This document shows, in pieces, positions 1 through 64,000 of a stretch of 64,000 bases of DNA. The first letter of the stretch is position 1. The number at the start of each line of letters is the position of its first letter. The notes under the pieces are model-generated. The model worked only from the letters and a program-made list of their open reading frames with translations. It ran no database searches and was not told where the DNA came from. This DNA is from Marinomonas sp. SBI8L (lineage in GTDB: Bacteria > Pseudomonadota > Gammaproteobacteria > Pseudomonadales > Marinomonadaceae), in assembly GCF_001624705.1 (NCBI RefSeq), contig NZ_JSEO01000002.1, positions 186,001 through 250,000 of the forward strand. Direction: 5' to 3'. The translations under genes and the position numbers were made by a program.

Positions 1-118
1 TTATGCAAGCAGCCTTCCTTGACCAAATACATTAAATGTAGTGTTTTTTGTATGATAAATATATTGTATGAATGAGGCTATGAATTTCAAATTTAGGCTC
101 TAAAAATAAGAGGGAAAA

Positions 119-433
119 ATGCGAGTTTTTATTATTTTTTTGATGTTTTTTGTTTCAATATCATCTTACGCTGACTCTGCAGACGATGGTGTCGTTAGTG
201 AAGTATATGCAGATAATTCTGGAAAATTTGCAATAAAGCTAAGAAATGGATCTTCTAATGCAATTAATGAGTGCTCTTCTTATAATGGATGGATTGGGTC
301 TCATAGTGCTTCGCAAGTATTAATATCAACAATATTGGCTGCAAAGGCAACGAATACAACTATAACAGCGGTTTATTCAGGCTGTGCTCCTGGTGGACAT
401 TGGGCCAATCTTATTGCTGTCTATACGAAGTAA
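119..433 (+). CDS. Small secreted protein of unknown function
   Basis: A 104-residue protein with a clear Sec signal peptide (MRVFIIFLMFFVSISSYA, cleavage near residue 18-19), so it should be exported to the periplasm or outside. The mature part is about 85 residues and has two cysteines, in an ECSSYNGWIG segment and a YSGCAPGG segment, that could form one disulfide. I do not recognise a named family; the GWIG...A.A...YSGC pattern recalls small secreted proteins common in marine gammaproteobacteria, but I assign no function. An AGAGGGA ribosome site lies just before the ATG. A hairpin with a T-run follows about 100 bases after the stop, so it is probably monocistronic. Confidence 0.7.
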   Translation: MRVFIIFLMFFVSISSYADSADDGVVSEVYADNSGKFAIKLRNGSSNAINECSSYNGWIGSHSASQVLISTILAAKATNTTITAVYSGCAPGGHWANLIAVYTK

Positions 434-535
434 TGCTAAGTGGCTATTTACACCGGAGTTGTTTTAAGTTGCTTCTGTTTCAGTATATCAATTTAAAGAA
501 AACTGCTGATGCTGGCATTAATGCATATGATTCGA

Positions 536-560
536 AAGCAGCCAATAGGCTGTTTTTTTT
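536..560 (+). terminator. Probable Rho-independent terminator
   Basis: AAGCAGCC pairs with GGCTGTTT (one G-T wobble) around an AATA loop and is followed by eight T. It would end the small secreted-protein transcript. Confidence 0.6.
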
Positions 561-588
561 CGACCTGAAAAAATTAAATTTCTTATAA

Positions 589-1190
589 ATAGACATATTT
601 TAGGTACAGCTATTACTAATATTATGTGATAAAGACACTCTATTTTCCGCCCGTATCCCGCCCGTGGCTTTTAGTGCTAGGCATGAAAATTTATTAATAA
701 TCATTTGGATAGAGTATTAATTGCCGTTTTGTGAATAGAAAAAAATTAAATTGAAGAAATACGCGCGCTAGGCTTGAAACCCTAGGTGTTAGGCGTTGCA
801 TTTTCTTCACGCTGTTATGTTTGTGTTTACAGCAACCAACTTTAAAGGGCTCGCAGATTGCGGGCCTTTCTCATTTCTAAGCCCTTCATTCGTGTGGGGC
901 TTATCGTTTCTGGAATGGATGCGATCTATGACGCTTTTTGCCTGATAAGCTTTTGAGGTGGTTGTTTTAAGTATTTGTCGCTCAGCTTATGGCTGAAGCT
1001 AGTTTGCTCATTTCACAATTAACTCATTTTATAAGCGATACCATGTTTTATTGTTAAAACGCGCTAGGCGCTCTGTTACCAAATATCCTTACGGAATATT
1101 TACGATTGATATACATTGATTATACTGAATGAAGTTCATTTTAACTTTTTCATTTTCAATGGCTTATTGTATCAAGAGACTTAACTATTA
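589..1190. other. Intergenic stretch, no gene seen
   Basis: About 600 bases with no convincing reading frame, tRNA or known riboswitch. It holds three copies of GCTAGGC (676, 767, 1062), two of them extended to GCTAGGC(A/T)TGAAA at 676-688 and 767-779. An imperfect GC-rich hairpin at 844-868, ending in CCTTTC, may be a weak terminator. The last 100 bases are AT-rich and probably carry the promoter of the next gene. Confidence 0.4.
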
Positions 1191-1955
1191 ATGAAAGCGC
1201 TTAACAATCGTATTTTATCCTGTGTTAGTAAACTTGCTGTCCTTTCCTTTATCTCTTTATTTTCGTTAGGTGCCTCTTCGTCTGAGTCAAAAGTGATTGT
1301 CTTTGGCTCAAATGAAAAGCTGGTAGAGCAGTATGTTGCTCAATATCTCATTGAGAATATATATGATTCATTGGGGTTACAGTTAGTAGTTGTGCCGCTG
1401 CCTCCGGCTAGAGCAAAAAAGTCAAATTTAAACAGAAGGGTTGATGGGGAAATAGCGAGAATTACTCCCTATGGCAATGATAAGCCAAGTCTTACTAGAA
1501 TTGAGCCAAGTTATTATTATCTAGAAACGGCTGCCTATTGCTTAATTGATTCTGAGTTGAGAATAACAAGCTCGAAAGATCTAGAAGGCTTAACCGTGGC
1601 AAGCATTCGCGGTGTTGCTCATTCGGATGCCGCCACAGCAAAGTTGAAAACAGTTCATAAGTTAGATTCAGCCATACAGTTATTTGAATTTTTAAAATTT
1701 AAACGAGCTGATGTTGTCATAGACACTGAAATCAACGGAAGAAGAATTTTACTAAAAGATGAATATCGCCCATTTATTAAAAGGTGCGGTGTGTTTAAGC
1801 GATTTGAACTTTTTAATTATATAAATGAAAACAGATTAGAAATGCGTCAAAAAGTGTCCAATAAAATTAAAGAGTTACATGATTCTGGTAGGTTAAACGA
1901 GCTTATTATAGAGGCTGAAAAGAAGGCCTTGCTGCTTGGTCCAGAACACTTTTAA
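1191..1955 (+). CDS. Periplasmic solute-binding protein, family 3 type
   Basis: A 254-residue protein with an N-terminal signal peptide (hydrophobic stretch about residues 14-30, ending SLGASSS) and a two-lobe layout of the extracellular solute-binding family 3. That family usually captures amino acids or similar small polar compounds in the periplasm. The segments ITSSKDLEGLTVASIRG (entry into lobe 2) and RADVVIDTEINGRR are typical. No ABC permease or ATPase is adjacent, so it is an orphan that may feed a distant transporter or a sensor. Ligand unknown. A T-tailed hairpin follows closely, so it is likely monocistronic. A second orphan of the same type lies at 8349-9155. Confidence 0.72.
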   Translation: MKALNNRILSCVSKLAVLSFISLFSLGASSSESKVIVFGSNEKLVEQYVAQYLIENIYDSLGLQLVVVPLPPARAKKSNLNRRVDGEIARITPYGNDKPSLTRIEPSYYYLETAAYCLIDSELRITSSKDLEGLTVASIRGVAHSDAATAKLKTVHKLDSAIQLFEFLKFKRADVVIDTEINGRRILLKDEYRPFIKRCGVFKRFELFNYINENRLEMRQKVSNKIKELHDSGRLNELIIEAEKKALLLGPEHF

Positions 1956-1995
1956 GTAAACCATTTCAGTAGGATTCAGCTATTTCTATTTCAAG

Positions 1996-2019
1996 GCCTC
2001 GATCTTATGCGAGGCTTTT
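1996..2019 (+). terminator. Rho-independent terminator
   Basis: GCCTCG (1996-2001) pairs with CGAGGC (2010-2015), followed by five T and a further T-rich tail. It sits 40 bases after the binding-protein stop codon. Confidence 0.65.
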
Positions 2020-2143
2020 TCTTTCTTGGGCTTTCTGGTTTCATTAGTGTCAGGTTGGGCGAAATATTTTAATTCAAATTTATTTCATAAAGCGCTATAA
2101 ATACAAACAATTCTTTAATTAATATTAATAATTGGCTCTCAAA

Positions 2144-3037
2144 ATGAACAATGAACACCTTAAGCTCTTTATCCGTGTCGCTGCGACAAACAACATTAGT
2201 TTAGCTGGTAGCGAGCTTGGATTATCTCCTCCTGTGGCAAGCATGCATATTAATAAGCTAGAGGAATCCTTGGGGGTCAAGTTAATTCACCGTACAACAC
2301 GTAAAGTCTCTTTGACTGAAGAAGGGCGTGAGTTTTTACCTCATGCTGAAGATGTGTTGAATGCAGTTAACAATGCAAAAGCGTCTGTTGGGGCAGGCAG
2401 TTTTACGCCTCAAGGTACCATTCGTGCCACTGTTGCATCGTCTTTTGGCCGTATGCATGTCGTGCCTGCTTTAAAAGCCTTTTTATCTTTGCACCCTCAG
2501 CTTAAAGTTGATCTTAGGCAAAGTGATAGCATTGTCGACATGGTGGAAGGTGGTTTTGATGTTGCGATTAGAAATGCATCTTTAAATGACTCTAGTCTTG
2601 TGGCCAGAAAGCTCGCATCCGATAGACGCATTATATGTGCATCACCTGAATACATTGAAGAATTTGGAGAGCCTAAAACCCCAGAAGCGCTGTTAGAACA
2701 TAATTGTATTAATTTAATTGGGATTGATTACTGGGAATTTCAAACACCAGAAGGGCATGTGCGGATCAAACCAAAAGGCACTATGAGAATAGATAATGGT
2801 GAATCTACAAGGGATACTTGTATTGATGGAGCCGGCATTACAATATCCTCTAAATGGTGTGCTTATAAAGCATTGGAAGAGGGCAAGTTAGTTCAAGTTT
2901 TAAAGGACTATCCGCTAGCCACAGATACAGCAATTTGGGCAGTCTATCCCAGCTCTAGGCTATTGGCTCCTAAAGTAAGGGCCTTTATTGATTTTTTTGT
3001 CGATTATTATGGTGAAGTTCCATATTGGGAAAGTTAA
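2144..3037 (+). CDS. LysR-family transcriptional regulator
   Basis: About 297 residues from the ATG at 2144; an in-frame TTG lies 12 bases upstream but gives no better start. The N-terminal winged helix-turn-helix is plain (NNISLAGSELGLSPPVASMHINKLEESLGVKLIHRTTRKVSLTEEG across residues about 15-60). It is followed by a LysR substrate-binding domain (PQGTIRATVASSFG onward) of the CrgA/DsdC-like single-domain architecture. It probably binds DNA as a tetramer and responds to a small ligand that cannot be deduced. It is codirectional with the oxygenase gene at 3216, 178 bases away, and is the likeliest local regulator of it. That link is inference from position. Confidence 0.85.
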   Translation: MNNEHLKLFIRVAATNNISLAGSELGLSPPVASMHINKLEESLGVKLIHRTTRKVSLTEEGREFLPHAEDVLNAVNNAKASVGAGSFTPQGTIRATVASSFGRMHVVPALKAFLSLHPQLKVDLRQSDSIVDMVEGGFDVAIRNASLNDSSLVARKLASDRRIICASPEYIEEFGEPKTPEALLEHNCINLIGIDYWEFQTPEGHVRIKPKGTMRIDNGESTRDTCIDGAGITISSKWCAYKALEEGKLVQVLKDYPLATDTAIWAVYPSSRLLAPKVRAFIDFFVDYYGEVPYWES

Positions 3038-3215
3038 CGTTTTATGTGCTCAGCCATTAATCATTCGTTTGATAATATAAATTAGAGCTTTATTATCAAT
3101 AAAAAGTGAATACTGTCTTATCATTCATGTCATTTATCAATAACACTAGATATAATAAATTATTCTCCCATAAGATCTAACAAAGTTAGTTCACTTTTTA
3201 TTTGGAGAGAATGAG

Positions 3216-4157
3216 ATGACCAAGACAACTACTTTAAATTTAAATGAGACATCTAGCCGGCTAGTTGAAGCACGTGAATTAGCACTACCATCGCGTCAAG
3301 AAATGCTGAGCCGTTCGCCATCGGTTGAGCGCTTTTGGGATAAAAACCGAGATTTATTAGTCGATGCGTGGAAAGAGTGGGAAGAATCAAGCAAAGCGCA
3401 ATTAATCGCGCTTGATGACTCAGTGATTGATAAAAACTTACGTGATGCTGTCAATCAGGCTTGGGTTGATCCTACTACTGAATCCAATGTTAGTGACTTA
3501 TGGAACGAGGTGGCACCAGGCGTATTTCAAGCTCAGTTCTTTGATAAAGAGCAAGTTGCTATTTTAAGAGAGTTCCTAGAAGAAGTTGCTAATGCAAATA
3601 TTCCTTTAAGACCCCCTTATGGTATTTCTCTTAATCGCTATGGCGCTATGCTTGACCCACGATCAGATGGTTATTTAGCTGCACCTGAGTTCCAAGCCTT
3701 TTATAATCAGCTACTTGATAAGTATATGAGGCCTGTAGCCCGTATGCTTTTCCCAGAAGTGATGGGGTATGACAGCCAAACCTTTGGTTTTTCAATAAAG
3801 TGGCAAGCAGGAATGGATACTTCACTTCGTTTACATACCGATGCGTCAGCTGTGACAATGAATATTAATATGAACTTAGAAGGCGAAGCCTTTACAGGTT
3901 CTGAGGTGGATTTTTATGATCCAAGTACAGGTAAATTGAATCGTTTATCGTTTGAGCCTGGTACAGCAATGATTCACCGAGGCAATGTGGCTCATGCCGC
4001 TCAGCCTATTACAAGTGGTGAGCGTTCTAATATGGTGCTTTGGTTGTATGGTAATTCGATGCAAGTGCCACAAGCTTCTAAGCAAACTAATACAATTGAT
4101 GCGGCTAAACGTTGGACAACACCTACTGAGAAAAAAGATAGCTATGCTCCGTTCTAG
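3216..4157 (+). CDS. 2-oxoglutarate/Fe(II)-dependent oxygenase-like protein
   Basis: A 313-residue cytosolic protein. The C-terminal half shows the double-stranded beta-helix iron facial triad: HTD within RLHTDASAVTMN (about residues 208-210) and a distal His within RGNVAHAAQP (about 261). An Arg in SGERSNMVLWLYG is suited to bind 2-oxoglutarate. The N-terminal 90 residues are helical and not recognised. The family hydroxylates or oxidatively modifies small molecules, lipids or proteins; the substrate is unknown. The start is supported by GGAGAG eight bases before the ATG. A strong terminator follows, so it is a single-gene unit, with the LysR gene upstream as possible regulator. Confidence 0.7.
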   Translation: MTKTTTLNLNETSSRLVEARELALPSRQEMLSRSPSVERFWDKNRDLLVDAWKEWEESSKAQLIALDDSVIDKNLRDAVNQAWVDPTTESNVSDLWNEVAPGVFQAQFFDKEQVAILREFLEEVANANIPLRPPYGISLNRYGAMLDPRSDGYLAAPEFQAFYNQLLDKYMRPVARMLFPEVMGYDSQTFGFSIKWQAGMDTSLRLHTDASAVTMNINMNLEGEAFTGSEVDFYDPSTGKLNRLSFEPGTAMIHRGNVAHAAQPITSGERSNMVLWLYGNSMQVPQASKQTNTIDAAKRWTTPTEKKDSYAPF

Positions 4158-4184
4158 TTAGCTCAGTTCAAAGTGTTAATTTTA

Positions 4185-4214
4185 AAAGCAGCTTTATAAA
4201 CATAAAGCTGCTTT
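4185..4214 (+). terminator. Rho-independent terminator
   Basis: A 13-bp perfect stem, AAAGCAGCTTTAT (4185-4197) with ATAAAGCTGCTTT (4202-4214), loop of four, then ATTGTTTTT. It lies 28 bases after the oxygenase stop. Confidence 0.8.
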
Positions 4215-4490
4215 ATTGTTTTTAAAGATACTCTCTTTAAAGCAATCAGATCAAAACGCACTCATTTATCCGTACAATATTGTGTTAACTCGATGTAGAA
4301 GGCTAGATTTAAGCTTATTAAAAACTTAAATAGGGCATGGGTTAGAAACTAGTTTCCCCAGATGTTAAATGGATCTTAAAGAGGGTTAGATTCTGAAGAG
4401 TCGTTCGACGTTTCAATCGGGGGAATAGTTGGAAATGATGTGATTATGTTTAGATAATCACATCACTGAATCGCTATTAATTTAACTAGA
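4215..4490. other. Convergent intergenic region with an 11-bp hairpin
   Basis: No gene seen. A perfect hairpin GATGTGATTAT / ATAATCACATC (4437-4447 with 4454-4464) lies 26 bases beyond the stop of the leftward antiporter gene. Neither strand has a good T-run, so it may be an RNA 3'-end stabiliser or a Rho-assisted end rather than an intrinsic terminator. Confidence 0.4.
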
Positions 4491-6341
4491 TTAAAGCTCT
4501 GGATTTTTAGCTGTCCATGCTTTATCAAGCGCCGCTAGGTTTTCATTGTTATCCAGTTTCATCACTTCTTCTAACTGAGCGTGGTGCTTTTTATAAAGCG
4601 AAATATAGCTATCTTCCTCACAGCGCTTTTTGTAGAGCTCAGGAAGTATTTCGGCATCTTTTTTACGAAATATTTGCTTTAGCCTATGAACTTCATAAGG
4701 ATCCATGCCCAATTGTTTTATCGCAGACTCACCCATATTTAAAGCTGTTCCAAAGGTTGCAGAATAAATATCAGTTACCCCTAAATCCATGAACTCAAAG
4801 GTGGACTCTCTGTCTTTAGCATTAAGTACGATTTTAAGGTGAGGGTAGTGTTTCTTTGTCAGTTCAACGAGATGTTTAACTAGCACAATATCGCTAAAAC
4901 TAATGATTAAAATCTCTGCATTTGCAGCACCGGCAGATTCTAATAAATCTAACCTTGTCGCATCACCGTAATAGACTTCAAACCCTAACTTTCTTAGCAC
5001 TTCTACATTGTTAGCATCGTAATCTAAAATAGTGGGTTTTATACCTGCTGATAATAGAAAGCGGCCAATATCTGTGCCTAACCGTCCAAAGCCAGCAAGA
5101 ATTACTTTGTGATCGCTTTTATCGATGACATCTTCTTCAATATCATTTTGTGTATCTAAGTCGTCTTTGTTCATTTTGTCGTGTAAAACAAACAAGATTG
5201 GCGCTAAGAACATAGAAATAGCAACAGCAGATATAAGAGGTTCAATAATATCTATTGGAAGTACGCCGCTGCTTTTAGTGAGTTGAAAGAGAACAAAGGC
5301 AAATTCACCACCTTGTGCTAGCGCGATAGCAAACAGTGGTCTTTCTTTGGGGCTAATACGGAAAACTAAGCCTATAGTAATTAATACTAGCCATTTAATG
5401 GTAATTAAAGCCAAGGTTAAGCCAAGAATTAATGCAATATTATTGCTGATCAGTGTGAAGTTTAAACTTGCTCCGATCGATATAAAAAATATACCAAGTA
5501 ATAATCCTTTAAATGGTTCGATGTCACTTTCAAGTTCATGTCGAAATTCACTATCTGCGAGCACGACTCCCGCTAAAAAAGCGCCTAACGCTGGAGAAAG
5601 CCCAACTGTCATCATCAATAGTGAGGTACCAATAACAAGCGATAGGGCGGCAGCAACGAAAATCTCTCTCACCCCTGTTTTGGCAATAGCACGGAATACA
5701 GGGCGGCAGGCATATTTACCTAAAACAAGGACGAGCATGATTGCTGCTAGAGTCACAATGACTTGCATGTAATTAGGTAAAACACTGATATCGACAAGGA
5801 CCGATGAATGATGATCTCCCCCTAAAACAGCTAATGTAGCAAGTAAGGGAATAATGGCTAACATAGGGATAACAGCTAAATCTTGAAAGAGTAAAACAGC
5901 AAATACAGACTGGCCTGCTTCTGTTTTCATCTTGCCTTTTTCTTGTAGTGTCTGTAATACGATGGCTGTGGAGGATAGAGATAATATCAAACCAATTGCC
6001 AAGGCTTGTTGCCAAGGTAAAAAGAGCAAGCTTACTGCAGTGATAATGGCACTTGTAACGATAACTTGCGTTCCGCCAAAGCCTAAAATAGGTGTTTTTA
6101 ACTGCCATAATAATGAGGGTTTTAACTCTAAACCCACAAGAAATAGCATCATGACCACACCAAACTCGGTAAAGTGCATGATCTCTTCAATGTCATGAAT
6201 TAGAGAAGCACCAAATGGCCCTATGATTATGCCAGCAATTAAATAGCCTAATACCGAGCCAAGCCCCAGTTTTTTTGCAATAGGTACGGATATCGCGGCA
6301 GCGGTTAAAAAGATGAAAAATTGCAGTAGAAAGGCTTCCAT
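4491..6341 (-). CDS. Glutathione-gated K+/H+ antiporter, KefB/KefC type
   Basis: A 616-residue inner-membrane protein. Residues 1-385 form the CPA2 Na+/H+ exchanger domain with about 12 helices (for example [19 protein letters not shown] near the N-terminus and [19 protein letters not shown] mid-way). Residues about 410-530 are an RCK/TrkA-N Rossmann domain ([18 protein letters not shown], then [14 protein letters not shown]). KefB and KefC exchange K+ for H+ when glutathione adducts bind the RCK domain, acidifying the cytoplasm against electrophiles. B and C paralogues cannot be separated here. The oxidoreductase gene just upstream is its usual activating partner. Length is normal for the family. 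Confidence 0.9.
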
Positions 6342-6342
6342 C

Positions 6343-6951
6343 TTAATGCTCCTGAATTAGCTGATTGAGGTTTGTATTTAGCCGTTCTAATTGTTTGGCT
6401 TCTTCTAAGTTAATTAGAGTGTCTCTAAGTGCTGTAATTGTTTGCTTATAATCTAAGGCGTACTCGTTTGTTTTCTCTGTACCAAGGCCTCTGTGTACAC
6501 CAGTAACAGCAAAAGGAGGAAGCCAAATAAGGCCGCATAATTTAGCAGTGGCCTGTAGAGGAAACGTGAGTTCTTTTAAGGTAAATTGGTTGTAGCCATC
6601 TGCTTGATATGAGGAGCCATCACCACCTGTTGATAGTGCTTGAAGAATTACTTTACCTGTAAGGGCTTTGCCATTAGAGCCATAAGCCCAGCCGTGCTCT
6701 AGAACTAAATCCATCCATTCTTTTACAATGGCTGGGGAGGAGTACCAATAAAAAGGGTGCTGGAAAATAATAATATCGTGCGCTTCACATAGCTGTTTCT
6801 CACGCTCTATATCAATCATAAAGTCAGGGTAGTTGGCATATAAATCATTAACTGTGACACCTTCAAGCCCTGTAACGGCTTTTAGTAACGCTTTATTTAC
6901 TTTTGAACGAGACTTTGCTGGATGAGCAAAGTTTACTAATACCTTTTTCAT
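6343..6951 (-). CDS. Flavodoxin-fold NAD(P)H oxidoreductase, KefF/KefG type ancillary subunit
   Basis: About 202 residues from the ATG at 6951, which has AGGTGA spaced correctly upstream; a GTG at 6963 is a poorer alternative. It has the NQO1/flavodoxin-like fold: FMN-binding [16 protein letters not shown] at the start, [18 protein letters not shown] at about 70-87, and a GWAYG...LTGK segment. Proteins of this family bind to the Kef antiporter and are needed for full activity; some have quinone reductase activity. Its stop is one base from the antiporter start, so the two form a tight operon with this gene first. Confidence 0.85.
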
Positions 6952-7061
6952 AGGGTCATTCACCTAATTCTGTTACGCATCTTATTAAGTCTCTTGTCCA
7001 TTAAACTGAGCCAGTATCCATAAAATTTTTTGCTTTTCTTCCTAGAGCACTTTTTAGAATA

Positions 7062-7098
7062 GAAAAAAGAGGCATAGAAAAATCGCTCTCTATGCCTC
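7062..7098 (-). terminator. Rho-independent terminator (leftward)
   Basis: GAGGCATAG (7069-7077) pairs with CTATGCCTC (7090-7098). On the minus strand the stem is followed by a run of T (plus-strand A-run 7062-7068). It ends the leftward crotonase transcript. Confidence 0.75.
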
Positions 7099-7193
7099 AT
7101 AGAAACTTAAGAATTTAATTTATAAAGATTGAGCTTCTTACATCTTTTTCACTAGGTTTAAGATGTATGCGAGCACTCGATCCAGAGCGTTAA

Positions 7194-8039
7194 CTAGTTA
7201 ATTTCTTGAACTTTCATAACGAGTTCATTCCAGTTACGTTGGTTTTCAATATCGTGTTCTAGGCCTTGCTCATCCGCGATGGTGAAGCGTTTAATTGCCG
7301 CTGTTTTACTTGTTGCTTGATATAGCCAATAAGCTTCAGCTTTAAGTGCTTCATTAATAGGCTTATCAATAGACTCATACACGGCTTGTTTGCAGGCATT
7401 GATGGATTCTGCTGGAAATTGAGAGATACGCTTTGCTAGATTTTCAACGTATGGGCCGATTTCATCTGCGTCAAAGGCTTTGTTGATTGTGCCGTAAGCT
7501 TCAGCTTCATCTGCATCAAAATCACGGGCACTTAGAATAATTTCAAGAGCTCTACCTAAACCAACTTGTCTAGCCATACGAGATGCGCCTCCACCACAAG
7601 GTAGAATCCCCATGCCGACTTCCATTTGCATTAGTTTGTATTTATCTCGTGCTGCAAATCTCATGTCTAGCGCTAAGGCAAGTTCATGGCCACCACCACG
7701 AGCAAAACCTTCTAGTTTAGCTATGGTTGCTTGAGGCACTTTACTGATGCGCTCACAGATAGATTGTAGGTCGAGTAACTGAGCGTCTTCTCTTGATACT
7801 GCTTCTTCAGACATGTCTTTCAGTAGTTCAGTATCATAATGACATACCCAAATTTCAGGGTTAGCAGATTGAAACACGACCACTTTCGTATTGCGATCTC
7901 GCTCTAGTCGCATAGCAAGACTGTTAAGGTCGGCAAGCATTTCTTGACCTTGTACATTCACTGAGCCGAAGTTAAATGTCACTGTCAAAATACCTTCATT
8001 TTGCTCAGTTGTGAAAGTTTGAAAACCTTCATATTTCAT
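7194..8039 (-). CDS. Enoyl-CoA hydratase/isomerase (crotonase) family protein
   Basis: About 281 residues from the ATG at 8039, chosen because a GGAG site lies correctly upstream and the earlier in-frame codons add no family residues. The crotonase fold is clear: an oxyanion-hole region GFARGGGHELALALDMRFAA at about 120-140 and GILPCGGGASRMARQVGLG at about 155-175, followed by the C-terminal helices. The family hydrates, isomerises or otherwise works on acyl-CoA thioesters. The usual catalytic Glu pair is not conserved in an obvious way, so the reaction is unknown. It stands alone with its own terminator; nothing nearby belongs to a fatty-acid pathway. Confidence 0.75.
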   Translation of the reverse strand: MKYEGFQTFTTEQNEGILTVTFNFGSVNVQGQEMLADLNSLAMRLERDRNTKVVVFQSANPEIWVCHYDTELLKDMSEEAVSREDAQLLDLQSICERISKVPQATIAKLEGFARGGGHELALALDMRFAARDKYKLMQMEVGMGILPCGGGASRMARQVGLGRALEIILSARDFDADEAEAYGTINKAFDADEIGPYVENLAKRISQFPAESINACKQAVYESIDKPINEALKAEAYWLYQATSKTAAIKRFTIADEQGLEHDIENQRNWNELVMKVQEIN

Positions 8040-8348
8040 AATCATTTCTCCAGTAATAGCATTCAATATAAGAAACACAAATTGATAGTTTGCTTATCAA
8101 CAGTGTGTTCCACATACTAAATTATTAATGGGAAATTTATTATTGAGCATAAATATTAAACAGATTTAATATTTTTTTAATAATTGTTGTTTATGATGAA
8201 TGTAATAGACTGAGATGCTCTCTTTCATAACTAGCGTAGCTGTTATCAGCAGCTATGAATGTAAACAGGCTAAGATAGCTCTGCTTAGCCTATTAAACTT
8301 TATAAATGAGCTAAAGAAATCTAAGCTGATTGTATTGCTTACATTTAA
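8040..8348. other. Divergent intergenic region
   Basis: About 310 bases between the leftward crotonase and the rightward binding protein, so both promoters should lie here. Two short hairpins are visible near the binding-protein side: TAGCTG/CAGCTA (8237-8255) and AGGCTAAG/CTTAGCCT (8267-8291). Neither has a T-run. No gene is seen. Confidence 0.4.
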
Positions 8349-9155
8349 ATGTCCAATAAAACTGGAAAACTAATGACGGTTCGATACCTTCAAAGACTCT
8401 GTTTAACTCTATCTTTACTCTTAGTGCAAAGTAGCTTTGCTGAGGAGGCTCTTCAAGAGCTCTTAGTCGTGAGACCTGATGGTTCTTGGCCACCACATGA
8501 AATGTATGTAAATGGCGAATTGACTGGGTTTCATATCGAGTTAGTGCAAAAGGTTGCGAGCACAATACCCCTTAAACTTAAGTTTGAAAGCTTACCTTGG
8601 AAACGAGCTATCGAAATGCTTAAAAAAGGGGATGCAGACGCCATAACATACATGGGCAAGACAAGTGAGCGAGAGGCGTTTGGCTACTTCTATGATGGAA
8701 ATGTCATTTCTAAAGCGACTGTTGGATTTTTCATTGAGAAAAAGTATTTAAATAATATTCACTTTTCTGGCGAATTAAGTTCTTTAAGGCCTTATTCGAT
8801 TGGCACTGTGCTGGGGTTCTCTTATCAAGAAGAGTTTGATCAGATGACTTCATTAAACAAGATTAATATTGCTGAAAATGAAGAAAACCTATTAAAAATG
8901 TTGTTGGCAGGCCGTATGCAAATGGCAATTGGTCATGTTGGTGATATTGGCTATCATGCCAAGCGTATTGGTGTTGCGAATCAGGTAATATTTTTAAAAC
9001 CCTATTTAACTGAAGGGAGGGAGCATTACATAGTGTTTGCCAAGGCCAAAGGCCATAACCAATTAGCTAAAACCTTTTCAGAGGCAATGAAAGCGTTTAA
9101 ATCAACGCCAGAATATCTAGCGCTACAGCAAAAATATGGACTTGATGATAAGTAG
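8349..9155 (+). CDS. Periplasmic solute-binding protein, family 3 type
   Basis: A 268-residue protein with a signal peptide (hydrophobic core LCLTLSLLLVQSSFA, cleavage near residue 31). The mature sequence follows the family 3 pattern: GELTGFHIELVQKVAS in lobe 1, PWKRAIEMLKKGDADAITYMGKTSERE at the hinge, SIGTVLGFSYQEEF at entry to lobe 2. It would bind a small polar solute in the periplasm. As with the gene at 1191, no ABC membrane components are next to it. An in-frame ATG at 8373 is a possible alternative start but leaves a shorter signal sequence. It is convergent with the Lrp-type gene 22 bases away. Confidence 0.75.
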   Translation: MSNKTGKLMTVRYLQRLCLTLSLLLVQSSFAEEALQELLVVRPDGSWPPHEMYVNGELTGFHIELVQKVASTIPLKLKFESLPWKRAIEMLKKGDADAITYMGKTSEREAFGYFYDGNVISKATVGFFIEKKYLNNIHFSGELSSLRPYSIGTVLGFSYQEEFDQMTSLNKINIAENEENLLKMLLAGRMQMAIGHVGDIGYHAKRIGVANQVIFLKPYLTEGREHYIVFAKAKGHNQLAKTFSEAMKAFKSTPEYLALQQKYGLDDK

Positions 9156-9177
9156 CCTATTGGCTTTAACTGAATCT

Positions 9178-9657
9178 TTAAATCGTATTTAAGTTTTGTA
9201 GAGGGATGTGGCTCTTTTCAACACACGACTTCATCACCACAAAGCTAAAGTATTTTTTGATACCTATGTCTTTATCAATGAGACTTTCCATGAGCTCTTG
9301 ATAGTCTGCAATATTTTTTGTCACAAATTTAATCAGGTAATCATAGCCGGCTGAGATTAGATGGCACTCTATAACTTGGCTTAATTTTGCAACTTCATTT
9401 TGAAATCTTAAAGTATCATGCGGGTGGTGGCTTTTAAGGGTTACCTCAGCAAAAACAGTGACGTAGTCGCCTAGTTTTTCTAAGGCAATTTCAGCTGAAT
9501 AACTTTTGATATAACCGTATTTATCAAGTTTTTTTACACGCTGTAGGCAAGGGCTAGGTGACAGAGAGACACGCTCGGCTAGCTCTGTATTGGTTATGCG
9601 ACCATTTACTTGTAACTCTTGTAGGATTTTTAAATCTGTTCTATCAAGTTTGAGCAT
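9178..9657 (-). CDS. Lrp/AsnC-family transcriptional regulator
   Basis: A 159-residue protein of normal family length. N-terminal helix-turn-helix (LDRTDLKILQELQVNGRI, then ELAERVSLSPSPCLQRVKKLD across about residues 4-45) is followed by the RAM/AsnC ligand-binding domain (YVTVFAEVTLKSH to the C-terminus). Such proteins form octamers, bind amino acids and act as local or global regulators. Its target is not evident. The next leftward gene upstream is the double GNAT protein, 287 bases away, a gap in which I see only a weak Fur-like sequence. Confidence 0.9.
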   Translation of the reverse strand: MLKLDRTDLKILQELQVNGRITNTELAERVSLSPSPCLQRVKKLDKYGYIKSYSAEIALEKLGDYVTVFAEVTLKSHHPHDTLRFQNEVAKLSQVIECHLISAGYDYLIKFVTKNIADYQELMESLIDKDIGIKKYFSFVVMKSCVEKSHIPLQNLNTI

Positions 9658-9944
9658 GACCTTAAAGCCTGTAAGTAAATATATCGATGTATTCTAGTAA
9701 TGATGATGTAGATTAAATTTAGGCAGCAGTATATTCTGCTGATTTTTTAAATGCAAATAGTTATCATTTGATAAGTTGTTTTAATGCCTTATCTAGAACA
9801 AGAAGTGCAGAAATAAGTGGTTTTTGTCCTTTATTAGAATTATGAATGAAAACCTTTGCTAGTTCCTAAAGCTTAAATAGATTGTTTCATTGTTTAAGGC
9901 AGCATAATATTTTGCATAAATATGTTAGCTATTTTGAAGCCAAG

Positions 9945-10808
9945 TTAACCCAGTGCTTGACTCGCTAAGCCGATGGTATGGATGTCACTCTTAGGAATAG
10001 GTAGGTTACCACGAACCATTTTTGTGGCTGTTTCATGTAAATTTAGGCCTGTACTTTTTATAAAGTCTTTAAAAACGCCTGAGTCTAAATAGGTATCTAT
10101 TCTTACGAACTCATCTTTAAGGTTATTTAAAAGAGGGCTTACGAGTTCAATCGCCTGTTCTTGGCTTTTCGCGATAATAGGCCCAATGACATAGCCGCGG
10201 CCAAACTTTCGACAAAGAGCAAACCCAGTTATTTCACCATTATGTCGAATTAATCTACCTTGTGAGTTTGCTAAAAGTTGCGAGATGATTCCATCACGTG
10301 AGAACCCCATTGCTGCATTATCAAGCTGTTTAATCTCATCATGATCTAAAACCTGTATTTCTTCTGAACAACGCGAAGTACTCGGTAAATGCTTAACATA
10401 GCCGTTATGGTGGTAAACATTTTGAATAACCTTAAAATCCAAACTTAAACAAAGGGGAAGAGAGTCTCTTGTGGCTACTAATAAAACATTACGATTACCA
10501 ATTTGGTTTTGAACATGTTCGGCAAGCCAGCGGCCAGCGCCAAGGGCTTGTAATCTAGGGGAGGAGATTCCCATGCCGACACTGGCAAAATTTTCATCAT
10601 AGGAAAACCACATCATTGAAGAGACGAGCCTTCCTATCAAGTCATGAATAACAAAACCTTCGCCTAACTTTAGAAGCTCTGCCCAGTCTGCATCTCTATG
10701 TGGCCAACGTACTGAAAGGGATAGTTCGTGTAATTTTGGAATGTCATTCAACTGCATCTTTGCAATTTTAACTTCATATTCATTTAGTAATTTATCTTTA
10801 GATAGCAT
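9945..10808 (-). CDS. Two-domain GNAT-family N-acetyltransferase
   Basis: A 287-residue cytosolic protein. Residues about 12-140 form one GNAT domain with an acetyl-CoA loop region SSPRLQALGAGRWLAEHV. Residues about 150-275 are a second, more diverged GNAT-like half (GEITGFALCRKFGRGYVIGPIIA). This arrangement is seen in many uncharacterised bacterial acetyltransferases; the acceptor is unknown. It is divergent from the iron ABC operon across a 212-base gap with two Fur-box-like sequences, so iron control is plausible. That is inference from position. It lacks the features of the siderophore-type acetyltransferase at 20791. Confidence 0.75.
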   Translation of the reverse strand: MLSKDKLLNEYEVKIAKMQLNDIPKLHELSLSVRWPHRDADWAELLKLGEGFVIHDLIGRLVSSMMWFSYDENFASVGMGISSPRLQALGAGRWLAEHVQNQIGNRNVLLVATRDSLPLCLSLDFKVIQNVYHHNGYVKHLPSTSRCSEEIQVLDHDEIKQLDNAAMGFSRDGIISQLLANSQGRLIRHNGEITGFALCRKFGRGYVIGPIIAKSQEQAIELVSPLLNNLKDEFVRIDTYLDSGVFKDFIKSTGLNLHETATKMVRGNLPIPKSDIHTIGLASQALG

Positions 10809-10900
10809 TGAATGACAGTCTCCGAAGCCCAGCTATTATTTTTGTATCAGCATTTTGACAGCATTATATATCAACAACTTATGTTTTTCTGCTGATTGAA

Positions 10901-10919
10901 AATAAGAATCAGTATCATT
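10901..10919. promoter_or_regulatory. Candidate Fur box (weaker)
   Basis: AATAAGAATCAGTATCATT resembles the 19-bp Fur consensus (11 of 19 positions in the best frame). It lies in the gap between the GNAT gene and the iron ABC operon. Confidence 0.45.
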
Positions 10920-10957
10920 GTTCGTAAACTGAGTGGCATTCAAAATAATCTGCTGTT

Positions 10958-10976
10958 GGGAATGATTATTATTAAC
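10958..10976. promoter_or_regulatory. Candidate Fur box of the iron ABC operon
   Basis: GGGAATGATTATTATTAAC matches 14 of 19 positions of the Fur consensus GATAATGATAATCATTATC, 44 bases before the ATG of the binding-protein gene. This position would occlude the promoter when iron is plentiful. Confidence 0.6.
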
Positions 10977-11020
10977 GCTCTAACTAACCCAAAACTTTAA
11001 CTTCCTATGGAGTACCTTAA

Positions 11021-12142
11021 ATGTCCCAAATAAAACGGCATTTTACTTTATTTATTCTTGCCTTAGTGGCGCTCTTTTCTTTTGCTAATACTGCATCAGC
11101 CAAACCTCAAGAGTTGACTGATATTTTAGGAAGAAAAGTAACAGTAGATTTGCCAGCAAAACGTGTACTTCTAGGCTTTTATTATGCTGATTACATGGCT
11201 ATTGGTGGCGTAAAAGCATTTGATAATGTTGTTGGCTTCTCTAAAGATGTTTGGACAGTCTGGACGCCAAAGAGCTGGGATATGTTCGCAAAGGCTGTTC
11301 CTCAACTTCAAAACATCGCCGACGTAGGTGAAGTTGAAGCAGGTACATTCTCTATTGAAAAGCTGCTGTCGCTTAAGCCTGAAGTCGTGATTTTAGCTGA
11401 TTGGCAGTTTAAAGCCCTTGGACCGGATGCTGATCGTATAGAAGCAGCAGGCATTCCAATCGTGGTGGTGGATTACAATGCTCAGACTATTGAAAGACAT
11501 GTTAAAAGCACATTGTTGCTAGGACAAATTGCAGGTGAAGAAGCTCGCGCTAAAAAAATGGCAAATGAATACCAGACAAATGCCAACATGATTGCTGAGC
11601 GAATTTCACAAGATGGTCGCACTCGTCCACGTGCTTACATCGAATTTGGTAAAAAAGGCCCTAATGACTATAGCTTCACCTATGGTAAAAACATGTGGGG
11701 TGCATTAGTGACGCTAGCTGGTGGTGATAATATTGCCATTCCTTATGTAGAGTGGTGGGGACCAATGAACCCAGAACAAGTACTCACTTCGCAACCTGAA
11801 GTGATCTTTATTTCAGGGCGAGAAACTGAATTGAATAAGAATAAAGAAGCACTTGTTATGGGTGTTGATATTCCAAAAGATGAAGCATTAAGACGCCTTA
11901 AAGGCTTTGAAAAGCGCACGGGTTGGTCTGAGCTACCTGCCATTCAAAATAAGAACCTATTTGCGCTTTATCAGGGGGCATCACGAACTTTGTCTGACCA
12001 AGCTATGATTCAGTATATGGCAAAAGCCATGTACCCAGATTTGTTCTCAGATCTAAACCCGAATCAAACATACCTTGATTTCCATAAGAAATATCTTCCT
12101 GTCATTCCTGAAGGCACCTTTGTGTTATCAGTTAAAGATTAA
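11021..12142 (+). CDS. Iron-siderophore ABC transporter, periplasmic binding protein
   Basis: A 373-residue protein with a Sec signal peptide (FILALVALFSFANTASA, cleavage near residue 28). The mature part is a TroA/FecB-like periplasmic binding protein with a rigid helical backbone: DILGRKVTVDLPAKRVLL at the N-terminal strand, IEKLLSLKPEVVILAD at about 120-135, and PEQVLTSQPEVIFISG at about 250-265. It should deliver ferric siderophore, haem or a related iron complex to the permease. It is the first gene of an operon with permease, ATPase, cupredoxin and ATP-grasp genes, preceded by two Fur-like boxes. The ligand is not determined by the sequence; the siderophore made by the NRPS locus 5 kb away is one candidate. 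Confidence 0.85.
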   Translation: MSQIKRHFTLFILALVALFSFANTASAKPQELTDILGRKVTVDLPAKRVLLGFYYADYMAIGGVKAFDNVVGFSKDVWTVWTPKSWDMFAKAVPQLQNIADVGEVEAGTFSIEKLLSLKPEVVILADWQFKALGPDADRIEAAGIPIVVVDYNAQTIERHVKSTLLLGQIAGEEARAKKMANEYQTNANMIAERISQDGRTRPRAYIEFGKKGPNDYSFTYGKNMWGALVTLAGGDNIAIPYVEWWGPMNPEQVLTSQPEVIFISGRETELNKNKEALVMGVDIPKDEALRRLKGFEKRTGWSELPAIQNKNLFALYQGASRTLSDQAMIQYMAKAMYPDLFSDLNPNQTYLDFHKKYLPVIPEGTFVLSVKD

Positions 12143-12161
12143 TTATTTTGAGTTTGATTGA

Positions 12162-13205
12162 ATGTCTTTAGAGTTTGAAGTAATCCAATCAGCAATCAAG
12201 AACCAACGTCGTAGTGAAATACGACGTTGGCGTATTGTGCTGATATTTGTGTTTGTCTGCCTTGCAAGTTTAACCTTGGATATTGCAACTGGCCCCTCTA
12301 TGTTATCTCCCTCAGAGGTCTTAAATGCCTTGTTGTTAGCGGATGATGTTGAAGCAATGACTAAGGTTATTGTGTTTGATTTTCGATTACCTATGGCGTT
12401 AATGGCGTTGAGTGTTGGGGCGGCATTAGGTGTTGGCGGTGCAGAGATTCAAACCTTGTTAAATAACCCAATGGCCAGCCCTTACACTTTAGGTTTGGCT
12501 GCAGCGGCTGGGTTAGGTGCCTCTATTGTTATCGCTTTTGGTAGTTTTGGTTTGCCACTGACTTTAGCCGTGCCAATCGGTGCTTTTGCCATGACTATGG
12601 TTGCAGCAGGGATATTATTTATTTTTGCATCGATTAAACGTTTATCGTCAGAAATGCTGGTACTTGCGGGTATCGCATTATTATTTTTATTCCAATCTGG
12701 TTTATCGCTTGTTCAATATTTATCCGCACCTGAAGTAAGCCAACAGATCTTGTTCTGGTTATTTGGCAGTCTAACCAAGGCTACTTGGGAGAATTTGTTT
12801 GTTACTTCCGTCATAACGGCTATTTGCATTAGCCTTTTGTTTAAAGACGCTTGGAAACTAACCGCGTTAAAAATGGGAGAAGAAAGAGCAGCAAGTTTGG
12901 GTGTTGATACAAAAAAGCTTAGGTTAAGAGTACTTTTTTTAGTCGCCGTGATGACCGCGGTTGCGATTAGTTTTGTTGGTGTTATTGGCTTTATTGGGCT
13001 TGTTGCTCCTCATGTTGCGCGCATGCTTGTTGGTGAAGACCAGCGATTCTTTTTGCCGCTTTCAATGGTGATTGGTGCTGCATTCTTATCTGCTGCCTCT
13101 GTGTTATCAAAAGTCTTGGTGCCTGGTGCGCTTTTCCCTGTCGGTATTGTGACGTCTTTTATCGGTGTTCCTTTCTTCTTTTGGATTATGTTAAGTAAAA
13201 AATGA
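12162..13205 (+). CDS. FecCD-family ABC transporter permease
   Basis: A 347-residue integral inner-membrane protein with about nine to ten hydrophobic helices. It shows FecCD/BtuC family signatures: RLPMALMALSVGAALGVGGAEIQTLLNNPMASPYTLGL in short pieces near residues 70-110, and the coupling segment GFIGLVAPHVARMLVG at about 275-290. A dimer of this subunit forms the channel for iron complexes. It begins 19 bases after the binding-protein stop and overlaps the ATPase start by four bases, consistent with translational coupling. Confidence 0.9.
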   Translation: MSLEFEVIQSAIKNQRRSEIRRWRIVLIFVFVCLASLTLDIATGPSMLSPSEVLNALLLADDVEAMTKVIVFDFRLPMALMALSVGAALGVGGAEIQTLLNNPMASPYTLGLAAAAGLGASIVIAFGSFGLPLTLAVPIGAFAMTMVAAGILFIFASIKRLSSEMLVLAGIALLFLFQSGLSLVQYLSAPEVSQQILFWLFGSLTKATWENLFVTSVITAICISLLFKDAWKLTALKMGEERAASLGVDTKKLRLRVLFLVAVMTAVAISFVGVIGFIGLVAPHVARMLVGEDQRFFLPLSMVIGAAFLSAASVLSKVLVPGALFPVGIVTSFIGVPFFFWIMLSKK

Positions 13206-13987
13206 GCAATTTAAACCTTAAAAAACTAACCATAGTTCGTGGAAAAACACACACAGCGAGAGAACTGTCACTCACATTTGAAAAGGGTAAAATTTACGCC
13301 ATTTTAGGGCCAAATGGCGCTGGTAAATCAACGCTTCTAAAAGCCATATTTGGTGATGTTAGCCTTCGTAAAGGTGAAATCGAATATCAAGATAAAACAT
13401 TGTATAAAACCCGATTAGGGGAATGGCGTAAACCCATTGGGTATATGCCTCAAGATACTTATGTGTCTGCTAACTTGACAGCACTAGATGTGGTTTTATT
13501 GGGTAAACTTGATAGCCTTTCGATGCATCTGAATGAAAGTACGCTACAAGCTGCTCTTAAAGTCATGGAGAAAGTTGGTTGTTTAGACCTTGCTCAAAGG
13601 GATATTCAGAGTCTAAGTGGTGGTCAGAGACAACTTATCTTGTTTGCCCAAGTGTTATTAGGTTCGCCTGATATTTTGATGCTTGATGAACCTGTTAGCG
13701 CTCTGGATATGTATCACCAAAGCGTATTACTTGAGCATGTCTATCAAGAAACGAAAAAGCGCGGCCTGATCACCATAATGGTTATCCACGATTTAAGTTT
13801 GGCAGCTCAATATGCTGATGAATTAATTCTACTTAAAAACGGCACAATTAGAGCGCAAGGCTCACCTTCTAAAGTGTTAACCCCAGATAAAGTTGCTGAA
13901 GTCTATAAGGTCGATATTGAACGGCTTTTTGACAGTAATGGCACACCTGTTATCCAGCCTAAACGCGCTTCAAGCACTCACTGTTAA
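13202..13987 (+). CDS. ABC transporter ATPase, FecE/FepC type
   Basis: A 261-residue ATPase. Walker A GPNGAGKST (about residues 37-45), Q-loop in YMPQDT (about 89), signature LSGGQRQ (about 138-144), Walker B ILMLDEPVSALD (about 157-168) and switch His in VIHDLS (about 194) are all intact. It powers the FecCD-type permease encoded just upstream. The ATG overlaps the permease stop. A 29-base gap then leads to the cupredoxin gene, so the operon probably continues. Confidence 0.92.
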   Translation: MSNLNLKKLTIVRGKTHTARELSLTFEKGKIYAILGPNGAGKSTLLKAIFGDVSLRKGEIEYQDKTLYKTRLGEWRKPIGYMPQDTYVSANLTALDVVLLGKLDSLSMHLNESTLQAALKVMEKVGCLDLAQRDIQSLSGGQRQLILFAQVLLGSPDILMLDEPVSALDMYHQSVLLEHVYQETKKRGLITIMVIHDLSLAAQYADELILLKNGTIRAQGSPSKVLTPDKVAEVYKVDIERLFDSNGTPVIQPKRASSTHC

Positions 13988-14016
13988 TCATTTATAAAGG
14001 TATTTCTAAGGACTTT

Positions 14017-14472
14017 ATGATGTATAAATTAGTCATAACATTACTCTTGTTAGCTAGCTATAACTTGGCTAATGCAGCAGATTACGAAATCAAAATGTTA
14101 GATTTTGGCAAAGATAAGGGCATGGTGTTTGAACCCGGTTTTTTATCTGTATTGCCAAGAGATACCATTAAGTTTATTCCAACTTCTAGCGGCCATTTTG
14201 TTCGAAGCTCACAGGTACCAGAGGGTGTTTCGCCATGGCAAAGTAAAATGGATGAAGTGTTTACTGTGACTGTTACAAAAGAGGGCGTTTATGTTTACTA
14301 CTGTCCACCGCATCTAAGTATGGCAATGGTGGGGGTGATTCAAGTCGGCGAAGCTCAAATTGAATCTAAAGATGAGTTGATGGATGCAATGTCTTCATTT
14401 AATCGTCGCCACTTGATGAATAAGAAGCGTTTATGGACTTATATAGAACAGATTGAGTGGACTAAAAAGTGA
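14017..14472 (+). CDS. Pseudoazurin/plastocyanin-like cupredoxin
   Basis: A 151-residue periplasmic protein with a signal peptide (LVITLLLLASYNLANA, cleavage near residue 20). It has all four type-1 copper ligands: His in the SGHFVRS segment (about residue 68) and Cys, His and Met in YYCPPHLSMAM (about 109-116). It should be a blue-copper electron carrier. The C-terminal 35 residues, after the beta-sandwich, are polar and basic. Its place between an iron ABC ATPase and an ATP-grasp gene, overlapping the latter by four bases, suggests a role in periplasmic redox handling of iron or copper during uptake. That role is inference; pseudoazurins more often serve denitrification enzymes, and none are here. 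Confidence 0.8.
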   Translation: MMYKLVITLLLLASYNLANAADYEIKMLDFGKDKGMVFEPGFLSVLPRDTIKFIPTSSGHFVRSSQVPEGVSPWQSKMDEVFTVTVTKEGVYVYYCPPHLSMAMVGVIQVGEAQIESKDELMDAMSSFNRRHLMNKKRLWTYIEQIEWTKK

Positions 14473-15320
14473 TTGTTATTGCAACCTGTAATCAATATCC
14501 ACAAATCTTTCTCGGCCTAAAGCTGATAGTAGATGCATTAACGCGCAAAGGGGAAGTGGTTAGGTGTATCCCTTGGCAGGAAGAAGACTTAAGTGTGTTT
14601 TGTCAGGCTAAGTATGTATTACCACTTTGTGCTTGGGATTACGCCAAAACACCTGAAGACTTTAAAGACTGGTTAATGAAAGTCAAAAATGGGGGAGGAA
14701 AACTTTTAAATTCCCCAGACATTATTTTGCAAAATATGAATAAAACTTATTTGTTAGAACTTGCGAATAAAGGCGTAAACGTAACGCCGAGCTGCTTTCT
14801 TAAAAAGCCATCGTTAGACAAAGTAGAGTCGATTAAATTGTCTCATCATTGGGACGATATGGTGCTCAAACCTGTTTATGGACAAAGTGGTAATTTAGTG
14901 ACTCGTTATTCAAACGCCATAACGAACCAAGATGAGGTGTTTAAAAGTGACGGGGGCATTTTGGTTCAACCCTTTATCCCAGAAATAAAATCGAATGGTG
15001 AGCTCGCCATTTGTTTTATTAATGGTATTTACTCCCATTCTGTATGTCGCATGCCTGCGAGTGATGATTGGCGGGCTAATACAAAATACAAAGTCAGTGT
15101 TAAGCCAATTGACCTTGATGAAAAGGTAATTGAACAAGCACGATCTAGTTTATCTTATCTAGATGAGATGCCTTTGTACGCCAGAGTAGACGGCATAATA
15201 GTGAATGAAAACTTTATGCTCTCAGAGTTAGAGCTGATAGAACCGGCATTGTTTTTCGAGCTGGTGGAAGATATTAACCAAACAGGGTTTGATAGACTCA
15301 TTAGCCATTTAGCTGGCTAA
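14469..15320 (+). CDS. ATP-grasp family ligase-like protein
   Basis: A 283-residue cytosolic protein starting at a GTG inside the GTGA overlap with the cupredoxin stop. ATP-grasp features are visible: a lid/binding Lys in DDMVLKPVYGQSGNLV (about residues 133-147), ILVQPFIPEI (about 161-170), and metal-binding acidic residues in the C-terminal ARVDGIIVNENFMLSELELIEP (in pieces, about 236-258). The N-terminal domain resembles the RimK/DcsG-like ligases, which join a carboxylate to an amine through an acylphosphate. The substrate is unknown. Being last in an iron-uptake operon it could make or modify a metal ligand, but no evidence decides this. Confidence 0.7.
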   Translation: MIVIATCNQYPQIFLGLKLIVDALTRKGEVVRCIPWQEEDLSVFCQAKYVLPLCAWDYAKTPEDFKDWLMKVKNGGGKLLNSPDIILQNMNKTYLLELANKGVNVTPSCFLKKPSLDKVESIKLSHHWDDMVLKPVYGQSGNLVTRYSNAITNQDEVFKSDGGILVQPFIPEIKSNGELAICFINGIYSHSVCRMPASDDWRANTKYKVSVKPIDLDEKVIEQARSSLSYLDEMPLYARVDGIIVNENFMLSELELIEPALFFELVEDINQTGFDRLISHLAG

Positions 15321-15327
15321 TGAGTCT
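15294..15327 (+). terminator. Terminator overlapping the ATP-grasp stop codon
   Basis: A perfect 14-bp stem, AGACTCATTAGCCA (15294-15307) with TGGCTAATGAGTCT (15314-15327), then ATTTGTTTTGTT. The stop codon is inside the stem. It closes the iron ABC operon. Confidence 0.75.
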
Positions 15328-15342
15328 ATTTGTTTTGTTCGA

Positions 15343-16224
15343 TTACAAGGTTAGCCTCACTTGTATGAAATCAATAAATGCTGTGATGCGTTTGGCGACA
15401 CTTGACGATTTATAATAAACAGCCTGAATTTGTTCTCTTCCTGTATTTATCAACTTTTCTTCTTCGAGTATTGAGATAAGACGGCCTGCTTCAAGATCTT
15501 TTTTGATCATAAAGCCTGATAAACAAGCAATGCCATTCCCCGCTATTGCTAATTGTCTGACCGTTTCGCCATTACTAGATGTCATTATAGGGTTAATGTA
15601 TTTAAAGCCTTTTAAAGGCCATTGATTGAGTATTTTGGGGCCATTAAAGCCGATGCAATCATGATTGATAAGGTCTGCTTGATCTTTAGGCGTTCCACGT
15701 CTCGCTAGGTAATCAAGGGAAGCAACCATGTATAAAGGGCTTTTGCCAAGAGCCCTTGCTTGTAAACTAGAGTCTGCTAATTCTCCAATACGAATGGCCA
15801 AATCGGTTTTCTTTTCGACTAAATCGACAAAGCCCTCATTTGATGTCAATTCAAGTTGTATATCAGGATATTCTTGGTGAAATTCTTGAATCAAAGGTAC
15901 TAATTGATGGAATATAAATGGACTAGCGGCATCAACACGCAGTTGGCCTTTTGGTAAATCTTGACTAGATATCACATCATTTTCAGTTTGCTGAATATGC
16001 TTTAAACCTTGCCTTACCCCTTCTACAAACCGTCTACCTTCATCAGTTAGCTCAACGCGACGAGTTGTTCGATTGAAGAGAGACACCTTTAATTGCTTTT
16101 CTATTTTACTCACTGATCGAGACACTCGTGCAACTTGTATATCTAATGTTTGTGCTGCAGCAGAGAAACCACCCGTATCCACAACAGTAAGTAAAATCTC
16201 TAAATCATCAGAGCGAGTCAGCAT
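15343..16224 (-). CDS. LysR-family transcriptional regulator
   Basis: A 293-residue protein of normal LysR length. Winged helix-turn-helix at residues about 1-60 (DTGGFSAAAQTLDIQVARVSR, then FNRTTRRVELTDEGRRF in pieces) and a C-terminal substrate-binding domain (LPKGQLRVDAASPFIFHQLVPL onward). It is divergent from the MFS transporter gene, 194 bases away, the common layout in which the LysR protein controls its neighbour. The MFS and GST genes are the likely targets; the effector is unknown. Confidence 0.88.
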   Translation of the reverse strand: MLTRSDDLEILLTVVDTGGFSAAAQTLDIQVARVSRSVSKIEKQLKVSLFNRTTRRVELTDEGRRFVEGVRQGLKHIQQTENDVISSQDLPKGQLRVDAASPFIFHQLVPLIQEFHQEYPDIQLELTSNEGFVDLVEKKTDLAIRIGELADSSLQARALGKSPLYMVASLDYLARRGTPKDQADLINHDCIGFNGPKILNQWPLKGFKYINPIMTSSNGETVRQLAIAGNGIACLSGFMIKKDLEAGRLISILEEEKLINTGREQIQAVYYKSSSVAKRITAFIDFIQVRLTL

Positions 16225-16418
16225 TATTGATTACTCATAAAAAACTTGAATGAGTAACCTCTCATTTTATTGTTAAAATGACAAATATAATTTGTAGTAA
16301 ACACTGTTTTTAACAATATTTATGGTGCGCATAATCCTCCTTCTTAAATGAATCACCTAGATCAAAAGTTTATTTTTTATCTAATTGGTTTTAAAACTCT
16401 GAATTAGGATTATGAATT

Positions 16419-17615
16419 ATGCCCCTTGCTCTTTTTGCATTGACGCTTAGCGCTTTTGCTATTGGAACTACGGAATTTGTGATTGTTGGCTTGATACCGA
16501 CAATGGCAAATGACTTAAATGTTACTTTGCCCTCAGCTGGCTTGTTAGTCAGCTTATATGCATTAGGTGTGGCTTTTGGTGCCCCTGCCTTAACTGCATT
16601 ATCAGGTAGATGGAATCGTAAAACAGTATTAGTAAGCATCATGGCACTCTTTGTTATGGGGAATTTACTCGCTTGGCAAGCGCCAAATTACACGGTGCTT
16701 GTCATTGCTCGCATTTTAACCGGGCTTGCACATGGGGTGTTTTTCTCGATTGGCTCTACTATTGCGACAGGTCTTGTTTCAAAAGAGAAGGCTGCTAGTG
16801 CCATTGCAATTATGTTTACAGGTTTGACAGTAGCACTCGTTACAGGCGTACCTCTAGGGACTTATATAGGTCAAAATTTTGGCTGGCAATCAAGCTTTTT
16901 AATTGTATCGATACTTGGCTTAATCTCTTTAGTAGGCAGTGTTTTTCTAGTGCCTAACAACTTAAAGCTGTCAGCGCCAATACAATTATCATCACAGCTT
17001 AAGGTGCTGTTAGAACCCAGGTTATTGTTAGTTTATGCCATTACCGCATTAGGTTACGGAGGTACTTTTACTGCCTTCACATTTCTTGCGCCTATTTTAG
17101 AAAATGTAACGGGTTTTCACGCAAGTTCAATCAGCTTAATCATGTTGATATATGGTGTATCTGTTGCTTTTGGAAATATTGTTGGTGGAAAAATGGCTGA
17201 TAAACTTGGCCCTATTAAGGCTTTAACAATTATCTTCTCTGGATTGGCCTGTATCTTACTCATTTTTAATCTTGTCGCTTTCCATCCTATTGCAACTTTA
17301 ATTTCTGTTGTCATTTGGGGGGCATTTGCCTTTGGAAATGTACCTGGCTTGCAAGTTTATGTAGTTAACTTAGCCGAAAAATATACGCCAGATGCGGTAG
17401 ATGTTGCCTCTGGTTTAAATATTGCGGCTTTTAATTTAGGCATTGCTTTGGGTTCTTGGGGTGGTGGTTTAATTTTATCTAATGCAGGCTTGATACATAC
17501 ACCCTGGGTGGGTGCTGTGATTGTAATGATTGCCTTAGGACTAACTCGATTAAGTGGCAGGCTAGATAATAGGAATCATCTACAGATGAAGAGTGAGTTA
17601 AACGCTACTCAATAA
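16419..17615 (+). CDS. MFS transporter, DHA1 drug/arabinose-efflux type
   Basis: A 398-residue inner-membrane protein with 12 predicted helices. It has the DHA1 family start (LTLSAFAIGTTEFVIVGLIP), motif A-like GRWNRKTVLV after helix 2, and the motif C region TGVPLGTYIGQNFGWQ. It resembles the AraJ/YdhP branch, which exports sugars, drugs or metabolites by proton antiport. AGGA lies about ten bases before the ATG. It is divergent from a LysR gene and followed 91 bases later by a GST gene, a grouping typical of detoxification. The substrate is not determined. Confidence 0.85.
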   Translation: MPLALFALTLSAFAIGTTEFVIVGLIPTMANDLNVTLPSAGLLVSLYALGVAFGAPALTALSGRWNRKTVLVSIMALFVMGNLLAWQAPNYTVLVIARILTGLAHGVFFSIGSTIATGLVSKEKAASAIAIMFTGLTVALVTGVPLGTYIGQNFGWQSSFLIVSILGLISLVGSVFLVPNNLKLSAPIQLSSQLKVLLEPRLLLVYAITALGYGGTFTAFTFLAPILENVTGFHASSISLIMLIYGVSVAFGNIVGGKMADKLGPIKALTIIFSGLACILLIFNLVAFHPIATLISVVIWGAFAFGNVPGLQVYVVNLAEKYTPDAVDVASGLNIAAFNLGIALGSWGGGLILSNAGLIHTPWVGAVIVMIALGLTRLSGRLDNRNHLQMKSELNATQ

Positions 17616-17706
17616 TGAGTGTTTGTAAGCTCTCTTGAAATCATTCGTTTTGCCCTGATTATCTGTACTTGAAATTCAATTAAAAAGTCATTTAAAAGGA
17701 CCTAAT

Positions 17707-18315
17707 ATGTTAGTTGTGCACCATTTAAATCAGTCTCGTTCTAAACGTGTTCTTTGGCTACTTGAAGAGCTAGGTATGCCATATGAACGCATTGATCATG
17801 AACGAGATCCTGTAACGCGTTTGGCGCCAGCTAGCTTAAAAGCCATTCACCCTTTAGCAAAAGCACCTATTGTTCAGGATGGTGAAATTACCTTGTGTGA
17901 ATCCAGTACCGTGTTTGAATACATTCTTGATCAAGATAGCGAAGGGCGATTAAGACCTAACAAAGAGACTAAGGAATATTATCAGTATTTAGAGTGGTCT
18001 CATTTCGCTGAAGGCTCATTAGCCTTACCTGTTATGTGTAAGTTGTTTATGGGGCTGGAGGAAAGAGCGGGAAATCAAGCGATGGACGGTTATATTGCCA
18101 AAGAGATCACGTTAGATTTTGGCTATATTGAATCCGTATTGGCTGAACGTGATTATTTCGCAGGCAGTGAATTTACTGGCGCAGATATTATGATGACTAT
18201 TATGTTAGAAATCTCCGCTAGCTTAGGTTTACTTGACGGTTTTACTCATACAAGATCTTATCTTGATAAGGTTCAAACACGTCCGGCTTACCTAAAAGCA
18301 GCGGCGCTTGGTTAG
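17707..18315 (+). CDS. Glutathione S-transferase family protein
   Basis: A 202-residue cytosolic protein. The N-terminal thioredoxin-like half contains SRSKRVLWLLEELGMPYE (about residues 9-26), a cis-Pro site LAKAPIVQD (about 53-61) and the glutathione-contacting ESST (about 67-70). The C-terminal half is all-helical (FAGSEFTGADIMMTI near 153-167). The family conjugates or reduces electrophiles using glutathione. AAAGGA precedes the ATG. It shares the orientation of the MFS gene and may be controlled by the same LysR protein. Confidence 0.88.
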   Translation: MLVVHHLNQSRSKRVLWLLEELGMPYERIDHERDPVTRLAPASLKAIHPLAKAPIVQDGEITLCESSTVFEYILDQDSEGRLRPNKETKEYYQYLEWSHFAEGSLALPVMCKLFMGLEERAGNQAMDGYIAKEITLDFGYIESVLAERDYFAGSEFTGADIMMTIMLEISASLGLLDGFTHTRSYLDKVQTRPAYLKAAALG

Positions 18316-18341
18316 TAAATAGCGGCTATTATGCTTCATAA

Positions 18342-18376
18342 AAAAGCACCATCAAGTTACCCTTGATGGTGCTTTT
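18342..18376. terminator. Bidirectional terminator
   Basis: A 15-bp perfect stem, AAAAGCACCATCAAG (18342-18356) with CTTGATGGTGCTTTT (18362-18376), flanked by A on the left and T on the right. It ends both the rightward GST gene and the leftward siderophore operon. Confidence 0.88.
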
Positions 18377-18395
18377 CTCTATGATGAAACAGAGT

Positions 18396-19529
18396 CTATT
18401 TAGGCTCTGGACGGCTTTTTAATTGCCAATAAGCTTTTGTGTGATTATCGCGACCAATTATGTTTCTGTCATTGCGAAGGTAGCGCCTTACTTTTTTTGC
18501 AGATTCTGATTCAAAAGCAGCCCAAGCCACATCTACTGTTTCTAGCTTTGCAAGAATGGGCAAAATTTCATCTGCCTGCTTATTTGCATCACATACTAAA
18601 CGATGAACTTGGCTACCTTCTGGTAATAATGCATCTTCAATATAGTCTTGTTCCGCGCTCTTTGCGCTTAGAATAATGACATGGGGCGGTAAAGGGTTAT
18701 TCCAAGTTTCGAGAATACCCACAAGTGCTGGATAAGCGGTTTCATCCGCAATTAATAGCGCTTGACCACTTTTAAGATGAGGGTGTTTATCAGGTGATTC
18801 TGAACGACTCATAATCACATCACCGGCTTTGAGTTCGCTTGCCCATTGGCTACCCGGGGTGTTGTCATGGGTAAAGATATCGATATAACCCATGTCAGGG
18901 AAGGCTGCATCTTCAGAGCTCTTCCAGGACTTACGCAAAGTATAAAGTCGAATGTCTTTATTGGCTTTTTGTAATAACTTTTGTCGGTTCTTACTGGATA
19001 AATGTTTCATCAGTTTGATGAAAGCGCGATCGAAAATATTTTTAAACCAATGCTTTTTCTGATTAGTTTGGGCGCTTAGGTTCGGTTTTTTCTGAATAAT
19101 CTTTAGAAGGAAAGCAAACGCATAGCCAGGGTAATATTCAGGCAAGGGTGTATTACTTTTTACGCTAATGCGTATCATGTTTGGTGTGACTTTTTGTTTA
19201 TCTGTCACTTCAAAAAAGTGCTTACCTGCACCACTGAAATCCTTACCTTGCTGGGCAATGGCAGCATAGGCTTGATACAAAATTTTGTCTTCTAACCCAC
19301 CTTCAATTTCAAAGGGGACAAAAGCCTCTTGCTCTGTATCTTGCTGATTAGATTTTATGAGAATTTTCATGCCTTCTTCAAAAATATCGAGAATTTTTGC
19401 AGACTGGATTTCACTTTTAGGCTGACTTGTTCTTGCTATGGCTAACAACTCTTCCGTATGATCCTGATTGACATGGTCTAGGATATCGATCTTTTGATCG
19501 ATATCCATTATTGGTGTAAATGCGCTCAT
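18396..19529 (-). CDS. Siderophore-interacting FAD reductase with N-terminal DUF2470-like domain
   Basis: A 377-residue cytosolic protein. The C-terminal 270 residues match the ViuB/SIP family: an FAD-binding domain (RLYTLR near 200-205, followed by DIFTHDNTPGSQWASELKAGD in pieces) and a NAD(P)H-binding half (LLIADETAYPALVGILETW, about 273-291). These enzymes reduce ferric siderophore and release iron in the cytoplasm. Residues about 10-100 form an extra domain with the HVNQDH pattern typical of DUF2470, also found in haem-utilisation proteins; plain ViuB proteins lack it. It is the last gene of the leftward siderophore operon, 75 bases after the decarboxylase, so release of iron from this cluster's own product is the natural role. 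Confidence 0.82.
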   Translation of the reverse strand: MSAFTPIMDIDQKIDILDHVNQDHTEELLAIARTSQPKSEIQSAKILDIFEEGMKILIKSNQQDTEQEAFVPFEIEGGLEDKILYQAYAAIAQQGKDFSGAGKHFFEVTDKQKVTPNMIRISVKSNTPLPEYYPGYAFAFLLKIIQKKPNLSAQTNQKKHWFKNIFDRAFIKLMKHLSSKNRQKLLQKANKDIRLYTLRKSWKSSEDAAFPDMGYIDIFTHDNTPGSQWASELKAGDVIMSRSESPDKHPHLKSGQALLIADETAYPALVGILETWNNPLPPHVIILSAKSAEQDYIEDALLPEGSQVHRLVCDANKQADEILPILAKLETVDVAWAAFESESAKKVRRYLRNDRNIIGRDNHTKAYWQLKSRPEPK

Positions 19530-19604
19530 ATAGTATGTTTACTTCTTCTGTTTGATTTAAAACTGTGGCTAATCTTCTTAGTGAATTTGGCTAAGTTTCA
19601 CTTC

Positions 19605-20774
19605 TCAGTTTTTAACGACATAACTTGTTAGTGGCGGTAAACCATTAAACTCAACAGAGCTGTAACTTGTGGTATAGGCTCCCGTCGACAACCAAAATAT
19701 GTGGTCGCCTGTCGTTAAGGTATCTGGTAGTTGGTATTGGTGATCCTTGTACATTATGTCCATGCTGTCGCAGGTGGGCCCTGCAAGAATGACCTTTTTG
19801 TTATTTCCTTCTTTGCTGGTGAGAATAGGGTATTTAGTTCCTTCTCCAATGGTTTCTATTAAACCGTTAAATGTGCCAACATCTGTGTAAACCCAGCGAT
19901 CTGGGTATTCTGGTTTTGTTTTCTTATCTGTCACTAATACGACCTCAGAGACGATGATGCCTGAGTCGCCAACCAGTGAACGGCCAGGTTCAATCAATAT
20001 ACGAGGCATATCTTGTGCAAAGCTGTCTTTGATAAAGGCAAGAATTGAATTAGCGTAATAAGAGAAACTATGGGTGTGCTGAATATAGCTTGCCGGTAAG
20101 CCACCACCTAAGTTGATCATTTCTAGACTAATATTATGTTGCTCTTTGATTTGATCAAACGCAGTCTTGGTCGCAAGGATGGCTTGTCGCCAAGTTTCAA
20201 TGTCTCTTTGTTGCGAGCCTACATGGAAGGAGATGCCATAAGGTTTGAGACCAAGCTCTTTTGCTTTGGCGGCAAGTTCAACAGCGACATTCGCTTTACA
20301 ACCAAACTTATCTGTTAGTGGCCAGTCTGCAGTGGCTGAACCATCAAAAAGTAGACGGAAATAAACGCTTGAACCTGGTGCTGCTTCGGCAATATTGATT
20401 AGATCAGCTTCGCAGTCTGTGGCAAAAAGCCTAACACCTTTTTGATAAAAGTATTCAATATCCGCTTTCTTCTTAATCGTATTACCAAACGAAATGCGCG
20501 ACGGCTCAACATCAAAACTTAATACTTTTTCAAGCTCTGGCACTGAGGCAATATCAAAGTTTGAGCCCAGCTCGACCAATAGCTGAACAACATCATTTGC
20601 AGGGTTTGCTTTAACCGCATAAAAGACATCAGCCATAGGGAAGCCTTCTACCATTTCACGATAGCGCTTTTCGATGACAGAAAGATCGACCACAAGAAAT
20701 GGGGTGGGCTTAGTGCTGATTAAGCGATCAAGGTCTGTCTTAATGTTTGAATGAAAATAATCTGGAAGTTTCAT
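19605..20774 (-). CDS. PLP-dependent ornithine/lysine decarboxylase (fold III)
   Basis: About 389 residues from the ATG at 20774, which has a GGAG site; an upstream in-frame start at 20831 would overlap the acetyltransferase gene. Fold-III decarboxylase features: the PLP lysine in FYAVKANP (about residue 50), HVGSQQ (about 178-183), EPGRSL (about 257-262) and the cysteine-aspartate pair CDSMD (about 330-334) that completes the active site across the dimer. It should decarboxylate ornithine to putrescine, or lysine to cadaverine. In this operon, beside an N-hydroxylase and an N-acetyltransferase, it supplies the diamine of the siderophore. Ornithine is the likelier substrate by analogy with fimsbactin; the sequence alone does not exclude lysine. 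Confidence 0.85.
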   Translation of the reverse strand: MKLPDYFHSNIKTDLDRLISTKPTPFLVVDLSVIEKRYREMVEGFPMADVFYAVKANPANDVVQLLVELGSNFDIASVPELEKVLSFDVEPSRISFGNTIKKKADIEYFYQKGVRLFATDCEADLINIAEAAPGSSVYFRLLFDGSATADWPLTDKFGCKANVAVELAAKAKELGLKPYGISFHVGSQQRDIETWRQAILATKTAFDQIKEQHNISLEMINLGGGLPASYIQHTHSFSYYANSILAFIKDSFAQDMPRILIEPGRSLVGDSGIIVSEVVLVTDKKTKPEYPDRWVYTDVGTFNGLIETIGEGTKYPILTSKEGNNKKVILAGPTCDSMDIMYKDHQYQLPDTLTTGDHIFWLSTGAYTTSYSSVEFNGLPPLTSYVVKN

Positions 20775-20790
20775 AAAAATACTTACTCCA

Positions 20791-21384
20791 TTACAGGTAT
20801 TTTTGGTAGCAAGGAGACTGACGGAAGTCATCTCGGCTTAAGAAATACAGAGAGGCTTTCTTCTCAGGCAGTTGAAATTTCTTTTGTTCAACTAGGCCCA
20901 AATCAGGTGCGGCACGTTGAAAAGGAACCACTTCACAGTCAGGTTCACAGATCATTTTCTGAGTATCTGGGTTGCTACTAAAAATAAATTGAGCAAATAG
21001 AGTCAGTACAGGGCGAAAATGGCCCAAACCTAATACATCGGGTTCACCTAGCAACAGGTGTATTCCCATGTCATTTTCATCAGATTCATAATAACGATTC
21101 AGACGGTCTCTATGACATTCATAAATTTCTACATAGCCAATAGGTCTGTCATCAATCATGATGAAATAAAGACGCTGATGATCATCAACCAGCATTTTTT
21201 CAAATATGACTTCAAGCTCTAATTTTGGCTTGTTCATTTGCCATTGTGGGATAACATGTTCTGTATGCATCCATTTATGCAGTAAAGGTAAATCCTCTGG
21301 GTAGCTAATTTGCTTTAAGCCATATTTATGATGATTCATCGCAAGGCTAAAATTATTGGGTAATTTGCGTGATATCGTTTGCAT
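20791..21384 (-). CDS. Siderophore N-hydroxydiamine acetyltransferase, IucB/AlcB type
   Basis: A 197-residue GNAT protein of the siderophore-biosynthesis acetyltransferase family (IucB/AlcB-like). Family marks include LLHKWMHTEHVIPQW (about residues 34-48), PIGYVEIYE (about 80-90) and ENDMGIHLLLGEP (about 103-115). It should acetylate the N-hydroxyamine made by the neighbouring monooxygenase, giving an N-acetyl-N-hydroxy (hydroxamate) diamine that binds iron. It follows the monooxygenase after 205 bases and precedes the decarboxylase by 16 bases, the three forming a hydroxamate module. Confidence 0.88.
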   Translation of the reverse strand: MQTISRKLPNNFSLAMNHHKYGLKQISYPEDLPLLHKWMHTEHVIPQWQMNKPKLELEVIFEKMLVDDHQRLYFIMIDDRPIGYVEIYECHRDRLNRYYESDENDMGIHLLLGEPDVLGLGHFRPVLTLFAQFIFSSNPDTQKMICEPDCEVVPFQRAAPDLGLVEQKKFQLPEKKASLYFLSRDDFRQSPCYQKYL

Positions 21385-21589
21385 AAGTTCTTCTCGATTT
21401 TGCTTATTCTTTTTAGTTGCTTAAGTGGCCAACAATACTGTTATGGAAATGTCACTTTCTAAAACCAACTTAAGCGATTAAATGTTTAAACAAGTGCCTG
21501 CTTAAACTGTGTCTATTTCAGTTTGAGAGCCAACAAATCCAGTTGTTTTAGGGACTTGTTGGCCTGAATCTATTTACAAAGAGTGATAC
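21385..21589 (-). promoter_or_regulatory. Operon-internal leader with competing inverted repeats
   Basis: A 205-base gap inside an otherwise tight operon. GGCCAACAA (21427-21435) and GCCAACAA (21529-21536) can each pair with TTGTTGGCC (21556-21564), so two hairpins are mutually exclusive. There is no T-run and no Fur box. It could be an mRNA processing or attenuation site, or chance. Confidence 0.3.
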
Positions 21590-22867
21590 CTATTCAGGTA
21601 AAAACTCTTGGAAACAGATTCGCTTCTCAACTGGATAGACTTCCTTGTTTAAGATTTTGTTGATAATAATGGCGTTACGGAAGCAACTCATACCAAGATC
21701 TGGTGCTGAAATGCCATGGGTATAGAGGCCTAGGTTTTGTACAAAAACTGTTTTGTCATCATTGACGGCATAGTCTTCACTTAGGTCTAAACGTTCTTTT
21801 TCATCCCAATTAAGATATTGGGCAATAGGCATGAGGCATTTTGGCTTCTTGAACTCATAGCCAAGCGATAAAATAACGACTTCAGAATCCATTTCGAAAT
21901 CTTTTTGAGCATCCTGTCTTGTGCAAGAGAGGGAGAATTTTCCATCTTGATAAGATAGAGAGTTCACCTGTGTATCGGTAATCAAGCGTGAGTCAAAATC
22001 AGGCTTTTTAGATTTTATATATAAGGTGTCATAGATCTGATTAATCAAATCAGTGTTTATGCCTTTATAAAGCATATCTTGGCTATTAATCACCTCATCA
22101 CGCTTGTTAGCAGGTAGATTATAAAAATGCTTGGTGTATTCTGGCGATGTCAGTTCTAGGGTGAGCTTGTTGACATCGATAGCAAAGAATCTTTCAGATC
22201 GCGTAACCCAGTTGAGCTGATATTTATGCTCATCAATTTCATTTAACAGATCATAATAAATTTCGGCGCCACTTTGCCCACTACCAACTATGGTTATGGA
22301 TTTCTTGTTTTTATAATCATCTTTGTGTTCTATGTAATCGGCACTTGAATGTAGCTCTTGTTTAAAGCCTTTACAGAAATCTGGAACAATTGGCGTTGTA
22401 CCTGTACCGACTACAAGGTGCTTAGCTTTAACAACTGTGAGTTCATTCGCACTGTTACGTGTTTCGACTGTATAGATTTTGGATGCTTCATCATAGCTAA
22501 TGGTTTGAACATCTTGATCGAAACGAAGGTTTTCAAGTTGATCACATGCCCATTTGCAATAATCATTATATTCAGAACGTAAAATGAAAAAGTTCTCACG
22601 AATATAGTATTGATAGATTAACCCTTGATCCTTCAAATAATTTAAAAAAGAAAACTTACTTGTAGGGTCTGCAAAGGTAACCAAATCTGCAATAAAAGGA
22701 ATCTGCAATGTGCTCCATTCGGGCATGATGCCTGAATGCCAATCAAATTCAGGCTTTTTATCAAAAAAGAGGGTTCGCATCTCAGTTAATGGCTCTGTCA
22801 TACAAGCTAAACTCAGATTAAATGGACCTACACCTATCCCTACAATGTCATAAACTTCACTTTTCAT
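21590..22867 (-). CDS. Siderophore diamine N-monooxygenase (IucD/lysine-ornithine oxygenase family)
   Basis: A 425-residue flavoprotein. FAD-binding VGIGVGPFNLSLA (about residues 10-22), the substrate-site stretch MPEWSTLQIPFIADLVTFADPTS in pieces (about 48-70), and NADPH-binding VGSGQSGAEIYYDLL (about 194-208) are all intact. The family N-hydroxylates free diamines or ornithine/lysine. With a decarboxylase in the same operon the substrate should be putrescine or cadaverine. It begins 6 bases after the aryl-AMP ligase stop. Length is normal. The substrate choice is inference from context. Confidence 0.9.
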   Translation of the reverse strand: MKSEVYDIVGIGVGPFNLSLACMTEPLTEMRTLFFDKKPEFDWHSGIMPEWSTLQIPFIADLVTFADPTSKFSFLNYLKDQGLIYQYYIRENFFILRSEYNDYCKWACDQLENLRFDQDVQTISYDEASKIYTVETRNSANELTVVKAKHLVVGTGTTPIVPDFCKGFKQELHSSADYIEHKDDYKNKKSITIVGSGQSGAEIYYDLLNEIDEHKYQLNWVTRSERFFAIDVNKLTLELTSPEYTKHFYNLPANKRDEVINSQDMLYKGINTDLINQIYDTLYIKSKKPDFDSRLITDTQVNSLSYQDGKFSLSCTRQDAQKDFEMDSEVVILSLGYEFKKPKCLMPIAQYLNWDEKERLDLSEDYAVNDDKTVFVQNLGLYTHGISAPDLGMSCFRNAIIINKILNKEVYPVEKRICFQEFLPE

Positions 22868-22873
22868 TTTCTG

Positions 22874-24508
22874 CTATCCTCTAGCTTTATTAGTCGACAG
22901 GCCTTTGTTGACCTTTCCAACTTGGGTATATGTGAAATCGTCTACTAATTCGATCTCGTCTGGTAATTTGTATTCGGCAATTTTCTTTTGCATCAAAAAT
23001 ACCCGAACATCCCTGAGTGAAAGCTGGCTAGTTGGCTCCTTTAGAATGATGGAGGCTTTTGTTCGCTCGCCTAACAGAGAGTCTTTTACACCCACAACAG
23101 AAACGTCTTTTACCTGGGCGTGAGATAAAATCAGGTTCTCAATTTCACTTGGTGTGATCTTTTCACCTGCTCTGTTGATTTGTTCCTTTTCCCTACCTGT
23201 AACCACTATGTTGTTATTACTATCTAGGTAGCCAATATCCCCTGTGATATAAAAACCTTCTTTATTAAAACTACGGGAATTAACCAGAGGGGAGTTGTAA
23301 TAACCATTGATGGTGTAAGGGCCACGAGTCAGAATGAAACCAGCTGATTCATTAGGAAGAGGGCTTCCTTCTTCATCCACAATGAGAATTTCATCGTCTT
23401 TACTTAACGCCTTGCCTTGAGTAAATAAGACGGTATTACTGTGATCATCAAGGCGGGTGAAGTTAACAAGGCCTTCTGCCATGCCATACACTTGTTGTAG
23501 TTTGGCTCCAAGCTTTTGATCAATTGCTTCAGCAAGCTCTGGTAATAACTTCGCGCCGCCAACTTGAATAACCTCTAGGGTTTTAAGGTCTGCTTGTTCA
23601 AGTTGAGGTGAATTGATCCATAAATTGATCAATGAAGGCACAAGTGACACCTGAGTAATGCCATGCTCTTCTATCAGAGAAAAACAGTTTTTAGGGCTTG
23701 AGTCTGTACTTAAAAATACACTCGCACCTGAATAAAATGCCCCTAAAAAGCCTGGAGAACTCATAGTGAAGTTATGCATAACAGGCAAAACGATAAGCTG
23801 CTTTGTGCTAGCGCTTAAATCTGTTACTTCAACACTCTTCTTTACTGAATAGAGATAGTCTGCATGAGTTCTTGGGATGAGTTTTGGTAACCCCGTCGTA
23901 CCACCAGAGAGTTGAAGAAAAGCCACTGAGTGTGGGCTTGCTTCATATCTTGGTACGAGCATTGTTTTGTCATTAATACAGCTAAAAGCTTGATCAATGG
24001 ATGAGCTACTTTTGATAGTTTGTCTAAACCATAAATCTAAGTTCGGCATAGTAAAGCCAAAACTTATGTCCATCGCATCCGTGGTAGGCTGATTTTCTTG
24101 ATTGATCTTGATATAACCTACGGCACGGCTATTAATCGCAATATTTTCGATTTCATAAGCACCATGACCGTTTAAGCAAAAAACAGGTCTAGCTCCTATG
24201 TAATATAAACCAAATAAGACCACGAAGAACTCAACAACATTAGGTGACTGAATCACCACAAAGTCTTCTGCTTTAATGCCTTGCTGGTGCAGATAGCTAC
24301 CATAAGAAGCGGCATAGTGATAAAGCTCATCATAGGACAGGCTTTTATCATCTTGGCAAATTGCTAGCTGATTGCCATATTGTTTACGTATCCGATCAAG
24401 CAGCTGTATATGGTTTTCGTTCTCCCAATAACCAGACGCTTGGTAATATTCCGCTCTATCTTGAGGGAAGGGTACAAAGCCATTTTTAATATCATTTTCT
24501 AGAAACAT
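22874..24508 (-). CDS. Aryl-AMP ligase, EntE/DhbE type
   Basis: A 544-residue stand-alone adenylating enzyme. ATP-binding LSGGTTGLPK (about residues 199-208), YGMAEG (about 338-343), TGDIGYL (about 416-422) and the catalytic lysine in GKVNKG (near the C-terminus) are present. It activates an aryl acid as AMP ester and loads it on an aryl carrier domain, here most likely the N-terminal carrier of the NRPS at 35143. The pocket segment HNFTMSSPG has Ser where salicylate enzymes have Cys, which favours 2,3-dihydroxybenzoate. No dihydroxybenzoate synthesis genes are in the window. It is second in the leftward siderophore operon. Confidence 0.88.
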   Translation of the reverse strand: MFLENDIKNGFVPFPQDRAEYYQASGYWENENHIQLLDRIRKQYGNQLAICQDDKSLSYDELYHYAASYGSYLHQQGIKAEDFVVIQSPNVVEFFVVLFGLYYIGARPVFCLNGHGAYEIENIAINSRAVGYIKINQENQPTTDAMDISFGFTMPNLDLWFRQTIKSSSSIDQAFSCINDKTMLVPRYEASPHSVAFLQLSGGTTGLPKLIPRTHADYLYSVKKSVEVTDLSASTKQLIVLPVMHNFTMSSPGFLGAFYSGASVFLSTDSSPKNCFSLIEEHGITQVSLVPSLINLWINSPQLEQADLKTLEVIQVGGAKLLPELAEAIDQKLGAKLQQVYGMAEGLVNFTRLDDHSNTVLFTQGKALSKDDEILIVDEEGSPLPNESAGFILTRGPYTINGYYNSPLVNSRSFNKEGFYITGDIGYLDSNNNIVVTGREKEQINRAGEKITPSEIENLILSHAQVKDVSVVGVKDSLLGERTKASIILKEPTSQLSLRDVRVFLMQKKIAEYKLPDEIELVDDFTYTQVGKVNKGLSTNKARG

Positions 24509-24542
24509 GGTGTTAATCCTTGTCGTTCAGCAAATACAGTAA

Positions 24543-27500
24543 TTACAAACCTTTGTTAGCAAGCGCTCTTCTAACATCTCTAATTGAGATATCCGCCTGC
24601 CTTTCTTGATTGGCAAGAGACTCAATTACGGTTTGCGTTGTAGACTTGATCAATTCAACTTGATCCTGACTGTAGCTACTCATGCGATAGGCTAATACCA
24701 CTCTGAAAGCGGCTTCGATTGAGTTTGGATCCTCATAGGCTTCAAAGTGCAAACCAAATTTGGCTATGCTGCGTTCTGGTTCTAGTAGATCAAAACCAAC
24801 ACTATGGCCGTCGTTTAGTTCAATTGCCGTGTTAAGGACATTTTTTTGATGGTACTGAATATAGACTTCACATAGGTTGTCTGTTGCGAGTTCTTCTGGC
24901 TTGGCAGCAACCGTGTGCTCAACAGTGACAAAGGGCACATTACTGTGAGCAAGTGAGCTAATAATGGTCTCTTTTACCTGACAAACTAATTGGTTGATAC
25001 TTAACTCTTCATCAAACTGGACCTGATTCATCACAACATTGGTGAAAAGCCCAACAGTATCTTGGAATTTAGGATTATCACGGCCAAAAGCTGACGTGCC
25101 GATGGTGATTTTCTTACTGGCGCCAAGGTAGTAAAGCGCAAGCGAGAAGGCCGAAAAAACAACATGGAACATGGATGATTTATTAGACTTAGCCAGATGA
25201 TTTAATCCATCGGCAACGTCTTTACCAAATGAGAATTCAATCCAACTGCCTTGATCTGTTACTTGGTACTCTGCACCATCTTGATAGAAAAGAGGGCGAG
25301 CTGGTGGCACTTTTCCCAGTTGTTGCTTCCAGAATTCAAGCTCCTGTTCCATCTCAGATTCTTTAGTTTGTTCTGAAACATATTGATGAAATTGAGCTGG
25401 TACGGTTTCCCATTTAGGTTCAACACCATTGACGTATTCTTTATAGGCGAAAAACAGATCGCTTATGAGTATGCCTGCTGACCATTCATCAAAGGTCATG
25501 TGATAAATTAGTAATGAGAGGAAGTGTTCACCTTTCTCGTTGTGGAGAAAACGTACACGAACAGGGATTTCATTAATAAGGTCAAAACTGTAGTTAGCCT
25601 CAAAAGCTAATAGATTTTCTGCCGACTCGTTACCTTGAGTCGCTGATGAGAAAAACCACTGATAATCATCGAGGCGAGTCGTTGGAATAATTCGTTGTAG
25701 TACGGTGCCATCTTCTTCGGGTAATAGCAGGGTACGCAATGCATCATGGCGCATAAGCACATTTGTAAAGGCTTTATGAAATGCTTTTTCGTCGACCTCT
25801 TCAGCAAACTTAAGTGTAAAAGGAATATTGAAGATAGGATTCTTTCCTAATTCGATTAGGTCCATCCAGGTATTCTGTACGTATGTGTGCGGGACTATAA
25901 TTTCTTGATCTATGCCTACCTGCGCTAAGTGAGAATCTTGCTCTTCTATTTTTGTTGCATGCTCTGCAAGCCCTATTGCGGTTGGCGCATTAAAAAAGTC
26001 TGCAATTTTTACTTCAATTTGATGTTGGCTTTTTAACTTGCCTATGACTCTTGTGGCTAACAGAGAATGTCCACCTAGTTCAAAAAAGTCATCATTAGCT
26101 GAGATGTCATTTTGGTCTAAGACGGTTTTGAATTCTTCAATAATAGCTTTAATAAGCTCATGGTTATTAGTTGAACTTTTTGTGTCTGTATTATTAGTTC
26201 GATTTACTTCAGCTAAATTATTGAAATTGTTATTCGAACTGGTAAATAAAGAGGGTATGACTCTTTTGCTATCAATCTCAGCTTTATCAATAAACCCAAT
26301 AAATTGTTCTAGCAAAAAGTGGCCAATAGTAGGGGATAGCAAGTCACCGGTTGTGAGTTCGAACCTGATGTGATCGTTTTGCTCAAACTGTATGGCTAAG
26401 GTGAGGTCATAGTCAGACGATATTGGTGGTATGGTTAAGTTTGAAACTCTTATACCATCGAGTGTTAGGTAATCGCTTGCATCATCGACTTGTGTTACCA
26501 AAATATTAGGTAAATCGTTACGACGACTTTTGGTTGCTGAAAATATCTGCTCAATGGAGAGGTTATTCGACATACCGTTAAGCAAGTTGTTTCGTAGATT
26601 CAAAATAGCAGTTTGTATATCGGTATTTTCAATTCTAACAGGGATGACATTAGAGCTAGATTTGATCTGATCCAATCCAGTTATTTCTTGATGATCAACG
26701 ATAGGGATAATGATATCCACTGACGTCTGATCTAGTAATTGATTTAGATAAAGCCCAAATAAAGTTAGCAAAGCCTGGAAAGGAGATGTTTGGCTTGCTT
26801 GTGCTAAGGCATCAGCTTTAGTTGTCGATGTTCTGCTATAGAAGCGATTGGCTTTAAATACCTGTGACGCTTTATCATGACTTGTAACTTGCTTAACAAG
26901 CGGAATCTCACCTTCTGCTTTAAAGAACAAAGAGGGAAGCTGAGTTTTATTTAGGCCATTAGGATGTGTATTAGCCCAATAAGATTCAAGTTTATTTGTA
27001 TTTTGTTGAGCTTGCTCAATTTGTTTTGTGTTTGCAGTATTAGTGAAATTCACATCTTTATAATGAGAGCTGATAGCATTAAAAATAGGCTGCCAAGCTG
27101 TGTCATCAAGAAGAATATGGTGACCAAGTAGGCCTAATACGTATTCGTTTTCAGTTTTATTAAATAGCCAAAACTTAATTGCTGCATCCTTGGCTAAATC
27201 AAGCGGCTGTTTTTGTTGTTCTAGTAAGAAATTTATAACTTCTTCGTCGTCCGATGCAGCAACTTCTTCGATAATGATGCTTTCTGGGTCAAGTTTGCGT
27301 TTTATTAGCTCGCCTTCTTCATCCAGTTTATAAATTTGATTGAGGTTGGTATTGCCTTGATAAATCTTTTTTAGAGCATTTATTAAGCGTGGAGCATCTA
27401 GTGCACCAGATAATTTAAACGCAGCTGTAAAAGGGCCTGCTGAAGAGAGTGGGTCTTGTTGGTGTAACATCCAAGCTCTTTCTTCTGATAATGAGAGCTG

Positions 27501-27623
27501 ACCATTATTTTTAAGCTGGTTAGTTGTATCTATTGCTTGGCTCTCATCAATCAAGCCTAAACTAGCTATTTCTTTTTCAAATTCACTAAGCTCTAGTGGA
27601 TCTAAAATTAATCCTTCATTCAT
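24543..27623 (-). CDS. NRPS with two condensation domains and one carrier, no adenylation domain
   Basis: A 1026-residue protein with layout C-PCP-C. The first condensation domain (about 42-450) has HHILLDD at 168-174, keeping the catalytic second His and Asp but with Asp for the usual Gly. The carrier domain (about 488-558) has ELGGHSLLA with the phosphopantetheine Ser at 520. The second condensation domain (about 575-1015) has YHMTFDEWS at 707-715, where the first His is Tyr but the catalytic His 708 and Asp 712 remain. A terminal condensation domain of this kind can release the chain onto a free amine, as in VibH/VibF chemistry. The expected acceptor is the N-acetyl-N-hydroxydiamine. It is the first gene of the leftward operon, behind a Fur box. 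Confidence 0.88.
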   Translation of the reverse strand: MNEGLILDPLELSEFEKEIASLGLIDESQAIDTTNQLKNNGQLSLSEERAWMLHQQDPLSSAGPFTAAFKLSGALDAPRLINALKKIYQGNTNLNQIYKLDEEGELIKRKLDPESIIIEEVAASDDEEVINFLLEQQKQPLDLAKDAAIKFWLFNKTENEYVLGLLGHHILLDDTAWQPIFNAISSHYKDVNFTNTANTKQIEQAQQNTNKLESYWANTHPNGLNKTQLPSLFFKAEGEIPLVKQVTSHDKASQVFKANRFYSRTSTTKADALAQASQTSPFQALLTLFGLYLNQLLDQTSVDIIIPIVDHQEITGLDQIKSSSNVIPVRIENTDIQTAILNLRNNLLNGMSNNLSIEQIFSATKSRRNDLPNILVTQVDDASDYLTLDGIRVSNLTIPPISSDYDLTLAIQFEQNDHIRFELTTGDLLSPTIGHFLLEQFIGFIDKAEIDSKRVIPSLFTSSNNNFNNLAEVNRTNNTDTKSSTNNHELIKAIIEEFKTVLDQNDISANDDFFELGGHSLLATRVIGKLKSQHQIEVKIADFFNAPTAIGLAEHATKIEEQDSHLAQVGIDQEIIVPHTYVQNTWMDLIELGKNPIFNIPFTLKFAEEVDEKAFHKAFTNVLMRHDALRTLLLPEEDGTVLQRIIPTTRLDDYQWFFSSATQGNESAENLLAFEANYSFDLINEIPVRVRFLHNEKGEHFLSLLIYHMTFDEWSAGILISDLFFAYKEYVNGVEPKWETVPAQFHQYVSEQTKESEMEQELEFWKQQLGKVPPARPLFYQDGAEYQVTDQGSWIEFSFGKDVADGLNHLAKSNKSSMFHVVFSAFSLALYYLGASKKITIGTSAFGRDNPKFQDTVGLFTNVVMNQVQFDEELSINQLVCQVKETIISSLAHSNVPFVTVEHTVAAKPEELATDNLCEVYIQYHQKNVLNTAIELNDGHSVGFDLLEPERSIAKFGLHFEAYEDPNSIEAAFRVVLAYRMSSYSQDQVELIKSTTQTVIESLANQERQADISIRDVRRALANKGL

Positions 27624-28074
27624 ACCTTTGAACCCTATTAACCTTGTTATAGAAAATTCTTTTTTCTAAGGGTGTTGCATCCTATCTTGTGCAAGTTGCC
27701 CCTGATTCCATGTCATTTTTGCTGGGGGTTACCTGACTTAAACGTGTTTTTGATAAAACGTTTAATGACTAGCTTGAAGGTATATTACTTAATTTTTTCA
27801 TCAAAAGATAGTGATTCTCATTTGCATTATCGTTTGTATTAGGTATTTTTTTTAATATAAAATGTACAAATGGACTGACTTAGTTCAAAGCTTGATCTAG
27901 CTCAGTATTTTGTAGGAAGAAGAGGTTGGCCATGTTGGAGCAAGTGATTGCTTGAAAAGTGGTTTTCGCCTGTGTTTTGAGAATAGCTTTGTGATTAGTT
28001 ACTTTGAACTGCCTGCCTCCTTTATGCCTTGTTTGTCCAATTTTAAGCACTGTATTATTAAAAGGAAATTTTAA
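27624..28074. promoter_or_regulatory. Divergent promoter region between NRPS operon and MATE gene
   Basis: A 451-base gap with no gene. The Fur-like box at 27807-27825 is the only clear site. The MATE gene has a good AAGGAAA ribosome site just before its ATG. Confidence 0.5.
27807..27825. promoter_or_regulatory. Candidate Fur box of the leftward siderophore operon
   Basis: GATAGTGATTCTCATTTGC matches 14 of 19 consensus positions and sits about 185 bases upstream of the NRPS start. It could control both the leftward operon and the divergent MATE gene. Confidence 0.65.
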
Positions 28075-29436
28075 ATGTCGGTTTTTTCGAGTACCTATCG
28101 GCCATTGTTAAGTCTGGCCTTACCCTTAATTTTTATACAAATATGTCAGGCTTCTTTGGGGTTGGTTGATACCATGGTAGCCGGTCAATACCATTATCAT
28201 GACTTGGCTGGCGTTGGCTTAGGCAGTGCAATGTGGACTCCTGTGTTTATTCTGTTAACAGGAATAATGTTTGTATTAGTGCCTAAAGTTTCCGGGTTGT
28301 TAGCTGCAGGTCAGCATGATGAAGTGCAACGTGTTTTTCTTCGTGGTAAAAAAGTTGCTTTTGTTTTGTCTATCCTTGGTTTTCTCTTGGTTCACGTCCT
28401 TGCTTTTGCATCAAGTTGGCTGGTATCCGATTCTGATGTTGCTGCTATTACTCAGGCCTATCTGCATTTTGTAGCATTTGCTATGCCTGGTTTCGTTTAT
28501 ATCTTGCTTTATCGTTTTATGAGTGAGGGTTCTAGTAAGCTGATGCCGATTATCAAGGTGTTTATTGCCTTGCTTATAGTCAATAGTCTGTTAAATATCC
28601 TATTTGTGTTTGGTGCCATTGGTATTGAAGGCCTTGGTGGTGTGGGTTGCGGACTAGCAACGGCAGTAAGTGCGTATTTTGCATTGTTTATGATGAAGCG
28701 CTTAGTTCAACGTGAAGTGCCTGAAGCGATAACTCATTCAGAAATAAATATTGATATGAATGAAGCAACAGAGCAGCTTAAAGAAGGTTTACCAATTGGC
28801 GTAGCTTTTGTTGTTGAAGTGTTGGCTTTGACGACGTTAGCTTTTTTTGCAGCATCTTTAGGTGTTAAGCAAGTCGCAGCTCATCAAATTGCCATTAACT
28901 TAGCCATGATAGTCTTCATGATCCCTGTTGCTTTAAGTAGTGCAACAACCATTCGAATTGCAAGTATAACGAGAGCAGATAGCTTTTCTTCAAGAAGGCA
29001 TGTTGCTAATGCTGCACTTATAATGACGTGTGCATACGGTTTAATTATCGCTGTATTGCTGGTTGGATTAGGGGAATATCTGCTTACTTTATTTAGCCAA
29101 GATGAAGGCATTCTTGGGATAACCGCCGGCTTGCTGGTGTATATTGCATTGTTTCAATTTTTTGATGCGATTCAGATTGTTGCGGCAGGTATATTAAGAG
29201 GGCTACAAGAGTTTGTTAGTCCGTTGTTGGTGATCTTTATTGTATACTGGTTCGCCGTGGTGCCAGTTAGTTATTTGGCAGCAGAGAAGGGGTGGTGGTT
29301 TTTTTCTGGTGGTATAGATGGCATATGGATTCTTTTGGCTTCTGGTATAGGTTTTGCCGCTTTGATCTTGTGCGTGTTGAGCTTTAAACAGGTGTATAAA
29401 CCCGATAATTTAGTGCCAGCTACACCTACACCTTAA
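28075..29436 (+). CDS. MATE-family efflux transporter
   Basis: A 453-residue inner-membrane protein with 12 hydrophobic helices and MATE/DinF-type features: LALPLIFIQICQASLGLVDTMVAG near the start (in pieces), GLGSAMWTPVFILLTG in helix 2, and GLPIGVAFVVEVLALTTLAFFAA opening the second half. It would export an organic compound in exchange for H+ or Na+. It lies inside the siderophore locus, divergent from the main operon across a Fur-like box, so siderophore export is a reasonable inference. It is otherwise like the NorM branch that expels drugs. Confidence 0.87.
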   Translation: MSVFSSTYRPLLSLALPLIFIQICQASLGLVDTMVAGQYHYHDLAGVGLGSAMWTPVFILLTGIMFVLVPKVSGLLAAGQHDEVQRVFLRGKKVAFVLSILGFLLVHVLAFASSWLVSDSDVAAITQAYLHFVAFAMPGFVYILLYRFMSEGSSKLMPIIKVFIALLIVNSLLNILFVFGAIGIEGLGGVGCGLATAVSAYFALFMMKRLVQREVPEAITHSEINIDMNEATEQLKEGLPIGVAFVVEVLALTTLAFFAASLGVKQVAAHQIAINLAMIVFMIPVALSSATTIRIASITRADSFSSRRHVANAALIMTCAYGLIIAVLLVGLGEYLLTLFSQDEGILGITAGLLVYIALFQFFDAIQIVAAGILRGLQEFVSPLLVIFIVYWFAVVPVSYLAAEKGWWFFSGGIDGIWILLASGIGFAALILCVLSFKQVYKPDNLVPATPTP

Positions 29437-29511
29437 TAAGCACATTTACAATACTGTTAGAGAGTAGATAAAAGCCTTGTTAGTTGTCGCTTAATTAACG
29501 AGGCTATCATC

Positions 29512-29707
29512 ACAACTCACAACTCACAACTCACAACTCACAACTCACAACTCACAACTCACAACTCACAACTCACAACTCACAACTCACAACTCACAAC
29601 TCACAACTCACAACTCACAACTCACAACTCACAACTCACAACTCACAACTCACAACTCACAACTCACAACTCACAACTCACAACTCACAACTCACAACTC
29701 ACAACTC
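29512..29707. repeat. Perfect heptanucleotide tandem array, 28 copies
   Basis: Twenty-eight uninterrupted, identical copies of ACAACTC (196 bases), with a partial copy after. It lies between the MATE stop (29436) and the terminator of the leftward TonB-receptor gene, in a gap with no gene. The complete absence of variation between copies points to recent expansion by slippage. Confidence 0.97.
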
Positions 29708-29834
29708 ACTGCTTATAAACTTTGTTTAATGGATAACATGATATGGGTTACGAACTAGCTGTTTTATTTCTTAAAGGCTGGTCTTGAATTTAGGCTTAAG
29801 GGGGAAGTTATATGTTCAAAGGAGAGGGGAGTGT

Positions 29835-29862
29835 AAAAAAAAGAGGCTCAATTGAGCCTCTT
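29835..29862 (-). terminator. Terminator of the TonB-receptor gene (leftward)
   Basis: A 22-base perfect palindrome centred on AATT, half-site AAGAGGCTCAA (29841-29862). On the minus strand it is followed by a run of T (plus-strand A-run 29835-29842). It lies 29 bases beyond the receptor stop. Confidence 0.85.
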
Positions 29863-29890
29863 AAAGTCTTGGGTATCTTTAAATGTCAAA

Positions 29891-31981
29891 TTACATGCGA
29901 TACACAGCGCTAACACCGACAGTTCTAGACTGTCCAATTGCTGCAATAGATCCTTCTCTATAATAGACAGCATCTTCATTTGTTAGATTTTTAACATATG
30001 CATTTAGCGTTAACTCACCTAATGCATACTGTGCTTGAGCATTTGTGATTGTGTAATTGCCAACTTTGGATGTATCTGTATTCGCAAGATTTGAGTAGTA
30101 TGATCCAACATAAGTGATATCTGCTGCAAATGACCACTCATCACCGAAATACTGTGTAAATCCAATAGCGGTATTTGTTTCAGGGGCACCTGAAAGTTTA
30201 TTTCCTTCGTTAGATGATGTTGTTTTATACTCATCAATCTCCGTTTTTAGTAAACCAATTGAACCCCATAATTCTAGATTATCGTTGGCCCAGGTTGTAG
30301 CCTCAACTTCTAATCCGTAAGTGGTTGCTTTATCGACATTAACAATGCTAAAGCCAGATGCTGCTTGATAATCGGTATAATCATTGTAGAACAAATTTAT
30401 ATTTAGGTTGGTGCCTTGTCCAAAGTCACTCTTACTACTTAGCTCATAGGCAGTTACTTCTTCACTATTATAATAGCCAACTTCTGATGTGAAAGTGGTA
30501 AAGTTTGTTTCGATAAAAGATCCGCTAGGGCTATAACCTTTTCTTACAGATGCACCTATCGTCGTAGAGCTAGTAATATCATGACTAATTGCAAGTTTTG
30601 GTAAAGTATAGGTTTTATCTGTATTTAACTCATCTTCACTAAAGACTGAGAAAGAACCTGTTTTATCTGTATCCTCGTTTTCTATACGAATGCCTGTAGT
30701 AAGCTTGGTTTTGTCAGATAGAGAGTAGGTTCCTTCACCATAAATTGCAGTTGTCTTTGTAGTATATTCTGTGTCTATTACAGTAGTGCCTTGGGTAGCA
30801 TCAATTACAGCATCTTTGTCTGAGGCAAAAAGACCAACGACACCTGTTATCTTAGAATTCTCTTGATTGAAAATTATACGGTTTTCAAGTGACTTAGTTT
30901 TTTGTTCAATGTCGTAAGTGTGGGTTGTTGTAGCTGAGTTTGCATAGCCATAACCATCTGCGTAGATGTCTGAGTCAATCTGTCCAATATGAAAGCTGTT
31001 AGTTATGCCTGGCTTAATTTCATAATCAATGTCTGTTGAAATAGCATCTTCTTTTGAGTCTTGAACCCTTGAAACAGCGCCTTCCGTATCTGATACTGTA
31101 AGTAAATCACCTACGCCTTCTGAAGAGTTATCAACGAAATTAGCATGTTCACCTTCGTTTCTTAATTGAATTATTGTTAATTTTGCAGACAACTCTGGTG
31201 TTTTACTTGGTTTCCAAAGTAACTTGCCCCTCAAATTTTGGTTTTTAGAGTCGTCTAAATCTGGTAGGTCGCCACTATATCCAGAGGTGTCGTAGTTAAG
31301 CCAGCCAGACCCTTTTGTTTGGTCTGCCGCAATACGGTAAGCCAATTCATCTTCTACTAGCGCTCCAGATGACATAATAGCCATATTATGTTTAAAGTTA
31401 CCATTGTCATAGTTCTCTAAACCTAGACGAATTGCAGCTTCTTGTTCAAAGGTTGGGTCATTAGTGTTAATTACAATTGCTCCGCCAATAGCACTAGAGC
31501 CCTGTGTTGTTGATTGAGGTCCACGAAGGATTTCAACTTGCTTTGTGTCCCAAAGGTTCGTTGGAGCAAAATTGTAACCCGACCAATCTTGTGTTGCGCC
31601 ATCAACAACAGTCGCAATGCGTGCACGAGAGCCTGACATTAATGCTAATCCGCCTGTAGCTGCACCACCACCTGAAATACCACGCATTGAAATGTGGCCA
31701 AAAGTATTTTCAACTACATTTGGTGCTTTTGTAGCGAGAGACTTGGCTTCATTTACTTCACCTGACTCAAGTTTTTCTTCTGTGAAAACAGTAACAGCCG
31801 TAGTGGTGTCCTTAATGCTTTTATCTATCTTTTCCCCTGTAACCACAATTTTTTCGAGTTCAACTACTTCTGCATTTACGGCTGAAGAAATCATTAAGCT
31901 ATTAATGCCAATAATAGATAGGGCGATTAAAGATAGTGAACTGGGTGGTTGTGATGTACTCACTTTATACTTCTGGGTCAT
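29891..31981 (-). CDS. TonB-dependent outer-membrane siderophore receptor
   Basis: A 696-residue outer-membrane protein. Signal peptide at residues about 15-37 (ending SSAVNA), TonB box region ELEKIVVTG right after it, plug domain to about residue 165 (VEILRGPQSTTQGSSAIGGAI is the plug signature), then a 22-strand barrel to the C-terminus. The last strand ends in VSAVYRM rather than the commoner terminal Phe. It should import the ferric siderophore using TonB energy. A Fur box lies 56 bases upstream of the start. Its place between siderophore synthesis units makes the cognate product the natural ligand. Length is normal for the family. Confidence 0.92.
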   Translation of the reverse strand: MTQKYKVSTSQPPSSLSLIALSIIGINSLMISSAVNAEVVELEKIVVTGEKIDKSIKDTTTAVTVFTEEKLESGEVNEAKSLATKAPNVVENTFGHISMRGISGGGAATGGLALMSGSRARIATVVDGATQDWSGYNFAPTNLWDTKQVEILRGPQSTTQGSSAIGGAIVINTNDPTFEQEAAIRLGLENYDNGNFKHNMAIMSSGALVEDELAYRIAADQTKGSGWLNYDTSGYSGDLPDLDDSKNQNLRGKLLWKPSKTPELSAKLTIIQLRNEGEHANFVDNSSEGVGDLLTVSDTEGAVSRVQDSKEDAISTDIDYEIKPGITNSFHIGQIDSDIYADGYGYANSATTTHTYDIEQKTKSLENRIIFNQENSKITGVVGLFASDKDAVIDATQGTTVIDTEYTTKTTAIYGEGTYSLSDKTKLTTGIRIENEDTDKTGSFSVFSEDELNTDKTYTLPKLAISHDITSSTTIGASVRKGYSPSGSFIETNFTTFTSEVGYYNSEEVTAYELSSKSDFGQGTNLNINLFYNDYTDYQAASGFSIVNVDKATTYGLEVEATTWANDNLELWGSIGLLKTEIDEYKTTSSNEGNKLSGAPETNTAIGFTQYFGDEWSFAADITYVGSYYSNLANTDTSKVGNYTITNAQAQYALGELTLNAYVKNLTNEDAVYYREGSIAAIGQSRTVGVSAVYRM

Positions 31982-32036
31982 TGCTCCGTGCTTCCTTTGT
32001 TTAGATGTGTAATAAGCTGTAAGTGGTAATGTTATT

Positions 32037-32055
32037 AAAAATGATTCTCATTAGC
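32037..32055. promoter_or_regulatory. Candidate Fur box of the TonB-receptor gene
   Basis: AAAAATGATTCTCATTAGC matches 14 of 19 consensus positions, 56 bases upstream of the receptor ATG on the minus strand. Confidence 0.72.
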
Positions 32056-32253
32056 AATAAGTGAATATGCTTAAATGAATAAAAAATTTAATATAAGTAA
32101 TTGCTTATAAAGGAATAAACCTAAAAAATGATATAAATCATATTTTTAGGTTTGTAGGAAAATAAATATAGTGAGAATTAATTCTTTTATTTATGAAAGG
32201 CCTTATTCATCACTTTATTTGGTTTTTAATTTCTATGACGGCTTTTGCTTTGA

Positions 32254-32982
32254 CTAAGGCGTTATTTTGGAGGAGATATTGAGAATTATGTGACACATTC
32301 TTTCTAGCATTACTTGTAATGTAGTTTGATCATTAAAGTAGAAGTGGCCGCCGGTCAGTGGGTAACAACCTTGCCAATTATAACTGTGGTTTTGCCAAGC
32401 ATTCATTTGATCTAAATTGGCAATGTCTGGATCCTCCTTACCATAAAATGCTAATAAAGGCGTTTTAGTTTTTCTAATTTCATCTTTAAGCATCATGTCA
32501 TTAAGATGAAAATCATTTCGTAATATATTTAAGAAGAAGTTCATTGCATCTTGGTTTTCTAGCAGCTCGGCTGGAACGCCATTGTAATGCTTGAGAGCCT
32601 TAATCATTCCTTCGCGTGTTAGAAACCGCTTTGGGGCCATATTTTTTGTATATTCCAACTCGGGTCTACCGCTTACAACTAATAGCTTAAGCTGATCATT
32701 TAGAGGTGTTTCTCTTATTTTTTTTTCTATTCGCCACAAAAGTGCTGCGCCAACACTATGACCAAATATAGCAAAAGCTTCGTCTCCATAGCTGATGATT
32801 TTATGAATCAGGGCTTCGGTAAGTATTTCTGGGTCGTGAATAAGTTTTTGCCTAACAAGCGTGCCATGGCCAGGGTATTCGAGAGGAATAATATTAATAT
32901 TTTCTTCTGTTAGTTTATTCCATGATGAATATAAGGACGCGCTGCTACCTGCCGGTGGCAGGCAAAATAAATTAATTGTCAT
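32254..32982 (-). CDS. Type II thioesterase of NRPS systems
   Basis: A 242-residue alpha/beta hydrolase of the GrsT/RifR editing-thioesterase family. Nucleophile Ser in FGHSVGAALLWR (about residue 74), catalytic Asp in FYGKEDPDI (about 184) and catalytic His in TGGHFYF (about 214) are in place; the start LFCLPPAGSSASLYSSW is typical. Such enzymes clear mis-primed or stalled acyl groups from carrier domains. None of the three NRPS proteins here has a built-in thioesterase, so this one is for editing or assists release. It follows the permease gene by 54 bases in the same leftward unit. Confidence 0.9.
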   Translation of the reverse strand: MTINLFCLPPAGSSASLYSSWNKLTEENINIIPLEYPGHGTLVRQKLIHDPEILTEALIHKIISYGDEAFAIFGHSVGAALLWRIEKKIRETPLNDQLKLLVVSGRPELEYTKNMAPKRFLTREGMIKALKHYNGVPAELLENQDAMNFFLNILRNDFHLNDMMLKDEIRKTKTPLLAFYGKEDPDIANLDQMNAWQNHSYNWQGCYPLTGGHFYFNDQTTLQVMLERMCHIILNISSKITP

Positions 32983-33036
32983 GATTTTTCCGTCAATCGT
33001 ATGAGTAAATTTGTGTCTTAGTTAGTAAGAAAGGCC

Positions 33037-34281
33037 TTATGTTCTTTGTTGGTGAGTAGCTGGATATGCTTCGCTAGCTGCTTCGTCTTGCTTTAGCATC
33101 AGCCAGATAAAGATGGCGATAGCAAAAGTGATTATGGCGCCATAAGTCACAACTAGGTTATAACTTGAGTGTTTTGCTAAGGTCATGCTTAATGCTGAAT
33201 AAGCAAAGCCTAACAAGGATGCATAACTAAACTGTAAAGCGAAGAAGGTGGCCTTGTGAACGGTCGGTGCAGCCTTATCCATTATCATAGTTGCTGTTAT
33301 AACTAATAAGACTGGGAAGCTTATAAAATGCACAGTAATTGCACTATAAACCATTAGTTTTTCGGTATTTCCAAGTGTAATAGGTATCATGAGAATAAGT
33401 GCCAGTGTTTGAACTAAAGTGGCGCTGACAAGAGATTTCACTCTACCCAAGTAAGATATTAGAGGTGTAGCTAGCATTGCAGAAAATAGCCCAATTATTG
33501 AGCCGAAAATTTTTGTAGCAAATCCAATGTCTTCTAAAGCCCAGTTGTTATCTACAAGTAGTGGATTGAGTAAAGCGAATCCACAAGTTGAACCAATAGG
33601 GTAAAACGACATGACGATAAACCAGCGTTTATGTTGAATTATAAAAGGTTTTATATCCTTAAGAATGCTTTTGTGAATCAAGCTGTTTGTATTATCTATG
33701 GCTGTTTCTTCAGGCTCTTTGTAATAAATGATCTGAATTAATGAGACACAAGTTAAAGTTGCCAATAGCCAAAGCGAACCGTGCCAATCTAGCCATGGAT
33801 AAAGCATTAGAATGAGGCCGCCACCTATAATATTGCCTAATAAGTTACCTGAAAATTGGATACTACTTGCAAATTTTCGGCTTGTTTCGTCAAAGAGTTT
33901 GCATGAAAGCCCATCAACAGAGACGTCTTGGATGCTCATAAAAAATACATACACGCCAAGTGTAATTAGAATCCAGCTAAAATGTGTTTGTAGGTTTATG
34001 GCGCCAGCTGTTATTAAAAGCAGTGTCATGAATGCTTGCGCTAGAATGAGCCAACTACGATACCTTCCTTGAAAATGTAAGCGGTACTTATCAATGATAG
34101 GAGCGTAAAAAATCTTTCCTATTATTGGAATTGCAATAAGGTTTAACAAGGCTAATTTATCTAATGCGACCCCTTGCTGGCGCAATATCGCCATAGCAGC
34201 AGAGATAATAAAAGCTAAACCTATGTACTGAGTAATATAGATGCTAGCTAGCATCATCCAAGGTTGCTTTTTATCTCTCAT
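33037..34281 (-). CDS. MFS siderophore permease, FptX/RhtX/AmpG-like
   Basis: A 414-residue inner-membrane protein with 12 predicted helices. It resembles the AmpG-related branch of the MFS that includes FptX and RhtX, which carry pyochelin or rhizobactin across the inner membrane: AIPIIGKIFYAPIIDKYRL near helix 2, IQDVSVDGLSCKLFDE near 125-140. Import of the ferric siderophore into the cytoplasm is the likely role, with the SIP reductase releasing iron there. Export cannot be excluded. A perfect palindromic Fur box lies 92 bases upstream. It heads a two-gene unit with the thioesterase. Confidence 0.75.
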   Translation of the reverse strand: MRDKKQPWMMLASIYITQYIGLAFIISAAMAILRQQGVALDKLALLNLIAIPIIGKIFYAPIIDKYRLHFQGRYRSWLILAQAFMTLLLITAGAINLQTHFSWILITLGVYVFFMSIQDVSVDGLSCKLFDETSRKFASSIQFSGNLLGNIIGGGLILMLYPWLDWHGSLWLLATLTCVSLIQIIYYKEPEETAIDNTNSLIHKSILKDIKPFIIQHKRWFIVMSFYPIGSTCGFALLNPLLVDNNWALEDIGFATKIFGSIIGLFSAMLATPLISYLGRVKSLVSATLVQTLALILMIPITLGNTEKLMVYSAITVHFISFPVLLVITATMIMDKAAPTVHKATFFALQFSYASLLGFAYSALSMTLAKHSSYNLVVTYGAIITFAIAIFIWLMLKQDEAASEAYPATHQQRT

Positions 34282-34372
34282 GTGCCGTTGTCCTTAACTT
34301 GATTTCAAATGAATGCTTTTCTAACGAATGATTTTTGAGCTTTAGGGGAGAATAGATATGAAACGAAAACTC

Positions 34373-34391
34373 AATGATAATAATTATCATT
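34373..34391. promoter_or_regulatory. Perfect palindromic Fur box (permease/thioesterase unit)
   Basis: AATGATAATAATTATCATT is a perfect 9-1-9 inverted repeat and contains the exact TGATAAT-A-ATTATCA core of the 7-1-7 Fur model. It lies 92 bases upstream of the leftward permease start. Confidence 0.9.
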
Positions 34392-34921
34392 TATATGGTT
34401 TGCTTGGTCAATAGTACATTTGCTAGTTGAGCGTTAAGGATTATAGGAATAAGTCCCTCTATCTCATTGTGTTGATAAAATCTCTAGGTTTGTTGTGAGG
34501 GGAACAACTTAAAGGCCATTAAATGGATAAGGTCTTTAATTTAAATAAGCCTTTTCTATCACGCTGTTGGCTCTTTGAGGAGTGCCTAATCGGCATTTCA
34601 AAATAAGCGTTATTCTGCGTTCTCCCTTCTTGAAAAAATCCTACATTAGATCAAAGCAATGCTTTCTCCCATTTACCTATAAAGCTAATTGAGAAAAGAT
34701 GGCTTAATCGTAGTTTCCTCAAGTAATGGCTTTGAAATACGTCTAAGGCGGGGGCTTTTTTATGTTACTTGGCTTAGTGTCTTCTTTTTAATTTAATGTC
34801 TCACATTTAAAACATCCCCTTAATTTGAGCTTTATTCTTTATTGCTTTGCTTCTCTGTTTTATTGATCCGCTAGATCCAGCTTGACTAGGTTTATGAAAA
34901 GCAATAGCATAAACATTAGTT

Positions 34922-34940
34922 GCTAATGATTCTCATTTGT
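34922..34940. promoter_or_regulatory. Candidate Fur box of the rightward NRPS operon
   Basis: GCTAATGATTCTCATTTGT matches 13 of 19 consensus positions. It shares TAATGATTCTCATTTG-like sequence with the boxes at 27807 and 32037, and sits just after a plausible promoter. Confidence 0.65.
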
Positions 34941-35142
34941 ATTTGAGTTCAGTTCTCATTAGTTTCTATCAGTCAAAGTTTGAAGTAGTTAATAGAAGGT
35001 GACTCTGATAGCGAATAGCTGCTTTTAAATTATTGAATATAAGTATTGTTTTTAGTGGGTGATTCAAATGAATCAACACACATGATGGATGGGATTATAT
35101 GTAAAAGCTCGAAAGAGTTTTTACCAAAGTAGGTAAAAAATA

Positions 35143-38100
35143 ATGGAATTGGAAACAACAATAGCTGAGCAAGTAAAGCACACTTTAAACTTAGATGATC
35201 AAACTATCCCACCTGATGCCAGTCTTATCGAGTTTGGCTTGCATTCTCTTGCGATAATGCAGTTAGTTGATGCGTTTCAACAGGAATATGATCGTGAATT
35301 AAATTATGTAGATTTTGCGTCCATGCCAACGATTCAGGATTGGGCCTCATTATTGAATGCGCCTGTGGAACAAGATAGTAAGGGTGAAGGCTTTACCACG
35401 AAACAGGAAAGTCGTTTTAACAACCTGCTGCTAACACCAGCTGAAGGCTTAAAAGAATCTCATTTATCTGAAATGCAGTACTCATTTTGGGCTGGACAAC
35501 AGGCAACAGATGTTTCTGCACATCTTTACGTTGAATTTGATGGGGATAATATAGATCAAATCAAACTTATTGAATCAATCCGAAACTTGCTCAAAATGCA
35601 CCCTATGCTGAGGGCGGCCATTTCTAATACTGGTTCTCAAACAATTGCTGAGTTTGATCCTGATTATCAAATTAATATCGATGATATTCGTGAATTGGAG
35701 CCAATTGAAGTTGATCGCTTTTTAGAGGCCAAAAGGTATGATTTAGCTCATCAGGAATTAGCTATACAGCTTGGACAGGTAATACATTTTGATTTAACTC
35801 TTTTGCCCAACAAAAAGCATAGGTTACATATTGACGTAAATATGGCAGCAGCTGATGCGCCAAGTATTTTGTTAACTTATCAGAGTCTTGCTGCTTTGTA
35901 CTCAGGTAAGTATGAGCACCTTAGTATGAGTAATCTAAGCTACTTTGATTATCTTGAAAGAGTTGAACAAGATGAAAAGTTAAAAGCAGCGGCAGAGAAA
36001 GACAAGTTATGGTGGCAAGCGCGTTTAGCAGATATTCCTCCACCGCCCAAGCTGCCCCTGATCGCAGAAAAATTTCGTCAAGATACCTATAAATGTGACA
36101 GTTTACATCATGTGTTTACTGCTCATGATAAGTCAGTGTTATCAAATTTGGCTCAAAAACATCAGGTAAGTTTATCTACACTGATGCTTGCTGTGTTTTC
36201 TAATGTGGTAGGTAACTGGTCTAGCAGTAATCGTTTTAGATTAAACCTACCTATGTTTGGGCGTCAGCAATATGATGAAAATATTAATCATATTGTAGGG
36301 GATTTCACCAACCTTATCATTTTCAGTGCTGAGTTAATTGATGAAGAGCCGTTAGGGCAAATGCTGCGACGATTTGAAGAAGAGCGTGAACAAGTATTAG
36401 CCCATAATGCCTATTCTGGCATGAATGTAATGCGAGATTTATCTAAGCTAAACGAAGAAACTGAAGTGGCGCCTATTGTTTACACCTGTGGTTTTGGCCA
36501 AGGAGAGGTCGTTTCTGACCTAGTGAGAACTAGTTTAGGTAATCCTGTCTGGTGTGTCTCCCAGGGCCCAATGGTTGATCTAGATGTACAAGTGGCTGAA
36601 CATAATAATGGTATCTTGGTGAACTGGGATGTAAGGACAGCAGCCTTTAAAGAAGGGGTTGTTGATAGTATGTTCGAGGCTTATTTAGCCTTAATTCATG
36701 CCCTTGTGTTTTCTAATGAAAACACAGAATCAAGACTAAAACCGAAACTACCGCTAAAACAGCGTCAAGCCAGGCAGAGTCTTGCTTTACCTAGCTATGA
36801 AATTAACTTTTCGGAGTCCTGTTTAGCAACTGGCTTTAGACAGCAAGTCTTTATAAACCCAAATCAAACCGCTCTAGTTATTGATAATGAAAAGTTTACT
36901 TATCAGATGCTATCAAGCAAGGTTAACCAAGCGTTAAATAGCCTAAAAGCCAAAGGCGTTGTTCAAGGAGATACCCTTGCTCTTAAACCGGTAGATGTCG
37001 CGTTTTATGTAGCTAGCGTGTTAGCGAGTTTGAAGCTTGGGGCTAATTTCATCCTATATCATCATGATGCTGCAGATTCAGAAAAAGCTAAAATACTGTC
37101 ATCAGCTAACTATTTACTTTGTAACGAACATGATGAGCTTAGCCATGAAGCAGAGATAATTATCTATGAAGATATGTTTGATAACAGTGTTAGTCATGAT
37201 CTTATTTGTGAAAATGACTTAACAGAATCTAGCTTAAATATCGCTAAATCTCATGCCTATTCTGTATATGATACAGAGGTAAAGTCATTAGTCGGGGTTA
37301 GTTATCAGTCATTAAGTGAAAAACTTGAAGAGGTAATTGATACATTCTCTTTTGACCAATCAAGCTGTTTGCTCTCTCTACATGAATATACCAATAAATC
37401 TGCATTAATGGATATTCTAGTTAGTTTGAGTAGCGGTGGCTCATTAATCTTGATGAGTGAGTTGCAGCAATCGGATACGAATCAATGGCTAAAATTAATT
37501 AAAAATCATGCTATTAATTGCATCCATTGTCCGTCATTACGTTTGAGTGAGATGCTACTGAATGCTTCAAATAAAGCGTTATCACCTATTTCATTGGTGC
37601 TTTCGACAGGGCAAACCTTATCTTCTCATTGGGAAAAACTTAGGCGTCACAATAAAACTATGAATTTAGTGGCACTCCATGGTAACGAAAAGTATTTACC
37701 TTTTATGAGCTACCAGGTTTGTGATGATTTAATTGTTAGTAAAAATGACTATCTTCCTATTGGTAAAGCCTTTGCTAATGCGTCATTTAAAGTGGTAAAT
37801 GAGCAAGGTGTTGAGTGCCCTGATTATGTTTTAGGGCAATTATGGGCGACACATAAAGGTATTAGTTTTGAGCGCGCTCATCTAGAAGGGGAGTGGCTGG
37901 CAACACATCAACGTATGACTGCGTCTGATTGGCATAATACGGGTGAGTTTGCTTACTACCAGACGGATGGAAGTCTTGTATCATCTGGCCTCGCTGAAGA
38001 TTTAATTACAATTCAAGGTTATAAAATTGAACCAAGCGAGTTGACCTCATTAGTTTTGACGCTTGAAGGTGTGCTTGATGTTAAATTTGTGAGTCAAACT

Positions 38101-38616
38101 GATCAAAATCAAGTCTTTAAAATGGTTGCAATTATTGCTGAAGAAGGCGTTGTCGACAGCAAAAAGGTGCATGCCAAGCTAGCCGAAGCTTTACCAAAAC
38201 ATGCGTTACCTGATTACTACTATATAGCTGAATCCCTGCCTTTAACACAAGATGGCGCTCTAGATAGTCATACTGTATTGAATCTATGTTTAAAACAAAG
38301 CCAAACACAGACAAACATAGAGAATGAGTCTCCTCTTGAAGAGGCGGTTAGTTATATCTTTTCTAAAACCATTGGTGTTGATGTGAGTATAACGCGTCTT
38401 GATGATGATTTTTTTGAAAGTGGTGGCGACTCTTTATTGGCAACTCACTTAACCGCTACCTTGAACCAATATTTCAAAGGTAGCGAACTGACCATAGTTG
38501 ATATTTTTGTCGAAAGAACACCAGAAAATATAGCTGCGAAAATTAAGGATAATATCCCTGAGCTTGCAGACAGAATTGCGCAAGTTTTGCTTAAAGTATT
38601 AAGGAAGAAACAATGA
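35143..38616 (+). CDS. NRPS: aryl carrier - cyclization - degenerate adenylation - carrier
   Basis: A 1157-residue protein. Residues 1-75 are an aryl-carrier domain with the phosphopantetheine Ser 35 in FGLHSLAIMQ. Residues about 105-535 are a condensation/cyclization domain whose signature reads NMAAADAPS (233-241), with Asn for the first Asp of DxxxxDxxS. Residues about 565-1050 align as an adenylation domain but core motifs are lost: no TSGSTG loop (SLVGVSYQS near 714), HGNEKY instead of GPTE (near 848), HNTGEF for YRTGD, and LTQDGALD without the catalytic Lys. A normal carrier follows, Ser 1097 in ESGGDSLLA. The aryl ligase should load Ser 35; the amino acid on Ser 1097 must come from another protein. 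Its stop overlaps the next gene's start by four bases. Confidence 0.88.
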   Translation: MELETTIAEQVKHTLNLDDQTIPPDASLIEFGLHSLAIMQLVDAFQQEYDRELNYVDFASMPTIQDWASLLNAPVEQDSKGEGFTTKQESRFNNLLLTPAEGLKESHLSEMQYSFWAGQQATDVSAHLYVEFDGDNIDQIKLIESIRNLLKMHPMLRAAISNTGSQTIAEFDPDYQINIDDIRELEPIEVDRFLEAKRYDLAHQELAIQLGQVIHFDLTLLPNKKHRLHIDVNMAAADAPSILLTYQSLAALYSGKYEHLSMSNLSYFDYLERVEQDEKLKAAAEKDKLWWQARLADIPPPPKLPLIAEKFRQDTYKCDSLHHVFTAHDKSVLSNLAQKHQVSLSTLMLAVFSNVVGNWSSSNRFRLNLPMFGRQQYDENINHIVGDFTNLIIFSAELIDEEPLGQMLRRFEEEREQVLAHNAYSGMNVMRDLSKLNEETEVAPIVYTCGFGQGEVVSDLVRTSLGNPVWCVSQGPMVDLDVQVAEHNNGILVNWDVRTAAFKEGVVDSMFEAYLALIHALVFSNENTESRLKPKLPLKQRQARQSLALPSYEINFSESCLATGFRQQVFINPNQTALVIDNEKFTYQMLSSKVNQALNSLKAKGVVQGDTLALKPVDVAFYVASVLASLKLGANFILYHHDAADSEKAKILSSANYLLCNEHDELSHEAEIIIYEDMFDNSVSHDLICENDLTESSLNIAKSHAYSVYDTEVKSLVGVSYQSLSEKLEEVIDTFSFDQSSCLLSLHEYTNKSALMDILVSLSSGGSLILMSELQQSDTNQWLKLIKNHAINCIHCPSLRLSEMLLNASNKALSPISLVLSTGQTLSSHWEKLRRHNKTMNLVALHGNEKYLPFMSYQVCDDLIVSKNDYLPIGKAFANASFKVVNEQGVECPDYVLGQLWATHKGISFERAHLEGEWLATHQRMTASDWHNTGEFAYYQTDGSLVSSGLAEDLITIQGYKIEPSELTSLVLTLEGVLDVKFVSQTDQNQVFKMVAIIAEEGVVDSKKVHAKLAEALPKHALPDYYYIAESLPLTQDGALDSHTVLNLCLKQSQTQTNIENESPLEEAVSYIFSKTIGVDVSITRLDDDFFESGGDSLLATHLTATLNQYFKGSELTIVDIFVERTPENIAAKIKDNIPELADRIAQVLLKVLRKKQ

Positions 38617-41600
38617 GCATCATAACAAAAGAGCCTCTAAACCCGTTACAAAGAGCCTATTTGATGGGGCGAAGTGCTGCAGTTCCTCTTGGTGGTGTTG
38701 CTATGCATGATTTTAGAGAATTTAGATGTCAGATGAGTGAGTCTGAACTTAAAGAGATAATGCTGCCTCTAGTTAAAAAGCACTCTGTTTTAAGGACATA
38801 TATAGATGATGTCGCCTTAGAAAAGCATGTCTATGACGAGGCTAATTTAAATATTAACTTTCATGATTATAGCCAAAATACGCAAGCGGAAGCAGATAAA
38901 AAAATAAACGAGTTAAGACAGTATTCTAGTCAATCTCAATTACCACTAGAAAAATCATTATGGGAAATGACACTCGTTCAAATACCTGTGCAAGACTGTG
39001 AGGGTAAAGCAACATCAATTCTGTTCACTCGTTTTGATGGCTTAATTGTCGACGGCTACGCTATCTCTATTATTTTGAATGAGTTATTTAATGGTGAAGA
39101 TAAACGTAAGCCGATTAAAATGAGACAAATGCCGGTTAGCTACTTTGAAAATTTAGAATCTGATAAAGGCTACTGGAAAGAAAAGTTAGATACGATCGAA
39201 GAAGTTATTTCACTACCTTGGAAGCAGGATTTAGATAGGATTACATCGCCAAGTTACAAGCGAAAGGGCTTTGTGATTTCAGAGAGAAACTGGAAATCAA
39301 TTTTGGCTCTCGGTGCAAAACAACGCTTATTACCTAACTCAATTCTGACAACGGCTTTATTTGAAGTATTAAGCTTATGGACGAGTGACAATTCTGTATT
39401 AGTGTCTATGCCAATTTCAAATTCAATTTTGCATTCAGACTTAAGTAATCATTCAAGCTTTATTGCATTAGCATACGAGAATTCAGAGCAAATAGGCTTT
39501 ATTGATAAGGCTCGTGCTCTTCAAAAAGATGTACTTGAGGCAATGGGACATACAAGTTTTTCTGGGATCGAATTAGGGAAAATGTTACTCAAACAAACAG
39601 GTAAGCTTGTTAGCTTGCCTGTTGCAGTAACTAATGGTCTTAGTTGGGGAAGCAGTGCTTATCAAAATGCTGAATATGTGTCAGGCATTACACAAACACC
39701 CCAACTAGCGTTAGATATTCGTATTCATCAGACTGCTAATAATGATATAGCCATAGATTTTGATTTTGCCGAACAGGCTTTATCGGACTTGTTAATTAAT
39801 GAATTGCTTCAAACCCTTGAAGGCTATCTCATTCAATTATCAGAGATTGATGATTTGGATAAGATTGGTTTACCAAATGTCGATGTTAAAAAAGCCACAG
39901 AAATAGCAATGCCATGGCAAGATTTAAAAGCTGATAGTGAACAAGTGCAAGATTACCTTGAGCAAATAAGGCAAAACTTGTATGAAAATCATATTGAAAA
40001 TACCGCTTTAATTTATGACGACAAAGTAATTAGCTATCGTGAGCTTGGCAAAAGTGTCGCGAAAGTAGTGAACAAATTATCATCCCTAAATATTAAAAAA
40101 GGTGATGTTGTTGCTATTTGCTTAGTCAAGAGTCCAGAGCATATAGCGGTTACTTTGGCATGTTCGCTAGCTAATATCATTTGGCTGCCCATTGATATGG
40201 ATTCACCGACAGAGCGTATTCAATTTATGCTCAATAATTGTCGTGCAGATTTAATTATTAGTGATCAGGAATTGGGGTATGGTATTAAGACGCTAAATAT
40301 TCATGAAACGCTTAATGACGAGAACCTTAGCGACACATTAGTTTGTGACCTAGTGTTTGATGGCGAGCCTGGATATTACCTTTATACATCCGGCAGTACA
40401 GGTACTCCAAAATGTGTTGTGATGAATCATCTTGCTACCGCAAATGTCGTAGAAGAAACAAATAGGACTTGGAAGCTTACGCGTAATGATGTGATGTTTT
40501 CCGCAACACCATTTCATCATGACATGTCCGTTTATGAGCTGTTTGCTGCAATGTCATTAGGGGCAAGTTTGGTTGTACCAACGAAAGAGCAAGCTAAGAG
40601 TGGCATGGATTGGGCGCGTCTTGTTGAAACTCATAAGGTATCAGTTTGGAGTTCAGTACCCGCCATTGTCGATATGTTGCTTGTCTGTGCAGAAGCCCAC
40701 CAGTTAGCGTCTCTTAAGCTAGTCTCCCAAGGGGGAGATTACGTGAAGCCTACTGTGATTGATAAGCTGCGCAGATACCTGCCAAACGCTAGACTGTTTT
40801 CAATTGGAGGACCAACAGAAACAACGATTTGGAATATCTGGCACGAAATCACTGCGCAAGATATTGATATCATTCCTTATGGCAGCTCCTTTAAATTTAA
40901 TCGTTACTACATTATGAATGACAAGGGCCAACATTGTCCTAGCTTTGTCTCTGGTACCTTGTGTGCCTCTGGTGTCAACCTAGCAAATGGCTACTTAAAG
41001 GATGGTGTGATTAACCAAACTGATTATGAAACCTTAACAACGCCTGAAGGGCAGCAAGTGCGAGTATTTAAAACCAGTGATCGAGGCTTTTTCCGAGAAG
41101 ATGGCAAAATTATTTTTTCTGGCCGTAAGCAAGGTTATCTTAAAATTAGAGGTGTAAGGATTGCATCATCTGAAGTTGAATTAGGTATGACTAAGCATCC
41201 ATTAGTCAGAGATGCAATTGTAATGGCCTGCACTAATCCGCAATACCAGACAAATGAAATGGTTGTGACCTATGTCACCGAGGGTGATGCGGACATTTCA
41301 GTGGCAGAGTTACGTCACTTTCTTAAAGGTAAATTACCAAACTCACATATTCCTTCAAGATGGCTGGCATTAGATGAATTTCCATTAACACGAAATAAAA
41401 AGGTAGATAGGAAGCGTCTTAAAGAAATGGCGGAAGCGAGATTTTACGATAATGAATTGCCAGCTGATGTGATTATAAACACACAAAGTAAACCTCAAGC
41501 TAAGCCTGTTAGTAGCTTAGAGGCTCAAGTTATAAATGCTTTTTGTGATGTGCTTGATTTGAGTGCAGAAAGTATGACAGGTGATACGGAAATTCTAAGT

Positions 41601-41762
41601 TTAGGTATAAGGCCAAAACAATTAGGTTTGATTGCTAAGCATTTATCGAAAAGTATGAATCTGGATGTGAACTTATATACATTAGCTAAAGCAACAAGCT
41701 TAACTGATGTTGCGAGTGCTTTATCAAAAATGTCAGCGCCTAGTTTAGATGCGGTGAATTAA
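38613..41762 (+). CDS. NRPS: cyclization - active adenylation - degenerate carrier
   Basis: A 1049-residue protein. Residues about 5-430 are a cyclization-type domain with DGLIVDGYA at 142-150, keeping both Asp of DxxxxDxxS but with Ala for Ser. Residues about 450-960 are a complete adenylation domain: YTSGSTGTPK (about 591-600), GGPTETTIW (about 732-740), TSDRGFF, and the catalytic Lys in LTRNKKVD (about 925-932). Pocket residues include DMSVYEL and an Ile-Trp pair after PTETT, resembling heterocyclising Cys/Ser/Thr domains. Residues about 970-1041 align as a carrier but the phosphopantetheine site reads LGIRP, with Pro 1001 in place of Ser. It therefore probably loads the carrier of the preceding protein in trans. 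It overlaps the upstream gene by four bases and ends at a terminator. Confidence 0.88.
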   Translation: MSIITKEPLNPLQRAYLMGRSAAVPLGGVAMHDFREFRCQMSESELKEIMLPLVKKHSVLRTYIDDVALEKHVYDEANLNINFHDYSQNTQAEADKKINELRQYSSQSQLPLEKSLWEMTLVQIPVQDCEGKATSILFTRFDGLIVDGYAISIILNELFNGEDKRKPIKMRQMPVSYFENLESDKGYWKEKLDTIEEVISLPWKQDLDRITSPSYKRKGFVISERNWKSILALGAKQRLLPNSILTTALFEVLSLWTSDNSVLVSMPISNSILHSDLSNHSSFIALAYENSEQIGFIDKARALQKDVLEAMGHTSFSGIELGKMLLKQTGKLVSLPVAVTNGLSWGSSAYQNAEYVSGITQTPQLALDIRIHQTANNDIAIDFDFAEQALSDLLINELLQTLEGYLIQLSEIDDLDKIGLPNVDVKKATEIAMPWQDLKADSEQVQDYLEQIRQNLYENHIENTALIYDDKVISYRELGKSVAKVVNKLSSLNIKKGDVVAICLVKSPEHIAVTLACSLANIIWLPIDMDSPTERIQFMLNNCRADLIISDQELGYGIKTLNIHETLNDENLSDTLVCDLVFDGEPGYYLYTSGSTGTPKCVVMNHLATANVVEETNRTWKLTRNDVMFSATPFHHDMSVYELFAAMSLGASLVVPTKEQAKSGMDWARLVETHKVSVWSSVPAIVDMLLVCAEAHQLASLKLVSQGGDYVKPTVIDKLRRYLPNARLFSIGGPTETTIWNIWHEITAQDIDIIPYGSSFKFNRYYIMNDKGQHCPSFVSGTLCASGVNLANGYLKDGVINQTDYETLTTPEGQQVRVFKTSDRGFFREDGKIIFSGRKQGYLKIRGVRIASSEVELGMTKHPLVRDAIVMACTNPQYQTNEMVVTYVTEGDADISVAELRHFLKGKLPNSHIPSRWLALDEFPLTRNKKVDRKRLKEMAEARFYDNELPADVIINTQSKPQAKPVSSLEAQVINAFCDVLDLSAESMTGDTEILSLGIRPKQLGLIAKHLSKSMNLDVNLYTLAKATSLTDVASALSKMSAPSLDAVN

Positions 41763-41768
41763 ATTTTA

Positions 41769-41801
41769 CCCCTCTCTCACGAAATTTTCGTAAGAGAGGG
41801 G
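41769..41801. terminator. Convergent-gene terminator
   Basis: A near-perfect stem of 15-16 bp with one C-A mismatch, outer part CCCCTCTCT / AGAGAGGGG, lying between the NRPS stop and the convergent PRPP-synthetase-like stop. The tail is short on both strands. Confidence 0.65.
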
Positions 41802-41808
41802 ATAAATC

Positions 41809-43023
41809 TTAACCTTTTTTCAACTCATGTAGCTCTTCACTAAACCAAATTTTGCGTTTGAAGCGAGGGTTCTTAGAAGACATATCTATCTTGTAAGGGT
41901 TTTGCTCAGGGCTTTGAGGTAAATCTAGAATGTTACACAGTTCTTGAGCTAACCATTTTTCTACTTTAAGTACGACCATCTTCTTACGTAGACGACCTTG
42001 TACATCACGGTTAAGAATAGTTGGTAAAGTATTAAGGGTTAGGATTTCACCAAGTGCAGGGTGTGCCATTTTTTGACGACCTTCTTCACTAGCATAAAAG
42101 TGAGAAACAGCAAAAACCATACGCTCTGGGTTAATCTTTTGTAAGAACTGGCATGATTTAACAACGGTAGAGCCTGTACGTACCATGTCGTCAAATAAGA
42201 TAATGCTAGCACCATCTAGACCATCAAATGTGTGCTCACTTTCTTTATGAAGAGTGATCTCAACTTTACGTTCAGCAGTACGTTCTTTATCTAGCATGAT
42301 AAATTTCGCTTTGCTAAGACCTAATGTATTAAACATTTTTTGTACAAAACTACGAGCGCCTTTGTCTGGTGCACAAAGTACTAAGCCTTCACCATCTTCT
42401 CCATAATCCAAAATATTTGAGTTAAGCAGGTAGTGTGAATAAATTTCGTAAGGAATTAGGTTGTGGAAATCACCATCGAACACTTCAGTGAAAATTTTCT
42501 GAACTGAATCTGAGTGGTTATGAATCGTCATCACGGTATCCACGCCAGAAAGTTTTAGCATTTGTGCATATAGCTTAGCGGTGAAAGGCTGACCATCAAA
42601 CTTTTTAATATCGTTGATATCACGATCAAAGCTTGTTTCTCCTAGGTCTTTAGATGGGCCACGATCCTGTGCGCTGTAAAATAAATCTGGCTCAACCAAA
42701 ATGACACGCGCTGCACCATTTTCTTTCGCTGCCCTAGCAATAATTAAGTTTGTCATTGCTAATTCTTGACGACTTTTAACTAGGCTACCTGTACTCACAA
42801 TAACAACAGACTTACCTTTTAATTTGAAGCCAATATTCTCGAAATCTGACTCGTCAGAAATAAAACGAGGGCAGAACTCTGAGTTCATAAATTGCTTCAT
42901 ACTGATGATATCAGCGATGTCATCGTGCTGGCCCATGGCATAGGCTACATCAATAGCAAAAGGGTTATCGGAAGAGTTGCTTACTACTACGACATTAGAT
43001 GACTGTTTTGTCGACAAAGTCAT
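41809..43023 (-). CDS. Divergent ribose-phosphate pyrophosphokinase-like protein
   Basis: A 404-residue protein built like PRPP synthetase: two phosphoribosyltransferase-type halves, with EPDLFYSAQDR at about 116-126 (compare YARQDR of classical enzymes) and a PRPP-binding loop FDDMVRTGSTV at about 283-293. It is about 90 residues longer than classical PrsA and the tail beyond residue 360 is basic (KNPRFKRKIWF). Classical enzymes transfer pyrophosphate from ATP to ribose 5-phosphate. The paralogue may do so or act on a related sugar phosphate. It stands alone, convergent with the NRPS operon. It is unlikely to be the only PRPP synthetase of the cell. Confidence 0.75.
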   Translation of the reverse strand: MTLSTKQSSNVVVVSNSSDNPFAIDVAYAMGQHDDIADIISMKQFMNSEFCPRFISDESDFENIGFKLKGKSVVIVSTGSLVKSRQELAMTNLIIARAAKENGAARVILVEPDLFYSAQDRGPSKDLGETSFDRDINDIKKFDGQPFTAKLYAQMLKLSGVDTVMTIHNHSDSVQKIFTEVFDGDFHNLIPYEIYSHYLLNSNILDYGEDGEGLVLCAPDKGARSFVQKMFNTLGLSKAKFIMLDKERTAERKVEITLHKESEHTFDGLDGASIILFDDMVRTGSTVVKSCQFLQKINPERMVFAVSHFYASEEGRQKMAHPALGEILTLNTLPTILNRDVQGRLRKKMVVLKVEKWLAQELCNILDLPQSPEQNPYKIDMSSKNPRFKRKIWFSEELHELKKG

Positions 43024-43594
43024 GAGAGATCCTTTGTTAGGGATAGGAGATTTGCGCAGATTCTAATACTTGTTAGCCTTATGCGATAGGGTCATTTTGC
43101 AGAAAGTTTAAAATTTTATTTAAGTTATTTAAAGAATTAATGAGTTAGCTTAAAAGTTTGCGAAACTCTTGATATTACTGACCTTTAGGTCAAATTTCTA
43201 ATTGGTGTTTTAGTAGACAATTTCGCAAAGTAGCGAAGTGTTTTGAACATAGTTTACGTCGCAATGAGAGATATATCGTGGGAATACAAGATTTATATAT
43301 GAAATTTATCTTTGTATTTTAATATTCGATGCTGATATAGCGGTTCACATTCTTACATTTTACATTGAATATAAATTCTCATACTTAAGCTCATACCCCT
43401 TAAATAAGGGCTTGTTAACCTGCTTATATAAGAAGAAGCTAAAAAATGGATTTGTTTTATAGTGATGCTTATGACGCAATAAAACTTTCTTATTTGATAA
43501 GAGATTAAGCTTTCCTATTAAATCGATTGATTAAATTCGCTAATTTTTTGCTTAGCAAAGACTTTTTAGAACACTATTTAAAATCGAGGAACAG
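43024..43594. other. Divergent intergenic region
   Basis: About 570 bases between the leftward PRPP-synthetase-like gene and the rightward dehydrogenase. It is very AT-rich with several near-repeats of TTTAAG/CTTAAA. Promoters for both genes should lie here. A GAGGA ribosome site precedes the dehydrogenase ATG. I see no small gene, riboswitch or clear operator. Confidence 0.35.
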
Positions 43595-44593
43595 ATGGCT
43601 GAAGAAAAAATAATTATACCTCTAGACGAAATTGAGCAGAAAACAGCGCAAGCTTTAATCGCCCATGGCGCGGTAAATTGGGTTGCAGCTGAAGTAGCTA
43701 AAGCAGTAAGGCAAGCAGAGTCTGTGGGTAACATGATTTGCGGTCTTTTCTATCTAGATAGTTATTGTACACAACTTAAAACGGGCAGAGTGAAAGGGGA
43801 TGTAGACCCGATTGTCAGTCAACCAAAATCATCTGCGGTAGAAGTAGATGCACAACTTGGTTTTGCTCAAGCAGCCTTCGCAAAAGGTTTTGAAAAAGCG
43901 ATTTCAGTGGCAAAAGAAAATGGTATCGCTTCTTTAGCCATTAGACATTCACATACCTGTACCTCAATGGGGTATTTTACTGAGCAAATTGCTAATGCCG
44001 GTTTAATTGCGGTTGGTATGACGAATGCGCCAGCATGTGTTTCTCCACCAGGCGGTTCAAAAGCAGTACTAGGAACCAACCCTATTTCGATGGCTGTTCC
44101 AGCAAAAGAGGGTGGTATATCATTTAAATTTGATCAATCGACCAGTGCGATAGCAATTGGCAAAATACGTATCGCTGCAGCAGCTGGTGAGAAGATTCCT
44201 TTTGGTTGGGCTGTCGATAAAAATGGTGAACCAACGGATGATCCGGTAGCAGGCCTTGAAGGCTCGCTTGTTTCTGCAGGTGGTTATAAAGGATATGGCT
44301 TCGGTTTGATGGCGGAAATTTTCGCCGCTGCTGTAACTGGATCAAATAATAGTGTGAATACGCCGCCGCTTAAAGCTGCTGAGGGTGGTCCACATGATCT
44401 TGGCCAATTTTACTTCTTATTAGACCCTACCGTTTATTCGGGTGATGCATTCTGGGATAGACTCGAAACACTCGAAGAGGCGGTAAGTAGCCAACCAAAC
44501 GCAAGATTACCCGGCTCTAACAAAGAAGCCGTTTCTGAAGTCGCTATTAGTAAAGTTCTTTGGGATACCGTGCTAGATTTAGCATCTAAATAG
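43595..44593 (+). CDS. Ldh2/DpkA-family NAD(P)H-dependent oxidoreductase
   Basis: A 332-residue cytosolic enzyme of the malate/L-lactate/L-sulfolactate dehydrogenase superfamily (Ldh_2), whose fold is unrelated to classical Rossmann dehydrogenases. Marks include SLAIRHSHTCTSMGYF (about 110-125, with the active-site His), GTNPISMAVPA (about 155-165) and GGYKGYGFGLMAEIFAA (about 228-244). Members reduce 2-oxo acids or cyclic imines; DpkA acts on piperideine/pyrroline-2-carboxylate and on N-methyl amino acids. Beside an N-methyl-amino-acid oxidase operon the last activity is attractive, but it is inference. It has its own terminator, and an IclR gene converges on it. Confidence 0.82.
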   Translation: MAEEKIIIPLDEIEQKTAQALIAHGAVNWVAAEVAKAVRQAESVGNMICGLFYLDSYCTQLKTGRVKGDVDPIVSQPKSSAVEVDAQLGFAQAAFAKGFEKAISVAKENGIASLAIRHSHTCTSMGYFTEQIANAGLIAVGMTNAPACVSPPGGSKAVLGTNPISMAVPAKEGGISFKFDQSTSAIAIGKIRIAAAAGEKIPFGWAVDKNGEPTDDPVAGLEGSLVSAGGYKGYGFGLMAEIFAAAVTGSNNSVNTPPLKAAEGGPHDLGQFYFLLDPTVYSGDAFWDRLETLEEAVSSQPNARLPGSNKEAVSEVAISKVLWDTVLDLASK

Positions 44594-44653
44594 TGGTTTG
44601 AATTAACTTAAAATCTATTTAAGTATGCTTAGATCATTTTACGTAATCTCTTC

Positions 44654-44681
44654 ATCCCAGTGTTTTGCACTGGGATTTTTG
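44654..44681 (+). terminator. Rho-independent terminator
   Basis: A 9-bp stem ATCCCAGTG (44654-44662) with CACTGGGAT (44668-44676), then TTTTTGTTTTT. It ends the Ldh2-type dehydrogenase transcript. Confidence 0.85.
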
Positions 44682-44732
44682 TTTTTAAGAGTTATACAAA
44701 TGATTAATAAGGAGTGGGTTAGAAGGATAGAG

Positions 44733-45500
44733 CTAAGACGCTAGCCTAGATATGGCGCTAGCTGTTGCGAGTAATTGTTCTTTTGCATTTTCAAACTGGT
44801 CTTGGTTGTTCATGATCTGATCGGCACCTGAGATATTAATTGCCGCTATTGTCTGGCCAAGGTAGTTGGTAATAGGCGCTGCAATGGCTGTGGCATTATC
44901 AGAACGATTACTGGAGAAACCTTGCCCCCATTCTACTTTTAAAAGTTTTTTAAGCTCAGGTAGGGACTGCGGATGTGGTCCTGGATAAATATCAAGCTGA
45001 AGCGTTTGATACATCGCATTTAGTTCAATATCACTAAGCTGCTGTAATAAAACACGACCCATAGCATTAGTATGACAAGGTAGTCTTGAGCCAAGAGGAA
45101 TATTAACAGATAAGCGTTGAGATGCCTGAGCGCGATAAATGTAAATGGTTTCTAAGCCATCACGAATACCAAGGTGACAAGAAATAGAGGCATTGTCTCT
45201 AAGTTCATTGATGTATGGTGATGCGATATCAACTAAATCTCTGCCAGCTAGGAATGCAAAGCCACGGGAGACAACTTGTGGTCCTAGTTCATAGGCATTT
45301 CTCGTTACCTTCTTTAAATAGCCCATATCTAACAGTGTTTGCACAATACGGTAGGTTGAGGAAGCACTAACACCAAGATGTTCAGCAAAATCTTGCGTAT
45401 TTAATACTCTTTTATCTCTATTAAACATCTCAATGATCTGTAGTCCTCGAGATAATGCTGGTACGTGGTATTCAGGGCTATTACTCATAGTTAATTCCAT
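44733..45500 (-). CDS. IclR-family transcriptional regulator
   Basis: A 255-residue protein of usual IclR length. N-terminal winged helix (VPALSRGLQIIEMFN, then FAEHLGVSASSTYRIVQTLLDMGYL in pieces, about 10-65) and a C-terminal GAF-like effector domain (CHTNAMGRVLLQQLS near 140-155, AAPITNYLGQTIAAINISG near 208-226). It is divergent from the purU-folD-sox operon and convergent with the Ldh2-type gene, so it probably controls N-methyl amino acid catabolism here. An ATG at 45488 is a possible alternative start. Confidence 0.9.
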   Translation of the reverse strand: MELTMSNSPEYHVPALSRGLQIIEMFNRDKRVLNTQDFAEHLGVSASSTYRIVQTLLDMGYLKKVTRNAYELGPQVVSRGFAFLAGRDLVDIASPYINELRDNASISCHLGIRDGLETIYIYRAQASQRLSVNIPLGSRLPCHTNAMGRVLLQQLSDIELNAMYQTLQLDIYPGPHPQSLPELKKLLKVEWGQGFSSNRSDNATAIAAPITNYLGQTIAAINISGADQIMNNQDQFENAKEQLLATASAISRLAS

Positions 45501-45675
45501 ATTTGATCAAAAATTTCATATATAAATTACTTTTTGCATTTTATGCCATTTTTAGAGTTTTTACTTTCAAAAATGATTTATTTAAATATATTTGAATCTA
45601 ATGGAATTGAAAAGCATGATTTTTGTGTTTTTAAATTCATATTTGAATAAAAGCTTTATATGTGGGGATATTGTT

Positions 45676-46530
45676 GTGGCTAAAGAGTTCGTATTAAAAG
45701 CATCTTGTGATGCAGCTAGCGGTATTGTGGCTGCTGTTTCAACTTACTTAGCAGATCATGGTTGTTACATTGCAGAAATGCACCAGTTTGACGATGAAGA
45801 TAGTCAGCATTTTTATATGCGCGCTGTTTGTCGAATTGAAGGTGATGACAACACGATTGCATCAATTCGAGATGGTTTTAATGAGCAGGTTTCTCGATTC
45901 AATATGGATTGGGAAATCGTTGGTAGTGATGAGCCGGTTAAAGTGCTGATCATGGTGAGTAAATTTGACCACTGCTTGGACGATCTTTTATATCGCCATC
46001 GTAAAGGCGAGTTGCCAATGGAAATTACTGCGATAGTGTCGAACCATAAAGATCTGAGACCTATGGCAGAGCGTGAAGGAATTCGTTTTGTTCACTTACC
46101 TGTTAATAAAGAAAATAAAGCGAAGCAAGAAGCGGCTTTATTAGACATTATTTCTGAAACAGAGACAGATCTCGTTGTATTAGCCCGTTACATGCAAATT
46201 CTATCTGATTCGCTTTGTCAGAAACTAAACGGTAAAGCGATCAACATCCACCATTCATTCCTACCAGGCTTCAAAGGTGCTAAACCATATCACCAAGCAC
46301 ATGAGCGTGGCGTTAAGCTTATTGGTGCAACTGCACACTATGTCACATCAGATCTAGATGAAGGTCCAATCATCGAACAATCTGTACAACCTGTTGATCA
46401 TACTTATTCTCCAGAGCGCCTTGTAGCAGTTGGTCGTGATACTGAAACAGTTGCACTTGCAAATGCGGTAAGAATGCATCTTGAACATCGTGTTTTCATG
46501 TATGGCAATAAATCTATTGTTTTCAAATAG
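45676..46530 (+). CDS. purU: Formyltetrahydrofolate deformylase
   Basis: About 284 residues if started at the GTG at 45676, which has TGGGGA nine bases upstream and gives the normal PurU length; a TTG frame opening at 45592 adds an unrelated stretch. Residues 1-80 are the ACT domain (EFVLKASCDAASGIVAAVSTYL in pieces). The rest is the formyltransferase-fold catalytic domain, with LARYMQILS (about 182-190), INIHHSFLPGFKGAKPY (about 200-216) and GATAHYVTSDLDEGPIIEQ (about 226-244) holding the catalytic Asn-His-Asp set. It hydrolyses 10-formyl-THF to formate and THF. It opens an operon with folD and soxBDAG, where it recycles THF charged by demethylation. Confidence 0.93.
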   Translation: MAKEFVLKASCDAASGIVAAVSTYLADHGCYIAEMHQFDDEDSQHFYMRAVCRIEGDDNTIASIRDGFNEQVSRFNMDWEIVGSDEPVKVLIMVSKFDHCLDDLLYRHRKGELPMEITAIVSNHKDLRPMAEREGIRFVHLPVNKENKAKQEAALLDIISETETDLVVLARYMQILSDSLCQKLNGKAINIHHSFLPGFKGAKPYHQAHERGVKLIGATAHYVTSDLDEGPIIEQSVQPVDHTYSPERLVAVGRDTETVALANAVRMHLEHRVFMYGNKSIVFK

Positions 46531-46548
46531 GCTTGTGGGGTAGGTGTT

Positions 46549-47412
46549 ATGACAGTTCGGATTGATGGTAAAGCCCTGGCCGATGAAATTGTTGAAAAAG
46601 TAGCGCTCGATGTTGTTGCTTTTAAACGTGACCATAAGGTTACGCCTGGATTAGCTGTTGTGCTGGTGGGTGAAGATCCTGCAAGTGCAGTGTATGTACG
46701 AAATAAAGTAAAGAGAGCCAATCAGGCTGGCTTAAACTCAACAGAGCACTATTTGGCAAAGGATACCAGTCAAGAAGAGCTGGATAACCTAATTAGCCAG
46801 CTTAATAAGGATGAAAGTGTTCATGGTATTTTGGTACAGCTGCCTTTACCAAAACATCTAGATGAAAGCCATGTTATTGAAGCAATTTCACCGGCTAAAG
46901 ATGTAGATGGTTTCCATCCGCAGAATGTCGGTAATTTAGTGACTGGTCAGAAGTCACTTATTCCATGTACCCCTTTAGGTTGCATGATCATGCTTAATCG
47001 CGAAATTGATGATTTATCTGGAAAAAATGCGGTGGTAATTGGCCGTTCAAATATTGTTGGTAAACCAATGGCAAGTTTGCTTTTACAGGCGAATTGTACG
47101 GTAACGACAGTCCACTCTAAAACTCAAGATATTGAGTTGGTTTGCCGTAATGCTGACATTTTGGTTGCCGCAGTAGGTCAAGCTCTTCTTGTAAAAAAAG
47201 AATGGGTTAAGCCTGGTGCAGTGATTATTGATGTAGGGATAAATTCAGTTGTGGTAGAGGGTAAGAGACGTTTGTTAGGGGATGTTGATTACGATCAAGT
47301 CTCAAACATAGCGGGAGCGATTACACCTGTGCCCGGTGGTGTCGGGCCAATGACTATTGCATGTCTGATGCAAAATACTTTAACCGCAGCTCAGCACCAA
47401 TTAGGTGTTTAA
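46549..47412 (+). CDS. folD: Methylenetetrahydrofolate dehydrogenase/cyclohydrolase
   Basis: A 287-residue bifunctional enzyme. [18 protein letters not shown] (about 39-56, with the catalytic Tyr and Lys), [10 protein letters not shown] (about 98-107), [11 protein letters not shown] (about 140-150), the NADP site [13 protein letters not shown] (about 163-175) and [20 protein letters not shown] near the C-terminus (in pieces) are all present. It converts 5,10-methylene-THF to 10-formyl-THF. Here it sits 18 bases after purU and just before the sox genes, so it takes the one-carbon unit from demethylation and hands it to PurU. A second housekeeping folD probably exists elsewhere. Confidence 0.95.
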
Positions 47413-47457
47413 AAAGACTGATGTTAATTCGATTTTTTCTTTAACGAGGATTTTTTC

Positions 47458-48705
47458 ATGCCTTTTTCCTTGCTGAAATATGGTTTAAAAAACGATTATC
47501 CATTTGAAAATGATGTGGATTTACCTGCACCAACAGATTTAAAAAAACATTATGACGTTGTCATAATTGGCGGTGGTGGTCATGGTGTTGCAACTGCTTA
47601 TTATCTTGCTAAGTATCACGGTATTACAAATATCGCGATTTTAGAAAAAGGATATCTAGGTGGCGGTAATACGGCACGTAATACGGCGGTTATTCGATCT
47701 AATTATCTAACCTCAGAAGGGGTGAAGTTTTATACCGAATCAGTTGATCTATTTAAACAGCTATCGAACGAGTTTGACTTTAATATCATGTATTCATCTC
47801 GTGGTCAGTTAACACTTGCCCATACCGATGCTGCGGTAAGATCTTTTAGGCAGCGAACTGAAGTGAATACACATTTTGGTGGCAAAACTGAGCTGGTTGA
47901 TCCACAGCAAATCAAAGAGCTTGTACCCACTTTGAATATGAATCCAGCTGATATGCCCGTCTTGGCTGGCTTATGGCATATCGATGGTGCGACAGCTCGC
48001 CATGATGCTGTGGCTTGGGGTTATGCAAAAGGTGCGACTCAAAGAGGTGTTGAATTGCACCAACTCACTGAAGTTGTGGATGTTATTACTGAGAATAACA
48101 AGGTTACTGGCGTTAAAACTAACCGAGGCACAGTGAATTGCGGTTGCGTTGTGCAAGCGGTAGCAGGGCATAGCTCAATTGTTGCTGCAATGGCAGGCAT
48201 TAAAATGCCAATTACCACTTATCCCCTGCAGGCTATGGTAACTCAACCGGTTAAACCATTTCTTGACCCGCTAGTTAGTTCCTCTGCATTGCACTGCTAT
48301 GTTCAGCAAACTGGACGGGGTGAAATTGTTTTTGGTGGTGGTTCAGATCCGTATCCTCTTTATAACACTCGCTCTACCTTAGATTTGAAAGAAAGCTTGT
48401 TGGCTAGTGCGATTGAAATGTTCCCTTTCATGGCGAATTTGAAGCTTATGCGTCAATGGGCGGGTATCACAGACATGACATCAGACTACAGCCCTATTAT
48501 GGGGTTAAGTCCTGTTGATAATTACTACCTAGATGCAGGTTGGGGGACTTGGGGTTTCAAGTCGACACCTATTTGTGGAAAAACAATGGCAGAACTGGTC
48601 GCAAGTGGTGGCAAAGTGCCTGATTTAATTAAGCCATTTTCTATGGATAGGTTCGATGTTTTCCGTCAGGTAAATGAAATGGGCGCAACGGCTGCTAGCC
48701 ATTAA
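47458..48705 (+). CDS. soxB: Sarcosine oxidase-type beta subunit
   Basis: A 415-residue DAO-family flavoprotein. The FAD-binding VVIIGGGGHGVATAYYLAK lies at about 34-52 and GGGNTARNTAVIRSNYLT at about 66-83. TARHDAVAWGYAKG (about 178-191) carries the His that binds FMN covalently in heterotetrameric sarcosine oxidase, and the C-terminal GLSPVDNYYLDAGWGTWGFKSTP closes the flavin site (in pieces). It oxidises the N-methyl group of sarcosine or a related N-methyl amino acid, using O2. It follows folD by 45 bases with an AACGAGGA ribosome site. Gene order soxB-D-A-G is standard. Confidence 0.92.
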   Translation: MPFSLLKYGLKNDYPFENDVDLPAPTDLKKHYDVVIIGGGGHGVATAYYLAKYHGITNIAILEKGYLGGGNTARNTAVIRSNYLTSEGVKFYTESVDLFKQLSNEFDFNIMYSSRGQLTLAHTDAAVRSFRQRTEVNTHFGGKTELVDPQQIKELVPTLNMNPADMPVLAGLWHIDGATARHDAVAWGYAKGATQRGVELHQLTEVVDVITENNKVTGVKTNRGTVNCGCVVQAVAGHSSIVAAMAGIKMPITTYPLQAMVTQPVKPFLDPLVSSSALHCYVQQTGRGEIVFGGGSDPYPLYNTRSTLDLKESLLASAIEMFPFMANLKLMRQWAGITDMTSDYSPIMGLSPVDNYYLDAGWGTWGFKSTPICGKTMAELVASGGKVPDLIKPFSMDRFDVFRQVNEMGATAASH

Positions 48706-48714
48706 GGGGTTATT

Positions 48715-49026
48715 ATGAAAATTATGAATTGCCCACTAAACGGACCACGAAATATCAGTGAGTTTGTTTATGGTGGAGAAGTTAAGCCTATGCCTGACAT
48801 GGTTAATTGTTCAGATAAAGAATGGGCTGAATACGTTTTCTATTACGACAATACGATACGTATCGTACAAGAGTGGTGGTTTCATTCCCCATCTGGGTAT
48901 TGGTTTATTGCGGAAAGACACACTGCAAGTGATGAGATTTTGAAAACTTATGATCCTTCTGAAATCTTCAAAGAGAGGGTTGATTTCGAGATGAAGGCTA
49001 AGCCAGCTCAGGAGGTTGTATCATGA
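48715..49026 (+). CDS. soxD: Sarcosine oxidase-type delta subunit lacking zinc ligands
   Basis: A 103-residue subunit of the heterotetrameric oxidase. The overall pattern (NCPLNGPRNISEFVYGGE at the start, WAEYVFYYDNT, WWFHSPSGYWFIAERHTASDEI) follows SoxD. However, the second Cys of the N-terminal CPxCGxR motif is Asn 9, and the HxxGC motif reads HSPSG. Only Cys 6 and the His remain of the usual Cys3-His zinc site, so zinc binding is probably lost. It starts 9 bases after soxB and its stop overlaps the soxA start (ATGA). Such deviant delta subunits may mark relatives with a substrate other than sarcosine; that is inference. Confidence 0.85.
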   Translation: MKIMNCPLNGPRNISEFVYGGEVKPMPDMVNCSDKEWAEYVFYYDNTIRIVQEWWFHSPSGYWFIAERHTASDEILKTYDPSEIFKERVDFEMKAKPAQEVVS

Positions 49027-51944
49027 GAGGCTATAACAGATTACCAAATTCAACAGGTTTATTTATTAATCCTGAGAAGCCTGTCAACTTTACTTTTGAG
49101 GGTAAAACCTATCAAGGCGTAGAAGGTGACACAATAGCCAGTGCTTTGATTGCTAATGATCAATGGCTAATGTCTCGCTCATTCAAATACCACCGCCCGC
49201 GTGGGCCGTTAACAATGGCAGGGCAAGATGCTAATACACTCGTTCAGTTAGAAAATGAGCCAAATGTACTAGCCGATAGATCAAGCATTGTTAATGATAT
49301 GAATGTTTTAGGCCAGAACTATAATGGTTCCCTAGAACATGATAAGGATGACAAGCTGGGATATGCCGGCCGCTTTATGCCTGTTGGTTTCTATTACCGT
49401 GCTTTTTATAAGCCAAAAGGTGTTTGGGATAAGTGGGAGCCCGTCATCCGTAAAAAAGCGGGTTTAGGTTATGCTGATTTAAGTTTTACACCTACTTATC
49501 ATGATAAAGCGTATCTGTTTTGTGATCTTGCAGTTATTGGTGCTGGTCCTGCAGGTTTAGCTGCAGCCTTGAAAGCAGCTGATGCTGGTGCAAATGTATT
49601 GCTTGTTGATGAGAACCCAATTATTGGTGGTGCTCTAACTTATCATAGGTTTGATATTCCTGGTAAAAAAGCACAAAGCCTAAGAGAAGAACTAACAGAA
49701 AAAGTTCTTAACCATGCCAATATTCAAACACTGACGAATGCGACTTGTAATGCTTGGTTTGCTGATAATTACTTACCAGTAATTCAGGGCAATCGCATGT
49801 ATAAAGTGCGAGCTAAACAATGTGTGATTGCTTCAGGCGCTTTTGAACAGCATGTAGTATTCCGTAATAACGATGTACCTGGCGTTGTGATGTCTAGTGC
49901 AGCAATGAGACTGATGTCTCAATATGCTGTTAAACCTGGTAATAAAGCGGTTGTATTAACGGGTAATGATGATGGTTACTACTGTGCTCTAGAGCTTGCT
50001 AAGAATGGTGTCGATGTTTCACTAATCATTGATATGCGTAAAGAGGGCGCTTCATCAGAGTTACAAAGTGCTGTTGCGAGTATTGGTTTAGAAGTGCGTC
50101 TAAATTCGACTGTCTATGAAGCACTTCCAAGCTCAGATAAAAAGCATTTATCTGGTGTGATGGTTCATGACATTAGTGGTAAGGGAAGCGTATCCCAAAA
50201 AGGTGTTAAAGTAGACTGTGACTTATTATGTATGTCGTCTGGCTACATGCCTGTATACCAGCTTTTATGCCAAGCCGGTGCTAAGTTAAGTTATAACGAT
50301 GACTCAGCTTTATTCTCCCTAACAAACTTACCTGATAACTGCCAAATTGCTGGATCTGTAAATGGTATACATGATCTCGATGCAGTTGTAAGAGATGGTG
50401 AGCTTGCGGCTCACTATAGTTTGTTATCTTTAGGCTTGGAAACAGTAGAACCACAACCGGTTCACTGCAAGGTTAAAACTAATTTTGAATGGCCAATTTT
50501 CAAACATCCAAAGGGTAAAGACTTTGTTGATTTTGACGAAGACCTTCAAGCTAAGGATATTGTTAACGCGACACGATTAGGCTACAGGGATATTCAGTTA
50601 GTTAAGCGCTTTTCAACCGTTGGTATGGGGCCGTCCCAAGGTAGGCACTCAGCACTACCAACAGCTCGCTTGGTTGCTGATGCAACGAATAGAACTGTTA
50701 CTGAGACAGGTGTTACCACAGCAAGACCACCATTTGTGCCTGAAAAGTTGGCGAATATTGCTGGTCGAATTTTCAACCCGCATAAATATACGCCTATGCA
50801 TAAGCGCCACCTAGAGCTTGGTGCTCATATGATACCGGCTGGTGTGTGGCGTAGACCTGCTTACTATGGTTCACCTGCTGAACGTGATGATGTCATTCAA
50901 CGTGAATCTGTGATGGTCCGTAATGCTGTTGGCATGATAGATGTGAGTACCCTGGGTGGGTTAGAGGTTAGAGGTCCTGATGCGGCTGAATTTGTAAACA
51001 GAATATATACCTTTGCTTTCTTAAAACAGCCTGTAGGTAAGACGCGCTATGCAGTCTTAACTAACGAGCAAGGAGTCGTGATTGATGATGGTGTTGCCTG
51101 TCGTATAGAAGATGATCACTATTATATTACAGCGACAACGAGTGGTGTTGATGCAGTTTATCGTGAAATGACGAAGTGGAATGCTCAATGGCGCTTAGAT
51201 GTAGATATCGCAAATGTAACCTCTGCATTCTCTGCTGTGAACGTGGCGGGTCCATTGTCTAGAAAAGTACTTGAGAAAGTCTGCTCAGACGTTGATCTTT
51301 CTAACGAAGGTTTTCCTTATCTTGGTTATCGTGAAGGCACGATACAAGGTGTGCCAGTGAGACTATTGAGAGTGGGTTTTGTCGGGGAGCTTGGTTATGA
51401 GATTCATATGCCTAGTCTATTTGGTGAAACACTTTGGGATCTCCTAATGGAAGCGGGTAAAGAGTTTGATATGAAACCTTTCGGGGTTGAGACTCAGCGA
51501 CTTTTGAGATTAGAGAAGGGGCATATTATTGTCAGTCAAGACACGGATGGTATGTCTCATCCTGGAGAGTTGTCATTAGACTGGGCAATAAGTCGTAAGA
51601 AACCATTTTTTATCGGTAATCGTTCAGTTGATATCGTAATGGCTCGCGAACAAACCCGTAAACTGGTTGGTTTTAAATTAGATGCTAAATCAAGCAGACC
51701 TAAAGAAGGCCACATAGTGTTGGCTTCAAATACACAAGTAGACTGTGCTATTACGGGTAATGTTACCTCATCTGAATTCTCAACGACTTTAAATGCGAAT
51801 ATCGGTATGGCCTTTGTTGGCATCAATCAGCAAGAAATTGGTTCTAAGTTCCCAATTCGTGTTGATAATGGTGAGCTTGTTATGGCTGAGGTTGTGCCTT
51901 TACCTTTTTATGATGTAGATAATGCCCGTCAGGAGGTGCTGTAA
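49023..51944 (+). CDS. soxA: Sarcosine oxidase-type alpha subunit
   Basis: A 973-residue protein of normal SoxA length. Residues about 15-100 are a ferredoxin-like domain (SRSFKYHRPRGP is the family signature). Residues about 165-480 bind NAD(P) in a Rossmann domain (VIGAGPAGLAAALKAADAGA). Residues about 590-970 are a T-protein/aminomethyltransferase-like folate domain (GMIDVSTLGGLEVRGPDAAEFVNRIYT in pieces; GFVGELGYEIHMP; LEKGHIIVSQDTDG). The folate domain captures the methylene group made by the beta subunit as 5,10-methylene-THF. CAGGAGG precedes the ATG, which overlaps the soxD stop. Confidence 0.93.
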   Translation: MRGYNRLPNSTGLFINPEKPVNFTFEGKTYQGVEGDTIASALIANDQWLMSRSFKYHRPRGPLTMAGQDANTLVQLENEPNVLADRSSIVNDMNVLGQNYNGSLEHDKDDKLGYAGRFMPVGFYYRAFYKPKGVWDKWEPVIRKKAGLGYADLSFTPTYHDKAYLFCDLAVIGAGPAGLAAALKAADAGANVLLVDENPIIGGALTYHRFDIPGKKAQSLREELTEKVLNHANIQTLTNATCNAWFADNYLPVIQGNRMYKVRAKQCVIASGAFEQHVVFRNNDVPGVVMSSAAMRLMSQYAVKPGNKAVVLTGNDDGYYCALELAKNGVDVSLIIDMRKEGASSELQSAVASIGLEVRLNSTVYEALPSSDKKHLSGVMVHDISGKGSVSQKGVKVDCDLLCMSSGYMPVYQLLCQAGAKLSYNDDSALFSLTNLPDNCQIAGSVNGIHDLDAVVRDGELAAHYSLLSLGLETVEPQPVHCKVKTNFEWPIFKHPKGKDFVDFDEDLQAKDIVNATRLGYRDIQLVKRFSTVGMGPSQGRHSALPTARLVADATNRTVTETGVTTARPPFVPEKLANIAGRIFNPHKYTPMHKRHLELGAHMIPAGVWRRPAYYGSPAERDDVIQRESVMVRNAVGMIDVSTLGGLEVRGPDAAEFVNRIYTFAFLKQPVGKTRYAVLTNEQGVVIDDGVACRIEDDHYYITATTSGVDAVYREMTKWNAQWRLDVDIANVTSAFSAVNVAGPLSRKVLEKVCSDVDLSNEGFPYLGYREGTIQGVPVRLLRVGFVGELGYEIHMPSLFGETLWDLLMEAGKEFDMKPFGVETQRLLRLEKGHIIVSQDTDGMSHPGELSLDWAISRKKPFFIGNRSVDIVMAREQTRKLVGFKLDAKSSRPKEGHIVLASNTQVDCAITGNVTSSEFSTTLNANIGMAFVGINQQEIGSKFPIRVDNGELVMAEVVPLPFYDVDNARQEVL

Positions 51945-52534
51945 TGGATTTCTATAACCTAAGCTCGGCTGTAGAGCTTCGTCGCAGTCAATTGGCTGTT
52001 GGCTCACCTGAATTAATAAACTCAAAAATCAGTATGCATGATCATACCTTATTCTCGAGAGTCGGTTTTAGAGGAAGGGGTGTAGCGTCTTTTCTGAGAG
52101 AGCAAGGTATCAGTGTACCTAATGTTCCAAATCAATCTGTTGTAACTGCAGCTGGCGTGCTTGTATTGCGCCTCAGCAACACAGAGTTCTGGCTAATTGA
52201 TACAGATAAATCACAGCATGAGTTTATTGAAGCATTAGAACTTGCATCAAAGGGTGTTACTAATGTTTATCGTTTATATTGTCAGCATAGTCACGGATGT
52301 TTTTTGGTTAAAGGCAAAAATACACCGAATATGTTTGCCAAAGTGTGTGGGGTTGATTTGAGCGAGAAAGTATTTGAATGTTCAAGTATTGCTCAAACTT
52401 CTGTCGCCAGAGTTAACGCAATTATCGCTAAGCAAGTTATATTAGATGAAGAAGGGTATTTTGTTCTATCGGATATCGCTGGCTCACAACACTTGTGGAA
52501 TGCTATTTCTGATGCGAGTGCGGAATTTAATTAA
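51944..52534 (+). CDS. soxG: Sarcosine oxidase-type gamma subunit
   Basis: A 196-residue subunit related to the first part of T-protein-like folds. RVGFRGRGVASFLREQG (about 33-49) and LVLRLSNTEFWLI (about 65-77) follow SoxG. It stabilises the complex and has no catalytic residues of its own. The start shares one base with the soxA stop and has AGGAGG upstream, showing translational coupling. It is the last gene of the purU-folD-soxBDAG operon, which ends at a T-tailed hairpin 63 bases on. No glyA gene follows, unlike many sarcosine oxidase operons. Confidence 0.88.
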   Translation: MDFYNLSSAVELRRSQLAVGSPELINSKISMHDHTLFSRVGFRGRGVASFLREQGISVPNVPNQSVVTAAGVLVLRLSNTEFWLIDTDKSQHEFIEALELASKGVTNVYRLYCQHSHGCFLVKGKNTPNMFAKVCGVDLSEKVFECSSIAQTSVARVNAIIAKQVILDEEGYFVLSDIAGSQHLWNAISDASAEFN

Positions 52535-52596
52535 TGCTACAGGGTTGATGCGAGTAGCTACTTAAGCGCAGACACTATCAGAAAACTGTATAAACA

Positions 52597-52632
52597 AAAG
52601 CCTGATTAATAATTATTGATCAGGCTTTTTTT
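52597..52632 (+). terminator. Terminator of the sox operon
   Basis: An 11-bp stem AAAAGCCTGAT (52597-52607) with ATCAGGCTTTT (52619-52629), then TTTATT. The A-rich left arm could also serve the convergent gene at 52697. Confidence 0.85.
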
Positions 52633-52696
52633 ATTATATAAGTTAGCCTTAACAAGGCTGTTAACTAGACTAACTCATTTTAAAAAACTGAAAACA

Positions 52697-53134
52697 TTAC
52701 TTGTTTGTGTGTTCTCTGATATCGGTAAAATCAAGTTTATGAGACTTCATTAAAGCTACTATTTCCTTAGCCTTATCTCTCTTAGAGTTAATTAAATCGA
52801 CAGACTCAACAAAAATAGACTTAAGTTTATCAATTGCTGCTTGTGTGTAATGTTCAGCGATGAATTTAATTAGTTTGTTTTGCTCTTCTCTTGAAAGCTT
52901 ACTTACATCAAAAAGTACAGTTTGAGCGATTAATCTTAAAGGTTGTGTTTTTAAGTGAGGGTCGGAATAAGAATTATCAGTTTTAGATTTGTTACCAGCT
53001 TTATCAAGTAACTTTATAAAGAGTGTGTAATTGGCATAATTATCAATCGATTTTGATAAATGCAACACTGTAGACTCGTAAGAATGCAATCGTAATACGC
53101 TTTCAAAAAGGTGTATTAAATTTGAATGGTTCAA
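52697..53134 (-). CDS. Hypothetical helical protein
   Basis: About 145 residues from a TTG with AAGGG eight bases upstream; no better start is available. The sequence is highly charged and predicted helical throughout, with no signal peptide, membrane helix or cysteine. I recognise no family. It is convergent with the sox operon and separated from it by a terminator, with a 454-base gap on its upstream side, so it is a stand-alone gene. Confidence 0.55.
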   Translation of the reverse strand: MNHSNLIHLFESVLRLHSYESTVLHLSKSIDNYANYTLFIKLLDKAGNKSKTDNSYSDPHLKTQPLRLIAQTVLFDVSKLSREEQNKLIKFIAEHYTQAAIDKLKSIFVESVDLINSKRDKAKEIVALMKSHKLDFTDIREHTNK

Positions 53135-53588
53135 TGATCTAGCCCTTTCACTTTTAGTGAGAATTCCATTAATGGTTACATTATTAAATAGCTGCTTTGA
53201 TGAATTAAGTTATTTCAAAGAGCATTAACTGGATTATCCTTAAGCAATAAGTTGTCTATCCATAAAACAATATACTTACTGAAGTTGTTAAGTGCGTGCA
53301 GAAGAAGCTACCTGAGGCCTCTCACACTATTTTAATAGAGTTTTAATAAAATGCCATCAAGTAGAGCCTACTTAGCGAAAAGAAGCTTTAAGAGGCTTTT
53401 GCTGCACGAAAATTTCACAATATCTCAATTTGACACGCTAAATATTTGATATATGTTAAAATTCTATTGCTTTCAGGTCAAACTAAAATATATAAATCAA
53501 TGAGTTAGTTGTCACTAACATGATGTGGCTTGATATCTTAGTTTGGACTATAACTAAAGTATGTGTATTAGATTGTTGAGGTACATAT
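53135..53588. other. Divergent intergenic region, nothing clear
   Basis: About 450 AT-rich bases between two small hypothetical genes reading outward. Promoters for both are expected. No RNA gene, operator or terminator-like hairpin is evident. Confidence 0.3.
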
Positions 53589-53903
53589 ATGTCAAAAGTC
53601 GTCCAGATCAATCCAAATAATAGCTATAATTGGTTTTACTTTAGCCAAAGTCTTGCCACATTGCTTGCCAAGCAAAATTTTTCTATTGAATTTCAGGCTT
53701 TAATGCTCAAAAGAATGGAGTCAGCATTCAATGAATTTGATTTCAGCTATAGCATGAATATGAATTTACCCGCCGAACATATAGATCAAGTGACTGAGCA
53801 AGTTGATACTTTAGCCAAACTATTACAGCAAAGGACAACAAGGCTTTTAATAAGTCGATTAAGCTTTGAAATTGAATTAGCGCAATCGCAAGGGTATCAA
53901 TAG
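53589..53903 (+). CDS. Hypothetical small cytosolic protein
   Basis: A 104-residue soluble protein with a GAGGT ribosome site before its ATG. It is mostly helical by composition (LATLLAKQNFSIEFQALMLKRM, then LAKLLQQRTTRLLISRLSFEIELA in pieces). It has no signal peptide, membrane segment or cysteine and no motif I recognise. It stands alone; its nearest neighbour in the same direction is the PAS protein 457 bases away. Function unknown. Confidence 0.55.
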   Translation: MSKVVQINPNNSYNWFYFSQSLATLLAKQNFSIEFQALMLKRMESAFNEFDFSYSMNMNLPAEHIDQVTEQVDTLAKLLQQRTTRLLISRLSFEIELAQSQGYQ

Positions 53904-54360
53904 GTCACATTTCTAAATTGTTGATGAACTCCCTTAAGTGTCGGTTGTGGACTATCAAGAAAACAATATAAGATCATTTTATCTATCATAAGGGCCAAAT
54001 GAAAAGGGTGCCTTTATCAGTATCATTAAGGATGTTTGTAGCACTAAAGTAGTGTAGAGAAAATAAAGCGATTCTCTTATAAATATACGCTAGATATTAA
54101 CTGAGCCAGAAAGCAGGAGGCTATAAGCTGGTCTACCCATATGGGTTATATCTAGGAGATTTTTTGATAAATATGAACGAAGGAGCGTGCGTGAAAGTTA
54201 AACAAGTTTTGTAAGTGACTGAATTGATGTAATAAATTTTGGATATAAATGTAAATTATCAGAAAAATATTACACTTGTTTGGTGTAATAACTAAAGTTT
54301 TGCAGTAAAATATTGTAAATTGAAAAGGATTTTTAGTTACAACTTATGCAGGAACCTCGA
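53904..54360. other. Intergenic region with a short perfect palindrome
   Basis: No gene seen. The only structure is a 12-base palindrome ACCCATATGGGT (54135-54146), which may be an operator. I checked by eye for a cyclic-di-GMP riboswitch core and did not find one. Confidence 0.35.
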
Positions 54361-55047
54361 ATGACTCAAGCTATTCAAGAGCAAATTACTTTCGGCAAGG
54401 ATGTCGAGTTAATTACAATCACTGACCTTGATGGTTTTATTACCTACACGAATGATGAATACCAAAAAGTACTCGGTTATCACTCAGAAGAATTGATTGG
54501 ATTAAAGGTAAATAGTTTAGATCATGCTGATATGCCAAAAATTGCTAGTTTGAATCTAAAATCAAAGAAAAAGCAAAGAAAAAGTTGGACTGCAGCTGTC
54601 AAAAAACAACACCTTAATGGAAGCTTTTATTGGGTTAAAGAAGTGTTAACCCCAATTTATGAGAATTCTAGTGTTGTTGCTTATCAATCTGTCTGTAGAG
54701 GGTTATCTGCGATCGAGCAGGCAAACGCAGAAGCAATTTACAGTGAAGTAAGGATTAGAAATTCAGTAGTTTACAGCTGGGAAAATTTTTATTGTAGGCT
54801 AGCATTATACGCTGCCGCTTCAATTTTAGTTTTTTCTGCTGGTTTGTTTTCTTCATTATTATTTTCTTTATTTATGCTTATGCCTTTTATTATTTATTAT
54901 GGAGAAGTAATAAAATCGGAAACTTTTTTCGAGAGTACAACAGGTAGTTTTGAGGACATAACACGCTCTATATTTAATAAAAAGATGGAAGGTCATCAAA
55001 ATATCCAAGAAAACTCAAACGACTTGGCAATAGGTTCCTCTTGCTAG
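54361..55047 (+). CDS. PAS-domain membrane protein resembling a truncated Aer receptor
   Basis: About 228 residues from the ATG at 54361, favoured over the ATG at 54346 because AGGAACC lies at the right distance. Residues about 15-120 are an Aer-type PAS domain (TDLDGFITYTNDEYQKVLGYHSEELIG in pieces; NGSFYWVKEVLTPIYENSSVVAYQSV), which in Aer holds FAD and senses redox state. Residues about 148-180 are hydrophobic (LALYAAASILVFSAGLFSSLLFSLFMLMPFIIYY in pieces) and form one hairpin or one long membrane segment. The protein ends about 40 residues later, with no HAMP or methyl-accepting domain. It may signal through partners; it is not a complete chemoreceptor. Confidence 0.78.
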   Translation: MTQAIQEQITFGKDVELITITDLDGFITYTNDEYQKVLGYHSEELIGLKVNSLDHADMPKIASLNLKSKKKQRKSWTAAVKKQHLNGSFYWVKEVLTPIYENSSVVAYQSVCRGLSAIEQANAEAIYSEVRIRNSVVYSWENFYCRLALYAAASILVFSAGLFSSLLFSLFMLMPFIIYYGEVIKSETFFESTTGSFEDITRSIFNKKMEGHQNIQENSNDLAIGSSC

Positions 55048-55098
55048 TCACATAAAATACATCATGATTAGTTAGATTTACTTTAAGTCAACAGATTC

Positions 55099-55140
55099 AA
55101 AACCGCCGATAAGAGCTCTTCTTATCGGCGGTTTTTTGTT
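55099..55140 (+). terminator. Strong Rho-independent terminator
   Basis: A perfect 15-bp stem AAAACCGCCGATAAG (55099-55113) with CTTATCGGCGGTTTT (55121-55135) and a T-rich tail, 51 bases after the PAS-protein stop. Confidence 0.92.
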
Positions 55141-55573
55141 TTCAGCTAGGTATTACTGGGATAAACTCTGTGATCAAAGTGGGCCTCGCTAAGCATGAAG
55201 TCTAGCTTTGTGAAAGGTGCAAACGCACGTCATTGATGCACATCACTTTATAAGTTAATTTGCTTATATTATCGAAAAAAATTGTTAATCTGTTTAGGTC
55301 TTTTGCATACACATAGATGTTACAACTAATAACAGAATTTTTGTTGTCAGTATTTCAATGTGAATTATTTTGTAACTTTATTCATTTTTATGTTTTTTTT
55401 ATTTAAAGTAATCTTTAATCTTATGATTCAAATGACGTTTTTGTGCAAATATATGCAAATGGGTTGACTTTTCTTGCACATTTCGAGTCTCATAGGGAAA
55501 TTGAGTTAACTATTAAAACTATAAGCACATGAATGTGGTTGAGTAAAAAATTACGATTTAACCACTGAATGTG
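55141..55573. promoter_or_regulatory. Upstream region of the RiPP (TOMM) operon
   Basis: About 430 AT-rich bases with no gene. It must contain the promoter of the kinase-precursor-amidohydrolase-YcaO operon, since the preceding terminator is strong. I cannot pick out a convincing -35/-10 pair or an operator by eye. Confidence 0.4.
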
Positions 55574-58500
55574 ATGATTAAGGATGATCAGGTGACATTA
55601 GATTCGTCTATCAAAAACCGCTTTCACTCTAGCAATTACCAATTGATCGAAATGATAGGTCAAGGTGGTTTTGGTATGGTGTTTAAAGCAAGGCAAATTA
55701 GCACTGATCAGACCGTAGCAATAAAATTTCTAACTCTTTCCTCTGAGTTTGATAGTGAAAAAAAGCAAAGATACCTTGAGCGATTTCAAAGAGAGACGGC
55801 TTTAAGTAGTCGTTTACAGCATCCAAACATTGTTCGCCTTTTAGATAAAGGAGTTTGTGATGAAGATTTGGTGTATGCCGTATTTGAATATGTTGATGGA
55901 AAATCACTAAAAGAACTTCTTTCTGAAAAAGGTGCACTGCTTCCTGCGGATACTGCCAACTTAATGGGCCAGGTACTCGACGCTTTATCTCATGCCCATG
56001 AGCAAGGTGTTATACATAGAGATTTAAAACCAGCCAACATTATGCTTAGTAAAGTTGGTACAAAAGAACATATTAAAATCTTGGATTTTGGTATTGGTAC
56101 TCTCAGTAATGAAGTGCGACAGCACGACTATAAATCTATCACCCTAACTAACGAGACTTTAGGTACCCCTTCTTACAGTGCTCCAGAACAATTGCGTGGT
56201 GAGTCACCCTCTATTAAAAGTGATATTTATGTTTGGGGGTTAGTATTTATTGAATGCTTGACTGGTGAGCCTGCAATAACTGGAAACAGTCTCGCTTCAA
56301 TATTTCATAAGCAATTAAGCCTTTCGAATGTTCCTATACCAACAGCAGTAGCTGGTCATCCTGTAGCAAACTTATTAAGACGAGTGCTTAATAAAAAAGT
56401 AAATGAGAGGGCTGGAGATGCTGGACTTATTTACAATGACTTAAAGCAGATTAACATAAACTCTTTGGTTGGAGATTTGTCATTAAAGCAAAACTCTAAT
56501 GACAACGAATACGTTAATGAATTTAATCAATATGGTGATAAAAACAAAGAGTTTGCAATTAGCAATTCTATATGTACTGATGATTTTAATAAAGAAAGTG
56601 TTGCACTAGCTTTACAAGAAACCCAAATCAATACTGCTATTGAAATTAGCTCCAGTATTATTGAGCAAAAACAAATTTCTGTTTTATGTGTCACTTTGAC
56701 ATTAAGCGGCATATTGCATTTTGACAGTAGTGAATCAGATTTAGAGTTATTGGATGTTATACATAGAGATAGTCGTTCTCAAGCGATCGATATAGCAATT
56801 CGTTATGGGGCTTATCATGCTGGAACGCTTGGTGATACTTTGTTGTTTTATTTTGGTTATCCATCTGTAAGTGATAATGACAGTCGTCTTTGCGCTCGAG
56901 CTGCTCTTGATATAACAAGTAATATTAACCAAAGAAACTCATTATTAAAGCAAAGTGAAAAGCTTGAAATTGTAGCTAGAATGGGAATGCATACTGGTAT
57001 TGTTAGTCATTATTCAGATGCAATGCCAGAGGGGGCGGCTATAAATATAGCAATGGAACTTTCTAGATTAGCAAGACCCAAACAGGTGCTTTGCTCGCAA
57101 ACAAGCAGAAGGTTACTTGAAGGATATATTGAATTTAAGATGGCTCTTAATACATCTTTAGGGGTTAATAGTTCTCAGGCTGTACACCAATTGATTGGTG
57201 AAAGGCTTAATGAGGCTTTTGGCTTTTTAAGAAGTACACGAACTGCTAATGCTTTTGTAGGGCGTGATGAGGAGTTAGAGGAGCTAAAAAGTTTTTTTAA
57301 TGGATTACATTCTTCGAAAGCTTCTTATGTGCATATATATGGTGAAGCTGGAATTGGTAAGTCAAGGTTGATTTATGAGGTTAGAGGTTTAGCAAATAGC
57401 TTTCAACATTACTTATCTCAATGCTTACCAGAAAACCAGCATAACGGACTATATCCAATTTTAACAATAATAAAAAATAAATATAACATTCAGGATGTAT
57501 CAAGTGAGTATCATGATAAAAACTTTCTTGAAGCAGTGAAGGTTGCATTGAAAGAGAGTGATGAAATTGATTCTGATATTTCTATTCCGATTCTTCTAAC
57601 TTGGTTGAATATGCCAATACCTGAAGAAATGTCAATAGCACCTTTGGCTGCTGAAGTTCAAAAAGATATTTTATTTAAAGTATTAACATTTTTGTTATTA
57701 AAACCTAGTGAAGGTAGTAATGAGAAAATATTATTCTTTATAGAGGATGTTCACTGGTCAGATCCAATTAGCATAGAGTTTTTTTCGATTTTTTATAAAA
57801 ATAAAATGTTTGATAGGAAAAAACATTTTGTTATTTTTACTTCCAGAACAAGAGCTTCCGAAAAAATAAGTATGAGTGATTGTTGCTTGATTGAACTAGT
57901 CGGCTTGAATGCTGATAAGAGTAAACTATTTATTAATGAATTTTTTAATAGAGATAGTATATCGGCTAGGGTTTATGAAGCTATTATTAGGAGGACTGAT
58001 GGTATTCCTTTTTATATGGAAGAGCTTATTAGTATGATGCTTAATAAAAATATAGTTCATCACTTTAATGGTGTTGTTGATTTTGTTAGTGATAGAGCTA
58101 TTAGTTATATACCTGATACATTGTTAGATTCTTTGCAAACTAAGATTGACAGCTTGTTATACTCAAAAGATACTGCTCAAGTGGCCGCCGTTATAGGTCG
58201 AGAATTTGATTATAAACTTCTTTTAAATGTATCAAATAAAAATAGCTTTGAATTGCAGCGAGATTTAAATGAATTAGTTGCTAAAGATTTGCTATATAAG
58301 CAGCGTATTATTGAAGGTGATGTTTATATTTTTAAACATGCTTTAGTAAGAGATGCAGTTTATGGTGGTTTAAATGCAACGAATAAAAAAAGCATACATA
58401 ATGCTATTGCTAATTCGATTGAAAAAGATAAAAGTAATGATGATGTAAATAATTTGCTGTCATTTCATTATTCATCAGCTGAAAATTATGAAAAATCTGC

Positions 58501-59530
58501 AGTTTATGCAAATGCTTCAGCAGTTGCTTGTATGCAGAGAAGTCAATATGAACAAGCTATTCATTATTCAAAAGTGGCCTATGACTCGGCGTGTCATTAT
58601 GACTCAACTTATGAATTCAAGGTTGAAATTAATCAAATTTTAACAACTGCAACAATGATGACCCTAGGTTGGGGCGGAGAAGAGGTTGAAAAGCTAGTTT
58701 CAAGGTCGCAAAAACTAATTGAAAATCTTTCAGAAAAATCAAATGATTTAAAAGCAAGAACTTATCTTAGTCTAGCTACTTATAATAACGTGCGTGGTAA
58801 TCATAATAAAGTTTATGGGATTATTCGACTGGCATTAAGTATTAATGAACTTGATACTGGTTTAAAGTCTGCTCTATATGCACTAAAGGCACATTGTTTA
58901 TGGTGTCAAGGGAAGTTTGATAAGGCACTTAGTTATACAGAAAGAGCAAGGAGCTTATATGATGATAAATTGCATTATGACCACGCAGAGAAGTTTGGGC
59001 ATGACACAAAAGTTTTTGCATTAAGTTTAGAAGCATTAATTTATGCTAGTTCATCGATGCATGAAATAGCTGAAAAAACTATTCAAAACTCTATAAAATA
59101 TGCAGAAGAAATAAATAGTGTTCACAGTTTATGTATGTCAAAGTTTTATTGGTGTTGTTGTTTATACTTAAATAAAAATTTTGATAAATTAAAAAGTACC
59201 TCAGAAGAGATTTTATCAATTTGTGAGCTGAATAATTTAGCAAATTGGGATGGGGTGACGAATATTATGTTCTCCTTAATCAGCGGTGATGCAGATAAGG
59301 CAGAAGATAGTTTGCGAGATTTGCTTAAGGCTGGAGCATCTCAAATGCAGGGTTTTTGGAATTCTATAATTGCTGAAGTTGAAATTGAAAATGGTAATGA
59401 AATTAAAGCTATTTCAAGGTTAGAGGCTTCAATTCAGCAATCAAGAGAAGTAGAGGATTATTTTTTTGTTGAATTACAACAAAAGATAATGTGTAAGTTA
59501 AATCACAATAAATGGAATAGAAGGAATTAA
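55574..59530 (+). CDS. TOMM-system Ser/Thr kinase / cyclase-like / ATPase / TPR fusion protein
   Basis: About 1318 residues. Residues about 20-290 form a Hanks-type kinase with all key residues: GQGGFG loop, VAIKFL lysine, HRDLKPANIM, DFGIG, SAPEQL. Residues about 365-540 align with class III nucleotidyl cyclases (LGDTLLFYFGYP; RMGMHTG), but the first metal Asp is missing (VLCVTLTLSG). Residues about 555-900 are a STAND/AAA-like ATPase with Walker A GEAGIGKS (about 591-598) and Walker B FFIEDVHWSD. The C-terminal 400 residues look like TPR repeats. This order matches the family described as TOMM kinase/cyclase fusions. The precursor gene starts 2 bases later. A GTG at 55591 with AAGGA upstream is an alternative start. 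The 3' half is visibly more AT-rich. Confidence 0.88.
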   Translation: MIKDDQVTLDSSIKNRFHSSNYQLIEMIGQGGFGMVFKARQISTDQTVAIKFLTLSSEFDSEKKQRYLERFQRETALSSRLQHPNIVRLLDKGVCDEDLVYAVFEYVDGKSLKELLSEKGALLPADTANLMGQVLDALSHAHEQGVIHRDLKPANIMLSKVGTKEHIKILDFGIGTLSNEVRQHDYKSITLTNETLGTPSYSAPEQLRGESPSIKSDIYVWGLVFIECLTGEPAITGNSLASIFHKQLSLSNVPIPTAVAGHPVANLLRRVLNKKVNERAGDAGLIYNDLKQININSLVGDLSLKQNSNDNEYVNEFNQYGDKNKEFAISNSICTDDFNKESVALALQETQINTAIEISSSIIEQKQISVLCVTLTLSGILHFDSSESDLELLDVIHRDSRSQAIDIAIRYGAYHAGTLGDTLLFYFGYPSVSDNDSRLCARAALDITSNINQRNSLLKQSEKLEIVARMGMHTGIVSHYSDAMPEGAAINIAMELSRLARPKQVLCSQTSRRLLEGYIEFKMALNTSLGVNSSQAVHQLIGERLNEAFGFLRSTRTANAFVGRDEELEELKSFFNGLHSSKASYVHIYGEAGIGKSRLIYEVRGLANSFQHYLSQCLPENQHNGLYPILTIIKNKYNIQDVSSEYHDKNFLEAVKVALKESDEIDSDISIPILLTWLNMPIPEEMSIAPLAAEVQKDILFKVLTFLLLKPSEGSNEKILFFIEDVHWSDPISIEFFSIFYKNKMFDRKKHFVIFTSRTRASEKISMSDCCLIELVGLNADKSKLFINEFFNRDSISARVYEAIIRRTDGIPFYMEELISMMLNKNIVHHFNGVVDFVSDRAISYIPDTLLDSLQTKIDSLLYSKDTAQVAAVIGREFDYKLLLNVSNKNSFELQRDLNELVAKDLLYKQRIIEGDVYIFKHALVRDAVYGGLNATNKKSIHNAIANSIEKDKSNDDVNNLLSFHYSSAENYEKSAVYANASAVACMQRSQYEQAIHYSKVAYDSACHYDSTYEFKVEINQILTTATMMTLGWGGEEVEKLVSRSQKLIENLSEKSNDLKARTYLSLATYNNVRGNHNKVYGIIRLALSINELDTGLKSALYALKAHCLWCQGKFDKALSYTERARSLYDDKLHYDHAEKFGHDTKVFALSLEALIYASSSMHEIAEKTIQNSIKYAEEINSVHSLCMSKFYWCCCLYLNKNFDKLKSTSEEILSICELNNLANWDGVTNIMFSLISGDADKAEDSLRDLLKAGASQMQGFWNSIIAEVEIENGNEIKAISRLEASIQQSREVEDYFFVELQQKIMCKLNHNKWNRRN

Positions 59531-59532
59531 TT

Positions 59533-60066
59533 ATGTCAGGATTTAATATTGATAACACTAGCGGAATGCCTCATGGTGATGAGCCATTATTGCCTGCCTT
59601 AGATATTATTTATAGCTGGCGCTCAACATGGTTAAGAGCTATTGCTGTTGCTTGGTCTGATGATAACTTTAAGTCAGTACTGCTTGAAGACTCTCAAAAG
59701 GCGTTTGCAATGCTAGGCTTTACTGGTGAGTCTGAAAACGTAAGTTTGTGGAACTTGTTGCATATCAAAGTTGTAGAGTCTCCAACAGATGCTTCTAATC
59801 CTGATGCAGGTGTTGTGCAGGTAGAAATCCCAGTAAACCATCATATTTATTCACCTAAATATGAAGACGTTATGACGAAGGTAAATGGCACGGATAAAGT
59901 TGTTCAAAAAATCGAAGAAAATGGTTGGAAGGAGTCTGTTGTAAATGGTGCATTAAAAATGTATCTAATTCTTCAGCTACCACCTAAGCCGTTAACTGAC
60001 TCTAAAGATCTAGCGCTCATTGATTATGATGCTGCAGGTAAAATATACCCATTTACAGCATCATAA
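59533..60066 (+). CDS. Probable RiPP precursor, nitrile-hydratase-like leader (TOMM family)
   Basis: A 177-residue protein without signal peptide or membrane segment. Residues about 28-105 follow the nitrile-hydratase-alpha-like leader pattern: AIAVAWSDDNFKSVLLEDSQKAFAMLGF (in pieces), then LLHIKVVESPTD and VVQVEIPV. The C-terminal 70 residues (after about 108) would include the core. It is long for such a leader and contains no cysteine, so azolines could form only at Ser or Thr, for example in KPLTDSKD or at the C-terminal TAS. It resembles the two-chain TOMM precursor family named after Burkholderia BMA_0021, as I recall it. It lies 2 bases after the kinase gene and upstream of the modification genes. 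Confidence 0.72.
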   Translation: MSGFNIDNTSGMPHGDEPLLPALDIIYSWRSTWLRAIAVAWSDDNFKSVLLEDSQKAFAMLGFTGESENVSLWNLLHIKVVESPTDASNPDAGVVQVEIPVNHHIYSPKYEDVMTKVNGTDKVVQKIEENGWKESVVNGALKMYLILQLPPKPLTDSKDLALIDYDAAGKIYPFTAS

Positions 60067-60083
60067 GTTAATAGGCTTGATTT

Positions 60084-61277
60084 ATGAAATATATATTGAT
60101 TGACTCGGATAGACATGTAGTTGAACCATCCGCTGTATGGAAAAATGTAGATGGTTATGAGGTTAATTATGTTCATGATACATATGAAAAAATGGGAGAG
60201 AGAGCTGAAAGGTTAGGACCTGATGCAGCAATTCAATTACCTCCAGATATTTATATTGGTAAATTTCTTATTTTAAATAGCTGGGGTGAAAATGAAAGAT
60301 TAGCTTCAGCTTACAAGAGTAAGAATATACAGAAAAAGCTAGGTTCAGGCATGACACCTGAAAAGCAGATCTTATCTATGAATGATAGTGATATCGAGCA
60401 GGCTGCAATATTTCCTAGTTTTGCAATGTATATAGTTAATCATGAAAAAATACCTCCTAGAGTTTCATTGGAATATGCTTGTTCTTATAATAAGTGGTTA
60501 TATGAATATTGTTCCATTAGCCCCAAAAGGCTAAGAGCTGTTGGAGTAATTAGCCGTCACGAACCATCAAACATGGTAGAGCAATTGGAGAAAGTTATAA
60601 GCAATGGCTGGACTTCAATCACCTTGAGACCAGAAGTGATTTGTGGCCGTACATTAGGGCATGAAGATTATAATGATTTCTGGGCTGCATGTGAAAAGCA
60701 TAATATTGCTGTAGCCTTTCATGGAGGAACTAATCTTCATGCGCCAACGGCTGGAACGGATAGGTTTACTTCTCGTTTCGCTATGCATGCTTGTTCGCAC
60801 CCAATGGAGGCTCAAATGGCATTTGTCTCTTTACTTGAGTCAGGTGTATTAGAGCGACACCCAAGATTGAAGTTTGCCTTTTTGGAAGCGGGTGCATCCT
60901 GGGTGCCTCATTGGTTGTGGCGACTGGATAATATTTGTTATCCAGAATTCCCTACTTTAGTTGAAGAAAATATTAAGATGCTGCCATCCGAATATTTTAA
61001 ACGTCAATGTTGGGTTGGAATTGAGCTTGGTGAGCCATGTTTAAGAGAGGTTATTGATGTAATAGGTCATGACAAACTTTTGTATGGTAGTGACTTTCCT
61101 CATCCTGATCATTTGCAATTTACGACTGAAGATATAGCTCAACAACTCGAAGAGCTGACTGAGATTGAATTGCAAGCAGTGTTAGAGCAAAACGCTAAAG
61201 ATTTTTATGGCTTTGAAGACATAAAAAATGAAGAGGTTTTGTTTAAATCTGAAGATCAACTGGCTGAGGTAAACTAG
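60084..61277 (+). CDS. Metal-dependent amidohydrolase (Amidohydro_2 / ACMSD-like) of the TOMM locus
   Basis: A 397-residue TIM-barrel hydrolase of the amidohydrolase-2 family. The N-terminal metal site reads DSDRHVVEP (residues about 6-14), a D-x-H version of the usual H-x-H. The other ligands are in place: His in AVAFHGGTN (about 213), His in HACSHPMEAQ (about 236 or 239) and Asp in LYGSDFPHPDH (about 336). Members decarboxylate or hydrolyse small molecules. Here, between the precursor and the YcaO gene in one operon, it could trim or hydrolyse the modified peptide, as the unrelated amidohydrolase does in bottromycin. That parallel is inference. Confidence 0.82.
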   Translation: MKYILIDSDRHVVEPSAVWKNVDGYEVNYVHDTYEKMGERAERLGPDAAIQLPPDIYIGKFLILNSWGENERLASAYKSKNIQKKLGSGMTPEKQILSMNDSDIEQAAIFPSFAMYIVNHEKIPPRVSLEYACSYNKWLYEYCSISPKRLRAVGVISRHEPSNMVEQLEKVISNGWTSITLRPEVICGRTLGHEDYNDFWAACEKHNIAVAFHGGTNLHAPTAGTDRFTSRFAMHACSHPMEAQMAFVSLLESGVLERHPRLKFAFLEAGASWVPHWLWRLDNICYPEFPTLVEENIKMLPSEYFKRQCWVGIELGEPCLREVIDVIGHDKLLYGSDFPHPDHLQFTTEDIAQQLEELTEIELQAVLEQNAKDFYGFEDIKNEEVLFKSEDQLAEVN

Positions 61278-61281
61278 TTAC

Positions 61282-63462
61282 ATGGAAAAATCGTCTAGTG
61301 TTTATCATTGGCATGGTCAATTTAATGTCTATGTGTTGAAAAACAAAGATGTCTTGCTGCTGTCCTCTGGGCAGCAGCTTTTATTGCCACAAGAGCAGTT
61401 CCCTTTTGTTGATGAGATTGATGGAAAAAAAACGCTTGATGACATCTTGGTAACTAAGATAAATTTGGATGAGAGAGCGTCGCTTTTCTTATATCAAATA
61501 AACAAACTAGTTGAACTCAACGTAATTAATAAGAGTGCTGGAAATAATGTATATCAAAAGCCTTCATTTGTGGGTGAGCCAATTTCCAGGCTGATTCAAA
61601 GTTCAGAATCAAATATAACCTTTAGCTCCTTAAGTCTGTGTAATGACGCAGTAATAAAGCAAATTGAGCAAAGCCTAACTGCTAGCCTAAATCAAGGTTA
61701 CAATACTGATAAAGACTTGCAGCTAATAGTTGTTGATGATTTATTAGATAAACGAATCGAAGATTGCATTAAATCTGACAATTTTCTTGTGCTTAAAGTC
61801 TCAGGCGAAGCAATTAGTGTAACCTCTATCTTTAGTAAGCATGAGGTCTCTTTATTTATCAAGCTACAAGGTCAGCTTCTAGAGAATCAACCTGTACGTA
61901 AAACTCTAGAGCTTTGTTATCCGACTGATAGTCATGCTTATCCTTTTGAATTTCTTGAGCAGCTTAACAGTAAGTGTATAGATGCTATAGACAGGCTATT
62001 AGAAGAACAGTTCTTTGCATTTGCTAAGTGCGACAATAAAGCAATATCAATTTATAGGCCTAATACTGATTCGTTTGAATCTCATGTTATTAATAATGCT
62101 TTAGGCAACAATGTTGAATTTTCAAATCAGATTGATAGTCCTATAGAGTTAGAGTCGTGCATTAGTCGATTTAATATCGATGGCGGTTCTAGGAGTGTTA
62201 CAGCAACACAAACGGTAGAAAAATTAATGCCGTTAGTCAGTCCTATTACAGGTGTAATTAATCATCTCGAGGTGATAGGTGAAAACCCGAGCTCGCCGAT
62301 AAAAATTTATCGTACTGGATTTTTTAAAACACCAAATAAAGCTGAATTAACTGAGTTTGATCGAAATAGCTTTGTTCAGATATGTTTAGGTAAAGGTGTA
62401 AGTCACGATCAATCTAAAGCGAGTGCCTTATCTGAGGCAATTGAAAGATATGCTGCCCTTTATCAGTCTGATGTGGATTTATTGGAATTAAAACACTCAG
62501 AGCTTTTAGATAAGGGGTTTAGAGCAGTTAATTTTCAGTCTTTAGTGCCATATAGTGCCGACCAGTATCATAAATTTAATCAAGCTGATCATCCGGACTC
62601 CAAGCTTAAGCAGGCTGCGAAACCTTACAGGGATGAATTGATACATTGGTTACCAACTTGGTCTCTGACACTATCAGAGCAGGTATATGTGCCGCTTTCC
62701 CAATGTTTCAGTAATATTCCTTTTTCAGATGATGAATTTGGTCGTTGGCATTCAAATGGTTGTGCGGCTGGAAACACGTTAGAAGAGGCTATTTTACAAG
62801 CGCTTTTTGAGTTGATAGAAAGAGATGCAACTGCAATTTGGTGGTATAACAAGTTAGTTTGTCCAAGGTATGATCTCGATAAGTTAGATCCAGACAACTT
62901 ACAGAAGCTTGATAAGTGTTTGAGTCCTGATAGTGAAGTTGGCCACGACTACTGGGTTTTGGACTTAACGTCTGACTTAGGAATACCCGTTATGGGGGCT
63001 TTCGGCAGAGATAAGGTGACAGGCGGCTTAGTAATGGGCTTTGGCTGTCATTTGATCCCAGAAATGGCGGCTCAAAGAGCTTTGACAGAGCTTTGCCAGT
63101 TGATTCCGATTAGAGATCAAAATGCAGCACCTTTTGACTTTGATTTAATTGAAGTGGGAGAGCACCTCGAAGGTTCAAGTGAGTTAAAATCTAATACCTA
63201 TGCTATTAAGCCTAGTTCAGATATTAAAGATGATATTTCGGCTGTCGTCTCGCAGTTAAAGCTAAATGGTATGGAGGTGATGGTGTTAAATTATAGTCGT
63301 GCTCATATTCCATTATTTACTGCGAAGGTATTTGTACCAGGTTTGTGTCACATTTGGCCCCAGTTAGCGAATGAACGTTTGTATCAAGCGCCAATAAAAA
63401 TGGGGTATTTTGCGGTTGCGAACACAGAGCAATCAATTAATCAGCAAGCCTTGTATATATAA
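61282..63462 (+). CDS. RRE / E1-like / YcaO fusion cyclodehydratase of the TOMM locus
   Basis: A 726-residue protein. Residues about 1-95 resemble the peptide-recognition winged helix (PFVDEIDGKKTLDDILV). Residues about 95-300 match the reduced E1/ThiF-like partner domain (LIVVDDLLDKRIEDCI; FLVLKVSGEAISV), but the CxxC zinc motif is absent. Residues about 330-726 are a YcaO domain with ATP-binding acidic motifs ASALSEAIERYAALYQ (about 380-395) and ALFELIERDATAIWW (about 507-521). It should use ATP to activate backbone amides of the precursor and form azolines, or another backbone change. The C-terminus ends INQQALYI rather than the proline-rich PxPxP of most cyclodehydratases. It starts 4 bases after the amidohydrolase stop. 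Confidence 0.88.
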   Translation: MEKSSSVYHWHGQFNVYVLKNKDVLLLSSGQQLLLPQEQFPFVDEIDGKKTLDDILVTKINLDERASLFLYQINKLVELNVINKSAGNNVYQKPSFVGEPISRLIQSSESNITFSSLSLCNDAVIKQIEQSLTASLNQGYNTDKDLQLIVVDDLLDKRIEDCIKSDNFLVLKVSGEAISVTSIFSKHEVSLFIKLQGQLLENQPVRKTLELCYPTDSHAYPFEFLEQLNSKCIDAIDRLLEEQFFAFAKCDNKAISIYRPNTDSFESHVINNALGNNVEFSNQIDSPIELESCISRFNIDGGSRSVTATQTVEKLMPLVSPITGVINHLEVIGENPSSPIKIYRTGFFKTPNKAELTEFDRNSFVQICLGKGVSHDQSKASALSEAIERYAALYQSDVDLLELKHSELLDKGFRAVNFQSLVPYSADQYHKFNQADHPDSKLKQAAKPYRDELIHWLPTWSLTLSEQVYVPLSQCFSNIPFSDDEFGRWHSNGCAAGNTLEEAILQALFELIERDATAIWWYNKLVCPRYDLDKLDPDNLQKLDKCLSPDSEVGHDYWVLDLTSDLGIPVMGAFGRDKVTGGLVMGFGCHLIPEMAAQRALTELCQLIPIRDQNAAPFDFDLIEVGEHLEGSSELKSNTYAIKPSSDIKDDISAVVSQLKLNGMEVMVLNYSRAHIPLFTAKVFVPGLCHIWPQLANERLYQAPIKMGYFAVANTEQSINQQALYI

Positions 63463-63561
63463 ATTTTACTTATAGGTTTGTTTAAAACTGTAATTATCTG
63501 TAATGGTGTCAGTGTATGGGCGTTGGTACAGTAAAATAACTTAAGGATGAGGGGAAAGGGT

Positions 63562-64000
63562 ATGGCAATTCTAATTAACGGCAGTACAGGTGAGAAAGTC
63601 ATCATACAGCCTCAACATATTTTTGGTCGTCACCCAACGACTGAAACAGAATTGACTCAGCCTGAAGCGTCACGCACCCATGCAGTTGCGATTTGGGATG
63701 GCGAAGGCTGGGTGCTTCAAGATATGAGTACAAACGGTACTTTTATTAATGGATCTAAAATTGTTCGAGGTGAAAAAACACGAATCAATTTAGATGACGA
63801 AATTCAGTTTGGCGGCTTAGAGGTTTCATCTTGGTATGTTAAAAACCTTGAGCCACCAGCTAGTATGTTATTGCCTGTTACTAAAGGCCTGCCTATTATC
63901 TATTTGAATGGCATTAATGTGCTTCCATCAGAAGAAAACCCAGAAGTAGCTATTTATCAAAATTCTCGTGGCATGTGGATGTGTGAGAATGACACTGGCC
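63562..64000 (+). CDS. FHA-domain protein (5' part, cut by the window end)
   Basis: At least 146 residues, running off the window, from the ATG at 63562 with GGGGAAAGGG just upstream. Residues about 1-90 are a forkhead-associated domain with the phosphothreonine-binding set: GR in IFGRHP (22-23), SRTHA (about 38-42) and DMSTNGTFING (about 54-64). The part beyond residue 95 is not recognised. FHA domains bind phosphothreonine, so a phosphorylated target of the kinase encoded 4 kb upstream is the obvious ligand. It starts 99 bases after the YcaO stop in the same direction and is probably co-transcribed. Confidence 0.85.
   Translation, partial: MAILINGSTGEKVIIQPQHIFGRHPTTETELTQPEASRTHAVAIWDGEGWVLQDMSTNGTFINGSKIVRGEKTRINLDDEIQFGGLEVSSWYVKNLEPPASMLLPVTKGLPIIYLNGINVLPSEENPEVAIYQNSRGMWMCENDTG

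Follow-up and report, generated by a model that had tools for sequence, protein, structure and literature searches.

Loci in which a large kinase is encoded next to the precursors were described in 2010 as NHLP-Burk TOMM loci by Haft, Basu and Mitchell (PMC2887384, in the portions available to us). The words 'FHA' and 'amidohydrolase' are absent from the main text of that paper as available, and no mechanism for kinase-bearing TOMM loci was found in the literature searched. In mycobacteria, the PknH-EmbR system pairs a Ser/Thr kinase with an FHA protein that has an OmpR-type DNA-binding domain (PMC4601284, available portions). The operon described here is related to the kinase-linked NHLP-Burk TOMM loci and is of a known kind. 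The original prediction for this DNA held that phosphorylation controls, or is part of, maturation or export of the peptide. Our analysis suggests instead that phosphorylation switches the operon and does not build the peptide.

Operon organization and boundaries

The window, by which we mean the whole 64,000-nt stretch of DNA that was analyzed, contains five co-directional genes on its forward strand with intergenic gaps of 2, 17, 4 and 99 nt, exactly as originally predicted from the list of open reading frames. The first gene (55571-59530) encodes the TIGR03903 kinase, a Ser/Thr kinase joined to a degenerate cyclase, an AAA (STAND-like) ATPase and a C-terminal region. It is followed by genes for an NHase-alpha-like, precursor-like protein of 177 residues with the tail ALIDYDAAGKIYPFTAS (59533-60066), an Amidohydro_2 family protein (60084-61277) and a YcaO fusion in which about 350 N-terminal residues precede the YcaO domain (61282-63462). 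The last gene encodes an FHA protein of 323 residues with an FHA domain, a middle region and a C-terminal winged-helix-like domain; it is cut by the window end (63562-64000) and extends from ATG 63562, which matches the start site in relatives, to position 250533 of the contig (window-equivalent 64533). The kinase gene has three candidate starts, GTG 55571, ATG 55574 and GTG 55592, the last of which has AAGGA on its 5' side and may be the true start.

The five-gene set is flanked on both sides by terminator-like hairpins. The upstream one resembles an intrinsic terminator with 17 pairs and a T-rich tail (55099-55135, forward strand) and ends a unit containing a PAS gene, while the one 3' of the FHA gene (equivalents 64550-64582) was detected on both strands. 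Beyond the latter, the genes lie on the opposite strand and look metabolic. The expectation that the operon would continue past 64000 with a second precursor, a transporter or a protease was not borne out, as we found the end of the FHA gene, the hairpin and the opposite-strand genes; inspection by eye of the downstream ORFs up to an IclR-type gene (L002:9453) revealed none of the three. No exporter gene was seen adjoining the operon, whose neighbors in general look metabolic. Promoter-like matches inside the operon were not in excess, with 33 compared to 36.1 in shuffled sequences.

Upstream of the kinase gene, a footprint at 55413-55497 (forward strand) is conserved with Marinomonas sp. MED121 (L076). 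Its local alignment score was 139, while the highest of 300 shuffles scored 45; the flanks align poorly and the extent was set by eye. This footprint is based on two genomes, and the upstream sequences differ in other genera. A direct repeat, TGCAAAT-N3-TGCAAAT with 10-bp spacing (55444-55460, forward strand), is found just 5' of TTGACT at 55464-55469. The genome has no second occurrence of a 28-mer pattern with this repeat, even with as many as three mismatches allowed. We consider the repeat a candidate binding site for the FHA protein.

An intact kinase fused to a degenerate cyclase

The first protein scored 894.7 bits against TIGR03903, above the curated cut-off of 705.75. In an alignment of 72 rows, the kinase Lys, Asp, Asn and DFG Asp are kept in 71, the remaining row being a fragment; three rows (L040, L041 and L073) represent the same contigs as L077, L078 and L140 and are counted twice. 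The Walker A Lys-Ser and Walker B Glu-Asp of the AAA ATPase are kept in 72/72 rows. The phospho-writer is thus complete, in line with what had been predicted for it. The description of the protein as a kinase/cyclase fusion holds for the kinase and not for the cyclase. The metal-binding Asp of the cyclase domain is present in 1/72 rows and the base-binding Lys in 0/72, whereas both are found in 10/10 real cyclases used as comparison. In the window protein, these residues are Thr and Gly, respectively, and the PF00211 match is weak (residues 408-524, 21.6 bits compared to a cut-off of 21.9). The cyclase half is degenerate, and a real class III cyclase was rejected on account of the missing Asp and Lys.

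The FHA protein and its C-terminal domain

The 151 residues of the FHA protein inside the window matched PF00498 with 54.6 bits and contain the GR, SxxH and NG residues. G22, R23, S37, H40, N58 and G59 are invariant in the 37/37 proteins aligned out of 49 available, which upholds the earlier view of a complete phosphothreonine reader. The same 151-residue fragment scored 47.9 against the type VI secretion profile for TagH (TIGR03354, cut-off 120.25) and this identity was rejected.

The C-terminal domain was compared with 23 OmpR-type domains from the same genome. A local hhalign alignment gave a score of 28.2 and a probability of 63%, compared with no more than 16.8 for 42 decoy windows and 11.5 for the reversed profile; among 60 column shuffles, one came close with 27.8, and the probability of the end-to-end alignment was only 18%. 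The FHA and middle segments gave E values of 0.54 and 0.84, respectively. Pfam returned no match for the C-terminal domain: the 37 aligned members matched FHA-type families with three single weak matches besides, the BTA domain being absent among them, and five divergent members matched FHA-type families with weak matches below the cut-offs. A sequence search of the PDB with this domain found nothing convincing. In Sorangium (L210), the domain occurs in one ORF with a TIR domain and a kinase. These comparisons suggest a weak-to-moderate resemblance to an OmpR-type winged helix, and the FHA protein possibly binds DNA. Since the C-terminal domain may be a winged helix, the role of the FHA protein is more economically explained as transcriptional.

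The precursor, its tail and the modifying enzymes

The window precursor is a single protein that ends in PFTAS, with neither a tandem or fused pair nor a terminal Cys or Cys-Cys. Its match to TIGR03795 (33.4 bits) is under the curated cut-off of 41, which precursors of relatives exceed (101.5 for L042 and 93.6 for L088). We checked 72 precursors by hand, taken from the window and from 67 of 68 named loci with kinase and YcaO genes, with L108 dropped as its tail was not found; for some of these ORFs, translation was taken from the stop before them, so that extra residues are present in their bodies. The tail pattern [PLV]F[TS]x0-3-end is present in 67/72 (57 with Thr and 10 with Ser), and a looser [PLV][FI][TSC]x0-3 in 69/72 (58 Thr, 10 Ser and 1 Cys). 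The five outside the strict pattern are L105 (PFCSL), L110 (PITGC), L111, L112 and L144. Cys occurs among the last six residues in 61/72, and tails of relatives read PFTC or PFTCC where the window has PFT-A-S. The enzymes of the operon are probably modifiers of a small protein's terminus.

The amidohydrolase matched PF04909 with 90.3 bits. Its H213, D337 and H340 are kept in 33/33 rows, and the conserved His, Asp and Glu residues likely constitute a metal site. The YcaO protein matched PF02624 with 249.9 bits, and E385, E388, R389, E501, E502, E510, E513 and R514, which we take to be ATP-site residues, are invariant in 91/91 rows. None of these 91 rows has the C-terminal PxPxP that is named as a YcaO motif (PMC12338566, available portions). 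Against TIGR03604 (cut-off 219.25), the window protein scored 196.4 and is below, as are L073 (215.3) and L088 (172.6), while L222 passes at 257.5. The leader-binding domain TIGR03882 is present in the YcaO proteins of L222 and L073 and gave no match in those of the window and L088. The YcaO fusion may form azolines.

Linkage of the FHA gene to kinase and YcaO genes

The best 80 of 260 matches in a YcaO-profile scan gave 78 named loci, 68 of which have a TIGR03903-type kinase. An FHA gene is present in 46 of these 68 (45 full length and 1 fragment), ranging over Gammaproteobacteria, Burkholderiales, SAR324 and Bacteroidota; several named loci have a genome or genus in common and are not independent. 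The other 22/68 are without a linked FHA gene in the sequence covered (18 Pseudoalteromonas, Oceanospirillum L083, Sorangium, Polyangium and a Chitinispirillaceae MAG), the sequence being short in six of them: L083 and L098 are at contig ends, and L100, L104, L107 and L109 have less than 1 kb 5' of the kinase. Because the FHA family is found in 4/299 genomes sampled from the phylum, including that of the window, as against 46/68 of these loci, the linkage is not by chance. This comparison of neighborhoods bears out the predicted association of the FHA gene with the operon, for which the counter-indications named were an FHA gene never linked elsewhere or one belonging to an unrelated downstream operon such as a type VI secretion set.

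The locus is sporadic in occurrence. Among four sampled genomes of the same genus, none has an FHA relative, and the YcaO protein found weak matches (31% identity) in two and none in the other two. The YcaO protein matched 23 plasmid records, all with identities under 60% and coverage under 80%. Of 11 inspected loci with FHA relatives remote from YcaO genes, seven include a Ser/Thr kinase no more than about 3 kb away, at distances from adjacent to 0.6 kb (L191-L194 and L205), 1.6 kb (L207) and 3.0 kb (L190); the first five loci gave 5/5, and six further stretches brought the count to 7/11. There is no kinase near the remaining four, three of which appear to represent a single orphan gene across several species.

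Proposed mechanism and alternatives

We favor, with moderate confidence, a self-contained, signal-gated RiPP operon in which a STAND sensor kinase acts through an FHA-winged-helix transcription switch to bring about modification of the precursor tail by YcaO. A soluble STAND-type sensor, comprising the kinase, the dead cyclase, the AAA domain and C-terminal repeats, would bind a signal, oligomerize and autophosphorylate on threonine. The FHA protein would dock on this phosphothreonine, and its winged-helix-like domain would alter transcription of its own operon as in mycobacterial PknH-EmbR, with the TGCAAAT repeat 5' of the kinase gene as the candidate site. The YcaO fusion, once induced, and the amidohydrolase would then modify a long structured precursor at its short, fixed C-terminal tail.

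Such a PknH/EmbR-like transcription switch is a better fit than participation in maturation. The operon has the complete writer and reader that were predicted, and their linkage is conserved (46/68 loci). A part for phosphorylation in maturation or export is less supported: 7/11 YcaO-less FHA loci have a kinase near, the C-terminal domain of the FHA protein may be a winged helix, the tail position is Ser in 10/72 precursors, the cyclase half is degenerate and an exporter was not seen near the operon. That the FHA protein scaffolds a phosphorylated enzyme or the precursor in maturation or export agrees with its intact phosphothreonine site and its place in the operon in 46/68 loci among the best 80 matches; we nevertheless find it unlikely, given the kinases near YcaO-less relatives, the 22/68 loci without a linked FHA gene and the likeness of the C-terminal domain to DNA-binding domains. 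FHA domains are specific for Thr, so that Ser at the position read should not be tolerated, and they usually recognize residues C-terminal to the phosphothreonine. It is very unlikely that the kinase phosphorylates the conserved tail Thr for the FHA protein to read: this Thr is present in 58/72 precursors, but the tail has Ser in 10/72, which disfavors such reading, and Cys in one, at most three residues follow the Thr, and the Cys within the last six residues (61/72) suits heterocyclization better.

A defense-like or cell-death system, in which the STAND kinase would respond to an invader by releasing a toxic modified protein, appears unlikely. The sensor layout, the TIR-kinase fusion in Sorangium, the sporadic presence of the locus and the absence of a visible exporter beside it would agree with this, as would the reported coupling of S/T/Y kinase domains with a wHTH domain in conflict systems (PMC7159879, available portions). 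On the other hand, PADLOC matched the kinase protein only (35 matches, the 25 listed starting in the kinase domain) and none of the other four proteins, and the neighbors look metabolic. We find it scarcely credible that the kinase-cyclase produces cAMP as a second messenger with the FHA protein unrelated, as the near-threshold PF00211 match is set against the almost universal loss of the metal Asp and base-binding Lys that all ten real cyclases retain. More tentatively than the transcription switch itself, we consider it possible that the product is an intracellular protein and not an exported bacteriocin, its fixed tail (PF-T/S-C/S) being capped by YcaO under a STAND-type phosphothreonine relay from kinase to FHA-winged-helix factor. 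The tail would also be capped, depending on lineage, by a carboxyl methyltransferase, a hydroxylase or the amidohydrolase, in a signal-gated effector or cofactor system whose range would span Proteobacteria to Bacteroidota and of which cyanobacteria would carry a His-Asp version.

The conserved FHA protein provides a testable output for the kinase, and the degeneracy of the cyclase removes a misleading one. The near-invariant precursor tail shows chemists which few residues to follow by mass spectrometry. If the transcription switch is true, a phosphothreonine switch for peptide biosynthesis, comparable with a two-component system, would exist beyond mycobacteria, and its histidine-kinase counterpart would adjoin a distant cyanobacterial relative.

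Comparison with known systems

The NHLP-Burk TOMM loci (PMC2887384, available portions) share with this operon a kinase of the NCBIfam TOMM kinase/cyclase equivalog, the NHase-like long precursor, the YcaO fusion, heterocyclizable end residues and the lack of a transporter of the types tracked in that paper. In contrast to them, the window has a single precursor of 177 residues, below the TIGR03795 cut-off and without terminal Cys, its YcaO protein lacks the TIGR03882 domain, and an amidohydrolase is added. A plasmid of Paraburkholderia sp. PGU19 (L222) has the same FHA family (345 bits) and the same kinds of kinase, precursor and YcaO protein, annotated in the order FHA, TOMM kinase/cyclase, two BMA_0021/22 precursors and leader-binding YcaO. 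It differs in that the FHA gene comes first, 8 nt 5' of the kinase, an amidohydrolase is lacking and the second of the two precursors ends in YLFTCC. PknH-EmbR of Mycobacterium likewise combines a Ser/Thr kinase with an FHA protein; EmbR, however, has an N-terminal DNA-binding domain, BTA and a C-terminal FHA domain (PMC4601284, available portions), whereas the window protein has its FHA domain at the N-terminus and the wHTH-like domain at the C-terminus, BTA was not found in its family, and it would act on a RiPP operon. A plasmid of Nostoc sp. MS1 (L223) encodes a YcaO protein (31% identity), an Amidohydro_2 protein, a giant kinase-AAA sensor and a hypothetical protein ending in IPYTC, but there the sensor ends in a GAF-histidine kinase and is followed by a response regulator, with no FHA protein annotated in the stretch. 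The Nostoc locus has similar enzymes with another output.

Boundaries and components of the operon

The window comprises bases 186001-250000 of a contig of 481,623 bases in a genome of 5.19 Mb. Checking of the open reading frames bore out the original prediction of five genes in the order kinase, precursor, amidohydrolase, YcaO fusion and FHA protein, with gaps of 2, 17, 4 and 99 nt. The FHA gene extends beyond the window to C12:250533 on the same contig, which is L002:3534 in a stretch reaching past the window end (L numbers denote DNA stretches around this and related loci). Terminator-like hairpins lie 5' of the operon (55099-55135) and directly 3' of the FHA gene (L002:3551-3583), and the genes beyond the latter face the other way, so that the operon is bounded and ends with the FHA gene. 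There is no terminator-like site in the YcaO-FHA gap, and the remaining sites inside the operon are all intragenic. The opposite-strand genes at L002:3588-10229 are presumably a beta-hydroxyaspartate cycle-like set in the bhcDCBA order with an IclR-type regulator. On the other side, upstream of a PAS gene, 49023-52534 encodes what we take to be sarcosine-oxidase-like alpha and gamma subunits, the second of which has a weak GCV_T match under the cut-off.

In profile searches, the kinase, at 894.7 bits, qualifies as a full member of TIGR03903, and the amidohydrolase belongs to PF04909. The YcaO protein matches PF02624 well; profile and motif checks placed it under the TIGR03604 cut-off and found neither the TIGR03882 leader-binding domain nor PxPxP. 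The precursor scored 33.4 bits against TIGR03795, under the cut-off of 41; of the 17 positions in the motif 1 described by Haft et al., it shares 9. The 3' half of the kinase gene (57300-59530) has 30.7% G+C, compared with 38.1% for the window.

The kinase protein keeps its key residues across 72 aligned rows, three of which are duplicate contigs: the catalytic Lys, Asp and Asn and the DFG Asp are retained in 71, and all 72 have the Lys-Ser of Walker A and the Glu-Asp of Walker B. The cyclase-like domain was compared with ten real cyclases of the same order. The first metal Asp is present in 1/72 rows versus 10/10 cyclases, and the base-binding Lys in 0/72 versus 10/10. The window genome contains no further PF00211 match at E 0.001.

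A fixed precursor tail

The tails of 72 hand-checked precursors from 68 loci, the window included, were compared. The pattern [PLV]F[TS] followed by 0-3 residues ends 67 of them (Thr in 57, Ser in 10), and a looser pattern covers 69. Cys occurs within the last six residues of 61/72, at a frequency of 17.6% there versus 0.8% in the rest of the precursors; the window precursor has a Cys-free variant of the tail. Cys or Cys-Cys ends of NHLP-Burk precursors are noted by Haft et al. (PMC2887384). Since a later survey calls NHLP and Nif11 cores hypervariable (PMC4603692), the fixed tail sets this clade apart. The daptide paper claims the first YcaO pathway that directly modifies a C-terminal residue, and suggests that loss of the carboxylate charge may help (PMC12338566). 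In Variovorax and Delftia an LCM methyltransferase stands in place of the amidohydrolase and could serve to remove this charge here.

Linkage of the FHA gene to the kinase

Scanning named genomes with a YcaO profile gave 260 matches, of which the best 80 were kept, representing 78 distinct loci whose gene content was scored with profiles from five seed loci. Among these best matches, 68 of the 78 loci have the kinase, and 46 of the 68 also have the FHA protein (45 at full length, and a fragment in L105). Anywhere in the stretch around the 68 loci, the amidohydrolase is found in 30, an LCM-type methyltransferase in 18 and a PhyH hydroxylase in 16, one example of each of the latter two being checked against Pfam. 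The FHA gene is 3' of YcaO in Marinomonas, Psychromonas, Shewanella, Variovorax, Delftia and Paracidovorax, and 5' of the kinase in Burkholderia, Massilia, Derxia, Trinickia, Tenacibaculum and SAR324. A Paraburkholderia plasmid is publicly annotated in the latter order, with FHA, kinase, two BMA_0021/22 precursors and a leader-binding YcaO. Two or three YcaO genes follow the precursor in L082, L084, L086, L089 and L103.

A linked FHA gene is absent from 22 of the 68 loci: 18 from Pseudoalteromonas, Oceanospirillum L083, and those of Sorangium, Polyangium and a Chitinispirillaceae MAG. It could have been missed in six (L083, L098, L100, L104, L107 and L109) because the stretch around the locus is short. 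FHA relatives were sought in the 20 genomes that carry these loci, L083 and L098 excepted. Full-length relatives were present in 18, Sorangium gave partial matches only and the Chitinispirillaceae MAG gave none. In the six stretches opened (L202-L207), the relative is on a contig that differs in length from the locus contig; those in the L107 genome include the one at a second locus (L093). L202, L204 and L206 show an FHA-winged-helix-like gene, apparently an orphan core gene, in a Pseudoalteromonas neighbourhood that recurs and has no kinase. As one Pseudoalteromonas relative is thus orphan-like, a relative encoded in trans counts as weak evidence that it functions with the TOMM kinase.

The FHA protein as a putative DNA-binding regulator

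The FHA residues are invariant across 37 aligned proteins, picked from 49 found in named loci, and a Pfam scan of the 37 returned nothing besides FHA-type families and three single weak matches. The C-terminal approximately 115 columns were compared with 23 OmpR-type domains encoded in the same genome. End-to-end alignment gave an E of 2.9e-4 and a probability of 18%; local alignment gave a score of 28.2 and a probability of 63%, or 28.5 and 65% when five divergent members were added. Against 28.2, 42 windows of unrelated families scored at most 16.8, the reversed profile 11.5, and the best of 60 column shuffles 27.8 (the next 18.1). These comparisons lend moderate support, not proof, to a resemblance between the C-terminal domain and OmpR-type domains. 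A further FHA-like paralogue, the second, is encoded at L041:792-1718; its FHA half is degenerate and its C-terminal domain intact.

Of 11 inspected loci with FHA relatives away from YcaO, seven have a Ser/Thr kinase within approximately 3 kb (L190-L194, L205, L207) and four have none nearby (L202, L203, L204, L206). In Sorangium, a single reading frame (L210:2511-4622) joins TIR, a Ser/Thr kinase and the C-terminal domain. Judged by these neighbours and this fusion, the domain is associated with kinases more than with the peptide enzymes. It also occurs in 452-residue frames of two Pseudoalteromonas proteins (L208, L209), one of which was scanned and had no Pfam match. A protein of 157-179 residues adjoins YcaO-less kinase-FHA pairs (L192:12799-13272, L194:6048-6566 and L205:12123-12662), with a weak DP-EP match in L194; such pairs may therefore control another small protein.

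Upstream of the operon, conservation with Marinomonas sp. MED121 covers a block of approximately 85 bases (55413-55497; alignment score 139 versus at most 45 in 300 shuffles), and the other upstream sequence aligns poorly. The block contains TGCAAAT-N3-TGCAAAT, with repeats one helical turn apart and TTGACT three bases after. Repeats of this kind are often bound by OmpR-type regulators. A genome-wide search with the 28-mer pattern found no second match, and upstream regions differ in other genera.

Proposed mechanism and comparison with known systems

The best reading is that a phosphothreonine switch would govern the RiPP operon. The original prediction had phosphorylation controlling, or belonging to, maturation or export of the peptide; its link to phospho-signalling stands, and its placement in maturation or export fits less well. 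Among the papers searched, none combines "YcaO" with "FHA domain", TIGR03795 appears in PMC2887384 alone, and TIGR03903 in none.

A Nostoc plasmid locus (L223:4577-15566) encodes a hypothetical protein ending IPYTC, a YcaO, an amidohydrolase, a kinase-AAA-GAF-histidine kinase and a response regulator. This distant cyanobacterial relative resembles the window operon in having both the YcaO (31% identical) and the amidohydrolase, but differs in that its sensor ends in a histidine kinase with a response regulator alongside. This architecture fits an interchangeable regulatory module.
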